NCBI GenBank assembly: GCA_033344815.1
Contig: JAWPMR010000001.1
Span: forward strand, 1,226,136 to 1,290,135
Direction: 5' to 3'
Source of the DNA: Paracoccaceae bacterium
GTDB lineage: Bacteria > Pseudomonadota > Alphaproteobacteria > Rhodobacterales > Rhodobacteraceae
Length of the DNA stretch: 64,000 bases
The notes beneath the pieces are model-generated. The model was not told the DNA's origin. It was given only the letters and a program-made list of their open reading frames with translations, and did not search any database. Shown here piece after piece: positions 1 to 64,000 of this stretch. The position numbers were made by a program, and so were the translations under genes. Numbering within the stretch: the first letter of the stretch is position 1; each line of letters opens with the position of its first letter.

Positions 1-602
1 TGATACTGGGCGTAGATTTCGGGACCACGATTATTATAGGCCCCGGCATCGCTGCTGGGAATTTTGTCCGGGGTCAGCGCGCGGTTTTTCCAGCTGTCAA
101 TGATGCCCGCCAGTTGCCGCGCGGGCCAACGTTTGTCGTCAATTCCTTCAGCGCGCACCAATTGCTTTAACAGCCGCAGTTGATCGTCCGTATCCAAAAT
201 GGTGAAGTTCGACTTTAATCCCACCAGTTCCGCGTGGCGCCGCAGAAGTTTTACGCAGATGGCATGAAACGTGCCCAACCATGGCATCCCCTCAATCTGC
301 TGACCCAACATTGTGCCGACGCGGATTTTCATCTCCCGGGCGGCCTTGTTTGTAAAGGTGACCGCGAGCACTTCGTTTGGTCGCGCCCTGCCCGTGCTCA
401 GCAAATGTACGATCCGCGCCGTCAAGGCACGTGTCTTGCCGGTACCTGCACCGGCCAGCATCAGAACCGGACCATCCAGCCTTTCAACGGCAGTGCGCTG
501 CGCCGGGTTCAACCCATCGAGATAAGGCTGCGGGCGCGCGGCCATGGCACGTGCGGACAAGGATGCGCCATCAAAGGCGTCCATTTCATCAAAATCGCTC
601 AT
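1..602 (-). CDS. uvrD: UvrD/PcrA-type ATP-dependent DNA helicase (N-terminal part; gene runs off the window)
   Basis: Superfamily 1A 3'-5' DNA helicase of repair and replication. Reading leftward from an ATG at 602, about 200 residues are visible. After an acidic N-terminus (MSDFDEMDAF) comes the Q-motif region LNPAQRTAVE, Walker A AGAGTGKTRALTARI, motif Ia VTFTNKAAREMK, and the GTFHAICVKLLRRHAE segment typical of UvrD/PcrA. The remaining two thirds lie beyond base 1. UvrD, PcrA and Rep cannot be separated from this piece; the alphaproteobacterial norm is a single UvrD/PcrA protein. Confidence 0.9.
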   Translation of the reverse strand, partial: MSDFDEMDAFDGASLSARAMAARPQPYLDGLNPAQRTAVERLDGPVLMLAGAGTGKTRALTARIVHLLSTGRARPNEVLAVTFTNKAAREMKIRVGTMLGQQIEGMPWLGTFHAICVKLLRRHAELVGLKSNFTILDTDDQLRLLKQLVRAEGIDDKRWPARQLAGIIDSWKNRALTPDKIPSSDAGAYNNRGPEIYAQY

Positions 603-994
603 GGGGTCAATGTATCGACTGAAACGCCAGAGGAAAAGAACTGTTCTTGATGCGTTCTGCTTTTTTCGATCGCGGCGAGTGCAACCCACGGGGCATACGC
701 TTTGGCACATAAGATACCTTTTGCTCGATGCGCCTGCATAGCTGAAATCGCAGCGGGAGTGTCATCTTTTCAAGTGATTTTCGGCGAAACAGATCTGCAT
801 CAGACCCTTGATCTTTGACACCCAGCCAGCAATTTCAAGCGCGGTTTTCGGAATTTGCCGGTCCCCACATCCGATGATGGAGCTTCATTGTGCGCCGGAA
901 TGTTGCTCTGAGCGTTCTGACAACCACAACCATCCACACCCATGATCCGCAAGGGCGTGGCCAGCGGCAAAGAAGTCATGCATAGAGGGTCGAT
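603..994. other. Divergent intergenic region between uvrD and the alpha-hydroxy-acid dehydrogenase gene
   Basis: No supportable gene in these 392 bp. It must hold the promoters of both divergent neighbours. A short palindrome, AGAACAGTTCT, lies about 35 bp upstream of the uvrD start. It does not fit the GTTC-N7-GTTC SOS spacing of alphaproteobacteria, so I give it no function. Confidence 0.4.
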
Positions 995-2137
995 ATGACG
1001 GACTTACACGCCAAATACCCCGCGATCAGCGATTTACGGCATAAAGCGCGCAGCAGGCTTCCTAAATTTGTTTGGGAATATCTCGATTCCGCGACCGGAG
1101 ATGAGGCAACAAAAAGGCGAAACCGGACCAGTCTGGACTGCATTGGGCTTATGCCTTCGATCCTGCATGGCGAATTCGAGCCGGACCTCGGCACGTCGTT
1201 TTTGGGGCGTGATTTGCCTTTGCCCTTCGGAATAGCGCCTCTGGGAATGTCTGGGCTGATGTGGGCAGACGCGGAGGGTGATCTGGCCCGCAGCGCCGCG
1301 CGCGCAGGAATTCCCTATGCGCTTTCAACTGTTGCCACGCAGTCACCTGAAGATCTGGCACCTCATTTGGGCACGGATGCCTGGTTTCAGATGTATCCAC
1401 CCCGAGATGAGGCCATCCGCACCGACATGCTTTTGCGCGCGAAATCATCGGGATTTTCGACACTTATCCTCACCGTTGATGTACCCGTGGCGTCGCGACG
1501 CGAGCGTCAGACACGCTCGGGTCTGACCTTACCGCCGCGCCTGACACCGCGTTTGTTGGCACAGGTGGCGATGCGACCTGCATGGGCGTCCGCCATGGCG
1601 CGCCGCGGCATGCCCCGCATGCGCACGCTGGAAAAATACGCTGCCGAAACCAACAGTGCACTCTCCTCAACAGCGCATGTTGGGTATCTTTTGCGCACAT
1701 CGCCGGATTGGGAGTATGTGCGTTGGTTGCGTGACGCTTGGGACGGTCCTTTCATACTCAAAGGGGTCTTGCGGGCCCAAGATGCGCAACAAGCCGAAGC
1801 GCTCGGTATTGATGCGATTTGGGTTTCCAATCACGCTGGCCGTCAGTTTGATGCAGCGCCCGCCAGCATCGACGCGTTGCCCGATATGCGCGCCGCGACG
1901 AAATTGCCGCTGATTTTTGATTCTGGTGTCGAGGGCGGCTTGGACATTCTGCGCGCCATGGCGTTGGGTGCCGATTTCATCATGCTCGGACGCGCGTTCC
2001 ACTACGCCTTGGCCGCTCTGGGCCCGAAGGGGGTCGATCATCTCATCGACATCCTGCGCAAGGACCTGATCGCCAATATGGGACAACTGGGTGCCAAATC
2101 GCTTGACGATCTACCGCCAGCATTCAAGTTGGACTGA
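995..2137 (+). CDS. FMN-dependent alpha-hydroxy-acid dehydrogenase (LldD-like)
   Basis: 380 residues, the usual length for the lactate dehydrogenase/glycolate oxidase/mandelate dehydrogenase family, which oxidises 2-hydroxy acids to 2-oxo acids with FMN. Landmarks are PFGIAPLGMSGLMW (FMN site, about residue 78), ILTVDVPVASRRE (about 158), a lysine in ILKGVL (about 254), and the catalytic His280-Arg283 in SNHAGRQFD. The C-terminal phosphate-binding stretch reads LIFDSGVEGGLDILRAMALGA. Two positions depart from the common pattern: SNHAGRQ instead of SNHGGRQ, and DSGVEGG instead of DGGIRRG, so the substrate may not be L-lactate. No operon partner. Confidence 0.85.
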   Translation: MTDLHAKYPAISDLRHKARSRLPKFVWEYLDSATGDEATKRRNRTSLDCIGLMPSILHGEFEPDLGTSFLGRDLPLPFGIAPLGMSGLMWADAEGDLARSAARAGIPYALSTVATQSPEDLAPHLGTDAWFQMYPPRDEAIRTDMLLRAKSSGFSTLILTVDVPVASRRERQTRSGLTLPPRLTPRLLAQVAMRPAWASAMARRGMPRMRTLEKYAAETNSALSSTAHVGYLLRTSPDWEYVRWLRDAWDGPFILKGVLRAQDAQQAEALGIDAIWVSNHAGRQFDAAPASIDALPDMRAATKLPLIFDSGVEGGLDILRAMALGADFIMLGRAFHYALAALGPKGVDHLIDILRKDLIANMGQLGAKSLDDLPPAFKLD

Positions 2138-2297
2138 CGCGATAAGATGTCTTTGCTGACCAAAGGTCACTTTACATTTCCGCGCCAAAATGCTGCGGTG
2201 CGGCACAATTAGCGTCCCCTACCCGAATGTACGCATTTACGCAGAAGGATAATCTTTCTAAATAGGCGCATCCGCCGAACCTAAAAGAGGCTGCCAA

Positions 2298-5200
2298 ATG
2301 ACAGAATTCCGCAAGATCCTGATCGCCAACCGAGGTGAGATCGCCATCCGCATCATGCGCGCGGTGAACGAGATGGGCAAAAAGACCGTTGCCGTCTATG
2401 CCGAAGAGGACAAGCTGGGATTGCATCGTTTTAAAGCGGATGAAGCCTATCGTATCGGTGAGGGCTTGGGACCTGTTGCCGCCTATTTATCGATAGACGA
2501 AATCATACGGGTGGCCAAAGCCTCTGGCGCAGATGCCATTCATCCCGGATATGGGTTGCTCTCTGAGAACCCGGATTTCGTCGATGCTTGCGACCAAAAC
2601 GGCATAACTTTCATAGGTCCGCGTGCCGAAACAATGAGAGCTTTGGGCGATAAAGCCTCCGCGCGCCGCGTCGCGATGGCCGCAAACGTACCTGTCATTC
2701 CCGCAACGGAAGTCTTGGGCGATGACATGAAAGCCATCAAGGCCGAGGCAAAAGAAGTCGGCTATCCATTGATGCTCAAAGCGTCATGGGGCGGGGGCGG
2801 GCGCGGCATGCGTCCGATCGCGGCTGAGTCGGAGTTGGAAGAAAAGGTGCTGGAAGGCAGACGCGAAGCTGAAGCCGCCTTTGGCAATGGCGAGGGGTAT
2901 CTGGAAAAGATGATCCTCAAGGCGCGCCACGTTGAGGTTCAAATTCTGGGCGATAAGCACGGCAACATGTACCACCTGTTTGAACGCGACTGCTCTGTTC
3001 AGCGGCGCAATCAAAAGGTCGTGGAACGCGCGCCTGCGCCGTATCTGAGCGATGCACAACGTGCAGAGGTTTGCAAACTGGGTTATGAGATTTGCAAACA
3101 CGTGAACTACGAATGTGCTGGCACAGTCGAATTCCTGATGGATATGGAAGACGGAAAATTCTATTTCATCGAAGTAAACCCGCGTGTTCAGGTGGAGCAT
3201 ACCGTGACAGAAGAAGTCACCGGCATTGACATCGTTCAGGCCCAAATCCTGATTGCAGAGGGCAAAACCATCGCTGAAGCGACAGGCAAGCCAACGCAAA
3301 AAGACGTGCAACTCAACGGTCACGCGCTGCAAACGCGCATCACCACAGAAGATCCGCTGAACAATTTCATCCCAGACTACGGCCGGATTACCGCGTTCCG
3401 TGAGGCCACAGGCATGGGCATCCGGCTGGACGGCGGCACGGCCTATTCTGGCGGTGTGATCACGCGGTATTACGACAGTCTTTTGGTCAAGGTCACCGCC
3501 AAGGCACAGACGCCAGAAGCGGCGATTGCCCGGATGGACCGGGCCTTGCGGGAGTTCCGGATTCGCGGCGTCAGCACCAACATCGCCTTTGTTGAAAACC
3601 TGCTGAAACATCCAACGTTTCTGGACAACACCTACCACACAAAATTCATCGACGAGACACCGGATCTGTTCCAGTTTTCAAAACGCCGGGATCGTGGCAC
3701 CAAGGTGCTGACATATATTGCCGACATCACCGTGAATGGGCACCCTGAAACCAAAAACCACCCGCGCCCCGGTGCCCATGTAAAAGACCCAAAACCGCCC
3801 GCACTGATGGCCGAACCGATGATGGGCACGCGCAACCTGTTGGAGCAGAAAGGCCCGCAAGCGGTCGCAGATTGGATGAAACAACAACGCCAACTGCTGA
3901 TCACCGACACGACCATGCGCGACGGGCACCAATCCTTACTGGCGACACGCATGCGCAGCCACGACATGATCAAGGTGGCGCCTGCCTATGCCGCAAACCT
4001 TCCGCAGATTTTCTCCATGGAATGCTGGGGCGGTGCGACCTTTGATGTGGCCTATCGCTTCCTGCAGGAATGCCCCTGGCAGCGCCTGCGCGATCTGCGC
4101 GCTGCTATGCCGAACATCATGACGCAAATGCTGCTGCGCGCCTCAAATGGCGTCGGTTACACCAACTATCCCGACAACGTCGTGCAGGAGTTCGTCCGCG
4201 TCGCGGCGAACACCGGCGTGGATGTTTTCCGTGTGTTTGACAGCCTTAACTGGGTGGAAAACATGCGCATCGCAATGGATGCCGTGATTGAAAACGGCAA
4301 GGTTTGCGAGGGAACGATTTGTTATACCGGGGACATCAATGACCCGGATCGTGCCAAGTATAACCTGAAATACTATGTCGATATGGGCAAAGAGCTGCGC
4401 GAAGCTGGCGCCCATGTTCTCGGCCTCAAGGATATGGCGGGTCTTCTGAAACCTGCGGCCGCGCGCCAGTTGGTAAAGGCCCTCAAAACGGAAGTGGGTT
4501 TGCCCATTCACTTTCACACCCATGACACGGCGGGTGTGGCCTGCGCGACCATCCTTGCCGCGGCAGAGGCGGGTGTTGACGCAGTGGACTGCGCAATGGA
4601 CGCCTTGTCGGGGAATACGTCCCAGGCGACGCTTGGGTCCGTTGTCCAGGCGCTGCGCCATACAGATCGCGACACCGGTTTGAATATGGCTGCGGTACGC
4701 GAGATATCGGACTACTGGGAAGAGGTACGCGGACATTACGCGGCCTTTGAGACTGGCATGCAAGCGCCTTCCTCCGAAGTTTACCTGCATGAAATGCCCG
4801 GCGGGCAATTCACCAACCTCAAGGCGCAAGCGGCATCACTTGGGCTGGAGGATCGCTGGCCGGAGGTGGCGCGCACCTATGCGGATGTAAACCAGATGTT
4901 CGGAGATATCGTCAAAGTGACGCCGTCCTCCAAAGTCGTGGGCGATATGGCCCTGATGATGGTGGCACAGGGTCTGACCCGCAACGATGTGGAAGATGCC
5001 GGAACGGATGTGTCCTTCCCCGACAGCGTGGTGGATATGCTGCGCGGCAATCTTGGGCAACCTCCCGGTGGGTTCCCCAAAGGCATCCTGAAAAAAGTAT
5101 TGAAGGATGAGAAACCAAACACCGACCGCCCTGGAAAGCATCTGGCCCCGGCGGATCTTGAAGCCCTTCGAAATGAAGCTTCCGAGGCCATGAACGGCCG

Positions 5201-5738
5201 CATCGTAGATGATGAGGACCTGTCAGGGTACCTGATGTATCCTAAAGTCTTCCTCGATTACATGGGGCGTCATCGCACTTATGGACCAGTGCGCACTTTG
5301 CCTACCCGGACTTTCTTTTACGGCATGGAAGCAGGCGAAGAGATTTCCGCCGAAATTGATCCCGGCAAAACGCTGGAAATCCGCCTGCAGGCCGTGGGCG
5401 ACACCAACGAGGATGGCGAGGTCAAAGTTTTCTTTGAACTGAATGGTCAGCCCCGCGTCATTCGTGTGCCAAATCGACTGGTAAAAGCTACAACAGCACA
5501 ACGCCCCAAAGCGGAAACCGGCAATGCAAACCAGATCGGAGCGCCGATGCCCGGCGTTGTGGCATCGGTTGCGGCGGCTGTTGGTAACAAAGTCAAAGCT
5601 GGCGATTTATTACTCACCATCGAAGCCATGAAAATGGAAACTGGGATTCACGCGGAACGGAATGCAACGGTAAAAGCCGTCCATGTGAGCCCCGGGGGCC
5701 AGATAGATGCAAAGGACTTGCTGGTCGAATTGGAGTAG
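2298..5738 (+). CDS. pyc: Pyruvate carboxylase, single-chain
   Basis: Biotin enzyme converting pyruvate, bicarbonate and ATP to oxaloacetate, the main anaplerotic step in many roseobacters. At 1146 residues it has full single-chain architecture: biotin carboxylase (about 1-450, with KASWGGGGRGMR as the ATP-grasp glycine loop and EVNPRVQVEHTVTE), carboxyltransferase (about 525-800, starting ITDTTMRDGHQSL, with HFHTHDT metal ligands), PC tetramerisation/allosteric region, and a C-terminal biotinyl domain with the lysine at about 1112 in EAMKMET. The start is preceded by AAAAGAGGC. It stands alone with about 110-160 bp free on each side. Long antisense reading frames over it are shadows. Confidence 0.97.
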   Translation: MTEFRKILIANRGEIAIRIMRAVNEMGKKTVAVYAEEDKLGLHRFKADEAYRIGEGLGPVAAYLSIDEIIRVAKASGADAIHPGYGLLSENPDFVDACDQNGITFIGPRAETMRALGDKASARRVAMAANVPVIPATEVLGDDMKAIKAEAKEVGYPLMLKASWGGGGRGMRPIAAESELEEKVLEGRREAEAAFGNGEGYLEKMILKARHVEVQILGDKHGNMYHLFERDCSVQRRNQKVVERAPAPYLSDAQRAEVCKLGYEICKHVNYECAGTVEFLMDMEDGKFYFIEVNPRVQVEHTVTEEVTGIDIVQAQILIAEGKTIAEATGKPTQKDVQLNGHALQTRITTEDPLNNFIPDYGRITAFREATGMGIRLDGGTAYSGGVITRYYDSLLVKVTAKAQTPEAAIARMDRALREFRIRGVSTNIAFVENLLKHPTFLDNTYHTKFIDETPDLFQFSKRRDRGTKVLTYIADITVNGHPETKNHPRPGAHVKDPKPPALMAEPMMGTRNLLEQKGPQAVADWMKQQRQLLITDTTMRDGHQSLLATRMRSHDMIKVAPAYAANLPQIFSMECWGGATFDVAYRFLQECPWQRLRDLRAAMPNIMTQMLLRASNGVGYTNYPDNVVQEFVRVAANTGVDVFRVFDSLNWVENMRIAMDAVIENGKVCEGTICYTGDINDPDRAKYNLKYYVDMGKELREAGAHVLGLKDMAGLLKPAAARQLVKALKTEVGLPIHFHTHDTAGVACATILAAAEAGVDAVDCAMDALSGNTSQATLGSVVQALRHTDRDTGLNMAAVREISDYWEEVRGHYAAFETGMQAPSSEVYLHEMPGGQFTNLKAQAASLGLEDRWPEVARTYADVNQMFGDIVKVTPSSKVVGDMALMMVAQGLTRNDVEDAGTDVSFPDSVVDMLRGNLGQPPGGFPKGILKKVLKDEKPNTDRPGKHLAPADLEALRNEASEAMNGRIVDDEDLSGYLMYPKVFLDYMGRHRTYGPVRTLPTRTFFYGMEAGEEISAEIDPGKTLEIRLQAVGDTNEDGEVKVFFELNGQPRVIRVPNRLVKATTAQRPKAETGNANQIGAPMPGVVASVAAAVGNKVKAGDLLLTIEAMKMETGIHAERNATVKAVHVSPGGQIDAKDLLVELE

Positions 5739-5849
5739 GTCGGAGGCTAATTTACAGACAATACGACCAGTACCGATTGACCCTGCTGTGTTGGCCTGGC
5801 CGCATCACCCTTTTGGGCCGGGACTGAGAATTCAAAAAGGCACTGCAAG

Positions 5850-6230
5850 ATGAGATTGTCTTCGTTTTCTTTCATTGTTCCGGATTACGACGCGGGGATC
5901 GCGTTCTTTTGTGGCGTTCTTGGATTCGATCTGATCGCGGACATACCTCAAGGTCACAAACGTTGGGTGGAAGTGCGCGCACCGGGAGCGATGAGTTCCG
6001 TCGTTCTGGCGCGAGCAGACAATGCAGAGCAGAAAAAAATGATTGGAAATCAAGGCGGCGGCCGGGTTTGGTTGTTTCTTGAAACAGATAATTTTGCGCG
6101 CGAACACAAACAGTTGCTGGCGTGCGGCATCCTGTTTGAAGAAGATCCACGGAACGAGATCTATGGTCAGGTTGCGGTGTTTCGCGATCCGTTTGGCAAT
6201 CGTTGGGATTTGATTCAGAAGGGCAGTTGA
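5850..6230 (+). CDS. VOC (glyoxalase/bleomycin-resistance-like) superfamily protein
   Basis: 126 residues with one vicinal-oxygen-chelate fold. It opens FSFIVPDYDAGIAFFCGVL and closes YGQVAVFRDPFGNRWDLIQ, the DPFGN.WDL signature of the family. Such proteins are metal-dependent lyases, isomerases, dioxygenases or drug-binding proteins; the sequence gives no substrate. Probably a single-gene unit upstream of tRNA-Gly. Confidence 0.8.
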   Translation: MRLSSFSFIVPDYDAGIAFFCGVLGFDLIADIPQGHKRWVEVRAPGAMSSVVLARADNAEQKKMIGNQGGGRVWLFLETDNFAREHKQLLACGILFEEDPRNEIYGQVAVFRDPFGNRWDLIQKGS

Positions 6231-6346
6231 AAAAACGGCGGCTTGTCGCGATGTTGCGAAAAAACCGGAAAAGAATTTTCATGTTTTTTGGTTTTTCCCC
6301 TTGCAGGAAACCGACAGCACAGCTATTTCACGCCTCACCCAAGGAT

Positions 6347-6421
6347 GCGGGCGTAGCTCAGGGGTAGAGCATAACCTTGCCAAGGTTAGGGTCGGGCGTT
6401 CGAATCGCCTCGCCCGCTCCA
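6347..6421 (+). tRNA. tRNA-Gly (anticodon GCC)
   Basis: Complete 75-nt cloverleaf: acceptor GCGGGCG pairing with CGCCCGC, D-arm GCTC/GAGC, anticodon arm TAACC-TTGCCAA-GGTTA, T-arm GGGCG-TTCGAAT-CGCCT, discriminator T and encoded CCA. The accessory stretch holding the DUF3604 remnant and the IS66 element begins about 50 bp downstream. Confidence 0.97.
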
Positions 6422-6471
6422 ATGGGAAAATCAGTCAAAACAATCGCTTGCTGTGTAAAGAGCTACGCAGG

Positions 6472-7027
6472 TTAGTGACGGTCAGACCACGCAACATCAT
6501 AAACCTGTTCATGGAGCTCGTCGTCACCATCCATCCAACCTTTTACGATCTGGACACGATCCAGGTTTGCCCCAATGGGGTCGCGCAACGCATAGATCAT
6601 GAACTTCGGAGCATCAGCGGTTGCACGGCGTAGGTCCGCCCCCATTGGAACACCTTTCTGGTATCCGGCAAAGGCGGGTTGGCGGCCTCTGAGGTCTGCT
6701 GCGGAAAACTCCCAGCCTCCGAAGAAGCGGACCATCATACGCGGGCCGGTGGTTGCATAGACCTCGCGCCGCACCATCGCGTCCCAAAGGCTTTCGCGCG
6801 TGTTCTCTTCGGCCCAGACGCCGGTGTATCCGGATGCCGAAAGAGCCCAGCCTGGAAACTCACCTAGATCCGTCTTGGTAAATGGGTGGTTTACTCGGTT
6901 CGCAGATGGTTCAGCGTTGGTTGCTTTTCCAAAGTAATTATCGCTGTCAGCGGTTGAGAGCGACGTATGGCTGTCCGTGGCCCCGGAAAACCCAAACCGG
7001 TAGGGATTAACACCAAACTTCATTTGG
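6472..7027 (-). pseudogene. DUF3604 protein remnant, C-proximal fragment
   Basis: Continuation of the fragment at 9544-9898 on the far side of the IS66 element. It starts [20 protein letters not shown], a hallmark of DUF3604 proteins (a PHP-like metal-binding fold of unknown activity). It ends at YDVAWSDRH followed by a stop, whereas full-length members run on for roughly 60-80 more residues, so the 3' end is also lost. The copy is therefore broken by transposon insertion and truncated at both ends. It lies next to tRNA-Gly, a common site for integration and deletion. Confidence 0.8.
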
Positions 7028-7049
7028 GTAAGCGTCCGGTCAGGCCGGT

Positions 7050-8634
7050 TTATGGGGCGGTTTTCCATGGCAGGAGATCATCGACACGGTTGATCTTGTA
7101 ATCTGGAATGCGAGCGAGTGTGTCGGCCAGCCAGACCTGCGGATCAATGCCGTTCAGTTTGGCGGTTTCGATCAGGTTATAGGCGATAGCGGCGGCGCGG
7201 CCACCGGTCTGTGATCCAACGAACAGGTAGTTCTTGCGCCCGATTGCGACGGACCGCATCGCCCGTTCGGCTGTGGTGTTGTCCAACTCCAAGATGCCGT
7301 GGTCGAGGTAAGGACGCAGCCGAGCCATGCGCGTCAGGGCATAGCGGATTGTCCCCGCCAGCGGTGACTTACCAGAGATACTGGGGAGTTGGGCGTGTAG
7401 CCAGGCTTCGAGATCGTCGAAGATCGATTTTGCCTGCGCTTGTCGGAGATGCGCACGCCGTTCTGGCGGCGATCCACGGGCCTCTTTCTCGACAGCGTAG
7501 AGCTGCGCGATACGCTTTATGGCTTCATCTGCGATTGCCGAACCCTGAGCGCGGTGGACGTCCACGAACTTACGTCCCGCTGCCCGGCAGTCGTTTGCGC
7601 AGCGAAACGATGAGAGGGGACATGCGCCATGCAGGCGACCTCGCGGATATCGCCTGAACGGTAAAGGTCTTCGAACCCGGCATAGCCGTCCGCATGCATC
7701 CAGCCATGGTATTTGGCGAGATGATCTTTGGGGTGCTGGCCTTTGCGATCAGGGGAGATTTGATACCAGCTTGCGGGTGGCACGTCGCTGCCCCACGGTC
7801 TCTCGTCGCGCCCATAGGCCATAATCGCGCGGTCGCGGTCTTTCCGGTGCCGGGTGCCAGCATTTTGACCGGCGTGTCGTCTGCAAAGATCGCTCACCCG
7901 GCCAGCACGTGCCGTCCAATGGCATCGGCCAGTGGTTCCAAAAGTGCTGTGGACTTGCCGATCCAATCCGCCAGCGTTGAACGATCAATGTCGATCCCAT
8001 CGCGCTCGAAGATGCCGCTTTGGCGATAGAGCGGCAGATGGTCGGCGTATTTGTTAACCAGAACATACGCCAGCAAACCCGGACCGGGGCGGCCCCGTTC
8101 GATGGGACGCAATGGCAATGCGGCTTGTGTGAATGCCTCGCAACCCGAACAGGCAAAGCGCGGTCGAACGATGCGGTTCACAATGAAGCGGCCAGGAACG
8201 TATTCCAGTTCCTCGGTCACGTCCTCGCCCAGGCGGCGCAGTCCACCATCGCATTGAGGGCAATCATCATCGCCAGTCGTCAGCTCCACCTCCATGCGCG
8301 GGATGTGATCGGGGATCGGGCGGCGCTTGGGTTTGTCTTGCGGCTCTTCGTCAGGAAGACGCAGCTTTGCTGTCATCTTGGCAACGGCGATCCCGCTTGT
8401 TTCCAGCGCAAGTTGAAGCTGTTCGATGCTCTCGGATGACGACCCGAACCGGTGATGGCCCCTCTCGGCAGATTTGACTGCACCAAATCGCCTGCCGGGC
8501 AAGGGTTGACCAGCCAGCTGATGCCGCAACTTCTCGATCAAGACTGCCTGCGACTTCACCTCGGCCAGCAAAAGCGCTGTGAACTACCTCAGCTCGTCAG
8601 GATCTTTCGGTAAAGATTTGTCGACGTCCAGCAT
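7050..8634 (-). pseudogene. tnpC: IS66 transposase TnpC, multiply inactivated
   Basis: The IS66 DDE transposase broken into pieces. Reading from ATG at 8634 (MLDVDKSLPKDPDELR) there is a TAG at 8584-8586 (codon 17). The main N-terminal part with zinc-finger-like CPQC and CSGC pairs follows, then a TGA after RHVLAG near 7894. A frameshift lies between ARLWPM and YGRDERPW, and another between MAHV and the continuation that includes VDVHRAQGSAI. The C-terminal 171 residues are open and include NTTAERAMRSVAIGRKNYLF. Two nonsense changes and two frameshifts mean no functional transposase. Confidence 0.85.
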
Positions 8635-8683
8635 GGCCAGACCATAACAAAACAACAGCGCGACGGGAATCCCATGCGGGCGT

Positions 8684-9031
8684 TTATCCTGCCTTGAGCG
8701 GTGTCCAACTGCGCTGCGGCACACGCCAATCGATCCCTTCCAAAAGCATTGCCAACTGAGTTGGCGTCAGGGCTATTTTGCCCTCTTTCGCCGATGGCCA
8801 CACGAACCGACCCTTCTCCAAGCGCTTACTGAACAGGCAGGCACCTTGTCCGTCCCACCAAATGATTTTGATGAGATCGCCGCGCCGACCACGGAAGACA
8901 AACAGATGGCCCGTGAACGGATCCTGCTTCAGCGTTTGTTCGGCCTGCGCCGCAAGCGTTGTGAACCCACGCCGCATGTCGGTCACACCGGCAGCCAGCC
9001 AGACCCGCGTGGTCGCCGGAACCGGGATCAT
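8684..9031 (-). CDS. tnpB: IS66 accessory protein TnpB (IS66 Orf2)
   Basis: 115 residues, full length for IS66 Orf2. It contains the diagnostic [14 protein letters not shown] and [20 protein letters not shown] segments. Its start overlaps the tnpA stop (ATGA-type junction), as in intact IS66 elements, which suggests translational coupling. It is the only intact gene of the element and is probably non-functional on its own. Confidence 0.9.
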
Positions 9032-9458
9032 ACAGACAGACCTCGGATGAGCCGGGCCAGTACTTCTGGATCATAGCTGCCAACAATCCTCAGCTGATGA
9101 CCGCCTGCGATGTCGATCTCAATTGCGCAGTGTTCGGAAGCGGCATTGGCTGCAAGAGTGGGGGTCGGTTCTTCGGCCACCGGCCGATCAACAATCTCAA
9201 CTGGAAGGAAACAAGACTGAGGGGCAGCCTGTTCTTCGACGGCCTTCAGATCGGGTGCAGATTTTGGATCACGCAGCCACTTATGGATCAGATTGGTGTT
9301 CATCCACTGCCAGGCAGTGCATGTTTGCATGCACGAGAGGGGGCATACCGCCGCGCGACCTGCCCCACCGATACCCCCGGCGCGCACGTTTGCAAGCAGA
9401 TCGAAACCTTCTCCTCATCCGACCAGAAACGCTTCTTCTGACCCTTCTTCCCCGCCAT
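9028..9458 (-). pseudogene. tnpA: IS66 TnpA (Orf1), disrupted by a 38-bp palindromic insertion
   Basis: The N-terminal half starts MAGKKGQKKRFWSDEEKVSI at 9458 and reads through a helix-turn-helix segment to VARRYA. The expected continuation MNTNLIHKWLRD is found, but 38 bp later and in another frame. The intervening bases (9304-9341) form two overlapping inverted repeats. The C-terminal half reads open to 9028. Confidence 0.75.
9304..9341. repeat. 38-bp palindromic insertion inside IS66 tnpA
   Basis: Contains CACTGCC-A-GGCAGTG (9305-9319) and the overlapping TGCATG-TTTG-CATGCA (9318-9333). Removing exactly these 38 bp restores the usual TnpA frame (RRYA joined to MNTNLIHKW). The extent comes from that frame argument, not from a matching copy elsewhere in the window. 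Confidence 0.5.
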
Positions 9459-9543
9459 ATCTGCCCTCAAGATGTCCACTATCGTTGGTGGACACTATCA
9501 ACACACTCTATGAACCGTCAGAGCAGCCAGGCCGAACGCTTAC

Positions 9544-9898
9544 TATTTTCCAGCAGGAAGCCTTGTTTCAGTGCTTCCCGAGCATATTCCCCATGCAGCA
9601 TATCATTTGTTTTTGCTGCCGAGAGATCCATGTTCCCCACATCCCAAGTCTCGAAATCAGCAAAAGTATCTCCCGGAGACAAGACCGGATGGGTTTCGCC
9701 GTCACCCTTGATCTGGGTGATTTCATAGAGTGGCTCCCACTTAGCCCTGGCCATGACATAGGCTTCATCAACCAGATCCCCGGTAAAGCGGGTGTCAGTC
9801 GGGAACATTGTCCCATTTGACAAGTTGCCATTGTGCGCGAGAGCAAAAACCTGCCCGCCGGTTTCGGCTTCGTATTGCTCAATGCGTAAGCTTTTCAA
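9544..9898 (-). pseudogene. DUF3604 protein remnant, middle fragment
   Basis: Reads [19 protein letters not shown], then [18 protein letters not shown] and [14 protein letters not shown] before running into the IS66 end. These are consecutive conserved blocks of DUF3604 proteins, and the sequence resumes at 7027. The first open codon is a TTG at 9898. Four codons farther upstream is an in-frame TAG, and the roughly 200 N-terminal residues of the family are missing. Confidence 0.8.
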
Positions 9899-10021
9899 CC
9901 CAGTGACACCTGTCTATCTATGGATCACGCAGGGGTTTCGTCATGAACATTCTCAAGCGTACCATGCCTAAAAGTAGTCGCGCAGTGGTCTAGATTGGGG
10001 GTGGCGCACGGAGCCACACCC

Positions 10022-13000
10022 TCACTCTGGCCGTTCAAAGCCCAATTTTCCCAGAATTCTCGTGTACCTCTCTATCTGTTTTGTCTTAATTTTTTTCGGG
10101 TTTTCTCGCATATTTGCCAATGCTTCAGGATGGAGCCCCATGGCTTTTGCCACCTCAACTTTGTTCTCTTCAGTTAAATACTTCTTCAGGAACGTCTGAA
10201 CTGCTGCCTGGAAAACCTTGAGGTTCGCCGTCTGATTTGTTTTCCTGCGCTTTGCCTTTTCAATTGCAAAAGTTGATATGCCGCTGCCCCTTGGCGCTAG
10301 CGCCTGGTCAAGCTTCAGAATGTTTCCTGTGATGGTATCTTCGTCCGTGAACATAGCATCAAGCGCAGTAAAACGGCCCGCCAAAGCACCCTCTGGATTA
10401 TATTCGAGATGCTCACGCTTGGCAGCAGGTTTGAAACTATCGTCATCTGCCCCCACAAAAAAATCGTCGAATTGTTTCTTACCCCTTTTAGTCTCCGCTT
10501 TCCCCAGCGGTGCTGATTTATCCGGTCTGGTACGGTATTGACTGCGACTGGAGTAAGAAGAGAAATCAGATTGGTAGAACTGATGGAACTCCAAGAAGAA
10601 GGCGCGGTAATCTTTCATGTCCAAACCAGCCTTGCGCGCAGCGTGTATTATTTCGACAAAAGCTTCCTCTTTTTCGTACTTACCTTTCATGTACTCACCA
10701 AACGGATCACCCGACACGATAGCCTCGATCGCTTTAAATTCACTCTCTTCGGACCACAGGTCTCTGTAATTGCGCATCATTTCAACCGTCAGCCGGTGCT
10801 CACCTTCTGGATCCTTGCCAAATTGTGCCTTTGAATTGGTTTTTTCGATGTCATGAAAGAGGATCATCTTGGCCATCGCGGTGCGGGAGATCACGCGATG
10901 CTCATCTGTTGTTGCAATTTTCATGAATTGCCCAAGCACCATCTGAGCATGTTCGTAAAACTCGTATTGCTCGGACTTTGCCGAAATCTTGGTAAAAAAC
11001 GGTTTTAGTTCAGGCACTTCACCAATCAGGAAATCCAACATATCGACAGGGCTTCCACCTGCGCGAAAAATTTCGTCTATCCGTTGGCCTGTGGCTTGTT
11101 GTGCTTTGCGCCGTTCGGCAGCCTCCTCACGGTTTTGAGCAAAAGCATTTGTCCCGAACCCGCTCTCTTCGGGCGCTTTGACGTTTTCGTCCTTGTCCAT
11201 GGTGTCGTAGTCTTCGGCCATCGTATGCTCCAGCATCGCTTGCGTGGCCCAGGGTGCGACGACGTTGTGCATGAAGTCGTAGGCAGCCTCCGGCTTGCGC
11301 AGGCCATTTGCCGCCAGAAAATCGTCCAGCATTTTAGAACGCGACTCGAAAGGAATTTTCTTCTTGTTTTCCGCTAGCAGGGGGTGAGGACCGGGATCCT
11401 TGCGCCCTTCCATAACTTGAAGCCACGTAACATAGTACATGTTCAGTTGATTGGCTTTGGGTCCTGTATGCTTACGGTCAATAAAGCCCGCCCCTTCGAT
11501 CCAGACGGAATACTTCTCTGGTTTACTCCCTTTATTTCCGGGTTCAAAAACTTCACGATCCGGGACGCCCATGCGCGCCCTGAGCTCTGCGGCATCGCGG
11601 ATTTCGCCCGCAGTGGTTTCCTTGGAAGCGCCCTCAGTCTGCGCGCGTGTCGCCTCCGGATCATACGCATGTGTTATCAGGGACTGAGGCAATGCATGTT
11701 CGCGCAAAAGATCCAGATCGCCGCCCTTGACGCCAAATTGATTTGGCTCCGCGTGTCGATCGACGTTGAAGGTCCTGTCCTCAAAACCCTCATCCGTCGC
11801 CTGGGCTTCCGAGATTGCCCGCTTGGAGATGTCGTTGAACACGCTGAGAGGGATCAGAAAGGATCGGATCAAAGGATTGTTGATCGAGGCGCTGATTGCG
11901 GCTTGTTTCCGAGCGGCGTCGATCAAAGGCGCCAGTTCGTCGATCTTTTCGTCATCCGAACTTGCTCGAGCCCTGATAAGTTCGAGCTCTAGAGCTTCAG
12001 CCTTTTCCGTCTCGCTCGCCGCGCGCGCCTGATGTTCAGCGATGTATTTCTCAGCCCATTTCATCTGCCTCAGAACGCGGCCACCACTGGTCCACATCAT
12101 GCCGTTCGCACCGGTTGAGATTATGATTTTACCCGAAGCCGCGTCTTGTTGGACGTCTTTAAAGGCGGAATCACCAACCCCGGTTTCAGCGTCCGAACTC
12201 GTGAAGTCTGCGGCAGCGGCCACCGCAGAATAAAGCCGTACATAGGGTACACCCTTGACGGTCTCTATCTCGACCACACCGCGATGTATGGCTTCGCTGC
12301 CCTCCTCAACACCTTTGGTCGGGCCCAGATAGCTGATCCCTTCAAGCCCGATCACCGGATCGCCACTTACGGCGTCCCTGCTGTCGCTTCTGGGTTCAGT
12401 ATGGGAATGGTCTGGCGATGATGGGGGTTTCTTTGGCCTTCGGGCATCTTTTGCCGCCCTCTCGCGTTCCATCAGGAGCGGGTCACCAGCCAGCACGGCT
12501 GTGACAGCAGCCCCGATCTGTGCCGGGCGGTCCCCGGTGCTGACATCATGGACAACCATTGTCAGGATCTGGATGATGGCCTCATCCGACATTCCAGATG
12601 AAATCGTGCGCCGGGCCGTCTTCATATCCTTTGCCAAGGCATTTTTTTTATTTCGAACGATAAACAGCCCGTCGATCAGGCAATTGCCATCTGCCACCGT
12701 CTGCATCGCGCCTCGTTTGAACTTATTGCCTTCCTGATCCCGAAAGTCGAACCTGTCACCACCTGTGGGTTCAATCACAATGTAATGATTGCTGTTCACA
12801 AACAAAAGAATGCCGCGATGCGCGTTCCCCTCACCGTAGCGAATAATCCGACGGATAAACGGTTCCGTTGGCACGGGTTGCTCATAAATGGAAGCGTCAA
12901 CACCCCAGGCATGCGCCAGAACAGTGCCTTCGCCCTCCGTCAAATACGAGCGCGAATTGATGTAGTCGACCCGTTGGGCGTCAATGGCTGCATCACCGAT

Positions 13001-13561
13001 ATGAATGACATCTTCGTCTTCCTGCGCCTCAAGCAAAGGTTCCTGCGGACGTTGAAATGCGTGCTCAGCAAGTGCCAGTAACTTGTCATCGACGGTCGTT
13101 GTGCCAAACCCGCGCAGGTTTGAGATCAGTGCCTGCAATGCTGGTCGGTTCGTTTTAGCTGCTTGTTCAATCCAGCTTGGTAAATACTCAGCGCCCCGCC
13201 CGCCAGTATCAACTTCCCATAGATTGTCACCAGATTGCTTTGGGTAGGGAAGCTTCAGCGCGAGCCTTTGTACGATGCCGGAACTTACCGCTGCCGCAGC
13301 TGTATCATTCTCAAAACCCTCTAAAGTGCGCATGCCAGATGGATCTTTTGCAACCTGCTGCAGGACAGACAGCGACGTCGCAGCGGCACTTTTACTTGCC
13401 GCAGTTTGCAGCATCGCCAGTTGATTGCAAATCTCCATTCCAGACCCGCCCTGCTCTTTCAAGACACGAACAGGCGCACGCTGCCCTCGGCTTGCATGCA
13501 AAGCGTTGGATCGATTTTTTGCAGGAACGGATTCAGGCACTTTGACGGTACAAGGTGGCAA
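10022..13561 (-). CDS. Large multidomain protein, candidate eCIS/polymorphic-toxin effector with permuted OTU-like and HD-like regions
   Basis: 1179 residues with no full-length family I recognise. At about 93-102 the stretch SSGIVQRLALK resembles the short VxQR-type motifs near the N-termini of eCIS-associated and DUF4157-type proteins. At about 206-300, VLAHAWGVDASIYEQ, GILLFVNSNHYIVIEP (His259) and then ADGNCLIDGL (Cys294) look like the two halves of an OTU cysteine protease in swapped order. A coiled-coil-like acidic/basic stretch lies at 505-560. His871, His903-Asp904 (ILFHDIEK) and His922 follow the H..HD..H spacing of HD phosphohydrolases. The last 40 residues (VAKAMGLHPEALANM to the end) resemble a helix-turn-helix. 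There is no signal peptide. The start is uncertain: this frame opens with TTG, while a well-placed ATG in another frame lies at 13631. Domain calls are inference; only the motifs are seen. No secretion-sheath genes are in the window. Confidence 0.6.
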   Translation of the reverse strand: MPPCTVKVPESVPAKNRSNALHASRGQRAPVRVLKEQGGSGMEICNQLAMLQTAASKSAAATSLSVLQQVAKDPSGMRTLEGFENDTAAAAVSSGIVQRLALKLPYPKQSGDNLWEVDTGGRGAEYLPSWIEQAAKTNRPALQALISNLRGFGTTTVDDKLLALAEHAFQRPQEPLLEAQEDEDVIHIGDAAIDAQRVDYINSRSYLTEGEGTVLAHAWGVDASIYEQPVPTEPFIRRIIRYGEGNAHRGILLFVNSNHYIVIEPTGGDRFDFRDQEGNKFKRGAMQTVADGNCLIDGLFIVRNKKNALAKDMKTARRTISSGMSDEAIIQILTMVVHDVSTGDRPAQIGAAVTAVLAGDPLLMERERAAKDARRPKKPPSSPDHSHTEPRSDSRDAVSGDPVIGLEGISYLGPTKGVEEGSEAIHRGVVEIETVKGVPYVRLYSAVAAAADFTSSDAETGVGDSAFKDVQQDAASGKIIISTGANGMMWTSGGRVLRQMKWAEKYIAEHQARAASETEKAEALELELIRARASSDDEKIDELAPLIDAARKQAAISASINNPLIRSFLIPLSVFNDISKRAISEAQATDEGFEDRTFNVDRHAEPNQFGVKGGDLDLLREHALPQSLITHAYDPEATRAQTEGASKETTAGEIRDAAELRARMGVPDREVFEPGNKGSKPEKYSVWIEGAGFIDRKHTGPKANQLNMYYVTWLQVMEGRKDPGPHPLLAENKKKIPFESRSKMLDDFLAANGLRKPEAAYDFMHNVVAPWATQAMLEHTMAEDYDTMDKDENVKAPEESGFGTNAFAQNREEAAERRKAQQATGQRIDEIFRAGGSPVDMLDFLIGEVPELKPFFTKISAKSEQYEFYEHAQMVLGQFMKIATTDEHRVISRTAMAKMILFHDIEKTNSKAQFGKDPEGEHRLTVEMMRNYRDLWSEESEFKAIEAIVSGDPFGEYMKGKYEKEEAFVEIIHAARKAGLDMKDYRAFFLEFHQFYQSDFSSYSSRSQYRTRPDKSAPLGKAETKRGKKQFDDFFVGADDDSFKPAAKREHLEYNPEGALAGRFTALDAMFTDEDTITGNILKLDQALAPRGSGISTFAIEKAKRRKTNQTANLKVFQAAVQTFLKKYLTEENKVEVAKAMGLHPEALANMRENPKKIKTKQIERYTRILGKLGFERPE

Positions 13562-13774
13562 AGGGTTTTCGCGTCAAAGCCACTGGAAATTTCCACCCGC
13601 TTGAAATGTGCAGCAAGGTAAACTCGCGCATTCACGATCCCCTTTTCAAATCACGATATATTCTTAGTTTAGCAACTGATTGAGATATGACCAAACCTAC
13701 AATGCTCAAAGACCTTAACATCACTGGGCCTGGTCTTAGAGAACAGTCCCTGCAAATCATCCATGTGACGCGTC

Positions 13775-14051
13775 CTATTCTTTAAGATCCGGTGGCGGCC
13801 GTTCAAGCAGCCGCTTCATGCTGTTCAGATACTCCGGCTCACCGTTGCAGCTTTTGCAGGCCAGCATTTCAGCGTGTTCGTCGCTCATAAGTTCGGTTTC
13901 TGCGCTGGTTGTCACTGTCTGGAGCTGCATTTGAGAAGCCCATTTGAGCTGGTAGGCGCACACGGGTTGTGTCCGCCAGGGACGAAGCAGCAATCAGCAC
14001 GCCGTGATTCTTGATGAAATGAACCTTCTTCTCTTCGAGCATGACGGCCAT
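13775..14051 (-). pseudogene. Class II aldolase/adducin-family remnant, frameshifted
   Basis: One frame from 14051 reads KVHFIKNHGVLIAASSLADT, matching the LRNHGVLVVG-type block (His of NHG) of class II aldolases. After a frame change the next frame continues AYQLKWASQMQLQT and ends SMKRLLERPPPDLKE, like the C-terminal helix of the same family. Only this C-terminal third survives. Confidence 0.45.
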
Positions 14052-15053
14052 CTCTTGTCCTCAGTTATGTTGGTGCGCGGCACAGTGTAGATGTCGAGGT
14101 AGGACACCTTCCCACGGACATGGGCCGCCGTTTGGCTAAGGCCCGTGTTGAAACGTATTTGCCTGAGGCACAACAACGGTGGTTATCTTGAAACTGCCGA
14201 AACCTGCAAAGACGAGACCGTATGTTGAGCGAAATTAAGCGTTGAAGCAGAGTTTGGTTGCCTGTCCGCCTCGCCCCCTAGTGCTTTTGCCTGAAAGTTG
14301 AAACGTCGATCCTGCACTGTGGTCTTGGTCGGGTCGATAGTTCTCTTCGAGGACGACGCTTGGCCCATCGGAAAATAAGTCTGCGGCTTCTTTGTGATCC
14401 ATCTCATCTGCTTCCCTGTAGGTCGCATTGCGGGAGCGCTTTGTGCGATTTTTACCGGACCTTGTGCGCGTCATGGGTCCAGCCTCTATGCGCAAAAAAC
14501 TTGACCAGAAAAGCCAGAACAACAAGCACCCCGCCGAGGACATAGGCATCTGAATAGGCAAGCAGATCAGCCCATCCGTAGACGACGAGCGCCCATTCGC
14601 AAAGGTCGCAGCATTTGGCACTTTGAGCTCTTTCCGGTCGTTAACTGCACAACGCACGAAAGACTGCATTGACGCTAACCGTTCCAGAGGCTCTCTCAGG
14701 CTCAAATTAAAGCTCGCACAGCGCCATCCACCTTCTTTTCGGCTGGACCTGAAAGTAGCTCAATTGGCTCTTTACAGGATCCTTATCGCCGCACGGGTGG
14801 CCCATCACTCGATTGCGAACTGCTTATCCACATGCTCTTGCCAAGCTATTTCTTGAGGACCCAGTCCAAACGGCAGTTTTGTAAAGAGGTCCGCCTGGAA
14901 CCCGTGCACGCGCCGCGAGCGCCTTTTAACAAAACGCTCTTGCTTAAATCCTGAGCGACTTCGGAGGTTCGATGTCTAAGTTTCCTTGCACGGAACTGAC
15001 ATTCGTTAAGCTACGCAGTCAGGATCGTCTGGCGGGTCAAAACAATGACCCTT
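14052..15053. other. Non-coding or decayed stretch
   Basis: No supportable gene in about 1 kb. On the minus strand one frame ending at 14452 reads LLAYSDAYVLGGVLVVLAFL followed by a basic tail. This could be the last membrane helix of a decayed transporter of MFS type, but nothing upstream extends it. Other open frames here overlap one another and show no motifs. It looks like the degraded edge of the accessory region before the metal-transport operon. Confidence 0.4.
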
Positions 15054-15950
15054 TTACCGAGGTTCAACCCCGGCCATTGCCGAGAGAGCGTCCGAAATCG
15101 CCTCGGTGAAACCACTTCCTTCGACGCCATGAGCAAGTGGCGCGAATACGACGTTTCGAAGCCCGAGGTCGCTGGTGATTTCAAATGCTGCGGCGGGCGG
15201 CTCTGCTTCCCAAATCAAGATTCCTGCGCCCGTTTCCTCGATGCGGGTTTGAAGATCAGACAGGCCGCTTTCGTCTGGCATGGCTCCAGCCTCCCATTCC
15301 AGCGAATTCAGTGACAGCCCATAACGGCGGGCAAGGTATTGATAGCGGGGATGCGTCGCGATGATTGCAACACCCGCAAGACCTTCTAATTTCATTGCAG
15401 CCTCTGCATCCAAGGCTTCCAGATCGGCCTCCAATTCGGCGAGCCGGGCCTGAACCTGCCCGGCAGGCGCCAGACCGCGCGCAGTGATCGTTGTCGCAAT
15501 GGCCTGCGCTTGTGCAAGAGCCAGCGACGGGTCAAGCCACGTATAAGACGCGATGCCTTCGTGCGAGTGTTCGCCACCATCGCCGTGGCTGTGCGTAATG
15601 CTTTTGGTAGCGATGAACTGATCTTCGATTGCTGCGGACGTGTTCACGAGCTTGGAGCGTGGCAGAGACACCCGATCAACCCATGTCGCAAAGCTCGCGC
15701 CGTTTAACAAGATCAGGTCTGAAGACTGGATCATGCTGATGTCGGCGATGGTGGGACGCCAAAAAGAAGGATCCACTCCTGCCGGTACCGGGAAAACCAC
15801 CTCTGCTGAATCACCCAACAGGCGTTCGGCAAAGTATTGCAATGGGTAGTTCACGGCGACAACCCGGGGGCGGTCTTGCGATATCGCGGCGCTCGACCCA
15901 AAGAGTATCAATGAAACGGCAAACCAAGGTGTCAAAAAGCGCGACATCAT
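15054..15950 (-). CDS. ZnuA-like periplasmic metal-binding protein
   Basis: About 298 residues from ATG 15950 (MMSRFLTPWFAVSLILFGSS, a signal peptide ending near AISQD). Family A1 (ZnuA/TroA/SitA) substrate-binding protein for Zn or Mn. It has AVNYPLQYFAERLLGD at the mature N-terminus and a His/Asp-rich loop SITHSHGDGGEHSHEG at about 120-135. The ligand-bearing positions include ATHPRYQYLARRYGL and the terminal WEAEPP region. The His-rich loop points to zinc. The start overlaps the upstream stop (TGATG), making it the last gene of a six-gene operon. No canonical ZnuB/ZnuC pair accompanies it. Confidence 0.85.
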   Translation of the reverse strand: MMSRFLTPWFAVSLILFGSSAAISQDRPRVVAVNYPLQYFAERLLGDSAEVVFPVPAGVDPSFWRPTIADISMIQSSDLILLNGASFATWVDRVSLPRSKLVNTSAAIEDQFIATKSITHSHGDGGEHSHEGIASYTWLDPSLALAQAQAIATTITARGLAPAGQVQARLAELEADLEALDAEAAMKLEGLAGVAIIATHPRYQYLARRYGLSLNSLEWEAGAMPDESGLSDLQTRIEETGAGILIWEAEPPAAAFEITSDLGLRNVVFAPLAHGVEGSGFTEAISDALSAMAGVEPR

Positions 15951-16297
15951 CAACTCTGGCAATTCCGCGCGATGTCATCGGGCGTCACGATCCAATAATT
16001 GTCGTGACTTCCGGTATCGACCTCGATCAAAAGCCCACCCGAATGATCCAAACTGTCCAATGGAACGGCGACAGTCCCATCTTCCGAGATGGGGAGGGTT
16101 AGAAGCAGAGCATTTTCACCATCCAGCACGCGCACTTCGGCCTGCTGGACGGCGTTACCATTGGAAAACTTCGCCTCCACCAGGACCGTGTCGCAATCAA
16201 CTGATGCAAAAACCGTCAGCTGGTGCGCAGCGGCCGCTATTGGAACAGCCACAGACAAAAAGGCCAGCGCGGCGGCCCGGATCACTCTCCGGTCCAC
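15950..16297 (-). CDS. Small exported protein, NikL-like
   Basis: 115 residues from a GTG at 16297, or 111 from a GTG at 16285 that overlaps the upstream stop as GTGA. A signal peptide (RAAALAFLSVAVPIAAAA) is followed by HQLTVFASVDCDTVLVEAKF and a beta-sandwich-like domain ending DNYWIVTPDDIARNC. This matches the NikL-like accessory proteins of Ni/Co uptake systems, where an N-terminal histidine straight after cleavage is thought to help bind metal; here mature AHQ would expose such a His. It overlaps both neighbours. Confidence 0.65.
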   Translation of the reverse strand: MDRRVIRAAALAFLSVAVPIAAAAHQLTVFASVDCDTVLVEAKFSNGNAVQQAEVRVLDGENALLLTLPISEDGTVAVPLDSLDHSGGLLIEVDTGSHDNYWIVTPDDIARNCQS

Positions 16298-17052
16298 TCT
16301 TCGAAATGAACCCAGATCACAGCACCCAATTCAACGGCCTTGTTTTCGCCATCCTGCGGCAGGGTGTAATCTGCGGTATTAAGTGCCGCAAAACCCCACC
16401 ATCCGTCAGAGGGCGGCGCGTAAGTAAAGACGCCATTGGCATCAGCCTTGACCGTCTGGGTGATCATCAGCTCGTCCGGCACTGTGGCCCCGACGCCATC
16501 GTTGAAGAATTCGACCTCGACTTCAGCGTAGGGCACGGGCGCGTCATCCATCTTGACAATACCCTGGAAGACATTGTGCTCCCATAAAGCAAAGGGCTTT
16601 GTCAGTGGCACGATCTCGGTCTTCAAGCCCAGTTCAGCGTCCCACCCTTCGTCATCACCGTAAGCGGTCACATAGGTTTTCGTGTAGTGAATGATAAATG
16701 CATCCTCGGCGGGCTCCCAATAAGGTTGCGGCTCCATGGCGAAAATGTAGGTGCCGGGGCGATCCAATGGGTAGTCCAGTGTGTAACCCTGCTCATCCAT
16801 AACGGTGGCGTCCTCAAGATCGCCAAGAAGATCGGTCGTGGCCCCTTCATGTGTGACGGAGAATGCGACGGGCGTGTCCAGCACCATGCCATCCAATTCG
16901 AACGGATGAGAGAACGACATGGTCAAGGCGACGCTGCGCCCGTCTTCCTGACTGATCATCGGATCATTGGGAATGATCATGCCGTAATGCGCCAAAGCAG
17001 GTGTTGCGGCGATAAACCCGGCAAGTGATGCGATGAAAAAGTGACGTTTCAT
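16282..17052 (-). CDS. DUF4198 (NikK-like) periplasmic metal-uptake protein
   Basis: 256 residues from ATG 17052, preceded by a strong GGAGG. Signal peptide KRHFFIASLAGFIAATPALA leads to AHYGMIIPNDPMI. DUF4198 proteins (NikK in Ni/Co systems) start with a His after the signal peptide, as here (AHYG). Further landmarks are MSFSHPFELDGMVLDTP, YKTYVTAYG-like FIIHYTKTYVTAYGDDEGW, PVPYAEVEVEFFNDG, and the closing VIWVHFEEWTGE. The role, periplasmic capture of a divalent metal for the neighbouring transporter, is inferred from the family and the operon. Confidence 0.8.
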   Translation of the reverse strand: MKRHFFIASLAGFIAATPALAHYGMIIPNDPMISQEDGRSVALTMSFSHPFELDGMVLDTPVAFSVTHEGATTDLLGDLEDATVMDEQGYTLDYPLDRPGTYIFAMEPQPYWEPAEDAFIIHYTKTYVTAYGDDEGWDAELGLKTEIVPLTKPFALWEHNVFQGIVKMDDAPVPYAEVEVEFFNDGVGATVPDELMITQTVKADANGVFTYAPPSDGWWGFAALNTADYTLPQDGENKAVELGAVIWVHFEEWTGE

Positions 17053-17066
17053 GTAACCTCCATTTC

Positions 17067-18236
17067 TTAAGAACCAAGAGCGAGCAACCAACCGACCCAG
17101 CTTTCAGCATTTTGCGACACGATAGCCGCGCCAATTCCTGCAATAATTGCTGATATTGATAGTAATGTGAATGTCTCAGCCGACAACAAGCGAAGAACCA
17201 TGCCGCGCCGCGCGCCCAGCTTGACGGCCGTCGCAATTTCGCGCGCGCGCAGCCGGTAACTGAGAAAAACCGCCAAGCCGATAGCCGCCAGCGCCGCCAC
17301 GGCAATTATGGTTGTAACAACGTCCAATAACGACTTGATGCGGAAAATGCGGTCCACGAGCCCCTGAATTACGCCAGCGGGTTCGACCAGTTGCATGGGG
17401 TTTTCACTGTCGAGGTATCGCCCCTTCAGAATGGTGCCGGAGCGCTTATCTTCGGGCACAATGATCACTGCAGATGTCGGAAAATCATCCTGGCTGCCAT
17501 GAAAATGGAAGCTTTCTATATTTTCATCCGTTATCCGTTGGTACTGCACGACCGCTGCATTGGCCAGCGCCTCGTCGCCTGCCGCGACCTGTGCCGCTGT
17601 GACCACATCTTCGTGCCCATGTCCAATGCCCTGAATAACCCAAGCGGTTTTGATATCAACAAAAACCGCTTGGTCATCCGGTGAATTGGTCGGGGCAAGG
17701 ACACCGACGATGGGCATTTCCAGCGGGTAGACACCGTCCAGATCAAACAGGTTTTCGGGTGAAGAAACGAGGGTATCTCCGACACCCTTGCCAAGCGTAT
17801 TCGCTGCGGCAGCACCGATAACAGCATCGCCAAGTACAGACAGGCCGCGTCCGTCAGACAGCGTCAAGGCGCGGAAATCGAAGTAATCCAGTGTTGTGCC
17901 AACAATCCGGAAACCGCTGGACGCGAAAGCCGTGTGAACCGGGATCGGCACGGCCAGCCCGCTGTCCCAGACCGCTTCGACCTCGCGCATGGGCACCGGG
18001 GCGGGGCGCTCTTCGGAAAAGTAGAGCGCTGCCATCGTCAGATCCAACTGCGATCCCCGACTGCCTAACAGAAGCGGCGTTGCTTCACCCCGCGCCACAA
18101 GCGCGCGTTCGCTTGTCGACAACAGGATCTGGGTTGCAACCGGCACAAAAAGAATGAGCGCGGCCACCAAGGTTAGCACAAGACTGCGCGCCCAATGATA
18201 GCGTAAATAGGCAAAGGCGAGGTAGAGCGCATTCAT
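17067..18236 (-). CDS. FtsX/MacB/LolC-type ABC permease
   Basis: 389 residues. N-terminal membrane helix at about 13-38 (RSLVLTLVAALILFVPVATQ), a periplasmic domain of about 240 residues, then a helix IIAVAALAAIGLAVFLSYRLR and a final pair separated by LRLLSAETFTLLSIS: the FtsX-like topology. The last helices carry the RAREIATAVKLGARRGMVLRL coupling loop typical of LolC/MacB. It overlaps the ATPase gene by 4 bp (ATGA), so the two are surely translated together. Members of this class extract lipoproteins or drive periplasmic machines; similar pairs also occur in zinc-regulated operons. Confidence 0.85.
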   Translation of the reverse strand: MNALYLAFAYLRYHWARSLVLTLVAALILFVPVATQILLSTSERALVARGEATPLLLGSRGSQLDLTMAALYFSEERPAPVPMREVEAVWDSGLAVPIPVHTAFASSGFRIVGTTLDYFDFRALTLSDGRGLSVLGDAVIGAAAANTLGKGVGDTLVSSPENLFDLDGVYPLEMPIVGVLAPTNSPDDQAVFVDIKTAWVIQGIGHGHEDVVTAAQVAAGDEALANAAVVQYQRITDENIESFHFHGSQDDFPTSAVIIVPEDKRSGTILKGRYLDSENPMQLVEPAGVIQGLVDRIFRIKSLLDVVTTIIAVAALAAIGLAVFLSYRLRAREIATAVKLGARRGMVLRLLSAETFTLLSISAIIAGIGAAIVSQNAESWVGWLLALGS

Positions 18237-18901
18237 GCAGTTGCCCCCTCGCGGAATTGCGCGAAATCCAGAATGCGTTCGAACCGCGGGAGCAGTTCGT
18301 GGTCATGGGTGACCGCCAGCACGGCAGCACCAGCCACGGTCGCTTGTTCGAACAACAAATCAAGGATGCGTGCTTTGCTTTCAGGGTCGAGGTTGCCCGT
18401 GGCTTCGTCCGAAAGGATCAGTTTGGGTTGTGTCACCAGCGCCCGACAGATTGCAACCCGTTGCTGTTCGCCTTGGCTGAGCGCTGTTGGAAAGCGGTCC
18501 AACTTGTCGCCGATCCCACAGGCCGCGGCGAGCGTCTCGGCCCGCTCTCGGGCTTCTGCATCGAGTGTCAGTGCTGGCGTGATTCGGTAAGGGTAGAGAA
18601 TATTCTGTCGCGCCGACAGATAATCCAGCAGTGCAAAGTCCTGAAACACAAAGCCAATTGTGCTGGCCCTGAAGCGCCGACGCTGGAAATCCGACAGCTT
18701 GGCCACATCAGCCCCGGCCACATCGATCCGCCCGGCCTCTGGCGTAAGAATACCCGCGATCAGGTTCAGGAGTGTGGTCTTGCCGCTGCCACTGGGTCCC
18801 ACGATCGCCACGCGTTCATGGTCTTGCAGGGTAAAGGCGGGCACCCGCAGTCGATAGCTGGTTGCGCTATAGCGGAAAGAGAGGTTTTCAATCGTGATCA
18901 T
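18233..18901 (-). CDS. ABC transporter ATPase, LolD-like
   Basis: 222 residues with Walker A GPSGSGKTTLLN, signature LSQGEQQRVAICRAL, Walker B LILSDEATGNLD and H-loop VTHDHELL. Closest in style to LolD/MacB-type ATPases; the Walker B is followed by A-T-G-N-L-D where P-T-G-N-L-D is usual. It partners the downstream FtsX-like permease. The start codon overlaps the stop of the upstream gene (TGATG). Confidence 0.92.
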   Translation of the reverse strand: MITIENLSFRYSATSYRLRVPAFTLQDHERVAIVGPSGSGKTTLLNLIAGILTPEAGRIDVAGADVAKLSDFQRRRFRASTIGFVFQDFALLDYLSARQNILYPYRITPALTLDAEARERAETLAAACGIGDKLDRFPTALSQGEQQRVAICRALVTQPKLILSDEATGNLDPESKARILDLLFEQATVAGAAVLAVTHDHELLPRFERILDFAQFREGATA

Positions 18902-19479
18902 CAGTTGGTCTGAGGAGCCGGAAAGGTTTCGCCGGCCGAGTCCCGATTGACTTCCAACAGGTCGAAATCAGTGATCCGCCATGCACCCTCGACAGGAGAA
19001 ACCAAAAAATCGGCTCTGTAGGTATTGCCACGCACATGCAAATGCTCCGCATGTCCAACCGTTCCGATCACTTGCCAGGACGCGTCAATGGCCAATGCCA
19101 ACCCATCGCGTGCGACCTGCGTATCAAGCAACTTGATCTCGTGAATGGTCTGGTCCGCCTCTTCAAGGCCGCCGCCCGCCATCGCACCAACCCGTTCGAG
19201 GTACAAAAACTCAAGGGCGTCCCCATGTGTGACAGTGGCCAGAGTGTCATATATGGCGTCCTCCTCCGTCTGGCCGAAGGCATCATAAATGACCAGAAGT
19301 AGCGAAGGCGTTAAGCGCCAAAACTCGGACCGTGCCTGTTCGAACGTCATGGGATCAAGACCGGGTGCGGCAAACCCTTCCGTTTCCGACATCTCCATTT
19401 GCGCAGGCAACATAAATATGGCTGCCGCACCGATGGCGCACAGAAGAGCGAGAGTGACAAGAATGGGTGTTCGGGTCAT
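18901..19479 (-). CDS. Membrane-anchored protein of unknown function, first gene of the metal-transport operon
   Basis: 192 residues from ATG 19479. One N-terminal hydrophobic segment (PILVTLALLCAIGAAAIFML) acts as signal or anchor. The rest is an acidic alpha/beta domain with LLLVIYDAFGQTEEDAIYDT and WQVIGTVGHAEHLHVRGNTY, ending WRITDFDLLEVNRDSAG. The HAEHLHV cluster could bind metal. I do not recognise the family by name. Its position, head of an operon with an ABC pair and three metal-binding exported proteins, suggests a periplasmic accessory role. Confidence 0.7.
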   Translation of the reverse strand: MTRTPILVTLALLCAIGAAAIFMLPAQMEMSETEGFAAPGLDPMTFEQARSEFWRLTPSLLLVIYDAFGQTEEDAIYDTLATVTHGDALEFLYLERVGAMAGGGLEEADQTIHEIKLLDTQVARDGLALAIDASWQVIGTVGHAEHLHVRGNTYRADFLVSPVEGAWRITDFDLLEVNRDSAGETFPAPQTN

Positions 19480-19898
19480 CGACGGATTATGTCCAGGTGA
19501 AAGGGCGCCGTTTGGTCCCACCCTGTTACACACAGACGCGGACTTCAAGTGCGCGACGCTGTCATCCTACCACCCAGCAAACCGCCATCGTTTTGTGAGA
19601 AAGCTGTCTGGCGTGCAAAACTCCGCTTCAGAGAAGTCGCCCCGGAGGAACGCGGCAAGATCGCATCACGGTCGTTGGTATTCGTTACTCACATTCCCGG
19701 AGTGTTCTTACTCTTGGTTGATCTGAGTCCACACTAACTATTCGACCTCTCGCGTCTGGTAGGCGGCTGGCCCGGCCAGAATCTTATCTGCCCATTCTGC
19801 CTTTCCTTGGGGTGTTTTGCCGAGACAACCCGTTCAGCCCTTGGATTAATTTTGTGCTGTTACGCACACACGCCAAAGGTCGAAAGCAAAACAATCCG
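19480..19898. other. Intergenic region upstream of the metal-transport operon
   Basis: About 420 bp without a supportable gene. It should contain the promoter of the operon starting at 19479. I looked for a Zur- or Fur-like palindrome near the start and saw none convincing. Confidence 0.4.
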
Positions 19899-20243
19899 CT
19901 AGTTGATAGGGAACTGGCGCAAACACTGGTTTGCAAATCGTTCGAAATCTTCGAAAGTCTGAAAAAGGTCGCGGCGGTCACGCACGATGGCAAGTGCCGC
20001 CTTTTTTTGGGCCCAGGTCCCGCTGACATGCTCAACCAGAATCCGTACAGTTATGTCAAGCATCACTTGCTTTTCCGTCGCGCCAATGCGACCGGTCGAC
20101 TCAAGCGCGACCGCCGTAAAAGCCATGGTATTGGCACATCGTAAAGCAGCAGCTTCTTCACCCTCATACACCTTTTGCTGAGCTGAAGCAGATGACGCAA
20201 AAATGGTCACTGCAGCCAAAATGGCGAACCAAAAAAGTTTCAA
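19899..20243 (-). CDS. Small exported protein of unknown function
   Basis: 114 residues from a TTG at 20243. Signal peptide KLFWFAILAAVTIFASSASA is followed by a helical domain (ALRCANTMAFTAVALE and later FERFANQCLRQFPIN) with two cysteines that could form a disulfide. No family recognised. The start overlaps the stop of the upstream Lrp-type gene, so the two are probably co-transcribed. Confidence 0.65.
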   Translation of the reverse strand: MKLFWFAILAAVTIFASSASAQQKVYEGEEAAALRCANTMAFTAVALESTGRIGATEKQVMLDITVRILVEHVSGTWAQKKAALAIVRDRRDLFQTFEDFERFANQCLRQFPIN

Positions 20244-20479
20244 AAGACTTTGAAAGTCATTGTTGTCAACGATCGCTCGATTCCCTTGATGTCAAGCAGG
20301 CGGTCATTGATATACTTGCCCACATCAGCCTCTTTCGGGATATAGACCTTCATCAACAAATCAAAATCACCGCTGGTTGAGTAGAGTTCCGAATGGATTT
20401 CGCGCAGCGCAATTTCCTCTGCCACACGATAGGTCGAACCCGGTGTGCAGCGGATTTGGATAAAGACGCATGTGGTCAT
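20240..20479 (-). CDS. Stand-alone Lrp/AsnC ligand-binding (RAM) domain protein
   Basis: 79 residues, MTTCVFIQIRCTPGSTYRV to LTTMTFKVF. This is the C-terminal alpha/beta ligand-binding domain of Lrp/AsnC regulators without the DNA-binding part, with the central ELYSTSGDFDLLMKVYIP block. Such proteins bind amino acids and often form oligomers. The longer open frame upstream has no start signal; ATG 20479 follows AGGAGCACAT. It is divergent from hisB by about 140 bp. Confidence 0.85.
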   Translation of the reverse strand: MTTCVFIQIRCTPGSTYRVAEEIALREIHSELYSTSGDFDLLMKVYIPKEADVGKYINDRLLDIKGIERSLTTMTFKVF

Positions 20480-20559
20480 ATGTGCTCCTTGATCGGGCAA
20501 TGCGCCCTGCCCCAAGCTGACATATACGGCACGCGGGCCGCAATCCCGAATGTGGCATC

Positions 20560-20587
20560 TTGGCCTACCTGACGGGACTGTTATAAG
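20560..20587 (+). promoter_or_regulatory. Candidate hisB promoter
   Basis: TTGGCC at 20560, a 16-bp gap and TATAAG ending at 20587, about 30 bp before the hisB start. Weak match at -35; offered as the best-looking sigma-70-type site in the divergent region. Confidence 0.35.
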
Positions 20588-20618
20588 GGCGCGCAATCCC
20601 TTTGGGCAGGAGGCCCCC

Positions 20619-21206
20619 ATGCGCAGCCATACTTTGACGCGTTCCACCGCTGAAACAGAAATCAACGTGACTCTGGATCTGGATGGCACCGGTGCTTATG
20701 ACAATCAGACCGGCGTTGGTTTTTTTGATCACATGCTGGACCAGCTGGCGCGTCATTCCTTGATCGACATGACCGTTCGGGCGCAAGGTGATTTACATAT
20801 TGACGATCACCATACCGTTGAAGACACAGGAATCGCATTGGGCAAGGCCCTGGCGGCTGCATTGGGCGACAAACGAGGCATTCGCCGCTATGGAGCTTGC
20901 TTGTTACCAATGGATGACGCGTTGATACGCAGCGCGCTGGATTTGTCAGCCCGCCCGTTTCTGATCTGGAACGTGGACTTGCCGACCGCCAAGATCGGCA
21001 GTTTTGACACGGAACTGGTGCGAGAGTTCTTTCAGGCTTTCAGCACCCACGGCGGCATCACATTGCACATTGACATGTTGCACGGCCTGAACAGCCATCA
21101 CATTGCAGAAGCCGTGTTCAAATCCGTGGCGCGCGCTTTGCGAGAGGCCGTCGAAGTAGACCCACGCAAGGCGGATGCGATCCCATCGACGAAAGGCGCT
21201 CTTTGA
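20619..21206 (+). CDS. hisB: Imidazoleglycerol-phosphate dehydratase
   Basis: 195 residues; dehydrates imidazole glycerol phosphate to imidazole acetol phosphate (histidine biosynthesis). Mn-binding motifs are [30 protein letters not shown] and, near the C-terminus, [14 protein letters not shown]. The start chosen at 20619 follows GGAGG and gives the family N-terminus RTAETEI-like [12 protein letters not shown]. It is single-domain, as usual outside enterobacteria. hisH begins 2 bp after its stop. Confidence 0.97.
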
Positions 21207-21207
21207 C

Positions 21208-21846
21208 GTGCTGACCGCGATAGTTGATTACGAAAGCGGCAATCTGCATTCCGCCCAAAAGGCGTTTGAACGCATGGCGCGTGAAACGGATGCGGGTGAG
21301 ATAGTCGTCACCGGCGAGGCTGACGTTGTCGCCGCGGCCGACCGTATCGTTCTGCCCGGAGACGGCGCATTTCCAGCCTGCATGGCTGAACTCAAGGGGC
21401 ATTCCGGGCTCCATGACGCGATGATCGAGGCGGTTGAGACAAAAGGTCGTCCTTTCATGGGCATCTGCGTCGGGATGCAGTTAATGGCGCATTGGGGTCG
21501 CGAGTATAAAGACACTGAGGGATTGAACTGGGTTGATGGCGAGGTCACGCGCATCATGCCGGCCGACCCGTCACTCAAAGTGCCTCATATGGGTTGGAAC
21601 GATCTGATCCTGGATGCATCGCATCCTGTGTTCGACGGAATCTCGACGGGTGATCACGCCTATTTTGTGCATAGCTATCATATGGTTGTGACGGATACGG
21701 CACAACGACTGGCACATGTGGATTATGGGGGTGATGTAACGGCCGTTGTCGGTATCGACACGATGATCGGTCTACAGTTTCACCCGGAAAAAAGCCAGTC
21801 AGCCGGTCTGCGGATGATTGCAAATTTTCTGAATTGGCGCCCTTGA
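21208..21846 (+). CDS. hisH: Imidazole glycerol phosphate synthase, glutamine amidotransferase subunit
   Basis: 212 residues from GTG 21208 (LTAIVDYESGNLHSAQKAFE), a start that fits family length better than upstream codons inside hisB. Class I amidotransferase supplying ammonia to HisF. Catalytic triad: Cys in FMGICVGMQLM, and His and Glu in LQFHPEKSQ. It is coupled to hisB, while hisF is encoded about 2.5 kb downstream. Confidence 0.96.
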   Translation: MLTAIVDYESGNLHSAQKAFERMARETDAGEIVVTGEADVVAAADRIVLPGDGAFPACMAELKGHSGLHDAMIEAVETKGRPFMGICVGMQLMAHWGREYKDTEGLNWVDGEVTRIMPADPSLKVPHMGWNDLILDASHPVFDGISTGDHAYFVHSYHMVVTDTAQRLAHVDYGGDVTAVVGIDTMIGLQFHPEKSQSAGLRMIANFLNWRP

Positions 21847-21970
21847 AAACCAACAGTCAAACAGACGTAATTACATGACTTTTTAATGCGCTGGCACCCG
21901 TCGTATCAATTTGGCAGCGAAGGACTGGCCGAGAATTAGTTTTATTTTAGTTGGGTGCCGTTGTAGCCGG

Positions 21971-22444
21971 TCAATGCGCGTTGTTCGGCATCCGGACTAT
22001 TGGCGGAGACCCAAACGTCACTGAGTTCCCTTCATTATCGAGAAGCGACCATCGCGCGACGAACAAATAGTAGTCGCGCGTCTCCCAGCCCTCTTTGTCG
22101 CGCTTGAAGCGCGGACGCCATGCCCCTTCAACCAGAATGGGTAAGCGTACCGAATAAATATCGGGCGCAGCTTCGCCTGCGGCCTTGGCCATGCGGGCGG
22201 CGCGTTCCATCATTGCGCTCAGTCGCGATTCCAATGGGCCTGTTTCTTTTGCCCGACGCCCTGCGAAAGCCACTTCGATTTCGGTTGTCCGATTCATAAA
22301 ACCGCGCACAACCAGATCTTTGCGCGCGTTGCGCGACATTTGCGGCACCAATTCAAGCGTGAGCTGACCAATTTTGCTTTTGAACAGACCACTATCTTCA
22401 TATTCCGGGGTCACTTCCGAAGCTGGTTTGCGACGATGGTCCAT
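21971..22444 (-). CDS. Conserved hypothetical protein
   Basis: 157 residues from ATG 22444 (MDHRRKPASEVTPEYED). No signal peptide or membrane segment. It is basic, with GQLTLELVPQMSRNARKDLV near the front, an Ala/Arg-rich helix in the middle and a C-terminal beta-rich part (YYLFVARWSLLDNEGNSVTF). No known family recognised. It lies on the opposite strand between hisH and hisA. Confidence 0.65.
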   Translation of the reverse strand: MDHRRKPASEVTPEYEDSGLFKSKIGQLTLELVPQMSRNARKDLVVRGFMNRTTEIEVAFAGRRAKETGPLESRLSAMMERAARMAKAAGEAAPDIYSVRLPILVEGAWRPRFKRDKEGWETRDYYLFVARWSLLDNEGNSVTFGSPPIVRMPNNAH

Positions 22445-22585
22445 TGTATTGCCCAAGCATTATCACGTGAGAGATCACTGCCGCCTGAAGGCGCAGCATG
22501 AGCATAATTGATAGTCCACAACCCGTTAATGAAGCGTTGATCCGCGACTTTCTTAACACCACTGCAGCGCGCTTTTGAAGTCGGT

Positions 22586-22972
22586 CTAGTTGACCCGCGA
22601 CCAGGTTTGTTTTGAACAAATCAAACCACCAGCCACACAGCCCGAAAGCTTCATACTATCGCCATTCAACGCGATTTTGCCCAGATAAATCTTGTCGTTA
22701 GAGGGACGCCAAACTTTACCCTTATACTTCCCGTCGCCTTCAGCAGCCATGTCTATCACAAGCGTCTTGCCAAGATTGGGCGACGAATATGCGCCGCTTT
22801 CATTAAAAGTCTTCGCAATTTTACCGCAGAAATTAACGCCACAAGGTTCGATGAGAACATGTGCAAATGACCCCTCATCTGGTTGCGTTTGCCACGTCCC
22901 CTCCAAAGGGTCCGCTGAGACCGTTGCGCCAAAGAACGTGCAAAAAACAGCGGCAATTGACAGTGATTTCAT
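22586..22972 (-). CDS. DUF2147 exported protein
   Basis: 128 residues from ATG 22972, preceded by GGGAGGATCC. Signal peptide [19 protein letters not shown], then [19 protein letters not shown], the EGTW opening of DUF2147 lipocalin-like proteins. Two CGVNFCGKI-type cysteines and a final [13 protein letters not shown] are also family features. Function unknown. Confidence 0.85.
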
Positions 22973-23112
22973 TTTGGATCCTCCCGTTGCATCTAGTTTC
23001 ACCCGCCTTTCGAGCTGCATGCAAGTATGACCCTGCGTCGCGTTGCAATAGCCTTTTGAAACGTGCAAGAGGCAGGGACAAACGAAACAGTTTGCGACGA
23101 TTGGACGAGACC

Positions 23113-23835
23113 ATGATCCTTTACCCTGCAATCGACCTCAAAGAGGGTATGGCCGTGCGCCTTGTTCATGGGGATATGGCACAATCAACGGTCTTCAACG
23201 ACGACCCGGCGGCGCAGGCACAGGAGTTTGAGCAAGCCGGCTGTGAGTGGATCCATCTGGTCGATCTTAACGGCGCTTTTGCCGGAGAACCGGTCAATGC
23301 AGCTTCAGTTGAGGCGATCCTGAGGGTTTGCAAAGTGCCCACACAGTTGGGCGGCGGCATCCGGGATATGGCAACAATCGAGACATGGCTCAATAAAGGC
23401 CTTACGCGGGTCATTCTGGGAACAGTCGCTGTTGAAAATCCGGATCTTGTTCGCCAAGCCGCCCGAACATTTCCTGGTCAGGTCGCCGTTGGAATTGACG
23501 CACGCAACGGGTTTGTCGCCACCAAAGGCTGGGCCGAGGAAACCGATGTACGCGTGACAGACTTGGCTCGATCCTTCGAAGATGTCGGCGTTGCTGCAAT
23601 CATATACACCGATATCCTGCGGGATGGCGCGATGGCGGGTCCAAATATTCAAGCTACAGCCGATCTCGCACACGCAGTGTCGATTCCTGTCATTGCATCG
23701 GGTGGCGTGTCCTCGGTTGCGGACCTGATTGCCCTGCGCGATTGTGGCGCAGATTTAGACGGCGCAATTTCCGGACGCGCGCTTTATGATGGTGCCATCG
23801 ATCTCAAAGAGGCCCTGTCCGTCCTGAAAGAGTGA
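23113..23835 (+). CDS. hisA: Phosphoribosylformimino-5-aminoimidazole carboxamide ribotide isomerase
   Basis: 240 residues from ATG 23113; a TIM barrel catalysing ProFAR to PRFAR. Catalytic Asp in [11 protein letters not shown] and the second Asp in [11 protein letters not shown]. Phosphate-binding motifs are QLGGGIRDM and [11 protein letters not shown]. Upstream in-frame codons overlap the opposite-strand DUF2147 gene and are not family-like. Confidence 0.97.
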
Positions 23836-23841
23836 CACAAC

Positions 23842-24330
23842 ATGAATTCCCCCGTTACCAAGACCGTTTTGCCCGCAGAAAGCACATTGCACCTGCGCCG
23901 TGAGGGTCGTGACTTTCTTGATTGCTACAAAGTGGCCAGTGCCCTGACAGCGCCGGACGCGGCTGAAATCATTGTTGCTTTTCCGGAATGGGCGAAAATT
24001 CTCGTTGCACTGCGCAATCTTATCACCTCTCCGTTTGGCCTGATGAAAGACGGGCCGGCGTCAGCGCAAAAACTGGGCTTTTTCCCAGTCGAGTCCTCAA
24101 GTGATGCTGAAGTCATTGCCGGGTTCAATGACCGTCATCTTGATTTTCGCGTGAGCGTGCTCAGCAAGGAAGGCCACATTTATCTCGCCACTTGGGTGCG
24201 TCCACACAACATCGGCGGGCGCATCTATCTGACATCCATTTTGCCGTTTCACATTCTCATTGCGCGAAATGCTCTTGTGCGTGTTGCAAGTATTGCGCAG
24301 CCGGGGCAAAAGTCGCCGATCGCTGAGTGA
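23842..24330 (+). CDS. DUF2867 family protein within the his cluster
   Basis: 162 residues; starts 6 bp after hisA and ends 7 bp before hisF, so it is co-transcribed with them. The sequence has [20 protein letters not shown], then [14 protein letters not shown] and a C-terminal [17 protein letters not shown]. This fits DUF2867, an SRPBCC-like domain of unknown function. Nothing links it to histidine synthesis except position. Confidence 0.75.
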
Positions 24331-24337
24331 GGCTTGC

Positions 24338-25099
24338 ATGCTGAAAACCAGAATTATTCCCTGCCTTGATGTGGCGGACGGCCGTGTCGTCAAAGGCGTG
24401 AATTTTGTTGATCTGCGCGATGCGGGTGATCCGGTCGACGCCGCCATTGCCTATGATGCAGCGGGGGCGGACGAATTGTGTTTCCTCGACATTACCGCCA
24501 CCCACGAAAATCGAGCGACGATGTTTGACGTGGTCACGCGGACGGCCGAACACTGTTACATTCCTCTGACCGTGGGGGGAGGGGTCCGTACGCCGTCAGA
24601 TGTGCGCGCATTGCTTTTGGCGGGCGCAGACAAGGTGTCTTTCAACTCTGCTGCAGTTGCCGACCCGGATGTGGTTTCCCAGGCCGCCGATCAGTTCGGC
24701 AGCCAGTGTATTGTCGTCGCCATTGACGCGAAAACAGTAAGCCCGGGCAAGTGGGAGATTTTCACCCACGGCGGGCGCAACCGCACCGGCATTGATGCCG
24801 TGCAATTCGCCAAAACCGTCGTGGCAAAAGGTGCTGGTGAAATCCTGCTGACCTCCATGGACCGCGACGGGACACGCGCAGGTTTCAACCTGCCGCTGAC
24901 CCGCGCTATTTCAGAGGCGGTGAGCGTGCCGGTGATTGCTTCGGGCGGTGTTGGGACGTTGGATCATCTGGTTGAAGGTGTGACTCAAGGCGGGGCTTCA
25001 GCGGTCCTGGCCGCTTCGATTTTTCACTTTGGTGATTTCACAATCAAGGAAGCCAAATCACATATGGCCGCCGCTGGTATTCCGATGAGGCTGACATGA
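24338..25099 (+). CDS. hisF: Imidazole glycerol phosphate synthase, cyclase subunit
   Basis: 253 residues from ATG 24338. TIM barrel forming IGP and AICAR from PRFAR and ammonia. [20 protein letters not shown] gives the first catalytic Asp; the second is in [13 protein letters not shown]. Phosphate loops are [12 protein letters not shown] and [11 protein letters not shown]. The stop overlaps hisE by 4 bp (ATGA). Confidence 0.97.
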
Positions 25100-25404
25100 C
25101 CCTGACCGAGCTTTTTGAAACCATCCAAGCCCGCAAAACAGCAGATCCCGCCAGCAGTTGGACCGCACAGCTTCTTGCCAAGGGGCCGGAAAAATGCGCG
25201 GAAAAATTTGGCGAGGAGGCCATTGAGGCTATTATAGAAGCGGTGAAGGGCGACAAGGAAGCTCTGACATCAGAAGCCGCCGATGTGATTTATCACTTGC
25301 TGGTCATGCTGGCCGCTTGCGATGTGTCTCTGGAAACCGTTCTGGCCGAACTTGCTGCACGTAAAAGCCAATCCGGGCTCGCAGAAAAAGCGGGCCGTAC
25401 CTAA
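25096..25404 (+). CDS. hisE: Phosphoribosyl-ATP diphosphatase
   Basis: 102 residues; all-alpha MazG-like pyrophosphohydrolase for the second step of histidine synthesis. Motif [18 protein letters not shown] with acidic metal ligands, then [13 protein letters not shown]. Last gene of the cluster, coupled to hisF; its end overlaps the convergent CoA-binding gene by 4 bp. Confidence 0.95.
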
Positions 25405-25868
25405 AGTTTGGACGAAATCACGCCGGTGGCGAATCCGCCCATGCGCAATTCGCCAAACAGCCGCTGGTATTCAATCTTCGGGCATCTGTCCTGGATCACG
25501 GTAACGCCCTGCCCTTCGGCCCGGGCCGCGGCCTCCGGATGCTGCACGCCGATCTGCATCCAAAGAGTTGCCAGATCAGGAAAACACGTCAGCGCCTCCT
25601 CAACTATAGACGGCACGGCCTCGGGGCGGCGAAAGATATCCACCATGTCGACCTTTTCACCGATCTGGCAGAGCGAGTTCGCCACGGTCTGACCGAACAA
25701 TTCCTTACCTGCATATGCGGGGTTCACCGGAACCACCTCGAAGCCTTTCAGAGTCAGGTAGCGCGCCACGTAAAAACTGGGACGCACCGGGTTGAGCGAC
25801 ACCCCAACGACCGCAATGCGGCGCGTGCGCGTCAGGATCTTTTTCAGCAAGGTATCAGAATACTCCAT
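25401..25868 (-). CDS. CoA-binding domain protein (YccU-like)
   Basis: 155 residues from ATG 25868. A Rossmann-like CoA-binding domain: RRIAVVGVSLNPVRPSFYVA, GFEVVPVNPAYAGKELFGQ, VDIFRRPEAVPSIVEEAL, WMQIGVQHPEAAARAEGQG, VIQDRCPKIEYQRL. Function in bacteria unclear. The upstream part of the frame crosses a terminator-like hairpin and has no ribosome site, so it is excluded. Confidence 0.88.
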   Translation of the reverse strand: MEYSDTLLKKILTRTRRIAVVGVSLNPVRPSFYVARYLTLKGFEVVPVNPAYAGKELFGQTVANSLCQIGEKVDMVDIFRRPEAVPSIVEEALTCFPDLATLWMQIGVQHPEAAARAEGQGVTVIQDRCPKIEYQRLFGELRMGGFATGVISSKL

Positions 25869-25905
25869 ACCCAATCCATACTGGTTCGTTCGCCAGAAAA
25901 AAAGA

Positions 25906-25932
25906 GCGCCCGATGCTAAAAAGCATGGGCGC
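25906..25932 (-). terminator. Intrinsic terminator or attenuator upstream of the CoA-binding gene
   Basis: On the minus strand GCGCCC-ATGCT pairs with AGCAT-(C)-GGGCGC around a 4-base loop and is followed by seven T. It lies 38 bp before the start codon at 25868, so it ends a transcript arriving from above 25932 or attenuates this gene. Confidence 0.7.
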
Positions 25933-26059
25933 AAAAGGTACGGAACGAGGGACAGTCATGAGTTCAGCAGACGTTCCGAGCCTGCCGACATGACAAGTAC
26001 ATAAGCACGAAAATGTGCATATCCAGACTGTCTCGCAAATCTGTGAACGAAAAGTTAAA

Positions 26060-26078
26060 ACCCCAGGTTTTTAGGGGT
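26060..26078 (-). terminator. Terminator of the zinc-ribbon gene
   Basis: Minus strand ACCCC-TAAAAACCT-GGGGT followed by TTT, 11 bp beyond the stop of the gene at 26089-26403. Confidence 0.6.
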
Positions 26079-26088
26079 ATCTCGCGTG

Positions 26089-26403
26089 TCAATCGAGGAT
26101 ATCTTCGATGACATCAAACGCCTCTTCAAGAAGGTGCTTCATGAACCCCTTGCGCTTCTTTTTGTATTTTCTGCGCGGCAAATTGTTTTTGCGGGGTTTT
26201 TCCCGTTCTGTCCTGGAAAAATCGCGAACTGCGGAGGGTCGCACGAGCTCCGATTTTCCTGGATGATCGCGTCGCAAGCGTTTCAGATCATGCAAAGGTG
26301 CGCCGCAGCTCGAACAAACCAGCTCGTGGCGATTCGTGCCCAGCACTAACGCCGCACGGGTTCCACAATAACAGCATGTTGCGATCTTGGTCGAATAGGC
26401 CAT
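26089..26403 (-). CDS. Small zinc-ribbon protein
   Basis: 104 residues from ATG 26403 (behind GGGAGTTGG). One zinc ribbon, CCYCGTRAALVL then CSSCGAPL, is followed by a strongly basic tail (PRRKYKKKRKG) and an acidic C-terminal helix (LLEEAFDVIEDILD). The charge pattern suggests nucleic-acid or protein contact. No named family. Transcribed in the same direction as rlmB, 28 bp downstream of it. Confidence 0.75.
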   Translation of the reverse strand: MAYSTKIATCCYCGTRAALVLGTNRHELVCSSCGAPLHDLKRLRRDHPGKSELVRPSAVRDFSRTEREKPRKNNLPRRKYKKKRKGFMKHLLEEAFDVIEDILD

Positions 26404-26431
26404 CCAACTCCCTTTAGTCTTGCGTTCCGTT

Positions 26432-27205
26432 TTACAGAGGCTTGCTTGCATATAATGCGATTGCAGCGGCATTCGACACGTTCAGCGAACCAAACCGGCC
26501 CGCGGCATTGATTCGCACCAGCGCATCCACGGTGTCTTTGGTCTTTTCGCGCAGACCCGGTCCCTCTGCGCCGAGGACAAGCGCGACAGGCCGTTCCCGA
26601 CGTCCTTCAACGGCGGTCTCAATGGTCTGACTCGCCTCGCCATCCAGCCCAAGAACAAGATACCCCATATCCTGCAAGGCACGGATCGCGTCTGCAAGAT
26701 TGCGCACCCGGACATAGGGTTGCCGTTCCAATGCACCACTGGCGCTTTTTGCCAGCGCCCCGGTTTCTGGCGCGGAATGGTGCCGCGTGCCGATCACGGC
26801 CGAGGCGCCCAGGACTTCGGCAGAGCGCAAAATTGCTCCAACGTTATGTGGATCCGTCACCCGGTCAAGCATCACAACACGCGGTGATACAGGCCCGATG
26901 CAGACATCCTCAAGGCGTCCCCAGTTCAGGGGTTTCACCTCCATCGCGACGCCCTGATGGACCGAGCCGGGATCCAGTGGCGCCGCAAATTTGCGCGGAT
27001 CTGCGATTTCCGGCTCAATCCCGGCGTCTTCAATCGCTTCAGCCAATTTATTGTGCGCGTTCAAAGTGATGATCAGACGAATTTTTTCCCGGCGCGGGTT
27101 CAACAGAGCATCGCGCACCGCATGCAATCCAAACAACCATACCGTCTCGCGACCTTCGGCTTTCTTGTCCTGTTCTTTCTGTACAACCCACTTGGGCTTT
27201 TTCAT
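26432..27205 (-). CDS. rlmB: 23S rRNA (guanosine-2'-O-)-methyltransferase, TrmH/SpoU family
   Basis: 257 residues. An N-terminal substrate-binding domain (GLHAVRDALLNPRREKIRLI) is followed by a knotted SPOUT domain: motif 1 LDRVTDPHNVGAILRSAE, motif 2 ALVLGAEGPGLREKTKDT, motif 3 INAAGRFGSLNVSNAAAIAL. Methylates the 2'-OH of G2251 of 23S rRNA in E. coli. The basic N-terminal extension KKPKWVVQKEQDKKAEG is common in alphaproteobacteria. Confidence 0.92.
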   Translation of the reverse strand: MKKPKWVVQKEQDKKAEGRETVWLFGLHAVRDALLNPRREKIRLIITLNAHNKLAEAIEDAGIEPEIADPRKFAAPLDPGSVHQGVAMEVKPLNWGRLEDVCIGPVSPRVVMLDRVTDPHNVGAILRSAEVLGASAVIGTRHHSAPETGALAKSASGALERQPYVRVRNLADAIRALQDMGYLVLGLDGEASQTIETAVEGRRERPVALVLGAEGPGLREKTKDTVDALVRINAAGRFGSLNVSNAAAIALYASKPL

Positions 27206-27315
27206 GTCTCGGGTCCATCTTGTTCTGGCGTCAAAAACCGTATGATTTCACCTTGACGCCTCTTGGCACCGCTTGTAATCACGCCTTCACCGCTCATGCA
27301 ATGCACGAGCGCAGT

Positions 27316-27399
27316 GGGCGACAGGCCGCAAGGTGTGGCAGGGGACTGTAACTCCCTCGCGGAGACGCACGCCTGGTTCGATTCCAGGGTCGCCCACCA
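27316..27399 (+). tRNA. tRNA-Tyr (anticodon GTA)
   Basis: 84-nt class II tRNA. Acceptor GGGCGAC pairs with GTCGCCC; anticodon arm GGGGA-CTGTAAC-TCCCT; long variable arm CGCGGAGACGCACG; T-arm CCTGG-TTCGATT-CCAGG; discriminator A and encoded CCA. The D-arm (GCC-GCAAGGTGT-GGC) is atypical, and A rather than U falls at position 8. A decayed recombinase element begins about 60 bp past the 3' end. Confidence 0.85.
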
Positions 27400-27460
27400 T
27401 TTCCCACTTTTGTGTTGAAATTCCGCGTAACACCTTGAAGGGCAAGGTGATTTTAGCGGT

Positions 27461-28674
27461 TCAATAACTGTTTTCGCGGCTGTACCGCAGGGGCTCTGCA
27501 AAAGCAAGTTTTAAGACTGTTCTCTTGAGGGCAAGACCGCCTTTTACGTATACTTTGTAAGGGCTTTCTAAAAATCCAAGCGTGTTTTCGATAAACTCTT
27601 CGAGCCTGCCTTGCGGCGGGATGAATTGCGCGCCTTGATCGGCCAATCTGATCTTCTGGCGCTCCAGCTTTTCGATGCGCTTCTCATAGGCTTGGATCAC
27701 CGCTGGGCTGGCCGAGTCTACGATCCTGTCCAGTAAAGCGTCGATTTGATTGTCCATGTCCTTGATTTGGCTGTCCACCAGCTCCTTATCGTCCGCGGCT
27801 TGAGCAAGACGCATTTTCCAGACATCTGTGAACATCGCTTTCGTGACGGCAACAAACTGCCGAACGAGTTCAAGCTTGTATACGGTGCATCGACCTAGCC
27901 CGCATAGACCGGACGCTGGAGCATTCTCTTGACCTTGCTTGGGTGGACATAACCGCTATTGCCGCTTTTGGGGAAAGCTAGGTTGGATTCAAAGAAGCGC
28001 TTTACTTCGACTTGTGAGCTAAATCGCCCGCTAACATGACCTTTCAAAGCCTCAGCGATAATCAAGGCGATAGGCTCGTTCCGCACAAGTGGCTTTCCCT
28101 GCGCGCGGTCTTTTTCATAGCGATAGCCAACAGGCGGATGAAAGACTTATTGGCCTTTCTCAACGCACGCGGTTATTTTGTGGACAACCTGACGGCTATT
28201 TTGTTCCCGCTCTAGCTGTCCTTATGCTGCGAACATGTTTTCAACAAAATGGCCTTCTGGCGAGGCTTCGAACTTGAAATTCAAACACTCTACTGAGGCC
28301 CCAAATCCAGACATTTTTTCACGTAAATCCAAGTGGAAACGCGTATCGCGCGCAAAGCGCTTCAAATCATCAAAGACGACAATATAGCTTTGATCCTTCT
28401 CAGCAGCGGGATACGCCAAAAGGGCGCGGATCGCTGGGCGCTTCTTAAAGTCACCCTGCCTGTAAAGTCATGGGTAAAGACCACCTTCTACAGAATAATC
28501 TCTCTTATCAGCATATTGGCGGCAACGATGTTCTTGGCTCTCTAAGCCATGCCCATCGGTTTCCTGGTTTTTGTCAGAAATACGGTAGTAAATCAGCGCG
28601 GTTTGCGCCTTGTCTGCGTTCAATTGCTTTTCTTGTCTCACAATTCCCGCCTTTCGTCGTATTGGAGCTCTCAC
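27461..28674 (-). pseudogene. Large serine recombinase, degenerate
   Basis: Four consecutive minus-strand fragments align in order with a large serine recombinase. The resolvase start is ALIYYRISDKNQETDGHGLE (catalytic Ser normally lies in the YYRxS motif; here it is the S of YYRIS). The resolvase middle is SYIVVFDDLKRFARDT; the recombinase domain is PIALIIAEALKGHVSGRF with GYVHPSKVKRMLQRPVYAG. The coiled-coil C-terminus ends PLRYSRENSY. Stops and frame changes separate them (for example TAA after EGGLYP), so it is dead. It starts with a GTG that overlaps the stop of the upstream element gene. Such enzymes integrate or excise mobile elements. Confidence 0.85.
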
Positions 28675-29019
28675 TCGCGCTCCGGCTCAGGCGTAAAATC
28701 ATCAAAATTTTCAGTGTTTCCAGAGTTTACCACATCCGGATCCATCGTCACACCGGCATCAAGCTCTTTTTCGACTTGTCCACAGGGCATAGGCGCTGGA
28801 CGCAAGATAAAGCCAAGCTCTCCATAGGCCATCACCATGGACAAGAGTGCGTTCAAAAGCTCTTCTATTTGCGCATCGCTCAAGTCCAGACCATCAAGCT
28901 CGGCCTGGCATTTCGCCACATCTATCTCGATATAGTGGCCATCGGTATCTTGTGCTGCGCTCTAGGGCTTTGCCCAAATCCGGCGCATTTTCAAAGTTAT
29001 GGTCTTTCACACCATCCAT
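28671..29019 (-). pseudogene. Mobile-element protein of unknown function, frameshifted
   Basis: Starts at ATG 29019 (MDGVKDHNFENAPDLGKALE), shifts frame near 28955, and continues DTDGHYIEIDVAKCQAELDG through LLNALLSMVMAYGELGF to a Pro/Glu-rich end. Small proteins of this kind sit directly before large serine recombinases in roseobacter elements. Its stop overlaps the recombinase start, so it was part of the same operon. Confidence 0.6.
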
Positions 29020-29040
29020 TGCGCAAATCTCTTAATCGTC

Positions 29041-29115
29041 TCACTGCTCTTCAATCAACTCGCGCGCCAGTGCGCGCTTAATTGGCCCTACGGCCATGAA
29101 AGCGGTGTTTTGCAT
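29041..29115 (-). CDS. Tiny ORF upstream of the recombinase operon, probably a remnant
   Basis: 24 residues, MQNTAFMAVGPIKRALAREL plus four. It is in the same orientation and just upstream of the element gene at 28671-29019. It may be the start of a once longer element gene or a leader peptide. No strong ribosome-binding site was seen. Confidence 0.25.
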   Translation of the reverse strand: MQNTAFMAVGPIKRALARELIEEQ

Positions 29116-29970
29116 TTGCGGTATTTTGTGTGATCGCTGCTGAGTTTTAAGCGCTTATCCCGGGCCATCAAGCAGTCGTCGTCTTGTCTTGCCGAGCTGT
29201 TTCTCAGCGCTGCCAGAAGGCCTGCATGGCGCGCCGCCCATATCACATAATGCCATTATATCATTGTTTCCTGACCGTCTGCAAAAACCGGTCTCTCATA
29301 CTCAGCTTCAACTGCGCGCGACATCCTTCGACAAAGCGCCACGATCCGTTTTCATATTACGAGTAATCGTCAAACTCTTGTGGTACGGGCTCCTCAATCA
29401 CAGCGCGCCATCTCTTGCCGAACCACCCCGTAAGCAAGGACATTGCAGATCGTTGGTTTCTTGATATCGACACAGTTTCCGCCCGCTGGGACTTTGCTTT
29501 TAGTGCAAAGCAAGACTGGCGACCAAAATGCAAATCTGATGTTGTGAAAATCGCAGGGACGAAACGCGGGTACGAAGCCATTTATTTTGGAACCAACCAA
29601 TTCGTACCGGATTGTATAAGCCGCTATTGAAGAACCTGCGGGTCGCATGTTTTGAAAGAGCGAGGTTCCAAGCTCTGCTCTGACAAGGCCGTCCAATCAG
29701 ACCTCTTCCTTTTCAAATGCAGTGCCAAGTCGAGCGGCAAGCGGTCTGGACCAGAGAAGCTTTCTGCTGAAAATCAGCGAGACGTCACCGCAGGCGACAT
29801 CGGCCAAGTTCCGGAAAATGATACGACAGTATGAATGAACGACGACGCTGAATGCGGCAGCCTAGGTAGGATGCGAACGAGGTCGGAGAGTCTTGCGCGC
29901 CGCCTGCACTTGTGTGCCTTGCGCCCTTGGCCTAACGATAAGCCCAAACAAGTCCCCAAGGAGGAACCCC
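29116..29970. other. Stretch without a supportable gene between the recombinase element and metY
   Basis: About 850 bp. Several short overlapping frames on both strands show no motif or start signal. It probably combines the outer end of the decayed element with the metY promoter region. I looked for a SAM-II type riboswitch before metY and did not find its conserved core. Confidence 0.4.
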
Positions 29971-31263
29971 ATGACCGACGGCCCCAGCTACGGCTTTGAC
30001 ACTTTGCAAATCCACGCAGGCGCACGCCCTGACCCGGCGACCGGTGCACGTCAGACGCCAATCTATCAGACGACGGCCTATGTATTTCGTGACGCAGATC
30101 ACGCTGCCGCCCTCTTCAACCTGCAAGAGGTCGGATTTATCTATTCTCGTCTGACCAACCCGACCGTGGCTGTATTGCAAGAACGCATCGCCACCCTTGA
30201 GGGCGGCGTAGGCGCTGCATGCTGTTCTTCGGGTCACGCGGCACAAATCATGGCACTTTTCCCCCTCATGGGGCCCGGCAAGAATATCGTAGTCTCCACG
30301 CGGCTCTATGGAGGTACGGTCACGCAATTCTCCCACACCATCAAACGGTTCGGCTGGGAAGCAACCTTTGTAGATTTTGACGATCTGGACGCCGTCAAGG
30401 CGGCCATCGACGACAATACCCGCGCCGTGTTTTGTGAGGCCATCGCCAACCCGGGCGGCTATATCACGGATCTGGGCGCCATCTCCAAAATTTCGGATGC
30501 GGCAGGCATTCCGTTGATCGTGGACAACACGACTGCGACGCCCTACCTGTGCCGCCCCATCGAGCATGGTGCAACACTTGTTGTCCACTCCACAACGAAA
30601 TACCTCACCGGCAACGGCACTGTAACCGGCGGATGTATCGTGGATTCAGGCAAATTCGACTGGTCCGCAAACGACAAATTCCCCTCACTCAGCCAGCCGG
30701 AACCAGCATATCATGGGCTGAAATTCCATGAAACTTTCGGACCGTTGGCCTTTACGTTCCATTCGATCGCAATTGGTCTGCGCGACCTGGGTATGACGAT
30801 GAACCCGCAGGCCGCGCATTATACGCTGATGGGCACGGAAACCCTGTCGTTGCGCATGGAGCGTCATGTGGAGAATGCGGAAAAGCTGGCGGCTTGGCTC
30901 GAGAAAGATGCGCGCGTCGACTATGTCACCTATGCTGGTTTGAAGTCTTCGCCCTACAACAAACGCGTCAAGAAAATATGCCCGAAAGGTGCAGGTGGCC
31001 TGTTCACCTTCGCGATCAAAGGGGGATATGATGCCTGCGTGAAATTCGTAAACGCGCTGGAGATTTTCAGCCATGTGGCAAATCTCGGGGACACGCGCAG
31101 TCTGGTGATTCATTCGGCCTCGACGACACACCGGCAATTGACGGCTGAACAACAGGAAGCGGCGGGTGCCGGGCCGGGGGTTGTGCGGGTCTCTATCGGA
31201 ACCGAGAACGCGGATGATCTGATTGCGGATCTGGATCAGGCCTTGGCAAAAGCCACAAGCTGA
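29971..31263 (+). CDS. metY: O-acetylhomoserine aminocarboxypropyltransferase (sulfhydrylase)
   Basis: 430 residues from ATG 29971 behind AAGGAGG. PLP enzyme of the Cys/Met-metabolism family that makes homocysteine from O-acetylhomoserine and sulfide. Features: YGFDTLQIHAGARPDPATGA, YQTTAYVF, YSRLTNPTVAVLQERIA, CCSSGHAAQ, and the PLP lysine at about 210 in VVHSTTKYLTGNG. The length of about 430 and the long insertion typical of MetY separate it from MetB/MetC (about 390). A terminator follows directly. Confidence 0.95.
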   Translation: MTDGPSYGFDTLQIHAGARPDPATGARQTPIYQTTAYVFRDADHAAALFNLQEVGFIYSRLTNPTVAVLQERIATLEGGVGAACCSSGHAAQIMALFPLMGPGKNIVVSTRLYGGTVTQFSHTIKRFGWEATFVDFDDLDAVKAAIDDNTRAVFCEAIANPGGYITDLGAISKISDAAGIPLIVDNTTATPYLCRPIEHGATLVVHSTTKYLTGNGTVTGGCIVDSGKFDWSANDKFPSLSQPEPAYHGLKFHETFGPLAFTFHSIAIGLRDLGMTMNPQAAHYTLMGTETLSLRMERHVENAEKLAAWLEKDARVDYVTYAGLKSSPYNKRVKKICPKGAGGLFTFAIKGGYDACVKFVNALEIFSHVANLGDTRSLVIHSASTTHRQLTAEQQEAAGAGPGVVRVSIGTENADDLIADLDQALAKATS

Positions 31264-31272
31264 TACAGCTAA

Positions 31273-31297
31273 ATGGGGCGTCCTTTGGGCGCCCCAT
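31273..31297 (+). terminator. metY terminator, probably bidirectional
   Basis: ATGGGGCG-TCCTTTGGG-CGCCCCAT, a perfect 8-bp stem 9 bp after the metY stop and 22 bp beyond the convergent SIMPL gene. No long T-run on either side. Confidence 0.55.
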
Positions 31298-31319
31298 ACT
31301 TCTCAAATGCGACCCGCAA

Positions 31320-32009
31320 CTAGTCGACAATCGCAAAAACGATGCCGACCTGTGCAGTGACAGTCAACTCGCCCGCGGCCACTGGGGCATCCATTTGACG
31401 CGCGGCGGCCATTTCCATCATTTGCGGCCGTCCGACACGGCCCTGTTCGCTGATCGACTGTATCGGTCCAAGCGTTACACCTGCCGCATCGGCCAATTGC
31501 TGAGCGCGGTCAATGGCATCCCGCACGGCTTGGGCGCGTGCAGCATCCTGCGCGGGCTTGGGCTCCTGCAAACCAAAGGACAAACCGTTGAACGTATTGG
31601 CCCCATCGCTCACCACCAGATCCAAAATACCGCCAAGTGCTTCCAGATCCCGCACACGGACTGTCAGCGTATTGCTCGCGACAAAACCAGTGATCTTGGC
31701 GGGGGTATTGTTGTTGGACCCGCGGTTGGACCAGACTGGTTGAAGCGAGATGTTGTCGGTCTGCATGTCGCGCGGTGCGATACCAGCCTCGGACAACCTG
31801 CGCAGGATTGCGCCAACCCCTTCTGAGGTTGCAGCCATCGCATTGCTGGCATTTGCATCTTCATGCGTCACGCCCAATCGTATCGTCGCCATGTCGGGCA
31901 CAGTTTCGACGCTGCCCTGCCCGTTCGTTGTGATCACCCGCGCGTCCTCTGCCGCAGCCGTGCCCGCCACTAAAAGCATCACTGCCAAGAATCTAAATAG
32001 ATGTCGCAT
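31320..32009 (-). CDS. SIMPL (DUF541) domain periplasmic protein
   Basis: 229 residues from ATG 32009. Signal peptide RHLFRFLAVMLLVAGTAAA; mature start EDARVITTNGQGSVETVPDM, the classic DUF541 opening. Further family blocks are DMQTDNISLQPVW, GFVASNTLTVRVRDLEALGG and VRDAIDRAQQLADAAGVTLG. Related proteins (BP26 of Brucella, YggE) form periplasmic or channel-like assemblies linked with oxidative stress; the role here is unknown. Confidence 0.88.
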   Translation of the reverse strand: MRHLFRFLAVMLLVAGTAAAEDARVITTNGQGSVETVPDMATIRLGVTHEDANASNAMAATSEGVGAILRRLSEAGIAPRDMQTDNISLQPVWSNRGSNNNTPAKITGFVASNTLTVRVRDLEALGGILDLVVSDGANTFNGLSFGLQEPKPAQDAARAQAVRDAIDRAQQLADAAGVTLGPIQSISEQGRVGRPQMMEMAAARQMDAPVAAGELTVTAQVGIVFAIVD

Positions 32010-32166
32010 CTTCAGTCTCCCTAAGTCACCGCTATCTGGCATCTGCGCCGGTGCCGGAGCAAGCCGTTAAGCTTGCCTTCACTTTTCCTCGGCAAAGACC
32101 TGCTATATGTGCTTTAATTAAATCAACCTTCTGTCAAACTTTACGCACGGCTGATAAGTTCTCGTC

Positions 32167-34467
32167 ATGAAACCAAACTTCGCACTTTCGCTGTCTCCTG
32201 AGAGCATCTGCCTGTTGCAGCGGGCCGTGGGCGGATGGCGCGTAGTCGGCGAAATTTCGCCTGACTCCGGGCAGTTGCGAACTGACCTTGCAGCCTTGCG
32301 CAATAAGGCTGTCGCTCTCACGCCGGACGGCCTGCGATGCAAGGTGGTGATCCCCAATCAGCAAGTCCGGTACCTGAGCATTGAAACCCCGGCGATGGAC
32401 ATCACGGAGGCGCGCGACGCGGCCTATGACGCATTGGAAGGGGTAACACCCTATGCGATGGAAGACCTGGCCTTTGATGTGACCCTTGAGGGAAATGTCA
32501 GCCACATCGCAGCCGTCGCCTATGAGACACTGGACGAAGCAGAAAGTTTTGCTCTGGATCATGGGTTTAATCCGGTTTGCTTTGTTGCGATCCCAAAAGA
32601 AAAAGCCTTTCTGGGGGAACCGTATTTCGGTCCTGCGAAAGCAGCCCGTCAATTGCTTCAAGATGGGCAGAGCGTAGAGCAGGACGGGGCCGCAATTGTT
32701 GTGATCGGCGATGTGCTCCCTGTCGAGGACGACTCCGCAGATATCGTAGGGACAGAGATCTCCACAGATCTCGAAAGTGACGTGCAATCCCCCGAAAAAA
32801 GGCGCCGAAGCACGCGGGCAGATGCGGTAGAAAGCTTGCGAAAGCCGACCTTTACACATGCCGACGTAACTGCCCCACAATTGCCACCCAGCACGGCCGC
32901 GAAACCAGCGCCTGAGTTCGTCAGCAGGCGCCATTTTGCCAACATGTCCGGCGGGCGCGTTTTTCCCAAAAGCCATGCTCAGAACGCCATGGCCGGCGGC
33001 TTTGCCGAAACACCATCCGCGCCGGTAACACCCGATCCGCGACCTGTGGAGACGACACCGTCTCCAGCGACGACCAGCGCGCAAAACACCATTTCGATGG
33101 CAGAAGAAGCCAGCCGCCTGACGACGTTCGGCGCGCGCGAACAGGTGTCGGCAAAAACTACGTCGCGCCCCATGGGGATCACGCTGACACTCGTTCTCCT
33201 GGCCGTTTTGGTAGGTATTGGCACTTTTGCATTTGGAAATCTCCCGTCTTTCGTCGCGGGCATTTTTAATCGCGAGGCGCATGACACTGTCGAAATCACT
33301 GCGGTACAGGTGTCCCCACCGATATTGCTCAAACAGGCCGGTGAACCTGACGAAACACAAAATGAAACACAAAACGCGTCTCTTGATACTGATCTGACGG
33401 ACGAAGATGCCGCCGTCCTGAATGCGCTGCGCGCGCCGCTGCCGCAGCCGGACGCCCAAAACACTGCATCAACCATACCGGAAAGTTTCCTCTCAAATTA
33501 CGCAGTTACCGGCATTTGGCCACTTTCACCGGACGTCCCAAGCCCGCCGCCGTTGGTCGATATCGACGATCTCTACATGACAAGCATTGACCCTATCGAG
33601 CCAGCCTTTGACGCCGTCGCACTACCGCAACTGGAAAAAGCCAATCGCGATACCGCCATTGACCCTCCCAATTCTCCTGCCGCCGCCGGGACTGCTTTCA
33701 TATTGGATGAGCGTGGGCTGGTAGTTGGAACGCGCGAAGGGACGCTTTCGCCCGACGGTGTACGGGTATTTGCTGGAGCCCCCCCGGTACGCCCTGCAAC
33801 CCTCCCGGAGCGTTCTGAGCCAAGTGCAGCAACCGTTTCCGACCCTGCGCGCGCCAGTCTTGCCGCCTTTCGCCCGCAATTGCGTCCGGATGACATAGTT
33901 GAGACCACAGAACGCGCCACGCTGGACGGTCTGACGCGTTCTGAACTTGCGCAAATACGCCCGCCCATTCGACCCGCATCAACAGTCTCTGCCAGTGCAA
34001 GCGGTGCGAGTCTGGTGCCTCTTGACGCTGCCTCCACGCCCCTCGCTGAACAAAGCGAGGAGAGCAGACCAGAACGTCTGGCAGCTGTTGTGACGCGGCG
34101 TCCAGACATAAGACCCAGCAATTTCAACCAGATCATAGCAAGGTCACAGAAGGCCTCAGCCGCCCAGCCTGCACGTGCTGCCACCATCGCCCCTCGGGTG
34201 GTTGTGAAGCCAAGCATCCCCTCCACCGCCTCTGTGGCGCGCGAAGCAACAGTGCGTAACGCTATCAATATGCGTAAGGTCAATCTGATCGGCGTATATG
34301 GTACGCCGTCCCAAAGACGTGCCCTGATACGCTTGGCAAACGGACGCTACAAGAAAGTGCAGGTTGGCGACCGCATTGATGGTGGCCGTATTTCAGCGAT
34401 CGGTGAGGGTGAACTGCGGTATCAGAAAAGCGGGCGAAACATTATCCTCAAGATGCCGAAGAGCTAA
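32167..34467 (+). CDS. PilM/GspL-like and PilP-like fusion protein
   Basis: 766 residues. N-terminal about 180 residues (NFALSLSPESICLLQRAVGG, VVIPNQQVRYLSIETP, DITEARDAAYDALEG) look like the actin-like PilM/GspL cytoplasmic domain. A low-complexity linker leads to one membrane helix at about 336-358 (ITLTLVLLAVLVGIGTFAFG). A long Pro/Ala-rich periplasmic stretch follows. The final 65 residues (VNLIGVYGTPSQRRALIRLA to ILKMPKS) resemble the PilP/GspC HR domain, where a short beta-sandwich ends in LRYQKSGRNIIL. This implies a pilus- or secretion-type inner-membrane scaffold. No other pilus genes are nearby. Confidence 0.75.
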   Translation: MKPNFALSLSPESICLLQRAVGGWRVVGEISPDSGQLRTDLAALRNKAVALTPDGLRCKVVIPNQQVRYLSIETPAMDITEARDAAYDALEGVTPYAMEDLAFDVTLEGNVSHIAAVAYETLDEAESFALDHGFNPVCFVAIPKEKAFLGEPYFGPAKAARQLLQDGQSVEQDGAAIVVIGDVLPVEDDSADIVGTEISTDLESDVQSPEKRRRSTRADAVESLRKPTFTHADVTAPQLPPSTAAKPAPEFVSRRHFANMSGGRVFPKSHAQNAMAGGFAETPSAPVTPDPRPVETTPSPATTSAQNTISMAEEASRLTTFGAREQVSAKTTSRPMGITLTLVLLAVLVGIGTFAFGNLPSFVAGIFNREAHDTVEITAVQVSPPILLKQAGEPDETQNETQNASLDTDLTDEDAAVLNALRAPLPQPDAQNTASTIPESFLSNYAVTGIWPLSPDVPSPPPLVDIDDLYMTSIDPIEPAFDAVALPQLEKANRDTAIDPPNSPAAAGTAFILDERGLVVGTREGTLSPDGVRVFAGAPPVRPATLPERSEPSAATVSDPARASLAAFRPQLRPDDIVETTERATLDGLTRSELAQIRPPIRPASTVSASASGASLVPLDAASTPLAEQSEESRPERLAAVVTRRPDIRPSNFNQIIARSQKASAAQPARAATIAPRVVVKPSIPSTASVAREATVRNAINMRKVNLIGVYGTPSQRRALIRLANGRYKKVQVGDRIDGGRISAIGEGELRYQKSGRNIILKMPKS

Positions 34468-34563
34468 ACGACCAAGAAGCACTTCCGACTCGGCATCATT
34501 TGTCCAAGACAGATCGAAAAGTTTCGCGGCACTGTAAGGTGAACGCTACGGTCATTTGTCTTT

Positions 34564-35661
34564 TCACGACGGCGCCGTCAATTCGCCATTGTCAATTTGC
34601 TCCTGTTCGATGCTTTCAAACAAGGCTTTGAAATTTCCTTCGCCGAAGCCGTCATCGCCTTTACGCTGAATGAACTCGAAAAAAATTGGCCCAATGACGG
34701 TCTTTGAGAAAATTTGCAGGAGAATCCTGGTTTCGCCACCGCCGATAACGCCCTCACCGTCAATCAGGATGCCGTGCTTCTTCATGCGCACAATTGGCTC
34801 AGCATGATCAACAACCCGCTGATGGCTCTGTTTGTAATAGGCATCTGGCGGGCCGGGCATGAATTTCAGTCCACGCGCAGCGATTTCATCTGTACTGTCG
34901 TAAATGTCGCGAGACCCCACCGCGATGTGCTGGATGCCTTCACCTTTGTATTTCTTTAGATAGGCGACAATCTGCCCTGTTTCGCCGCGGTCTTCATTGA
35001 TCGGAATGCGGATCCGTCCGCAAGGCGACGTCAACGCGCGGCTGAGAAGCCCGGTGAATTTCCCCGCAATGTCAAAAAAACGTATCTCGCGAAAGTTAAA
35101 CAGATCACCGTAAAACCGGAACCACGTGTCCATATTACCTTTGTGCACATTGTGCGTCAGATGATCGAGGTAATAGAACCCCACGCCCGTCGGTTTGGAT
35201 TGCCTGATCCATTCGTATTCCTCGTTATAGGGGCTGGTGTCGTAATACTGATCGACGAAATAGAGCAATGATCCGCCAATCCCCTCAATTGCAGGCACGT
35301 CAAGCACTTTGCCAGCCCCCTCATAGGGCTTGGCCCCTTTTGCGACGGCCTGCGAGAACGCTTGCTCGGCATCAACCACACGCCATCCCATAGAGGGCGC
35401 GCAAGGACCGTGAGCCTCCACGAAACGCGCAGCAAAACTGTCAGGATCGGCATTCAGAACATAGGAGATGTCGCCCTGCTGCCAAAGCTCTACCTGCCGC
35501 GTTTTATGATTGGCGACATGTTCAAAGCCCATACGTGCGAACAGGTCGCGCAGTTCCTGTGGCTCGGGATGTGCAAATTCCACGAACTCAAACCCGTCTG
35601 TCCCGGCGGGATTATCGGCCGAAATAGCAGATTTCGGGGCGTCATGCGGAAAAGGACCCAT
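34564..35661 (-). CDS. hpd: 4-hydroxyphenylpyruvate dioxygenase
   Basis: 365 residues. Fe(II) dioxygenase turning 4-hydroxyphenylpyruvate into homogentisate in tyrosine breakdown. Double VOC architecture: N-terminal GFEFVEFAHPEPQELRDLF, C-terminal Fe ligands His in YYLDHLTHNV, His in GIQHIAVGSRDIYDS and Glu in FFEFIQRKGDDGFGEGNF. The C-terminal GFGEGNFKALFESIE gate helix is intact. It is divergent from an Lrp-family regulator at 35820, which may control it. Confidence 0.95.
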   Translation of the reverse strand: MGPFPHDAPKSAISADNPAGTDGFEFVEFAHPEPQELRDLFARMGFEHVANHKTRQVELWQQGDISYVLNADPDSFAARFVEAHGPCAPSMGWRVVDAEQAFSQAVAKGAKPYEGAGKVLDVPAIEGIGGSLLYFVDQYYDTSPYNEEYEWIRQSKPTGVGFYYLDHLTHNVHKGNMDTWFRFYGDLFNFREIRFFDIAGKFTGLLSRALTSPCGRIRIPINEDRGETGQIVAYLKKYKGEGIQHIAVGSRDIYDSTDEIAARGLKFMPGPPDAYYKQSHQRVVDHAEPIVRMKKHGILIDGEGVIGGGETRILLQIFSKTVIGPIFFEFIQRKGDDGFGEGNFKALFESIEQEQIDNGELTAPS

Positions 35662-35819
35662 TTAAAACTCCTGAGAAGAGGGCATCACGCACGGAATGCG
35701 CGCATATTGGGCACCATACCCTTAAAACCTTACCAAATGTGCGCAAATGTCACGAATTTATTAGGGAATTACGCGGATACTGCGCAAAGTATCGCCGTGA
35801 AGTGCAAAAAGGACGCATC

Positions 35820-36275
35820 ATGCTGGACGAAACCGATACGCGCCTTCTTGAAGCCTTGCAAGGCAATGCGCATCTGACGGCGCAACAATTGGGGGAGACT
35901 CTTAACTTGTCCCCCAGCCAGGCTGGGCGCAGAAGACAGCGGTTGGAAAGCGAAGGTTTCATTCGCGCCTATGTTGCGCGCCTTGATCCTTCGCGCCTTG
36001 GCCTTCACATTCAGGGTTTCGTGCAGGTCTATTTGAGCACCCATGGCCCGGATCATTCCAAGAGCTTTGCCCGGCTAGTAAACTCCCGCTCAGAAATCAC
36101 GAGTGCGTGGACAATGACCGGCGATGCGGACTATCTGTTGCGCGTGTACTGTGCCGATTTGCCAGCCCTCAACACGCTGATCCATGAAATACTACTGCCC
36201 CATCCCGCCGTCGCCCGTGTTCACAGCCAGATCGTGATGGATCAATTGAAATCCGATGGCCCCCTGCCCACCTAA
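35820..36275 (+). CDS. Lrp/AsnC family transcriptional regulator
   Basis: 151 residues from ATG 35820. N-terminal winged HTH (LDETDTRLLEALQGNAHLTA, LSPSQAGRRRQRLESEGFIR) and C-terminal RAM domain (GFVQVYLSTHGPDHSKSFAR, TGDADYLLRVYCADLPALN). Divergent from hpd with about 160 bp between, so a role in aromatic amino-acid breakdown is plausible. The antiporter gene follows 26 bp downstream and may be co-transcribed. Confidence 0.92.
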   Translation: MLDETDTRLLEALQGNAHLTAQQLGETLNLSPSQAGRRRQRLESEGFIRAYVARLDPSRLGLHIQGFVQVYLSTHGPDHSKSFARLVNSRSEITSAWTMTGDADYLLRVYCADLPALNTLIHEILLPHPAVARVHSQIVMDQLKSDGPLPT

Positions 36276-36301
36276 ACCTCGCATGAGGAGAAAACGCCAC
36301 A

Positions 36302-38176
36302 ATGGAAAGTTTCCTGTACCAAGCCTCTATTTATCTCGCTGCAGCAGTGATTGCCGTACCGATTGCCGCGCGGTTGGGCTTGGGATCGGTGTTGGGATAT
36401 CTGGCGGCCGGGATCATCATCGGACCTGTTTTGAGCCTTGTGGGGTCAGAAACAGAAGATCTACAGCACTTTGCCGAATTTGGCGTGGTCATGATGCTGT
36501 TCCTGATCGGATTGGAACTGGAACCGCGCGCGCTTTGGGACATGCGCCACCGCCTGATAGGTTTGGGCGGGTTGCAGGTCGTTTTAAGCACACTCGCGAT
36601 TATGGGCATCGCGATGGCGTATCATCAACCCTGGGGCATAGCGCTTGCCATCGGTTTGACACTCTCTCTCAGCTCTACCGCCATCGTCTTGCAAACCCTC
36701 TCTGAAAAAGGATTAATGCAGACCAGCGGCGGGCGGTCTGTATTTTCGGTCCTGTTAACGCAAGACATCGCCGTAATCCCCATACTTGCCTTCTTGCCCT
36801 TGCTTGTGGCGGCTGTCCCCATGCAACTGGCAAAGGACGGGTCAATCCTGAGGGCCGGTGAGGACGCGCATGGCAGTGGACACCACAGCCTGTCACTGGT
36901 CGAAGGTCTGCCGGGTTGGGGCGTGACGCTTGTCACCATCGCTGCAATTGGATTTGTGATTCTCGTGGGCGTTTTCCTCACGCGCCCACTTTTTCGCTAC
37001 ATTCACGCCGCACGCCTGCGAGAAATGTACACAGCGCTTGCCCTGCTGATCGTGGTGGCAATCTCCTTTCTGATGACGCTGGTGGGGCTTTCGCCTGCCC
37101 TTGGCGCGTTTCTTGCGGGTGTCGTTCTGGCCAGCTCAGAGTTCCGGCATGAGTTGGAGACGGATCTTGAACCCTTCAAGGGGCTTTTGCTGGGGCTCTT
37201 TTTCATCACGGTCGGCGCAGGTATCAATTTTACCCTGCTCTTTGACAACATGCCTGCTATTATCGCCATGTCGCTTCTGGTGATCATCGTAAAAGGCATG
37301 ATCCTCTATGGGCTGGGACGCGCCTTCAAGCTGAAAGGCAAAGATCAGTGGCTTTTTGCGCTCGCTCTGGCGCAGGCAGGCGAGTTCGGTTTTGTACTTG
37401 TGTCCTTCTCGGTTGTTCAGGGCGTTATCCCGGTTGAAGTCGCAGAAACCTTGTTACTTGTCATTGCCATGACGATGCTGATCACGCCGCTGCTGTTCAT
37501 TTTGCATGACGTTTTGTCCAACCGCGCCAAGGACACGCATGAACAACATCCCGATGACGAGATCGACATGGAAGGCCCTGTCATCATTGCGGGAATCGGG
37601 CGGTTTGGTCAGATCGTCAACCGGTTGGTGCAAGCCAATGGCTTCAACACCATCGTGCTGGATCATGACATGGAAACCATCGCTGTGATGCGTCGCTTTG
37701 GTTTCAAAGGGTTTCTGGGAGATCCAACAAGGCCCGACATCCTGCGCGCCGCCGGGATTGAGACCGCGCGCGTTCTCGTCGTGGCGCTTGATGATCAAAA
37801 AGCGGCAATCAAACTTGTGGAATACGCCCGTAAAAAGCGCCCCGACCTGCATATCGTTGCCAGAGCTCGAGACCGGTCACATGTCTATCGTCTCTATCAG
37901 GCCGGCGCCAATGACATTGTGCGTGAGCTCTTTGACGGCTCGCTGCGTGCTGGTCGTTATGTTCTTGAAAACATGGGGCTCAGTGATTTTGAAGCTGCGG
38001 AAGCAGAGCGCATTTTCTATCATCATGACCGCCATTCGGTGCAGGAACTGGCCGAGCTTTGGGATCCAAACATTCCCACCAGTCAGAACGCGGCATATCT
38101 TGCCCGCGCCAAGGAATTGCAAAAAGAACTGGAAACGGCATTCCTAAGCCGTGATACCGAGAAAAAGAGCGCGTAA
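36302..38176 (+). CDS. CPA2 monovalent cation/proton antiporter with TrkA-N domain (KefB/KefC-like)
   Basis: 624 residues. A twelve-to-thirteen-helix Na+/H+-exchanger core (about 5-390) includes LGLGSVLGYLAAGIIIGPVL, VVMMLFLIGLELEP, and SLSSTAIVLQTLSEKG, plus the buried FLAGVVLASSEFRHE. A TrkA-N/RCK NAD-binding domain begins at about 424 (VIIAGIGRFGQIVNRLVQAN). A short charged tail ends the protein. Family members export K+ or Na+ for protons; glutathione gating is known for KefB/C but is not shown here. Confidence 0.9.
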   Translation: MESFLYQASIYLAAAVIAVPIAARLGLGSVLGYLAAGIIIGPVLSLVGSETEDLQHFAEFGVVMMLFLIGLELEPRALWDMRHRLIGLGGLQVVLSTLAIMGIAMAYHQPWGIALAIGLTLSLSSTAIVLQTLSEKGLMQTSGGRSVFSVLLTQDIAVIPILAFLPLLVAAVPMQLAKDGSILRAGEDAHGSGHHSLSLVEGLPGWGVTLVTIAAIGFVILVGVFLTRPLFRYIHAARLREMYTALALLIVVAISFLMTLVGLSPALGAFLAGVVLASSEFRHELETDLEPFKGLLLGLFFITVGAGINFTLLFDNMPAIIAMSLLVIIVKGMILYGLGRAFKLKGKDQWLFALALAQAGEFGFVLVSFSVVQGVIPVEVAETLLLVIAMTMLITPLLFILHDVLSNRAKDTHEQHPDDEIDMEGPVIIAGIGRFGQIVNRLVQANGFNTIVLDHDMETIAVMRRFGFKGFLGDPTRPDILRAAGIETARVLVVALDDQKAAIKLVEYARKKRPDLHIVARARDRSHVYRLYQAGANDIVRELFDGSLRAGRYVLENMGLSDFEAAEAERIFYHHDRHSVQELAELWDPNIPTSQNAAYLARAKELQKELETAFLSRDTEKKSA

Positions 38177-38218
38177 GCTTGGGCATAGACCGGAAAAACC
38201 GCCGATGTGTGATTGTTT

Positions 38219-39232
38219 TCAACCGTCCGAGACACCAGCCTCGGCAAAAGTGGCCATGCCGCTGAGACAAGCCACGGCGCCTTTCAAAACGCCAAGTGAG
38301 AGGGCCGCGCCAGAGGCTTCCCCCAAACGCAGGCCAAGTGACAGCAAGGGCTTCTTGTCCAGGGCTTCCAGCATGCGGGCATGCGCGCCTTCTGCGCTCA
38401 GATGACCGGCGACACAATGGTCCAGCGATCCCGCAACGGTTTTCTCCAGACAGGCCGCCGCCGAACAACAAATGAATCCGTCCAGCAGCACCGGAATGCG
38501 CAGGCTGCGCGCGCGCGCAATGGCGCCTGCCATACCCGCCAGCTCCCGCCCGCCAAGGCAACGCAGCATTTCCAAACCATCGCCCTGCCCCGCATGCAAG
38601 GCGACCCCTTCTGCGACAACCCGCGTTTTGTTGGCAAGGCCCGCATCATCCACGCCTGTCCCACGGCCTGTCCACTGATTTGCGTCCCCCCCAAAAAGCG
38701 CGGTGGCCAGCGCCGCCGCCGACGTGGTGTTACCAATCCCCATTTCACCGACGACCAGAACATCGGTACTCTCATTCACCGCTTCCCATCCGACAAGAAG
38801 CGCCTCGCATAGATCTTCTTGGCTCATTGAAGCGCTTTGCGTAAAATCCGCCGTAGGCTTTTCCAGAGACAGCGCATACACGTCCAGCCTGGCGCCGAAC
38901 GTTTGGGCCAATTGGTTGATGGCCGCACCACCATGTTCAAAGTTCAGCACCATCTGGGCTGTGACCTCCGGCGGGAATGCCGACACGCCTTGTGCCGCGA
39001 CGCCATGATTTCCTGCAAAAACAATGACCTGAGGCGCCGTGATTGCCGGACAATCCGTGCCGCGCCAACCCGCATACCAGATCGCGAGGTCCTCAAGACG
39101 CCCCAAAGCCGCGGGCGGTTTGGTCAATTGTTCATTGCGGGCTTCGGCTGCGGCTATTGCCTCGACATCACGGCCTGGCTGTTCTGCCAGAAGGGCGCGA
39201 AACCCTGATAAGTCGGAAAAAGCTGCTGTCAT
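38219..39232 (-). CDS. cobT: Nicotinate-nucleotide--dimethylbenzimidazole phosphoribosyltransferase
   Basis: 337 residues. Activates DMB for the lower ligand of cobalamin. Motifs: [86 protein letters not shown]. Divergent from cobS across about 80 bp. No cobalamin riboswitch core is visible in that short gap. Confidence 0.96.
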
Positions 39233-39314
39233 CTGATTACCTCGGTTGCAACGTCACCTGCACCTCATTACCCAATGCAGACAGGCTCACAAGTCACGAA
39301 CGGCATCTAAACGT

Positions 39315-40076
39315 ATGAAAACCGACAGATTACCTTTTTGGGTTCTGGATCTGCTTGTCGCGGGCGCCTTACTCAGCCGGTTGCCTCTGCCGCATTTACC
39401 CGAGGATGCCTTTAAACACGCCAATAGGGCGGTATGGGCCTATCCAGTGATGGGTGCCATTTTGGGCGCAATTGCCGGTGGGCTCGGTTTGGCCGTCACC
39501 GGTTTGGGTTTGCCGGTAGAATTTGCCGCCGGCGGTGTTTTGGCCACTGCGATTCTGTTGACGGGGGCTATGCATGAAGATGGGCTTGCCGACACCGCTG
39601 ATGGGTTTTGGGGTGGGTTTGATCGCGCGCACCGCCTTGAGATCATGAAAGACAGCCATACTGGGACATATGGAATTCTCGCGTTGCTGATCGTGATTGG
39701 GTTGCGATGGGTTGCCTATGCCGCTCTGTTACCGCATGGAATCCTGCCGATCGTCGCTGGTGCCGTGCTGTCGCGCGCGATGATGCCCTGTATCATGGTT
39801 TGGCTGCCCCACGCCCGAAATATCGGTTTGTCAAAGTCCGTGGGTATGCCCAGGTTGCCCGTCGTTTCCCTGGGCCTCGCCGTCGCTTTGGTGCTGGCAA
39901 GTCTCTGTGTCGGCCTACCGGCGATATCAGGCCAGATCGCGGGTCTTGCTGTTGTGCTGCTGGTCGGTTGGATCGCGATGCGCAAAATATCTGGTCAGAC
40001 CGGCGACGTTCTGGGGGCCACGCAACAATTGTCCGAACTGGCTATTCTCGGTGTTTTCGTGTCGCAGATGACGTAA
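39315..40076 (+). CDS. cobS: Adenosylcobinamide-GDP ribazoletransferase (cobalamin synthase)
   Basis: 253 residues from ATG 39315. Membrane enzyme joining adenosylcobinamide-GDP with alpha-ribazole. Conserved GAMHEDGLADTADGFWGG and RALEIMKDSHTGTYG-like RLEIMKDSHTGTYGILALL, then several helices. Works in the step after CobT. A terminator starts directly after its stop. Confidence 0.95.
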   Translation: MKTDRLPFWVLDLLVAGALLSRLPLPHLPEDAFKHANRAVWAYPVMGAILGAIAGGLGLAVTGLGLPVEFAAGGVLATAILLTGAMHEDGLADTADGFWGGFDRAHRLEIMKDSHTGTYGILALLIVIGLRWVAYAALLPHGILPIVAGAVLSRAMMPCIMVWLPHARNIGLSKSVGMPRLPVVSLGLAVALVLASLCVGLPAISGQIAGLAVVLLVGWIAMRKISGQTGDVLGATQQLSELAILGVFVSQMT

Positions 40077-40104
40077 AAAACCGCGCCGGTCGGGGCGCGG
40101 TTTT
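40077..40104 (+). terminator. cobS terminator (bidirectional with carD)
   Basis: AAAACCGCGCC-GGTCGG-GGCGCGGTTTT hairpin with A/T flanks, directly after the cobS stop and 20 bp from the end of the convergent carD. Confidence 0.85.
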
Positions 40105-40124
40105 CGGATTAGTGTTTGTTTGGA

Positions 40125-40637
40125 TCAAGCTGCAACGCGGCTTTCCAAAACATCTCCAACCTGTTTGGCAGCGGCCAATTCGTCGCCCCCGCCCACAGCA
40201 GCAACTTCGCGGGTCAACCGCTCAAGTGCTGCTTCATACAGTTGGCGCTCGGAATAGCTCTGTTCACGCTGGTCATCCGTGCGGTGCAGATCCCGTACAA
40301 CTTCGGCGATGGCAATAAGATCACCGGAGTTGATCTTTTGCTCATACTCCTGAGCGCGTCGCGACCACATGGCACGTTTTACCTTAGCCTTCCCTTTCAA
40401 CGTGCGCATTGCGTGCGTTATCACGTCAGGAGAACTCAGTGCACGCATCCCGATTTCCGTCGCTTTGTGCGTGGGCACGCGCAATGTCATTTTGTCTTTC
40501 TCAAACGAAATTACAAAAAGCTCCAGCGAGATGCCAGCGACTTCCTGTTCTTCGACAGAGATGATTTGACCCACTCCATGTGCCGGGTAGACAACAAATT
40601 CATTGGGGCGGAAGTCAAGTTTCTTCGATTTGGTCAT
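40125..40637 (-). CDS. carD: CarD family transcriptional regulator
   Basis: 170 residues. N-terminal RNA-polymerase-interacting domain starting FRPNEFVVYPAHGVGQIISV, then a helical C-terminal part (MWSRRAQEYEQKINSGDLIA). CarD binds the RNAP beta subunit and stabilises open complexes. The neighbouring upstream gene is ferredoxin fdxA, a pairing usual in alphaproteobacteria. Confidence 0.93.
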   Translation of the reverse strand: MTKSKKLDFRPNEFVVYPAHGVGQIISVEEQEVAGISLELFVISFEKDKMTLRVPTHKATEIGMRALSSPDVITHAMRTLKGKAKVKRAMWSRRAQEYEQKINSGDLIAIAEVVRDLHRTDDQREQSYSERQLYEAALERLTREVAAVGGGDELAAAKQVGDVLESRVAA

Positions 40638-40928
40638 TCAGTGTTCCTTAGAAAACAGCCGTGCCAATCCAAAATTTCGACAGTAAAAAGCACACCAAGC
40701 GGTGGCCTTGCGGCCGCGCCCCCGAGTGTGATCAAGTCGATTTTTCACTGCCCGCTCACGTTCTAGAGCCAGGCGATAGCTCGTCCATTATTAGTTTACA
40801 ACGGTAGTATAACACAAAAACGGACCATAAAAAAGCGCACCAAGCGTCAACCGGTAAAAAGCTGTAACATATGACGGCCTTAGACTGTCAGGCCATTGCC
40901 ATCTTGGTCCCGAATCGGGTCGAGTGAC

Positions 40929-41267
40929 CTATCCGCCCTCGCCGGGGGCCTCCGAGAAATACTTCTCAAGCTTACCAGTTTCGCCGTCGCGTTCTTCGGC
41001 AGTTGGCAGCGGATCTTTTTTGGTGATGATCACGGGCCACATTTCGGAATACTTGCGATTGAACTCCACCCATTTTTCCATGTCAGGCTCTGTGTCCGGA
41101 CGGATCGCATCTGCCGGGCATTCAGGCTCACAAACACCACAATCGATGCATTCATCCGGATGAATAACCAGCATATTCTCGCCCTCGTAAAAACAATCCA
41201 CGGGACAGACCTCCACACAATCGGTGTATTTGCAGGAGATGCAGCTGTCGTTCACGATGTAGGTCAT
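40929..41267 (-). CDS. fdxA: 7-iron ferredoxin
   Basis: 112 residues. [20 protein letters not shown] starts a [3Fe-4S]/[4Fe-4S] ferredoxin; the second cluster motif is [12 protein letters not shown]. The C-terminal extension ([20 protein letters not shown]) is typical of FdxA of alphaproteobacteria. About 290 bp separate it from carD. Confidence 0.95.
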
Positions 41268-41318
41268 CGGGCCCTCATTTCGCCTAAGTCTGAAGGTTAG
41301 CTAAATCAGCCACCGCGA

Positions 41319-41696
41319 TCATTCAAGAGAGCGGGCCTTAGAAAGATCAAGGATGCGACGATTGCGCTTTGTGGGGCGACCTTTTCCCTCATATGCCGGG
41401 TTTTGCGGGGTCATGTTCTTCACGTGCGGTCCAGGTGGGGACAAATCTGTGTAAAGGCTTTGTGCTTCCGGTGCCGGGCCGCGCCGCTGGCCAATTGCCT
41501 CGATTTTTATCACGCGAATTTGATTGCCCTGCGCGAAGGTCAACACGTCTGATGGGCCCACCATTTGGCTGCGCTTTTGCGTCCGATCCCCGTTGACCCG
41601 CACATCCCCCGCCGCAACGCGCGTCGCAGCAAGGGAGCGTGTCTTGAAAAAGCGTGCATGCCACAACCATTTATCCAGGCGCAGTTTTTCAGCCAA
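41319..41696 (-). CDS. S4-domain RNA-binding protein (HslR-like)
   Basis: 125 residues. S4 fold at the start: LRLDKWLWHARFFKTRSLAA then VRVNGDRTQKRSQMVGPSDV. HslR-type proteins bind stalled 50S-peptidyl-tRNA complexes. The basic tail GKGRPTKRNRRILDLSKARS follows. It begins right after the helicase stop, so it is co-transcribed with the helicase. Confidence 0.9.
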   Translation of the reverse strand: MAEKLRLDKWLWHARFFKTRSLAATRVAAGDVRVNGDRTQKRSQMVGPSDVLTFAQGNQIRVIKIEAIGQRRGPAPEAQSLYTDLSPPGPHVKNMTPQNPAYEGKGRPTKRNRRILDLSKARSLE

Positions 41697-44516
41697 CTAT
41701 TTGGTGTCCTTCAACCCCATCAGCGCGGCCGCGAACGGGTTATCCGGGTCAATCTTTTTCTCAGGCTTGGGGGGTCTGGCAGAAAACTTCTGCGCGCTCT
41801 GACCTTTGCCGCCCTGAGCCCCGCCACGCTTGCCCTTGCCGCCGGGTTTGCCTTTGCCCTTGTTTTGAGGGCGCTCGCCTCCGGCACGACGGTTCGAATG
41901 CTGGGCGCCGCGCGGTGCGCGACCCCAGGTAAATGTATAGAAAATTTCCATTTCCGGCGCTTCGTCCGGGGTTTCCTCATCCGCGGGTGCAACCGGATCC
42001 TCTACAGCAGGCGCATCCGCACTTGCAGAAGGCTCCGGCGTCGCGTCCTTCGACGCGTCTTCAGCCGCATTTGTCTCTTTAAGCTCTGACCCAGCGTCAG
42101 CCACGTCCGGTTGCTCTGATGAGACGACCTCAGCAGGTTTCACCTTAACCCGCTCCCCTTTTTCCGCTTTATATCCAAGGCCCTGCATAAGATCTGCGAA
42201 TTGCTCAAAGGTCATCCCAGTGATCGACAACATATCCGGCTTGGCTTCGAAACCCGATCTTGAATTCTCAGAACGCAGCATGTCGGCAAGACGTTCCAGC
42301 ATATCAATGCGGATCGCACGCTCCCCCGCAATTCGATACCCGGCCATTGCGTCGGCCCCAGCCTGCGCGGTCTTATCAGCCGGGATCGTAACAAGCCCGG
42401 GCGGCGGAGCTTCAGGGAAATTCTGTAGCCCCTGGCTCAGGGACCACAAAACCAAGCGCAGCCGCGTCGGTGCCGGTTTCAAAAGCAGCGGCATGAAAAT
42501 CGTGAACTGACCAAACCGGATGCCATGTTTTCGCAAGGCACCACGGGCATCCTGGTCCAGCCCCTTTACATCCTCAGCCACAGCAGCGCGCGTCAACACG
42601 CCAAGGCCTTCGACCATCTGAAAGGCAAAACCGCGCGCCAGCCCGGTCAGTGTTTCATCGCGGCTAAGGTTCAATAGCGGCTCAAAGAGGGCTGCAATCT
42701 TTCGGTCAATGAAATGTTGTAGGCGGCGCTGTACTTTCTGCGCAACCTCCGGACCGGCAATATCGTCCACGAACACCTCAACCTGAGGTTTCAACGCATC
42801 CGCTCCGGCCACAAGTTTGCCCACCGCGTCTTTGCCCCAGATCAGGCCGCCCTGTTCGGTGAAATCTATCTCGGTGTCAGGCGCGTTGTAAAACCGATCA
42901 GCGCGCAAATGAAACTGCGGCGCGAGCGCTTGGAGCGCAGCCGTCTTGATCGTCTTCGCCTCCGCGCCGCCAGCCCCCTTGTCCTGGCTAAACCGGAACC
43001 CTTCCAGTTTGCCTACAAATTCGCCTTCGACGGTTACTTCGCCGGTATTGCTTACTTCTGCCACCATGGCTTCCTTCTGGCCGAGCCGGCGCAAAAGCAC
43101 GGATGTGCGCCGGTCTACAAATCTTTGGGTCAGACGCTCGTGCAGCGCATCCGACAATCGGTCTTCTACAGAACGCGCGGCATCACGCCAATGACTTTCA
43201 TCATCTGTCCACCCTTTGCGTTGCGCGACATAGGTCCATGTGCGGATAAACGCCAATCTTTTGGACAATGCATCGATGTCGCCATCGGTCCGATCGATCC
43301 TTTTGATTTGCCGTGCAAGCCAATCGTTGGGCAATTGGCCTGACTGATGTAAGTAGTTGAAAATACTTTCCAACAGACCGGCATGCTCGGCATGGCTGAT
43401 GCCGCGAAAGTCCGGGATTCGACAGACGTCCCATAGCAATTTTACAGATTGTCCGTCGCTGCACCGCGCCTCAATTTCTGCAATCTGCGCCAAGGCCTTG
43501 AGCGCGCCCAAATCATCAGATTCGCGCGCCTTTACCAAAATTGCATGATCGGGCGGGGCTTCCAATGTCTGGATCAACCGGTCGATTGAACCGAATTGCA
43601 AAGCGTGATTGCGCCAGTTCAGCTTGCGCTGCGGAGTAAAGCGATGGTCCATGATGGACTGTGCAACCGCGTCATCAAGCGGCGATGCCTCACCAGTCAC
43701 GCCGAATGTGCCATTTTTCATACCCCGCCCGGCGCGCCCGGCAATTTGCGCCAACTCATTTGGTGCCAGTGGCCGCATCCGTCGCCCGTCAAATTTGGAC
43801 AGACTGGAGAAGGCGACGTGATCCACGTCCAGATTGAGGCCCATTCCTATGGCATCCGTCGCCACAAGAAAATCAACCTCACCGTTTTGATACATATCGA
43901 CTTGCGCGTTGCGAGTTCGGGGCGAGAGGGCACCCATCACAACCGCCGCACCGCCTTTCTGACGGCGGATCAGCTCTGCTATGGCATATACATTTTCAAC
44001 CGAAAACCCGACGATAGCGCTACGGGGACGCATCCGGCTTATCTTTTTCGCACCTACATAGGAAAGCGTCGACATCCGTTCGCGTTGCACGAATTGCGCT
44101 GATGGAACAAGTTCCCGTATGGCTCCGCGCATCGTATCAGCACCCAGAAACAGTGTTTCATGCAATCCGCGCGCGCGCAACAATCGGTCGGTGAACACAT
44201 GGCCTCGCTCCGGATCAGCACAGAGCTGGATTTCGTCCACTGCGAGAAAGTCGCACCCCATCCCTTCGGGCATGGCTTCGACGGTACAGACCCAATACTG
44301 CGCGCGCGGCGGTACGATGCGTTCTTCGCCTGTCACCAGCGCCACAACGGAGGGGCCCCGCGCCGCCACCACGCGATCATAGACTTCGCGCGCCAGCAGG
44401 CGAAGAGGCAGTCCGATAATACCTGTACGGTGGCCCAGCATACGCTCAATGGCATAGGTGGTCTTGCCTGTATTGGTTGGGCCCAATACGGCCACAACGC
44501 GTGTTTCACCTGTCAC
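41697..44516 (-). CDS. SUV3-like ATP-dependent RNA/DNA helicase
   Basis: 939 residues. DEAD-like superfamily 2: Walker A VLGPTNTGKTTYAIERM, DEIQ box LAVDEIQLCADPERGHVF, motif VI QIAGRAGRGMKNG. The layout matches mitochondrial SUV3 and its alphaproteobacterial relatives. The last about 150 residues are disordered: acidic (SADAPAVEDPVAPADEETPD), then Gly/Lys-rich (NKGKGKPGGKGKRGG), ending NPFAAALMGLKDTK. Such tails often recruit RNA or degradosome partners. Database entries for this family are often mislabelled as oxidoreductase. Confidence 0.9.
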   Translation of the reverse strand: MTGETRVVAVLGPTNTGKTTYAIERMLGHRTGIIGLPLRLLAREVYDRVVAARGPSVVALVTGEERIVPPRAQYWVCTVEAMPEGMGCDFLAVDEIQLCADPERGHVFTDRLLRARGLHETLFLGADTMRGAIRELVPSAQFVQRERMSTLSYVGAKKISRMRPRSAIVGFSVENVYAIAELIRRQKGGAAVVMGALSPRTRNAQVDMYQNGEVDFLVATDAIGMGLNLDVDHVAFSSLSKFDGRRMRPLAPNELAQIAGRAGRGMKNGTFGVTGEASPLDDAVAQSIMDHRFTPQRKLNWRNHALQFGSIDRLIQTLEAPPDHAILVKARESDDLGALKALAQIAEIEARCSDGQSVKLLWDVCRIPDFRGISHAEHAGLLESIFNYLHQSGQLPNDWLARQIKRIDRTDGDIDALSKRLAFIRTWTYVAQRKGWTDDESHWRDAARSVEDRLSDALHERLTQRFVDRRTSVLLRRLGQKEAMVAEVSNTGEVTVEGEFVGKLEGFRFSQDKGAGGAEAKTIKTAALQALAPQFHLRADRFYNAPDTEIDFTEQGGLIWGKDAVGKLVAGADALKPQVEVFVDDIAGPEVAQKVQRRLQHFIDRKIAALFEPLLNLSRDETLTGLARGFAFQMVEGLGVLTRAAVAEDVKGLDQDARGALRKHGIRFGQFTIFMPLLLKPAPTRLRLVLWSLSQGLQNFPEAPPPGLVTIPADKTAQAGADAMAGYRIAGERAIRIDMLERLADMLRSENSRSGFEAKPDMLSITGMTFEQFADLMQGLGYKAEKGERVKVKPAEVVSSEQPDVADAGSELKETNAAEDASKDATPEPSASADAPAVEDPVAPADEETPDEAPEMEIFYTFTWGRAPRGAQHSNRRAGGERPQNKGKGKPGGKGKRGGAQGGKGQSAQKFSARPPKPEKKIDPDNPFAAALMGLKDTK

Positions 44517-44540
44517 GGTGCTGTCCTTGCCTGCCTGGGG

Positions 44541-45098
44541 TCAGAGAGTGCGACCGATACCACTCTGTTTGAGCTGTTCCATCGCTTTATTGGCGTTTTC
44601 GTGGTGGGGGTTCAGTTCCAGAGCCCGTTGAAACGCCTCGCCAGCTCGCTCCAGATCACCGAATTCCTGCAACATCACGCCGAGGCCAAATATCGCATTG
44701 TAATTGTTGGGATTTAAAGCCAAAGCGCGCTCCAGATCGTCCAGTGCCGGGCCGTAAAGACCAGCCTGATAGTAGGCCGTCGCCCGCGCGTGCCAGCCTT
44801 CGGCAAAGTCCGGCGCATGATCTGTCAGTGCCGTCAGGTGATCAATCGCAACTGAGTTCTCTTTCGCCTCCATCGCATCGCGCCCACGAGTCAACAACAA
44901 ATCCATGGCAGGGGAGCCAGAGCGCTCCCATATGAGGGTCAACTCACGGTCCAGACGATTGGCTTCCGATTCGGACGCCTCCAGCAGTTGTTGCAACAGT
45001 TCTTCTTCGCTCTGTTGAGCGTGCAGCGGCGCAACATTTAGCAAAAGGACGGTAAATGCCGTAACGATAGGTTTGAGGAAGGGGTATTTCACAGTCAT
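44541..45098 (-). CDS. TPR-repeat exported protein
   Basis: 185 residues from ATG 45098 (MTVKYPFLKPIVTAFTVLLL, a signal peptide ending near PLHAQ). At least three tetratricopeptide units occupy about 75-175 (HARATAYYQAGLYGPALDDL, AIFGLGVMLQEFGDLERAGE). A periplasmic protein-interaction role is likely; partners unknown. Divergent from the SCP2 gene. Confidence 0.85.
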   Translation of the reverse strand: MTVKYPFLKPIVTAFTVLLLNVAPLHAQQSEEELLQQLLEASESEANRLDRELTLIWERSGSPAMDLLLTRGRDAMEAKENSVAIDHLTALTDHAPDFAEGWHARATAYYQAGLYGPALDDLERALALNPNNYNAIFGLGVMLQEFGDLERAGEAFQRALELNPHHENANKAMEQLKQSGIGRTL

Positions 45099-45172
45099 AA
45101 CACCGTGGAATGTAACAGGCGCACGGAGCAATTCCAGTACCCTTGTGCGCAGAATGTCAAAAGGACCAAAAA

Positions 45173-45463
45173 ATGAGCGATATTGTTAACCAAGCTGTAA
45201 CAGTTCTGAACGAAAAGTTGGTAGGCGCGGACTTTGGCGGCACTGCCAAATTCGATATCTCAGGAGAGGGTTGCATCATGATGGACAGCGCTGGAGCGCG
45301 TGCAGGAGACGCGCCTGCCGATGTCACGCTGACCGCTGATGCAGAAACGTTTCAATCCATACTTGAAGGCGACACCAATCCGACCAGCGCATTTATGACG
45401 GGCAAACTCAGTGTTGACGGCGATATGGGCATGGCAATGCAATTGGCAACTGTTATCGCCTGA
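45173..45463 (+). CDS. SCP2 sterol-binding domain protein
   Basis: 96 residues from ATG 45173. A single SCP2 lipid-binding domain: VGADFGGTAKFDISGEGC, DVTLTADAETFQSILEGDTN, TSAFMTGKLSVDGDMGMAMQ. The stop overlaps the next start (TGATG), so it is coupled to a lysophospholipase-like gene, which suggests a lipid-related task. Confidence 0.92.
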   Translation: MSDIVNQAVTVLNEKLVGADFGGTAKFDISGEGCIMMDSAGARAGDAPADVTLTADAETFQSILEGDTNPTSAFMTGKLSVDGDMGMAMQLATVIA

Positions 45464-46410
45464 TGCCTCTGATCCCCGCCCCCTTCCTGAGCGATATCGC
45501 ATATGGCGCGGCGGGCGGGGCAGCACATTGGGCCCAAACGTCGGATAATCTTCGCATTCGCATAGGGCATTGGAAACCGTTTGATGCCAAGGGAACGGTT
45601 TTGATTTTTCCCGGCCGCACCGAATTCATTGAAAAATATGACCAATGCGCCGCCACCTTTGCGCATCGTGGATTGGCCAGCATGGCCATTGACTGGCGCG
45701 GTCAGGGATTGTCGGATCGATTGCTGCACAATCCTATGGTGGGCCATGTCGCCCATTTCAGTGACTATCAGAAAGACGTTGATGCCTTGGTGCGCGCCGC
45801 ACGCATGCTGGAAATGCCCAGGCCGTTTTTCCTGCTTGCCCATTCCATGGGAGGGGCGATTGGTTTGCGTGCAGCGATGGAAGGTCTCAGCGTTCAAGCC
45901 ACAGCATTTTCCGCGCCCATGTGGGGCATTCATCTTGCCCCACACCTGCGCCCGATGGCCTGGGTGCTCAGCCATCTGATGCCACAGGTCGGACAGGGCC
46001 ACCGTCTGCCACCTGGTACCAAGATCGAACACCATGTGTTGAGCGATGGTTTTGACGACAACCTACTTACGCGTGACCCGGAACAATTCGCCATGATGCG
46101 CCAGCAGCTCGAAGCGCATCCGGAACTTGCCCTTGGCGGTCCCAGTTTTGTGTGGCTGCGCGAAGCATTGCTGGAAACACGACACCTTGCCAGCCGTCCA
46201 CCGCCCTATCTGCCCTGTGTTACGTTTCTCGGCACAAATGAGAGAATCGTCGATGTGCCTGCAATCCGCGAACGCATGTTCACCTGGAAGCGCGGACATT
46301 TGGAAATTGTAGAAGACGGGGAACATGAGGTTTTGATGGAAAATGCGGCGCGTGTCAGCCCGCTATTTGATATCATGATCGAGTTGTTCAAAAGCGGCGG
46401 ACATGGCTAA
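45463..46410 (+). CDS. Alpha/beta hydrolase, lysophospholipase (PldB-like)
   Basis: 315 residues. Serine-aminopeptidase/monoacylglycerol-lipase type fold: GTVLIFPGRTEFIEKYDQCA, AIDWRGQGLSDRL, nucleophile elbow LLAHSMGGAIGL (Ser), a late Asp region (LGTNERIVDVPAIRERM) and C-terminal His in VEDGEHEVLMEN. Translationally coupled to the SCP2 gene. Confidence 0.9.
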   Translation: MPLIPAPFLSDIAYGAAGGAAHWAQTSDNLRIRIGHWKPFDAKGTVLIFPGRTEFIEKYDQCAATFAHRGLASMAIDWRGQGLSDRLLHNPMVGHVAHFSDYQKDVDALVRAARMLEMPRPFFLLAHSMGGAIGLRAAMEGLSVQATAFSAPMWGIHLAPHLRPMAWVLSHLMPQVGQGHRLPPGTKIEHHVLSDGFDDNLLTRDPEQFAMMRQQLEAHPELALGGPSFVWLREALLETRHLASRPPPYLPCVTFLGTNERIVDVPAIRERMFTWKRGHLEIVEDGEHEVLMENAARVSPLFDIMIELFKSGGHG

Positions 46411-46448
46411 GTCTGGGCAAACGGGTTTGTTCCGCTAAATTGCCTGCA

Positions 46449-47462
46449 ATGGATACCTCGCCCACCCTCACTTTTACGGATCGCGGCATTTACTGTGCTG
46501 CAGGGGATTTCTACATTGATCCTTGGCGCCCCGTAGAGCGCGCATTGATTACCCATGGCCACGCGGATCATGCCCGCAGCGGGCACAAATCATATCTGGC
46601 TACTCATGCGGCAATCCCTGTAATGCGTCACAGACTGGGCGATATTGCTGCTCAGGGCCTGTCCTTTGGTGAGACCCTGCAGATAGGGGATGCCACCGTG
46701 TCCTTTCATCCAGCCGGTCATGTGCCGGGGTCAGCTCAAATCAGGGTTGAAGTAAATGGAGAAATCTGGATTGCCTCAGGTGACTACAAGACCGAGAATG
46801 ACGGGCTTTCGGAAGGTTTTGAATCGCAAAAATGCCATCACTTCATAACCGAATCGACTTTCGGGTTGCCGGTGTTTCGGTGGCAACCACAGGTGAAAGT
46901 GGCACGGGAATTAAATGACTGGTGGGCCAGCTGTGCAGCTGCAGGAAAAACCGCTTTTCTTGGTGCCTACGCTTTGGGCAAAGCACAACGACTGATGACA
47001 ATGTTGGATCCTGACATAGGACCAATCCTCACGCATGGGGCCGTTGAGGCCACCAATACAGTGCTGCGCGCCCAAGGTTTGAGCCTGCCCGCAACCGTCC
47101 CCGTCACGGCACAAACGGATCCAAAGGCCCATAAGGGAGCGCTGGTGCTGGCACCGCCCTCTGCTCTTGGCAGCAAATGGGCGCGCAAATTCGGCGCGCA
47201 AGAAAGCGCTTTCGCCAGCGGATGGATGCAACTGCGCGGTGTGCGCAGACGGCGCGCGGGGGACCGGGGCTTCGTGATTTCTGATCACGCCGATTGGAAT
47301 GGATTGCTGGAAGCGATCAAGGCGACAGGTGCGGAAAACATCTATGTCACACATGGATATACCGATGTTTTCACGCGCTATCTTACTGAAAACGGCTGGA
47401 ACGCGCAGGTTGTCCCCACCGAATTCGAAGGCGAGACGATAGATGTCGAGAGTACAGAATGA
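46449..47462 (+). CDS. Ligase-associated DNA exonuclease (metallo-beta-lactamase/CPSF fold)
   Basis: 337 residues from ATG 46449. Beta-lactamase-like metal site THGHADHARSGHKSY, FHPAGHVPGSAQIRVEV, ASGDYKTENDG, then a beta-CASP part and the closing ISDHADWNGL and YVTHGYTDVFTRYL. Family members process DNA 3' ends and are encoded beside ATP-dependent ligases. The gene overlaps the ligase by 4 bp. Confidence 0.9.
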   Translation: MDTSPTLTFTDRGIYCAAGDFYIDPWRPVERALITHGHADHARSGHKSYLATHAAIPVMRHRLGDIAAQGLSFGETLQIGDATVSFHPAGHVPGSAQIRVEVNGEIWIASGDYKTENDGLSEGFESQKCHHFITESTFGLPVFRWQPQVKVARELNDWWASCAAAGKTAFLGAYALGKAQRLMTMLDPDIGPILTHGAVEATNTVLRAQGLSLPATVPVTAQTDPKAHKGALVLAPPSALGSKWARKFGAQESAFASGWMQLRGVRRRRAGDRGFVISDHADWNGLLEAIKATGAENIYVTHGYTDVFTRYLTENGWNAQVVPTEFEGETIDVESTE

Positions 47463-49057
47463 AGCGTTTCGCGACCCTCTTCAATGCAATTGATCAAAGC
47501 ACAAAAACAACCGTAAAAGTGTCTGCTTTGGCCGATTACTTCGACGCCGCTCCGCATCAGGATCGCATGTGGACGATGGCGTTGTTTTCAGGGCGGCGTC
47601 CGAAACGGGCGGTGACCACAACGAGGCTACGCGAATGGGCTTCAGAGGCGGGGGACATCCCGCTTTGGCTTTTTGAGGAAAGTTATCCGATTGTCGGGGA
47701 TCTGGCTGAAACGATCGCGCTGGTATTGCCGCCAAATGACACCACCAGTGATCAAAGCCTGTCTCATTGGATAAATGCCCTGCGCGATCTGGCCAAAGAG
47801 GAAGAAGACGCACGCAAGGCTTTTGTCCTTGCGGCATGGGCCCAGCTTGGCGGGACCGAACGGTTTGTTTTCAACAAGCTGATCACCGGCGGGTTTCGCA
47901 TGGGGATCAGTCAAAAACTGATGACCCGCGCTCTGTCCCGCGCCACGGGCAAACCGGAAGCGGAACTGGCACATCGCCTCATGGGGAACTGGCACCCGGA
48001 TGACACCACATGGGACGCATTGATCGAAGCCGAAGACGCGATGGCAGACGCTTCGCGCCCCTATCCGTTTTATCTGGCCTATGCGTTGGAAGACACGCCA
48101 GAAGCCCTTGGCGATCCCGCAGGATGGCGCGCGGAGTGGAAATGGGACGGCATTCGTGGGCAGTTGATCCTGCGCGACGGGCAATATTTCATCTGGTCGC
48201 GCGGCGAAGAACTCATGACCGACCGTTTTCCCGAGCTTTCGCGCGCGGTTGATTTTCTGCCGCCCGGCACGGTTTTGGACGGCGAATTGTTGGTCTGGCA
48301 GCCGGGTGCGAACGGGCCAGACAGCTTCAATGCCTTGCAAAAACGTATCGGGCGCAAAACCGTGCCCAAAAAGCTGCTGGCGGAGGCACCGGTTGCCCTG
48401 CACGCTTATGATCTTTTGGAATGGGAAGGCGCGGACCTGCGCGAAGCACCTTTTGCCAGGCGCCGCACGCTATTGGAAGAGGCCTGCGCCGACCTGCCCG
48501 TTGACGCTCCTGTGCGTTTGTCACCGCAACTGACGTTTGAGGCCTGGTCGGAGCTGGCCGATCTCCGCAATATTGCGCGCGACGAAAATGCTGAAGGACT
48601 CATGCTGAAACGTGCCGACAGTCCGTATCGCATCGGACGCAAAAAAGGTGATTGGTGGAAATGGAAACTGGACCCGCTGACGATCGACGCGGTCATGATT
48701 TACGCGCAGGCCGGACACGGACGGCGCGCGAACCTGTTCACGGATTTCACTTTTGCGGTTTGGAATGGCGACGATCTGGTGCCATTCACCAAGGCTTACT
48801 CCGGTCTCAAGGATGCGGAGTTTCGCGAGATCACCAAATGGGTGCGCAAGAATACCCTGCAACGTTTCGGGCCCGTGCGGCAGGTCACTCCCCACCACGT
48901 ATTTGAAATCGCGTTCGAGGGTATTCAAGCAAGCCCACGCCATAAATCTGGCGTGGCCCTTCGATTTCCGCGCATGTCACGATGGCGACAGGACAAACTC
49001 CTGCAAGAGGCCAACACGTTAGACGACCTAAAGCAGATGCTTGCGACGTTTGGGTGA
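47459..49057 (+). CDS. ATP-dependent DNA ligase (LigC/LigB-like, exonuclease-associated)
   Basis: 532 residues. An N-terminal DNA-binding domain (about 1-200, GERFVFNKLITGGFRMG-like TERFVFNKLITGGFRMGISQ) is followed by the nucleotidyltransferase: adenylated Lys in EWKWDGIRGQL (K-x-D-G), RGEELMTDRFPEL, VLDGELLVW, EGLMLKRADSPYRIGRKK and WWKWKLDPLTIDAVMIYAQA. The C-terminal OB domain is present. In many bacteria a helicase and a phosphoesterase complete this set; they are not adjacent here. Confidence 0.93.
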   Translation: MKRFATLFNAIDQSTKTTVKVSALADYFDAAPHQDRMWTMALFSGRRPKRAVTTTRLREWASEAGDIPLWLFEESYPIVGDLAETIALVLPPNDTTSDQSLSHWINALRDLAKEEEDARKAFVLAAWAQLGGTERFVFNKLITGGFRMGISQKLMTRALSRATGKPEAELAHRLMGNWHPDDTTWDALIEAEDAMADASRPYPFYLAYALEDTPEALGDPAGWRAEWKWDGIRGQLILRDGQYFIWSRGEELMTDRFPELSRAVDFLPPGTVLDGELLVWQPGANGPDSFNALQKRIGRKTVPKKLLAEAPVALHAYDLLEWEGADLREAPFARRRTLLEEACADLPVDAPVRLSPQLTFEAWSELADLRNIARDENAEGLMLKRADSPYRIGRKKGDWWKWKLDPLTIDAVMIYAQAGHGRRANLFTDFTFAVWNGDDLVPFTKAYSGLKDAEFREITKWVRKNTLQRFGPVRQVTPHHVFEIAFEGIQASPRHKSGVALRFPRMSRWRQDKLLQEANTLDDLKQMLATFG

Positions 49058-49060
49058 TGT

Positions 49061-49957
49061 TCAGCTACAACTCCCCTCCAGCCCGACCATACCATTGCCG
49101 ACACCTGTGACAGTGACGGTGCAGGTCAGATCACCAGCCATTTTTTCAACGGAGGCGCCTGCGCCAACAGTCTGTGTCTCCACCCCATTGATCGCGATCC
49201 GCGCGCTGGAACCATCACCGGCCAAACCGGACACAAAAACCTTCAATGCGCCATCTGCCATAACGGCAACCGTTCCCGGACGATGGCCACTTTCCGGCGC
49301 TGGCGGCAGCGCAGACGCGCTTGATGCATCCGACATACCGCAATCGGATCCAACCGTCACACCATCGCCGCTCAACGACGCGACTCCAATCTTGCAATCT
49401 GCACCGGCAACAGTAGCTGTTTCACCGACACCGACGGACATAGATGCACCGTTCACGCTGAGCCGCGCTGAGCCGTTTTCACGATCCAGTCCAGACACAA
49501 ACGCGCGCACTGCGCCCTCGGCAAAGACCGCGGTCTCACCGACACCCAAAACGCCCGAGGTTTGCATGTCATCGGTCGCGTCGCCCGTCGACTCGGAAGA
49601 GGAACCGACCGCCGCCGCCGAAAGCGCGCTCAATGCTGCTTCCAAATCCTGAGCCTGAGCTGTTGCTGCCTCTGAGACTGCATCGATTCTGGCACTGACA
49701 TCTTCTTGCAGCGACGCCAGCTTGTCTTCCAAGCCGGTCGCGGCGGCGGCGCTACTCTCACCAAGACTGGCTTCAAGCTCTGCGAGCCGGGCACTCATGC
49801 TCTCCGTCGCTTCGCTCAACGTGGTGGCACTGGCATCCTGTGCTCGCTCCAGCGCTGCGGATATTTTTGAATTGGCGCGCGACTCGCTGATCGCGACGGC
49901 CAGAAGAACGCCGAATATCAAGCCCCCGATCGCGATGATTTTTGGTTGATTGTCCAT
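49061..49957 (-). CDS. Membrane-anchored coiled-coil protein with a duplicated C-terminal module
   Basis: 298 residues from ATG 49957. Short cytoplasmic N-terminus, one membrane helix (IIAIGGLIFGVLLAVAISES), an Ala/Glu/Ser-rich coiled coil (about 30-110), then two copies of a beta-rich module. Copy 1 has VRAFVSGLDRENGSARLSVN, copy 2 has LKVFVSGLAGDGSSARIAIN; each ends in a Gly/Asp-rich strand and a Cys. Exported side and function unknown; I recognise no named domain. Convergent with the ligase gene, leaving 3 bp. Confidence 0.7.
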   Translation of the reverse strand: MDNQPKIIAIGGLIFGVLLAVAISESRANSKISAALERAQDASATTLSEATESMSARLAELEASLGESSAAAATGLEDKLASLQEDVSARIDAVSEAATAQAQDLEAALSALSAAAVGSSSESTGDATDDMQTSGVLGVGETAVFAEGAVRAFVSGLDRENGSARLSVNGASMSVGVGETATVAGADCKIGVASLSGDGVTVGSDCGMSDASSASALPPAPESGHRPGTVAVMADGALKVFVSGLAGDGSSARIAINGVETQTVGAGASVEKMAGDLTCTVTVTGVGNGMVGLEGSCS

Positions 49958-50162
49958 TAATGATTTTCTCCCCATTTTTTCACAATTAAAAACAAACTTG
50001 CGATTTTTGATCCACAAAGTTTACCGGATTCGTTTCAGTTTCCTACCGAATTTTTGTCGTGCCGGTTGCGATATGCGGGCAAGGCCTTTACCTGCCTTAG
50101 GGCATGCAACCTCGGGTCGCCAGACACCGGGGCATGTTCATGAAAGTTTCAGAGGACAAGAG

Positions 50163-51983
50163 ATGGCCAACCACATGCTTTTCGACGCCAATGCCCATGA
50201 CTCCGGTTCATCCAATCCATTGGGCGATCTGCCCGAATGGGACTTGGATGACCTTTACACCGGCGAAGATGCTGCGGAGCTAAAACGCGATCTGGATTGG
50301 CTGGAGCAGGCCTGCGACAGTTTCGCCACAGATTTCGAAGGCAAACTCGCCGACCTGGATGCAGGTGGATTCCTCGATTGCGTATTGCGTAACGAAAAGA
50401 TCAATCAGGTGGCCGGGCGCATCATGTCCTTTGCAGGCTTGCGGTATTACCAGAAAACCACAGATGCGGATCGTGCAAAATTCATGTCTGACTTGCAGGA
50501 AAAGATCACCAATTTCACCACGCCTCTGGTGTTTTTCACGCTCGAAATTAATCGCTTGGCGGATGATCATCTGGACGGGCTTTATGCTCAAAATACCGAT
50601 CTGGCCCGCTACAAACCCGTTTTTGACCGGGTGCGCGCAATGAAACCCTATCAGCTCAGTGACGAGTTGGAAAAGTTCATGCATGATCTCGGCGTGGTCG
50701 GGGATGCATGGGAACGGTTATTTGATGAAACCATTGCGGGTCTGGAGTTTGAAGTTGATGGTGAGCAACTGAACATTGAAGGCACGCTGAACCTCTTAAC
50801 CGATCCGGATCGTGCAAAACGTGAGGCTGGTGCACGCGAGTTAGCGGATGTTTTTAGCGCCAACATCAAAACCTTTGCCCGCGTGCATAACACACAGGCG
50901 AAGGAAAAAGAGATCATCGACCGCTGGCGCGGCATGGAATCAGCGCAGCTCGGGCGTCACCTCAGCAATCAGGTGGAACCCGAAGTCGTAGAGGCGCTGC
51001 GCAACGCGGTTGTGGAGGCCTATCCAAAACTCAGCCACAGGTATTATGAATTGAAACGCAAATGGCTCGGCCTTGATAAAATGCAGGTCTGGGACCGCAA
51101 TGCGCCGCTGCCGATGGAAGACACGCGCGTAGTGCATTGGGATCAGGCGGAAAAGACCGTAATGGATGCCTATAATGCCTTTGATCCCCGCATGGGGCAG
51201 ATCGCTGAACCTTTCTTCAGCAAAGGTTGGATTGATGCAGGCGTGAAACCGGGCAAAGCGCCGGGTGCTTTTGCCCATCCAACGGTCACGAATGTTCATC
51301 CCTATGTGATGCTGAACTACCTAGGAAAACCGCGCGATGTCATGACCTTGGCGCATGAACTAGGGCACGGCGTGCATCAGGTTTTGGCGGCAGAACAAGG
51401 TGAAATGCTGTCCTCTACCCCCTTGACGCTGGCAGAAACAGCCAGTGTTTTCGGGGAAATGCTGACCTTCCGCAAAATGCTGGATGGGGCCACGGATCCA
51501 GCACAACGCAAGGTCATGCTCGCGGGTAAGGTCGAGGACATGATCAACACCGTTGTGCGACAGATTGCGTTTTACGACTTTGAATGCAAACTCCATGCCG
51601 CGCGGCGGGGTGGCGAATTGACGCCTGACGATATCAACGCGCTTTGGATGTCCGTGCAGGGCGAAAGCCTTGGGCCAGCTTTTGAGTTCATGGACGGATA
51701 CGAAACCTTCTGGGCATATATCCCGCATTTCGTGCATTCGCCGTTTTACGTCTACGCCTATGCGTTTGGTGATGGTTTGGTGAACGCACTCTATGCCGTC
51801 TACGCAGAAGGCGATGCTGGATTTGAAGACAAGTATTTCGAGATGCTCAAAGCAGGTGGCTCAAAGCATCACAAGGAATTACTGGCGCCCTTCGGGTTGG
51901 ATGCGTCCGATCCTGCGTTCTGGGACAAAGGTCTGTCGATGATCTCCGGCTTCATCGACGAATTGGAAGCGATGGAGAACTAA
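50163..51983 (+). CDS. pepF: Oligoendopeptidase F (M3 family metallopeptidase)
   Basis: 606 residues from ATG 50163; the longer frame upstream has no family match. Zinc motif TLAHELGHGVHQVL (HExxH) with the downstream Glu in LAETASVFGEML; substrate loop HSPFYVYAYAFGDGL. Cleaves short peptides in the cytoplasm. Confidence 0.95.
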   Translation: MANHMLFDANAHDSGSSNPLGDLPEWDLDDLYTGEDAAELKRDLDWLEQACDSFATDFEGKLADLDAGGFLDCVLRNEKINQVAGRIMSFAGLRYYQKTTDADRAKFMSDLQEKITNFTTPLVFFTLEINRLADDHLDGLYAQNTDLARYKPVFDRVRAMKPYQLSDELEKFMHDLGVVGDAWERLFDETIAGLEFEVDGEQLNIEGTLNLLTDPDRAKREAGARELADVFSANIKTFARVHNTQAKEKEIIDRWRGMESAQLGRHLSNQVEPEVVEALRNAVVEAYPKLSHRYYELKRKWLGLDKMQVWDRNAPLPMEDTRVVHWDQAEKTVMDAYNAFDPRMGQIAEPFFSKGWIDAGVKPGKAPGAFAHPTVTNVHPYVMLNYLGKPRDVMTLAHELGHGVHQVLAAEQGEMLSSTPLTLAETASVFGEMLTFRKMLDGATDPAQRKVMLAGKVEDMINTVVRQIAFYDFECKLHAARRGGELTPDDINALWMSVQGESLGPAFEFMDGYETFWAYIPHFVHSPFYVYAYAFGDGLVNALYAVYAEGDAGFEDKYFEMLKAGGSKHHKELLAPFGLDASDPAFWDKGLSMISGFIDELEAMEN

Positions 51984-51989
51984 GGCCCT

Positions 51990-52964
51990 TTAGGCGGGCG
52001 CTCCCCCTGCTTGAAACGTCATGTCCATCATCCTCTGCGTGCCTTTGCTGAACTCCAGCGGGCACGCGTAGGGCACGCCATCACGCGCGGACGTGGCAAA
52101 GGCTTCGACCTGCAAGACGTAGTGGTTTACACCGGGAAAGCGCTCTACGATCCGCTTTTGTCCCGAGGTTTCAAGGCACAATTCTGCCTGATCATGCACG
52201 GCAGCATTGAACGGACATGTCATGCGTAACACCCCCTCATCCCCATGAAAAACAACCTCCTGACGGTTAAACAGGCGCATAGAAATCACAGCTGAATAGG
52301 TAAAATCAGGGAATTTTGCGGCCATCTGCACAAATGTGTCCACGCCGTTTTCATAGTCGATATGCGCGAAAGGTATCGATTGCGGCTCTTGTCCCGTGAC
52401 AAATCTGACGGATCCAAACGTATAGACGCCAATATCTGGCAGTCCCCCGCCCCCCGCGGCAGACTGGTTGCGGATATTGCCCTGATCCGCGTTGAAATAT
52501 GAAAAAACCGCGTCCACGTGGCGCAGCGTACCGATCGCACCTGCGTCCACGAGTTCCTTGGCGCGCAGGAATTGCGGATGATGCACGATCATAAATGCCT
52601 CAGCCGCCAACAGTCCGGAGGCGTCACGCGCCGCGATCAGGCGATCAAATTCATCTGCCTGCAAGGTCATCGGTTTTTCGCACAGCACATGTTTGCCAGC
52701 TTCGAGCGCTTTGATCGACCAGGCGACATGCAAATGGTTTGGCAGTGGGATGTAGACCGCATCAACCGTTTCATCCGCCAAAAGCGCGTCGTAATCGCCA
52801 TGTATGGTCAGCCCGGGTGCAAAAGCCTGAAACGCTTCAGCTTTTTCAGGCGACGACGTGGCAAGAGCAACCAGTTGAGCGCCCTTGGCCGCGTGGATTG
52901 CAGGCCCCATGAAGTTCGCTGCAAAATTCGATGCTCCCAGAATACCCCAACGCAATGGTTTCAT
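51990..52964 (-). CDS. Gfo/Idh/MocA family NAD(P)-dependent oxidoreductase
   Basis: 324 residues. Rossmann start RWGILGASNFAANFMGPAI, the EKPMTL motif (Lys) in KHVLCEKPMTLQADEFDRLI, then AEAFMIVHHPQFLRAKELV and GGGLPDIGVYTFGSVRFV in the substrate domain. Acts on sugars or inositol-like polyols in known members; substrate not readable. Convergent with pepF. Confidence 0.9.
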   Translation of the reverse strand: MKPLRWGILGASNFAANFMGPAIHAAKGAQLVALATSSPEKAEAFQAFAPGLTIHGDYDALLADETVDAVYIPLPNHLHVAWSIKALEAGKHVLCEKPMTLQADEFDRLIAARDASGLLAAEAFMIVHHPQFLRAKELVDAGAIGTLRHVDAVFSYFNADQGNIRNQSAAGGGGLPDIGVYTFGSVRFVTGQEPQSIPFAHIDYENGVDTFVQMAAKFPDFTYSAVISMRLFNRQEVVFHGDEGVLRMTCPFNAAVHDQAELCLETSGQKRIVERFPGVNHYVLQVEAFATSARDGVPYACPLEFSKGTQRMMDMTFQAGGAPA

Positions 52965-53046
52965 TTATCCGCCCTCCCCCAATTTGGAACACGTTAGCGC
53001 AAGCACAATCGGGAGCGAATAGCAGAATCTCGATAAGATACGAAAA

Positions 53047-53075
53047 ATCCCCGCACGACGATTGTCTGCGGGGAT
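53047..53075 (-). terminator. rpoH terminator
   Basis: Minus strand ATCCCCGCA-GACAATCGTCG-TGCGGGGAT, followed by TTTTT, 10 bp after the rpoH stop. Confidence 0.85.
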
Positions 53076-53084
53076 CTAAATTGG

Positions 53085-53981
53085 TCAGGCCGAGGCCATC
53101 ATACCTTTTTCTTTTGCCAGATCGCGCATTTTCTTTTGCAGCTTTTCGAATGCCCGCACTTCGATCTGGCGGATCCGTTCGCGGCTCACGTCATATTCCG
53201 CGCTCAGATCTTCAAGCGTCACTGTTTTGTCGGACAATCGGCGTTGCGTCAGAATGTCCTTCTCACGGTCATTCAGCACTGTCATCGCATCAGCCAGCAA
53301 CTCGCGCCGCGCCTCAAGTTCGTTGCGCGCTTCATAATCGCCTGCCTGATCTGCTTCTTCGTCTTCAAGCCAATCCTGCCACTGCATGGTCCCTTCGCCC
53401 TCAGAGCCGACGGTTGCATTCAGAGAGGCGTCGCCACCAGACATGCGACGATTCATGGAAATGACCTCTGCTTCGGTCACGCCCAGATCCGTTGCGATCC
53501 GCGCGACGTTTTCCGGACGCATGTCGCCTTCTTCCAACGCGCCAATTTTATTCTTGGCCTTGCGCAAATTGAAGAACAGCTTCTTTTGACCAGACGTCGT
53601 GCCAAGCTTCACGAGGCTCCAGGAACGCAGGATATATTCCTGAATAGAGGCACGGATCCACCACATTGCATAAGTGGCCAGTCGGAATCCTTTTTCCGGG
53701 TCAAACCGTTTTACGGCCTGCATCAGGCCCACATTGGCCTCCGAGATGACCTCGGCTTGCGGTAAGCCATACCCACGATACCCCATTGCAATTTTTGCGG
53801 CCAGGCGCAGGTGCGACGTGACCATGCGGTGCGCCGCTGCGGTGTCTTCCTTTTCGACCCAGGCTTTCGCCAGCATGTATTCTTCTTCGGGTTCCAGAAG
53901 TGGAAACTTCCGAATCTCCTGCATGTAGCGGTTCAATCCGCCTTCCGGTGTTGGGGCCGGTAGATTTGCATAATTAGCCAT
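53085..53981 (-). CDS. rpoH: RNA polymerase heat-shock sigma factor (sigma-32)
   Basis: 298 residues. Region 2 includes RYGLPQAEVI-like YRGYGLPQAEVISEANVGLM and YAMWWIRASIQEYILRSWSL. The RpoH box QKKLFFNLRKAKNKI is diagnostic for sigma-32. Region 4 is EDLSAEYDVSRERIRQIEVRA. Drives heat-shock genes. Roseobacters often carry two RpoH proteins; which one this is cannot be told here. Confidence 0.95.
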   Translation of the reverse strand: MANYANLPAPTPEGGLNRYMQEIRKFPLLEPEEEYMLAKAWVEKEDTAAAHRMVTSHLRLAAKIAMGYRGYGLPQAEVISEANVGLMQAVKRFDPEKGFRLATYAMWWIRASIQEYILRSWSLVKLGTTSGQKKLFFNLRKAKNKIGALEEGDMRPENVARIATDLGVTEAEVISMNRRMSGGDASLNATVGSEGEGTMQWQDWLEDEEADQAGDYEARNELEARRELLADAMTVLNDREKDILTQRRLSDKTVTLEDLSAEYDVSRERIRQIEVRAFEKLQKKMRDLAKEKGMMASA

Positions 53982-54014
53982 GAGCGCCTCCCAATGTTTA
54001 AGGGCTTAACATAG

Positions 54015-54042
54015 ATATGGTATCTAAACTGATCGGTTCAAG
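54015..54042 (-). promoter_or_regulatory. Candidate rpoH promoter, sigma-32-like or overlapping sigma-70
   Basis: On the minus strand CTTGAA, 16 bp, CCATAT, about 35 bp before the rpoH start. This resembles the CTTG...CCATAT pattern of alphaproteobacterial heat-shock promoters. The same bases can also be read as TTGAAC-N17-ATATCT for the housekeeping sigma factor. Confidence 0.45.
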
Positions 54043-54162
54043 TCTGGGACCGTGAAAATCTTAACAGAACCAGTACAAGTGTTCGATTAATGAAGGTTTG
54101 ACATGCCGCGCCAGGGTTAACGCTTCACATGTCAGTGCGTTCACGCAGGCTTGCGATTTATG

Positions 54163-55191
54163 TCATACACTACGCAAAACATCGAGCAACCTGGTCATGT
54201 CAGCTGGAAGAGGTGCTTCAAACCGCACTTTTTCCCCACTAACAGGGTGATCAAACCCCAAAACTGCCGCATGCAAAGCTTGCCGTGAAAAAGCGCGCAC
54301 AGCCTCTGAAGCTGCGTCAGGCAGCGCCTTGGCCGCGAGTTTTCGTTTTCCCCCATAAGTTGGATCCCCAACCAACCCGTGCCCCGCATGTGCCATATGC
54401 ACCCGTATCTGGTGCGTGCGCCCCGTCTCCAGCCAGCATTCCATGAGGGCAAGAACGGGTGGGACACCAAACCGTTCGATCGTGCGCGCCCGTGTGACGG
54501 CATGGCGACCGCCATGGAACAGGACCGCCTGACGTTGCCGGTCAGTCTTGTGCCGGGCCAGCTGTGTCGTGATTTTCAGGATGTTACCAGACTCGAAATT
54601 CGTGCCTTTGACGCCGCGCAAGCGGGGATCGTTTGCATCCGGGACGCCATAGACCAACGCGCGGTAATATCGCTCCACGGTATGGGCTTCGAATTGCCCT
54701 GCCAACCCATGGTGTGCGGCATCCGATTTGGCCACGACGAGCAAACCAGACGTCTCCTTGTCAATCCGGTGCACAATGCCAGGGCGCTTCACCCCGCCCA
54801 CGCCGGAAAGATCATCACCACAATGCGCCAAAAGCGCATTCACCAATGTCCCTGACGGCGTACCGGGCGCTGGGTGCACGACCATGCCAGCCGGTTTATT
54901 GAGGACTATAAGGTCGTCATCCTCGAATATGATCTCAAGAGGAAAATCCTCAGGAAGAATATGACTATCCTGCGCCTCCTCGACCTTGATCGATACTTCC
55001 GCGCCAGCTGCAATGCGTGCGCGTGGATCTGTCACCACATCCCCGCCGACAGTCACCGCGCCCTCTGCGATCAATCGACCCAAGCGTGTCCGCGATAGTG
55101 CAGCCTCCACTGGCACATCACGCGCAAGCGCCTTATCAAGGCGCGGCGGCGGTGTGTCGTTAATGGCGAATTGGATGTAACGAAACGGCAT
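54163..55191 (-). CDS. rluD: 23S rRNA pseudouridine synthase RluD
   Basis: 342 residues from ATG 55191 (PFRYIQFAINDTPPPRLDKA). S4 domain (ALSRTRLGRLIAEGAVTVGG), then the RluA-type catalytic motif HRIDKETSGLLVVAKSD (Asp nucleophile) and RVHMAHAGHGLVGDPTYGGK. The longer upstream open frame crosses the divergent gene and is rejected. Its ATG shares the CATG tetranucleotide with the divergent neighbour. Confidence 0.94.
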   Translation of the reverse strand: MPFRYIQFAINDTPPPRLDKALARDVPVEAALSRTRLGRLIAEGAVTVGGDVVTDPRARIAAGAEVSIKVEEAQDSHILPEDFPLEIIFEDDDLIVLNKPAGMVVHPAPGTPSGTLVNALLAHCGDDLSGVGGVKRPGIVHRIDKETSGLLVVAKSDAAHHGLAGQFEAHTVERYYRALVYGVPDANDPRLRGVKGTNFESGNILKITTQLARHKTDRQRQAVLFHGGRHAVTRARTIERFGVPPVLALMECWLETGRTHQIRVHMAHAGHGLVGDPTYGGKRKLAAKALPDAASEAVRAFSRQALHAAVLGFDHPVSGEKVRFEAPLPADMTRLLDVLRSV

Positions 55192-55498
55192 GGAAAATCC
55201 CGACGTAAAACCTGAGGAAGAAACTGCCGAACCCGCGAATCTGCGGTTTTTACGGCGGTTGGTGACCTTGCTGACAGCGACGATGATTGGCGGTCTTCTA
55301 CTGATCATTGCGTTGATTGTCATCCGCTTCAACGATGCCCCCCCCAAATTACCGGCAGAAATTGAACTACCAGGGGGTGCGACAGCCATTTCGTTCACAC
55401 AAGGCCCTGATTGGTTTGCGATTGTAACGGATGCAGATGAAATTTTGATCTTTGATCGGATCACCGGCGGTTTGCGCCAAAGCATCCAGATCGAGTAA
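55190..55498 (+). CDS. DUF6476-type single-pass membrane protein
   Basis: 102 residues. Acidic start (ENPDVKPEEETAEPANLRFL), one membrane helix (VTLLTATMIGGLLLIIALIV), then a periplasmic domain LPAEIELPGGATAISFTQG to FDRITGGLRQSIQIE. Conserved small protein of Rhodobacteraceae divergently paired with rluD; function unknown. Confidence 0.8.
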   Translation: MENPDVKPEEETAEPANLRFLRRLVTLLTATMIGGLLLIIALIVIRFNDAPPKLPAEIELPGGATAISFTQGPDWFAIVTDADEILIFDRITGGLRQSIQIE

Positions 55499-55513
55499 AA
55501 TAAGATAGCCGGG

Positions 55514-55563
55514 TAGTACCACCTCCCCGACGTGAACGGCGGGTCCCCTTATCCACAATCAGC
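55514..55563 (-). repeat. Degenerate second copy of the 3' part of tRNA-His
   Basis: Over about 50 bp this matches 56435-56484 of the intact tRNA-His gene (GTACCACCTCCCCG, TGAACGG and ATCCACAATCAG are shared), with about ten mismatches. It covers the acceptor/T-arm through the anticodon. Same orientation, 920 bp apart: the pattern left by integration into a tRNA 3' end. Confidence 0.7.
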
Positions 55564-55654
55564 GACTTTGTCCTGCGAGCCATTGTCTTTGCTTAGCTTT
55601 ATAGGGGCTCGTGGCAGACTAGTCACCGAGTTAGAGTGAGAAAAAGAGTTTGTT

Positions 55655-55927
55655 ATGGAGCAGAGTGTGGACTGGGCTGACTTATGAAGGAAAGCGCTGT
55701 CTAAGGAGCGACACGCAGACTGGCCCACCGGAGGCTACGCGATTTCTTTGGAAGGCCTCACATTTCTTGGCATTCATGAGAAGGATCAAAAGCTGTACTG
55801 GGACGGTAAAGAGATTGTCACCAGTACAGTAGTTCGACTGAGAGGTTATGAGTTACTACTCGCTACGCTAGCTACTGGTGCGACCGTTGGTATGTTTGTA
55901 CTAGGGTCAGGTACCGCACTTGGGTAG
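55655..55927 (+). pseudogene. Small membrane protein gene with in-frame TGA at codon 11
   Basis: ATG at 55655 starts EQSVDWADL, then TGA (55685-55687), then in the same frame RKALSKERHADWPTGGYAIS, LEGLTFLGIHEKDQKLYWDG, and a C-terminal hydrophobic segment LLATLATGATVGMFVLGSG before TAG. About 80 codons stay open after the stop, so a single Trp-to-stop change (TGG to TGA) is the simplest reading. No name for the family. It lies inside the scar between the two tRNA-His copies. Confidence 0.5.
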
Positions 55928-56137
55928 TGGGTCGAGTAATTCAGTAGCCAACTTCGGAAGTGGTCGAGCCCCTGAGACCTTGGCCAAAACAACGTCGTCA
56001 TGATTACCATGTTGTTCAATGGACAGCACGGACCTGTTTGCTAGCATCGTCTCATATGTCAGATTGTGCTCTCCAAACAGAAGCTTAATTTGAGCTTCCC
56101 TTGCTTCAACCAACATCCTGACATGGCCTCGTCCCAA
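55907..56137 (-). CDS. Hypothetical small protein, doubtful
   Basis: 76 residues from TTG 56137, or 69 from ATG 56116 (LVEAREAQIKLLFGEHNLTY). Mixed alpha/beta-like composition, no motif, weak start signals. It overlaps the 3' end of the TGA-containing gene on the other strand. Kept as a possible element gene only. Confidence 0.25.
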   Translation of the reverse strand: MGRGHVRMLVEAREAQIKLLFGEHNLTYETMLANRSVLSIEQHGNHDDVVLAKVSGARPLPKLATELLDPLPKCGT

Positions 56138-56291
56138 CCAACGTTAATTTTCCTTACTGATGTGCTTTGCGCAGTTGGCTTTTAGAATGTTTAGCTTTTC
56201 ATTGAATTCCATGTGACCTCATGGTGCCACAAACCCAAAATCCTGCGACCACACCCTGTGGATAAGTCCCATTCTTAGTCTCTTCTGAAAA

Positions 56292-56310
56292 AGAGGCCAG
56301 TTTAGCCTCT
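56292..56310 (-). terminator. Terminator downstream of tRNA-His
   Basis: Minus strand AGAGGC-TAAACTG-GCCTCT followed by TTTTT, 125 bp past the tRNA 3' end. Confidence 0.6.
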
Positions 56311-56341
56311 CCCAACTACCTGGAATTGTTTATCTTTTTAG

Positions 56342-56366
56342 ACCTCCCGATAAAAGATCAGGAGGT
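56342..56366. repeat. Strong inverted repeat between tRNA-His and its terminator
   Basis: Minus strand ACCTCCTGAT-CTTTT-ATCGGGAGGT, a 10-bp stem with one G-T pair and a 5-base loop, but no T-run on either strand. Could be a processing or stability hairpin, or an end structure of the vanished element. Confidence 0.5.
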
Positions 56367-56434
56367 AAAAGAAACTAATTCTGACAAAAAGTGGCTAAAA
56401 AAAACCCTAAGATGCCACTTTTCTTGAGGTTTAA

Positions 56435-56511
56435 TGGTACCACCTCCCCGGCTTGAACGGGGGACCTCCTGATCCACAATCAGGCGCTCTAACCTACTGA
56501 GCTAAGGCGGC
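56435..56511 (-). tRNA. tRNA-His (anticodon GTG), lacking encoded G-1
   Basis: 77-nt cloverleaf on the minus strand. GCCGCCT acceptor pairing with AGGTGGT (G1-U72), D-arm GCTC/GAGC, anticodon arm CCTGA-TTGTGGA-TCAGG, T-arm CCCCG-TTCAAGC-CGGGG, A73 and encoded CCA. The base before G1 is T and the discriminator is A, so the usual G-1:C73 pair is absent. This is the known variant of a group of alphaproteobacteria. Confidence 0.97.
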
Positions 56512-56554
56512 ACTGATGTGGATTTAGCGGCCCGGATCGCAGATTGCAAGAGGG

Positions 56555-57091
56555 TTAGAACCGATAGGTCCAGCTCTGCTCCACCAAATCCTGACCGAAA
56601 GAATGCACTGGTTTGCTACTGATCATGCGCCATCCGACCGAACGATACAGCGCGCAGGCCGCTGAATGACTTTCATGAGTCCACAATTGCATATCGGTGT
56701 AACCGTGATCTTTGGCAAAGCCCATACAGGTCATCAGAAGGCGTTTGCCCAATCTCTGACCACGTGCCTCGGGAACCAGTAAGAACAAGCGCAGCTTCGC
56801 CGTCGTGGCCGTCAGCCCGACGCAAAAAATAGATCCCAACCGTGCGCCTTCATCCTCGGCAATCCAGCCTTTTTCCCGCTCGGGGTTATGTCCTAATACA
56901 AATGCATCAAGGATTTCTCCCACAAGCACACCAAAGCTGGCGTCAAACCCGTCGTTCTTTGCATAGAGACTGCCGTGCTGCTCGACCAACCAGTCCCGGT
57001 CCTCGGCGGTAAAACTGCGAATGCGAACCTGATCCATACTCACAGAAAAGCGCATGTCAGCTTGCGTTTCAAGCCTGTCCGCGTTAGCCAT
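56555..57091 (-). CDS. GNAT family N-acetyltransferase
   Basis: 178 residues from 57091; ATGs at residues 13 and 19 are possible alternatives. GNAT core: VRIRSFTAEDRDWLVEQHGS, KLRLFLLVPEARGQRLGKRL (V/I-x-P-x-x-R-G-x-G acetyl-CoA loop), LWTHESHSAACALYRSVGWR. Substrate unknown. GNAT proteins of this shape are sometimes fused to MarR regulators; here it is stand-alone. Confidence 0.85.
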   Translation of the reverse strand: MANADRLETQADMRFSVSMDQVRIRSFTAEDRDWLVEQHGSLYAKNDGFDASFGVLVGEILDAFVLGHNPEREKGWIAEDEGARLGSIFCVGLTATTAKLRLFLLVPEARGQRLGKRLLMTCMGFAKDHGYTDMQLWTHESHSAACALYRSVGWRMISSKPVHSFGQDLVEQSWTYRF

Positions 57092-57118
57092 GCGGCCAAT
57101 TTATTCCGGAGAGCAGAC

Positions 57119-57316
57119 ATGGGCATTGATACCGAACGCGACATTGAAGCCAATCTGCAAATCGGCCCGACAGACAAGGGTATGGTGCGCATTTATGTCG
57201 AGGCAGGAGGTGCGGAAATTCCAATGGATTTTTCCCCCGATGATGCGGACGAGATTGCCGAAGAAATCGCCGCGGCGGCAAATCGTGCCCGGTCCATGCA
57301 AGGTGGCCGCCGCTAA
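57119..57316 (+). CDS. DUF6324-type small protein
   Basis: 65 residues from ATG 57119 behind GGAGAGCAGAC. IDTERDIEANLQIGPTDKGM, VRIYVEAGGAEIPMDFSPDD and an acidic/Ala-rich helix EEIAEEIAAAANRAR-like. Its 3' end overlaps convergent mmcB by 4 bp. Conserved in Rhodobacteraceae; function unknown. Confidence 0.75.
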   Translation: MGIDTERDIEANLQIGPTDKGMVRIYVEAGGAEIPMDFSPDDADEIAEEIAAAANRARSMQGGRR

Positions 57317-57771
57317 CCCCAGATCGCGCCGCACTCAGGGTCACGCAACATGTGCAGGCGTCGCGCCGCCGTGTTCGCAATTTTCTGAACCATGCTCTTG
57401 CGGCGCGCGGCGGCCAATTTTTGCTCTGGCCCCGTGCGTATGATTTCCGCACCATAGGCATCACCTATGATCAGACCGGTCTCCGCAGGTAACAGTTCGG
57501 TTGGAAAATCCGAATCGACAGCCCAGAAAAAGCGGTCGCACCATTCCAGATACCCCTGCCACTTATGATCTGATTGATAATCTGCGCGACTGGATTTGCA
57601 TTCTACGATCCAAATCTCGGCTTTTGGCCCCAATCCGATCACATCAACACGCAAATGGCGCGCTGGCACGAGTTCCTCGACGCTGACGAAACCGTGCTCC
57701 GCCAAACAGCGTGCTACTCCGCGCGCAATCAACTGTCCGGGTTGGAATGTCTTAACGTCACTTTGTAGCAT
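57313..57771 (-). CDS. mmcB: MmcB family DNA repair protein
   Basis: 152 residues, MLQSDVKTFQPGQLIARGVA to RRLHMLRDPECGAIWG. A PD-(D/E)xK-like nuclease fold: RHLRVDVIGLGPKAEIWIVE, CKSSRADYQSDHKWQGYLEW (Asp and Glu-x-Lys ligands). MmcB of Caulobacter protects against mitomycin C and is DNA-damage inducible. An SOS box lies 11 bp before the start, fitting that regulation. Confidence 0.9.
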   Translation of the reverse strand: MLQSDVKTFQPGQLIARGVARCLAEHGFVSVEELVPARHLRVDVIGLGPKAEIWIVECKSSRADYQSDHKWQGYLEWCDRFFWAVDSDFPTELLPAETGLIIGDAYGAEIIRTGPEQKLAAARRKSMVQKIANTAARRLHMLRDPECGAIWG

Positions 57772-57782
57772 ACTGCAGATAT

Positions 57783-57797
57783 GAACATTTCAAGAAC
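57783..57797 (-). promoter_or_regulatory. LexA (SOS) box of mmcB
   Basis: GAAC-ATTTCAA-GAAC, an exact GAAC-N7-GAAC (GTTC-N7-GTTC on the mmcB strand), the alphaproteobacterial LexA consensus, 12-26 bp upstream of the mmcB start. Confidence 0.8.
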
Positions 57798-57837
57798 ATC
57801 ATGCAAGCCTATTCGGTGACGTCGGGCAGTTTGCCTC

Positions 57838-57866
57838 TTGTCGATCGTGACTTGTCGACCTACATA
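57838..57866 (+). promoter_or_regulatory. Promoter of the 6S RNA gene
   Basis: TTGTCG (57838-57843), 17-bp spacer, TACATA (57861-57866), placed 5 bp before the predicted 5' end of the 6S RNA. Confidence 0.6.
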
Positions 57867-57870
57867 AGCT

Positions 57871-58051
57871 GAGTGGCGGGTTCTGCTCTTCGCGTGATTG
57901 GTTACGTTCCAGTGGCCTTAAGCAAATCCGAGGGAGCTGGCTCTGTCCTGGCCCTGGCCTGGTTACCTGGCGCCCACCTGTATATACAGGTCCTCGGGAA
58001 TATAGAACCAAAACGGTTGCAACGGGCCCGTCACACCGAACCCGTCAGCTC
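57871..58051 (+). ncRNA. ssrS: 6S RNA (ssrS), regulator of RNA polymerase
   Basis: About 181 nt. The ends pair: GAG plus TGGCGGGTTC (from 57871) with GAACCCGTCA and CTC (to 58051). Inside lie TTGGTT with AACCAA, TTCC with GGAA, and CCGAGG with CCTCGG, giving the long interrupted rod of 6S RNA. The 5' side of the bubble carries GTGGCCTTAAGCAAAT. The terminal region has the hairpin ACCTGTATATACAGGT, and the 3' side can form AACC-AAAAC-GGTT, like the 3' bubble hairpin of known 6S RNAs. 6S RNA mimics an open promoter and binds the sigma-70 holoenzyme. Assigned from structure and remembered family features; no search was done. Confidence 0.65.
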
Positions 58052-58069
58052 ATTCAAAAAAAGTCCGTA

Positions 58070-58183
58070 TCAGCGGCGGAACGGTTGTTTCCGCTCATCG
58101 TCGGCGCGCACAGGGATGAGCAATGCTTCGTGCTGCGGCTGAGAAAACAAACTTCGGATTATTTGCAGGATGGTATCAATCAT
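58070..58183 (-). CDS. 37-residue small protein
   Basis: ATG 58183 with a strong GAGGAG 7 bp upstream. It reads IDTILQIIRSLFSQPQHEAL then LIPVRADDERKQPFRR and a stop. An amphipathic or hydrophobic N-terminal helix is followed by a basic tail. The clear ribosome site argues for a real gene; homologues are not known to me. It converges on the 6S RNA. Confidence 0.5.
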   Translation of the reverse strand: MIDTILQIIRSLFSQPQHEALLIPVRADDERKQPFRR

Positions 58184-58320
58184 TTTCGCTCTCCTCATAT
58201 GTAAGATGGCATCTGAATGCCAAAAGTCCATAGGGTACTGTCAACAAATGGGCTTAAGATTCCGTAAATCTGAAATTTAGGTAAACAAACCGACAGAAAA
58301 CCGCAATATTCCACAGGACA

Positions 58321-58551
58321 TCAATCGGATTTCTTGGCGAGCTGCGCCATGGAATAAGCGAATTGCACGCCTGAAAAAACAATGCCATTCAGAATCCAGA
58401 ACGCCAAGGTTGCAAGTACCCCGATGTCTGATGTGAAAATCAGATGGCGCAAGTTCACCACATTGAATCCAATGATCATTGCAACAAACACTGCGGAAAC
58501 CGCAAAACCGATGATTGCACTGGAGATGTATAATCGGAAAATCCGTGGCAT
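58321..58551 (-). CDS. Small membrane protein with two helices
   Basis: 76 residues from ATG 58551. Two hydrophobic segments (ISSAIIGFAVSAVFVAMIIG and IGVLATLAFWILNGIVFSG) joined by NVVNLRHLIFTSD, ending YSMAQLAKKSD. No family name; common next to nusB in this group. The upstream part of the frame overlaps nusB and is excluded. Confidence 0.7.
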   Translation of the reverse strand: MPRIFRLYISSAIIGFAVSAVFVAMIIGFNVVNLRHLIFTSDIGVLATLAFWILNGIVFSGVQFAYSMAQLAKKSD

Positions 58552-58610
58552 GAGATACCTATCGCGCTGTTGGTATAAAAATAGCCCAACACAAGCGCGA
58601 TGCAAATGCT

Positions 58611-59093
58611 TCAAAACGCCTCGGGCTGGGCTTCGCGCGCCATGTGATCCAGTACCGCATTCACGAATTGCGGTTCTTTACCATCTGGGAAGAACGCCCG
58701 CGCCACGTCAACATATTCGCTAATGACGACCCTGGGCGGGGCTTTCTTGTCATTCAACTCTGCGCCTGCTGCACGGAATAAAGCCCGCAATGTAGGATCA
58801 ATGCGCTTCAACGGCCATTTCACCACAAGTGCGCGATCCGTCATCTGGTCGATGGGAGCCTGATAATTCACGGCACCGTCAAGTATGAGGGCAAAGAGGT
58901 CGATGTCCCCGTCCTGCATTTCGTTACCGTCATAGGTGGCCCCAAACCGGTGATCGAGAAACTCGGCGCGCACCACATCAACGGTTTGCGCTGAATGTTC
59001 CATCTGGAACAACGCCTGTACTGCGTAAAGGCGCGCCGCCGATTTCATTTTTCGGCGTTGATTGCCAGAGAGATTGCCGTGCAGTGATGTCAT
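58611..59093 (-). CDS. nusB: Transcription antitermination factor NusB
   Basis: 160 residues from ATG 59093 (MTSLHGNLSGNQRRKMKSAA). All-helical NusB fold: ARLYAVQALFQMEHSAQ, VKWPLKRIDPTLRALFRAAG, VVISEYVDVARAFFPDGKEP and FVNAVLDHMAR. Binds boxA RNA with NusE. The start overlaps the ribH stop (ATGA), so riboflavin and nusB expression are coupled, as in many bacteria. Confidence 0.95.
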   Translation of the reverse strand: MTSLHGNLSGNQRRKMKSAARLYAVQALFQMEHSAQTVDVVRAEFLDHRFGATYDGNEMQDGDIDLFALILDGAVNYQAPIDQMTDRALVVKWPLKRIDPTLRALFRAAGAELNDKKAPPRVVISEYVDVARAFFPDGKEPQFVNAVLDHMAREAQPEAF

Positions 59094-59641
59094 GCGATTG
59101 TGGATCCGTCCTTTGAACTGGCGATCAGAATATCCTGCCCTGTTGGCTTGAATCCGATGCCTTTGGATTGGGAGGCCCACTTACGGGCCATCGCCACCAG
59201 ATGCAAGGCTGCGGCCGCCGCGCCGCCACCTTTGTTCTGGCCGCCTGTTTCGGCGCGTACTTCGGCTTGGGCGCGGTTTTCCACGGTCAATATGCCATTG
59301 CCGACGCACAACCCCTGAAGGCCCAGCAATTGCAAAGCGCGGCTGCTGTCATTGCACACGGTTTCGTAATGCGTTGTCTCGCCACGGATCACACATCCCA
59401 ACGCCACGTAGCCATCAAAATTGCTGCGCCGGTCCGCGATGCCAATCGCGGTGGGCACTTCCAGGGCGCCGGGCATTTCAACTAACTCCCATGTGCCGCC
59501 CGCGGCTTCGATCTCCGCCTGCGCGCCCGCAACCAGATTATCGGCAATGTCCCTGTAATAAGGCGCAACCACGATCAGGATCTTGACCGGTTTGTCAAAT
59601 TCAGGGCGGGGCAGGACATAGTGTTGTTCGGCTGTGGCCAT
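59090..59641 (-). CDS. ribH: 6,7-dimethyl-8-ribityllumazine synthase
   Basis: 183 residues. ILIVVAPYYRDIADNLVAGA, VEMPGALEVPTAIGIA, and ALGCVIRGETTHYETVCNDS (catalytic His in the ETTHYE block). It condenses the RibB product with the pyrimidine to give lumazine. The N-terminal and C-terminal extensions are slightly longer than in the core family. Lies between ribBX and nusB. Confidence 0.96.
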   Translation of the reverse strand: MATAEQHYVLPRPEFDKPVKILIVVAPYYRDIADNLVAGAQAEIEAAGGTWELVEMPGALEVPTAIGIADRRSNFDGYVALGCVIRGETTHYETVCNDSSRALQLLGLQGLCVGNGILTVENRAQAEVRAETGGQNKGGGAAAAALHLVAMARKWASQSKGIGFKPTGQDILIASSKDGSTIA

Positions 59642-59644
59642 GGT

Positions 59645-60769
59645 CTATTCCTTGGTGATCGGGCGCGTGCCCACGATGGTCAGGTTATAAGCTTCAAGCC
59701 CAAGGTATTTGGTTTGCGGGCTGTCCGTCAGCAAAATCAGATCGCTGAGCCCGAGTGTTGACATGATCTGCGCCCCCACCCCAGTTCGTTTGATGGTGCG
59801 AGGACCTTCGTCTTCATCTCCTTCAAGGCGCAGTTTTGGGTGCGGTTCCCGAAACAGAAGCACCGCACCTCTGCCTTCCTCTGCGATGATTTGCATCGCG
59901 CGGGGCAGTTCATCCGCCGGGCTGGGCCCCAACCCCAACACATCTTCAAGCGCGTTGAGCGCGTGGGTTCTTACCAGAACCGGTGCGCCCGTTGCCAGGT
60001 CGCCCTTGGACAGCATCACATGATCAGTCCCGGTGATCTCATCGGCGAAGACTCGCATCAGCCATTCGCCACCGTATGCCGATGTCACAGTCCGCTCACT
60101 GCGCAGGCGCAAAAGGTTGTCATGCTTGAGGCGGTAGGCGATCAGATCGCTGATCGTGCCAATTTTCAGACCATGGGCTTTGGCAAAATCCACCAAGTCG
60201 GGCAAGCGCGCCATCTCGCCATCCGGCTTCATTATTTCACAGATTACGCCAGACGGATGCAGCCCGGCCAAACGACTGATGTCCACTGCCGCCTCCGTAT
60301 GTCCCGCCCGCACCAGAACACCCCCTTGCCGGGCGCGCAAAGGAAAGACATGGCCCGGTGTGGCGATATCCGCCTGCCCCTTGTCCTGATCGATGGCAAC
60401 AGCAACGGTCAACGCGCGATCCGCGGCAGATATCCCGGTACTAACGCCCTCGCGCGCTTCGACAGACACCGTAAAAGCCGTTTCATGACGCGAAGAGTTA
60501 TTCACCGCCATCATCGGCAAACCCAGTGTCTCAATACGCTCTGCCGTGAGCGGCATGCAGATCAGACCGCGCCCGTAAGTCGCCATGAAGTTGATCGCGT
60601 CAGCATCGGCAAACTGCGCCGGGATTACCAGATCACCCTCGTTTTCACGATCCTCATGATCCACCAGAATGAACATGCGTCCGTTGCGGGCGTCCTCAAT
60701 GATCTCTGAAATTCCTGAGATGCTTGTGCTCAGGTCTATTTCTACCGGTCCCGGCGTTTCAAAACTCAT
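59645..60769 (-). CDS. ribB: 3,4-dihydroxy-2-butanone-4-phosphate synthase with inactive GTP-cyclohydrolase-like domain (RibBX)
   Basis: 374 residues from ATG 60769 (SFETPGPVEIDL). N-terminal RibB: ILVDHEDRENEGDLVIPAQF, GRGLICMPLT, TPGHVFPLRARQGGVLVRAG, HTEAAVDISRLAGL. The C-terminal half has a RibA shape, but where RibA needs HSECLTGDVFGS and three Zn cysteines it reads VRTHALNALEDVLGLG, with no cysteines. It fits RibBX fusions, in which only the first domain is catalytic; a separate RibA must supply cyclohydrolase activity. Confidence 0.92.
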   Translation of the reverse strand: MSFETPGPVEIDLSTSISGISEIIEDARNGRMFILVDHEDRENEGDLVIPAQFADADAINFMATYGRGLICMPLTAERIETLGLPMMAVNNSSRHETAFTVSVEAREGVSTGISAADRALTVAVAIDQDKGQADIATPGHVFPLRARQGGVLVRAGHTEAAVDISRLAGLHPSGVICEIMKPDGEMARLPDLVDFAKAHGLKIGTISDLIAYRLKHDNLLRLRSERTVTSAYGGEWLMRVFADEITGTDHVMLSKGDLATGAPVLVRTHALNALEDVLGLGPSPADELPRAMQIIAEEGRGAVLLFREPHPKLRLEGDEDEGPRTIKRTGVGAQIMSTLGLSDLILLTDSPQTKYLGLEAYNLTIVGTRPITKE

Positions 60770-60843
60770 CGCGCACATGCCTTTCATTCAGCTTGGCTGG
60801 CTCATACCTCAGCCAAACATCATTGACCAGATCTGCGGCATGC

Positions 60844-61443
60844 TCAATGCGCGGGCATTTCGGCAAGGCGCGCAACGTAACGCGCCAGAGTGTCGATCTC
60901 CAAATTGACCAGATCACCAACCGCAACGTCGCCCCATGTGGTGACGGTCTTGGTGTGGGGAATGAAGTTAATCCCGAAATCCGTGCCGGAGACATCGTTG
61001 ACCGTCAAAGACGTACCGTTCAATGCAACAGATCCTTTGGGGGCAATGAAGCGCGCCAATGCCTCCGGTGCGCGCAGCGTCACTCGGGTGCTGTCGCCTT
61101 CGTCAAGCACGGATACAACTTCGGCAACACCATCGACGTGTCCGGAGACGATATGGCCCCCCAATTCATCCCCAACCCGCAAGGCACGTTCGAGATTGAC
61201 GCGTTTGCCCTGTGACCAGTTGCTGCGCCCGATATTGGTTTTCTCCACGGTTTCTGCACTGACTTGAACTTCGTACCAATCCGCGCCCAGGTCCACGACG
61301 GTCAGGCACACCCCATCCGATGCGATGGAAGCGCCCATGTCGATGCCTTTGGTATCGTAAGAGGTTTTGATCCGGACGCGTAAATCGCCCTCCTGCACCA
61401 AAGAAGTAATCGTGCCGATGTCGGTGATAATGCCTGTGAACAT
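60844..61443 (-). CDS. ribE: Riboflavin synthase, alpha subunit
   Basis: 199 residues from ATG 61443 (MFTGIITDIGTI, the standard family start). Two lumazine-binding repeats: SIASDGVCLTVVDLGADWY and SVALNGTSLTVNDVSGTDFG, linked by LGGHIVSGHVDGVAEV. It dismutates two lumazines into riboflavin. The gene lies about 75 bp upstream of ribBX. Confidence 0.95.
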   Translation of the reverse strand: MFTGIITDIGTITSLVQEGDLRVRIKTSYDTKGIDMGASIASDGVCLTVVDLGADWYEVQVSAETVEKTNIGRSNWSQGKRVNLERALRVGDELGGHIVSGHVDGVAEVVSVLDEGDSTRVTLRAPEALARFIAPKGSVALNGTSLTVNDVSGTDFGINFIPHTKTVTTWGDVAVGDLVNLEIDTLARYVARLAEMPAH

Positions 61444-61736
61444 GGTCAATCCTTCTTGCATCCTTGCCCATGAACTAGCCTCGCATGAAATTGCTGACAA
61501 GACCCAGTTGTCGGCCGGGATGAGAAAGGCTCAGAACACATCGTAGCAAATTTGAACACGCAGCAACCAGAAACTCATGGTTTGCGGGACAATGACTCTG
61601 CGCAATCATTATTGTGTATGGAGCTCGGCTTCACGCAATCTGGTCATTCAATCACGATAGCCGGAGTGATCAAACGCAAAACACGGGCACCAACCTGCGG
61701 ATCACACCATTTTTTGCTTGCAAGCACGGAACTGGA
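61444..61736. other. Gap between ribD and ribE
   Basis: 293 bp without a supportable gene. I looked for the FMN riboswitch core on the minus strand and did not see it. Confidence 0.4.
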
Positions 61737-62834
61737 TCAGCCGCCCATCCGGTGCCAGATGTGAAGGACATCCTTGCCAATTGGTTTGCAGTCAACAAGT
61801 GAATAACGCGCAGCATTGCGCAGGTGACTGATGCCCAGAGCCCCGACGGACGGCAAGCCTTCAGCGCCTAGGGTCAACCCCGCCGTGTATCCTACCATTT
61901 GATCAACCAGGTCCGCCTCTATGAGGCTGGCGGCCAAAGCACTGCCGCCTTCACAAAAAATGCGCGTCACCCCGTGACCCGCAAGTTGCTTCAACACATC
62001 GGCCGGATCCAATTGGTTGCCGCTGAGCCCACAAGAAAGCAGATGCGCGCCCAGATCTTCCCACGTTCGGACCAGCGTCGGGTCCGCATCACTGCCATGG
62101 CACAGGATCACCGGCACGTCCTGCGCGGTCCTGGCCAGTACTCCCATCAGTGGCAGATCCAGACGGCGGCTGACCACAATACGCGTTGGTTGCCAATCCG
62201 TCCCAAGCCCGCGTACGGTCAGGCTCGGATCATCTTGTCGGGCAGTCCCGCCCCCGACCATCACCGCATCATGACGTGCGCGCAGCATATGGACGTGACG
62301 ACGCGCAGCAGCGCCAGTGATCCACTGGCTTTCACCCGTTGCAGTGGCAATCCGGCCATCAAAGCTGCTCGCTAATTTTAGCGTGACCCACGGACGGTTG
62401 CGCTCAATTCGAGTGAAAAACCCCGCATTTGATGCGCGGGCTTCCGCTTCCAGCACACCTGTATGCACGGCTATCCCGGCAGCACGCAACATGTCGCAAC
62501 CCCGCCCACTGACCCTCGGGTCACTGTCAAGCGTCGCCACATGAACCGCCGCAACCTCAGCATCAATTAAAGCCTGCGCACAAGGCGGCGTTTTGCCGTG
62601 ATGCGCACAAGGTTCCAATGACACGAATACATCCGACCCACGGGCGGCCTCACCTGCCTGCAAAAGCGCTTGTGTTTCAGCGTGCGGACGCCCGCCCGGT
62701 TGCGTCCAGCCCCGACCCACAATGCGCCCCTGTTTGGTGATCACGCAACCCACAGACGGGTTCGGCCAAGTACGTCCCTGCCCGCGCCTGCCTAAGGATA
62801 ACGCAAGCGCCATAAAACGTTGCGGGTCATTCAC
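61737..62834 (-). CDS. ribD: Bifunctional riboflavin deaminase/reductase
   Basis: 365 residues. Deaminase half with zinc site [12 protein letters not shown] and [20 protein letters not shown]; reductase half with [35 protein letters not shown] and [14 protein letters not shown]. The start overlaps the nrdR stop (ATGA), an arrangement typical of alphaproteobacterial riboflavin clusters. Confidence 0.96.
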
Positions 62835-63298
62835 TCTTCTGGTGGAACGTCTGGGCGCAATTCACTGACAAATTTGTCAAAATCATCTGCCGCCTGAAAG
62901 TTCTTATAAACGCTGGCAAAACGCACATAAGCGACGGTATCAATCCGCGCCAAGGCCTCCATCACGATCTCGCCGATTTGTTTCGATCCGATATCGGTTT
63001 CACCCATGCTCTCGAGGCGGCGCACGATGCCGGAAATCATCTGGTCGATGCGTTCAGGATCAATCGGGCGTTTTTGCATGGAAATACGGATCGAGCGTTC
63101 AAGCTTGTCCCGGTCAAAGTCTTCGCGCTTACCGTTGGATTTGATCACGACCAGATCGCGCAATTGCACACGCTCATAGGTTGTGAACCGCCCGCCGCAG
63201 GCCGGACAAAAACGGCGGCGACGGATCGAAACATGATCCTCTGCCGGGCGGCTGTCTTTCACCTGGGTGTCAATGTTTCCGCAAAACGGGCAGCGCAT
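62831..63298 (-). CDS. nrdR: Transcriptional repressor NrdR
   Basis: 155 residues from ATG 63298 ([20 protein letters not shown]). Zinc ribbon [20 protein letters not shown], then an ATP-cone domain ([20 protein letters not shown]). Represses ribonucleotide reductase genes by binding NrdR boxes. It heads the riboflavin cluster, a conserved pairing. Confidence 0.96.
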
Positions 63299-63416
63299 GG
63301 GCCGTCCCCCTTCTTTTATCCGCCTCTTTTGTGGGATCATCGCCCCACTTGGGCATACTTATAGGGGAGCGGCTAGGTTTTGGGTAGGGGGGAAATGCGC
63401 GCCCAGATGTGGTAGA

Positions 63417-63839
63417 TCAACCGTTGCCGAGAAAAGACACTGCGATGTGACGCTGATACGCCTCTGTGCGATGCTCAAACAGGAAAATGCCCTGCCATCT
63501 GCCAAGCGCCAACCGGCCGTCTCTCACTGGGATCGAGAGATGTGTGGGTAAAAGGGCCGCCTTGATATGGGCGGGCATGTCGTCCGGTCCCTCATAAGTA
63601 TGGGTCAGGTAGGACATCGCCGGATGCGAGGATGGTGGCACCAGACGCGCAAAGAAGTTTGTCAGGTCAATCTGCACCTCAGGGTCTGCGTTTTCCTGAA
63701 TGAGCAGGCTCGCCGAGGTATGGCGGATGAAGAGCGTGAGCAGACCCGAGCCTGTAAGGTGTGTGATCTGATCGGTAACTTCATAAAGCCCCGGCCCTTG
63801 TGTTGAAATGGTGATCTCATCGGGGAGGGCAGATGTCAC
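63417..63839 (-). CDS. YjbQ family protein (secondary thiamine-phosphate synthase type)
   Basis: 140 residues from GTG 63839, which overlaps the upstream stop (GTGA). Family motif LTLFIRHTSASLLIQENADP and SYLTHTYEGPDDMPAHIKAAL, ending LGRWQGIFLFEHR. The E. coli homologue shows weak thiamine-phosphate synthase activity; the physiological role is unknown. Confidence 0.9.
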   Translation of the reverse strand: MTSALPDEITISTQGPGLYEVTDQITHLTGSGLLTLFIRHTSASLLIQENADPEVQIDLTNFFARLVPPSSHPAMSYLTHTYEGPDDMPAHIKAALLPTHLSIPVRDGRLALGRWQGIFLFEHRTEAYQRHIAVSFLGNG

Positions 63840-64000
63840 CGAAACAACCTATCACCCTGTTCATCGATAACTTGCTTGGCCTTGCGGAAACAGGCCGCCT
63901 GCGCATCCTCAAAACCCTGCACGGTATCGGCGCGTATCAACTCGTGACTAAGCGTTTCGCCCTCAACGTCTTTTTCGATCGTTGCGCAGACGCGAAACGT
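63836..64000 (-). CDS. HlyU-like protein, C-terminal end only
   Basis: The last 54 codons before the window edge read FRVCATIEKDVEGETLSHEL, IRADTVQGFEDAQAACFRKA and KQVIDEQGDRLFR. This matches the C-terminal part of HlyU-type proteins of alphaproteobacteria (ADT...A...KAKQxIDEQGxRLF). The start is off-window. Overlap with yjbQ suggests an operon. Confidence 0.65.
   Translation of the reverse strand, partial: TFRVCATIEKDVEGETLSHELIRADTVQGFEDAQAACFRKAKQVIDEQGDRLFR

What the first reader, a model, noticed from the sequence alone, without database searches (positions are those of the whole stretch)
10022..13561. Giant orphan protein with an apparently permuted OTU-like protease, an HD-like motif and an HTH-like tail
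Seen: His259 in VNSNHYIVIEP precedes Cys294 in ADGNCLIDGL by 35 residues. In ordinary OTU proteases the DGNCLF-type Cys helix comes first and the HY strand last. The segments before the His (VLAHAWGVDASIY, GILLFV) resemble the C-half of OTU, and those after the Cys resemble the N-half, as expected for circular permutation. Also seen: H871, H903-D904, H922 in HD spacing, an SSGIVQRL stretch near residue 95 and an HTH-like C-terminus. Inference: a secreted or eCIS-loaded effector acting on host or rival ubiquitin-like or nucleotide targets. The gene sits in an island beside tRNA-Gly without its own delivery genes.
Basis: partly seen in the sequence, partly recalled or inferred. Interest (0 to 1): 0.78.

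Follow-up and report, generated by a model that had tools for sequence, protein, structure and literature searches.

The report
Multi-domain toxin with HD module
A lone bacterial gene encodes a large toxin-like protein whose second half is a conserved module otherwise found inside giant proteins of soil actinobacteria, and whose start resembles the tags of proteins tied to the same cell's phage-tail-like syringe; the claimed inside-out protease is plausible but unproven.

Summary
The ORF and residues named are real, but the protein is no full orphan. Residues 403-1093 align in one piece with a giant actinobacterial protein (29%, E 7e-74), and the module's first domain recurs in 26 of 249 genomes of Lentzea's family, mostly in very large ORFs. 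The module has two parts: an unnamed domain (396-660; nine residues identical in 32 of 32 rows) and an HD-type domain (H871, H903-D904, H922 in 24 of 24 rows, D999 in 23; three degenerate copies lost H871 and H903-D904 together). The HD call is sound.

The permuted OTU-like protease (H259 before C294) rests on motifs alone. No homologue covers it and the AlphaFold model is too weak to judge (pLDDT 42.5). Permuted OTU-type enzymes have precedents (EschOTU, LupA).

The genome carries an eCIS cluster about 1 Mb away and two eCIS_core proteins. P0001's N-terminus is the best of 106 against both of their leaders. I read P0001 as a probable unlinked eCIS cargo: a multi-domain toxin whose best-supported activity is metal-dependent phosphohydrolysis. 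The HTH-like tail found no support; an ADP-ribosyltransferase identity for 396-660, my own first guess, was tested and not met.

The parts
10022..13561 (-). P0001, whole ORF, 1179 aa from TTG (1138 from the ATG at residue 42)
13262..13501 (-). Residues 21-100: leader-like stretch that aligns with the leader of the eCIS_core protein L073 (residues 36-75 also with L074)
   Evidence: shuffles; rank 1 of 106 natural N-termini
12527..13024 (-). Residues 180-345: possible permuted papain/OTU-like segment with H259, D275, C294
   Evidence: motifs only; no family match; model pLDDT 42.5
12785..12787 (-). Codon of H259 (followed by aromatic Y260)
12680..12682 (-). Codon of C294 in DGNC
11582..12376 (-). 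Residues 396-660: conserved unnamed domain (R427, Y444, D469, Q472, R566, S567, N599, N607, S627 in 32 of 32 rows)
10982..11644 (-). Residues 640-860: linking, mostly helical region, matched best by L061-L065
   Evidence: E 7e-17 for L065; helices in the weak model
10553..11029 (-). Residues 845-1003: HD-type domain with H871, H903-D904, H922, H993, D999
10025..10282 (-). Residues 1094-1179: C-terminal tail without homologues; HTH suggestion not supported

Best explanation
P0001 is a multi-domain toxin or effector. Its C-terminal half (403-1093) is a conserved two-domain module that otherwise sits inside giant toxin-like proteins, chiefly of Pseudonocardiaceae. Shown: collinear homology of the module; strict conservation of an HD-type residue set; an eCIS cluster in the genome; an N-terminus like the leaders of that genome's two eCIS_core proteins. 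Inferred: the leader lets the eCIS load the protein although the gene is unlinked; in the target cell the HD part hydrolyses a phosphoester (a nucleotide, second messenger or nucleotide-linked molecule) with bound metal; residues 396-660 bind or modify the same target; residues 180-345 may be a permuted papain-like protease (H259, C294) that either frees the module by cutting the chain or cleaves a target protein.
For: Module homology: one-piece alignment with L065, 29% over 784 columns, E 7e-74; Lentzea 30% and 36% over two stretches; 26 of 249 genomes. HD site: with loss of the set in L062-L064. Toxin company: Scabin-like ART domains directly upstream of the module in both relatives scanned, L061 and L065 (2 of 5 such ORFs scanned); a T7SS-associated gene about 2.7 kb behind the Streptomyces copy. 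eCIS: Pfam families of the cluster, eCIS_core proteins, leader shuffles 10 and 20 of 2000 (from residue 42: 1 and 14 of 2000) and rank 1 of 106 for both leaders.
Against: No activity or substrate is known. The gene is about 1 Mb from the eCIS cluster, while 88% of known eCIS toxins lie within ten genes (PMC11297309, passages read). P0001 has no eCIS_core domain. Leader similarity is short and rich in A, L and Q; residues 40-75 alone against L073 are reached by 63 of 2000 shuffles. P0001 itself has no Pfam match to HD. Both structure models are weak.
Confidence: 0.55

Rival explanations
1. The same toxin, but not an eCIS cargo: it leaves by the genome's T6SS or by lysis, and the leader resemblance is chance between LQ- and Ala-rich helices.
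For: A VipB (T6SS) gene is present, in a region whose ORFs look like a T6SS cluster by eye (not scanned). P0001 is about 1 Mb from the eCIS cluster.
Against: P0001 ranks first of 106 natural N-termini against both leaders with clear margins, 53 against 39 and 49 against 40. No T6SS gene lies among the ten neighbouring ORFs scanned.
Confidence: 0.3
2. Residues 180-345 are not a protease: the DGNC and HY motifs are chance or a worn remnant of a domain that no longer acts.
For: No homologue, no family match, no PDB match. The position two after H259, acidic or Asn in most OTUs (PMC7396840, passages), is Ile. In 18 of 32 actinobacterial and P0001 rows examined a loose pattern of my own finds an OTU-strand-like segment without Cys motif before the module, an impression only.
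Against: DGNC is rare in shuffles (3 of 20000); it holds the only Cys beyond residue 45; the His is followed by an aromatic residue, the gatekeeper mark of deubiquitinases (PMC7391069, passages); His-first OTUs exist (EschOTU).
Confidence: 0.45
3. A SidE-like ubiquitin modifier: protease, ADP-ribosyltransferase and phosphodiesterase in one chain, acting on ubiquitin.
For: SidE enzymes join a mART domain and a PDE that resembles HD domains (PMC6941232, passages); SdeA also has a papain-fold deubiquitinase (PMC10318531, passages). P0001 may carry a comparable set.
Against: The 396-660 profile does not match the neighbouring Scabin-like ARTs (hhalign probability 0.2%, against a shallow five-row profile) nor any Pfam ART (16 members scanned). 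SdeA's PDE uses H277, E340 and H407, while this domain keeps a classical HD set.
Confidence: 0.05
4. A relic: a horizontally acquired gene that is no longer used.
For: It lies among broken genes and IS66 pieces, is alone in its family sample and has a lower GC3 than four neighbours, 0.554 against 0.599-0.644.
Against: A 1179-codon frame without a stop, with the HD residue set intact on a very long branch.
Confidence: 0.12

Closest known systems
Giant multi-toxin proteins of actinobacteria (Zhang et al. 2012, PMC3482391, passages read)
   Same: Large proteins that chain several toxin domains, among them ARTs and OTU peptidases; the homologous module lies in ORFs of this sort.
   Different: P0001 is a stand-alone 1179-aa protein of another phylum. 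The words 'HD domain' and 'permut' do not occur in the held part of that paper, so the module described here was not found named there.
HD-domain phosphohydrolases (Pfam PF01966)
   Same: H871...H903-D904...D999 plus H922, invariant in 24 of 24 rows (D999 23 of 24).
   Different: P0001 itself is below Pfam's reach; flanking motifs such as FHQ.YQ.DFSSY were not found in any PDB sequence at a convincing E-value.
EschOTU, permuted OTU deubiquitinase (PMC7396840, passages read)
   Same: His before Cys; aromatic after the His; an Asp 16 after the His (D278 there, D275 here).
   Different: EschOTU uses N264, two after its His, where P0001 has Ile; D278 of EschOTU is too far from its His to act. No sequence match between them was found.
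LupA (PF18242), permuted relative of LotA (PMC10318531, passages read)
   Same: A circularly permuted member of the OTU cluster.
   Different: No Pfam match of P0001 to it or any other model.
eCIS-associated toxins (PMC11297309, passages read)
   Same: Leader resemblance to the genome's two eCIS_core proteins; an eCIS cluster in the genome.
   Different: About 1 Mb from the cluster; no eCIS_core domain of its own.
SidE family (PMC6941232, passages read)
   Same: A possible mix of protease and HD-like phosphodiesterase in one chain.
   Different: Classical HD set instead of His, Glu, His; no ART match at 396-660.

Membership tests
HD phosphohydrolases (PF01966) | H...HD...D residue set | tested here: met
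   H871, H903-D904 24 of 24 rows, D999 23 of 24; three degenerate copies left out of that alignment lack it
HD phosphohydrolases (PF01966) | Match to the family profile | tested here: inconclusive
   3 of 14 members, best E 0.0065; P0001 none
HD phosphohydrolases (PF01966) | HD fold | tested here: inconclusive
   all-helical but pLDDT 43, pTM 0.30; fold search never accepted
HD phosphohydrolases (PF01966) | Metal-dependent phosphohydrolase activity | not testable with these tools
   needs protein
OTU peptidases | Cys motif of the DGNC type | tested here: met
   C294
OTU peptidases | Catalytic His followed by an aromatic residue | tested here: met
   H259-Y260
OTU peptidases | Asp, Asn or Glu two after the His (all but the A20 type, PMC7396840) | tested here: not met
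   I261
OTU peptidases | Match to an OTU profile or structure sequence | tested here: not met
   pieces searched apart
OTU peptidases | OTU fold with H259 near C294 | tested here: inconclusive
   pLDDT 42.5, pTM 0.39
eCIS cargo | eCIS in the same genome | tested here: met
eCIS cargo | Leader like those of eCIS_core proteins | tested here: met
   rank 1 of 106 for both leaders; shuffles
eCIS cargo | Gene within about ten genes of the eCIS operon (common, not strict) | tested here: not met
   C1:1236160-1239696 against 2246000-2265900
eCIS cargo | eCIS_core domain in cis (common, not strict) | tested here: not met
   no Pfam match; two eCIS_core proteins elsewhere
eCIS cargo | Presence in particles | not testable with these tools
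   needs an experiment
Toxin module of giant actinobacterial proteins | Both module domains in the same order | tested here: met
   403-1093 with L065
Toxin module of giant actinobacterial proteins | Giant carrier protein | tested here: not met
   1179 aa
ADP-ribosyltransferases (for 396-660) | Profile match to an ART | tested here: not met
   the comparison profile had only five rows
SidE enzymes | PDE with the His, Glu, His set | tested here: inconclusive
   a classical HD set is conserved instead; no alignment to SidE was made
HTH proteins (C-terminal tail) | Match to an HTH profile | tested here: not met
   residues 1068-1179 scanned, no HTH family at E 10

The most novel reading that the evidence does not exclude
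An eCIS-injected effector with three active centres in one chain: a permuted OTU-like protease, an enzyme of unrecognised fold at 396-660 and an HD hydrolase, the last two acting in turn on one nucleotide-linked target. The module would be a new kind of toxin chemistry shared by an eCIS cargo of a proteobacterium-like genome and by giant toxins of actinobacteria.
Probability: 0.1. Interest if true: 0.85.

Novelty: new variant of a known kind. Interest (0 to 1): 0.52.

Why it matters
It describes a conserved module with a strict HD residue set for which the libraries scanned gave P0001 no name, shows it both inside giant actinobacterial proteins and in a stand-alone protein of a genome where no relative was found in the sampled family, class or phylum, and makes its chemistry directly testable. 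If the leader is a loading signal, eCIS cargo can lie far from the eCIS cluster and could be found by leader similarity.

Tried and rejected
N-terminal half: tblastn with the stretch window:12340-13231 (residues 111-407) in plasmids and phages gave only E 2 to 9; viral contigs with the whole protein, A1, A5 and the protease region gave none; phages with the whole protein none; PDB sequences only chance-level hits; Pfam with pieces of the protease region no convincing match; PHROGs two weak hits, E 0.016 and 0.13, not followed.

An own-genome hit at E 0.17 (L003) reads by eye like a Rieske-type oxygenase from 300 bases (not searched) and was dropped.

I first took residues 396-660 for an ADP-ribosyltransferase; profile comparison and Pfam did not bear it out and I dropped the label. 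Scripts and notes still call the domain ART.

Rows dropped: L066, the same Lentzea protein as L004, from both alignments; L062, L063, L064, below threshold and degenerate, from the 24-row HD alignment (shown). L061 has no HD match in the stretch held.

The HD tree puts P0001 on a very long branch with unsure place; no donor is named. Class-wide searches with the protein scored only two candidates per genome, so weak relatives may be missed.
Full report
The observation. The ORF 10022-13561 on the minus strand is open and encodes 1179 aa from a TTG, or 1138 from the ATG at residue 42. C294 is the only cysteine beyond residue 45. DGNC[LFIMYV] arises in 3 of 20000 shuffles of the protein, a test made after the motif had been seen.

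Who has it. P0001 matches no Pfam, NCBIfam or PADLOC model at E 1. Searches of 295 genomes of its family and 385 of its class with the protein, and 398 of its phylum with the HD profile, found only P0001 itself. In plasmids one of 72,556 records matches: a Streptomyces plasmid, residues 402-788, inside a 90-kb CDS, with a gene named T7SS-associated about 2.7 kb behind it. A genome scan with these two rows found one relative among 64 candidate stretches, in Lentzea atacamensis, where a 4936-aa frame matches residues 390-749 and 759-1090. A three-row profile of the first domain then hit 26 of 249 genomes of Lentzea's family, Lentzea included, one weakly (E 3e-4, one stop inside); the frames range from 598 to 13455 aa. 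Over Lentzea's class, the protein query hit 1 of 394 genomes and the HD profile 1 of 266, in both cases Lentzea itself.

The module. In 27 fetched actinobacterial regions (L040-L066) plus L001 and L004, the 396-660 domain was found in 29 ORFs, of which L004 and L066 are one protein; 24 of the 29 also have the HD part by profile. The five without are L001, L050, L058, L060 and L061. In the first four of these the domain match ends 285-293 residues before the end of the frame. Where phmmer found both parts they are 497 to 965 residues apart, except in L065, where the gap is 186. L065, a 5857-aa frame in its genome, aligns with P0001 from residue 403 to 1093 in one piece (29%, E 7e-74).

The HD part. 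In a 24-row alignment E870, H871, H903, D904, K907, N909, H922, D952 and H993 are identical in all rows and D999 in 23. L062, L063 and L064 were too divergent for that alignment; they have Arg, Arg and Gly at H871, H903 and D904, and two of three lack H922, while H993 and D952 remain. Loss as a set is what one expects of an active site. Pfam's HD family matches 3 of 14 members, best E 0.0065, not P0001. I take this part as a metal-dependent phosphohydrolase; the substrate is unknown.

The first domain. R427, Y444, D469, Q472, R566, S567, N599, N607 and S627 are identical in 32 of 32 rows; K468, W490, R498, W502, Y506 and D601 in 27 of 32, the exceptions being L061 to L065. It may be an enzyme or a strict binding site. 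It is not shown to be an ADP-ribosyltransferase: comparison with a five-row profile of the ARTs upstream in L061-L065 is negative (two of those five, L061 and L065, were scanned and match Scabin-like).

The protease claim. No homologue covers residues 1-395 in the ORFs examined. In P0001 the order is H259, D275, C294. EschOTU shows that an OTU can run His first, and the authors also built a working permuted viral OTU (PMC7396840, passages read); LupA is another permuted relative (PMC10318531, passages read). The aromatic residue after H259 agrees with the gatekeeper mark of deubiquitinases (PMC7391069, passages read). Against it, the acid expected two after the His is Ile; D275 lies 16 after it, where EschOTU has D278, which is too far from its His to act. 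AlphaFold from the single sequence gave pLDDT 42.5 and pTM 0.39, and the module model 43.2 and 0.30; neither can decide anything, and fold search was never accepted.

Delivery. The genome has an eCIS cluster within C1:2246000-2265900, with Pfam matches to gp25, base_V, CIS_tube, two gp19-type tubes, sheath (PF17482, PF04984), Pvc16_N and an eCIS_core protein, and a second eCIS_core protein at C1:2372024. A VipB gene shows a T6SS. The two eCIS_core leaders resemble each other (0 of 2000 shuffles reach the score). P0001 residues 21-100 align with the first and 36-75 with the second; 10 and 20 of 2000 shuffles of residues 1-110 reach the scores, 1 and 14 of 2000 for residues 42-110, 63 and 2 of 2000 for residues 40-75. 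Among 106 N-termini of ORFs from the window and the eCIS and T6SS regions (two regions overlap, so a few ORFs count twice), P0001 is first against both leaders, 53 with a next best of 39, and 49 with 40. The alignment with the first leader begins before residue 42, which speaks for an early start. Against it stands the distance of about 1 Mb, when 88% of known eCIS toxins lie within ten genes of the operon (PMC11297309, passages read).

The surroundings. The gene sits among remains: two pieces of a DUF3604 gene with IS66 genes between them, the IS66 transposase itself in two frames; on the other side about 1.5 kb with no ORF over 156 aa that I could recognise, one of them scanned. GC3 of P0001 is 0.554 against 0.599-0.644 in four neighbours. 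With its isolation this suggests acquisition from outside. I did not search for an immunity gene.

Verdict. A known kind of thing, a multi-domain toxin, in an unusual form: a conserved module with a clear HD residue set, a possible permuted protease, and a likely eCIS leader on an unlinked gene.

Noticed in passing
L068:5541-17368 (G000:C1:2246000-2265900): An eCIS cluster in the window's genome, whose 770-aa sheath protein carries cadherin-like and Ig-like repeats between the sheath parts (Pfam), which seems unusual to me (no search made).
   Followed up: partly
L074 (G000:C1:2372024-2372221): A second eCIS_core protein (854-aa open frame) with a leader of LQ repeats and a long C-terminal part of unknown kind; possibly another unlinked eCIS cargo.
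   Followed up: partly
window 6472-9898: DUF3604 gene in two pieces (profile 204-316 and 314-496 of 591) with IS66 genes between them; the IS66 transposase is itself in two frames.
   Followed up: partly
L061, L065 (and by eye L062-L064), upstream of the module: Scabin-like ADP-ribosyltransferase domains lie directly before the module in giant actinobacterial frames (E 4e-32 and 2e-29 for the two scanned).
   Followed up: partly
L062, L063, L064: Degenerate HD parts that have lost H871, H903 and D904 together but keep H993 and D952, perhaps pseudoenzymes.
   Followed up: partly
L058:8886-11168, L060:8870-10663: Two short frames (761 and 598 aa) that end with the first module domain and carry an LQRxAGNxVVARM stretch before it, which recalls eCIS cargo leaders (recalled, not tested).
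   Followed up: no
L001 (Streptomyces plasmid NZ_CP109179.1): A 90-kb CDS annotated as glycosyltransferase whose last domain is homologous to P0001 402-788.
   Followed up: partly
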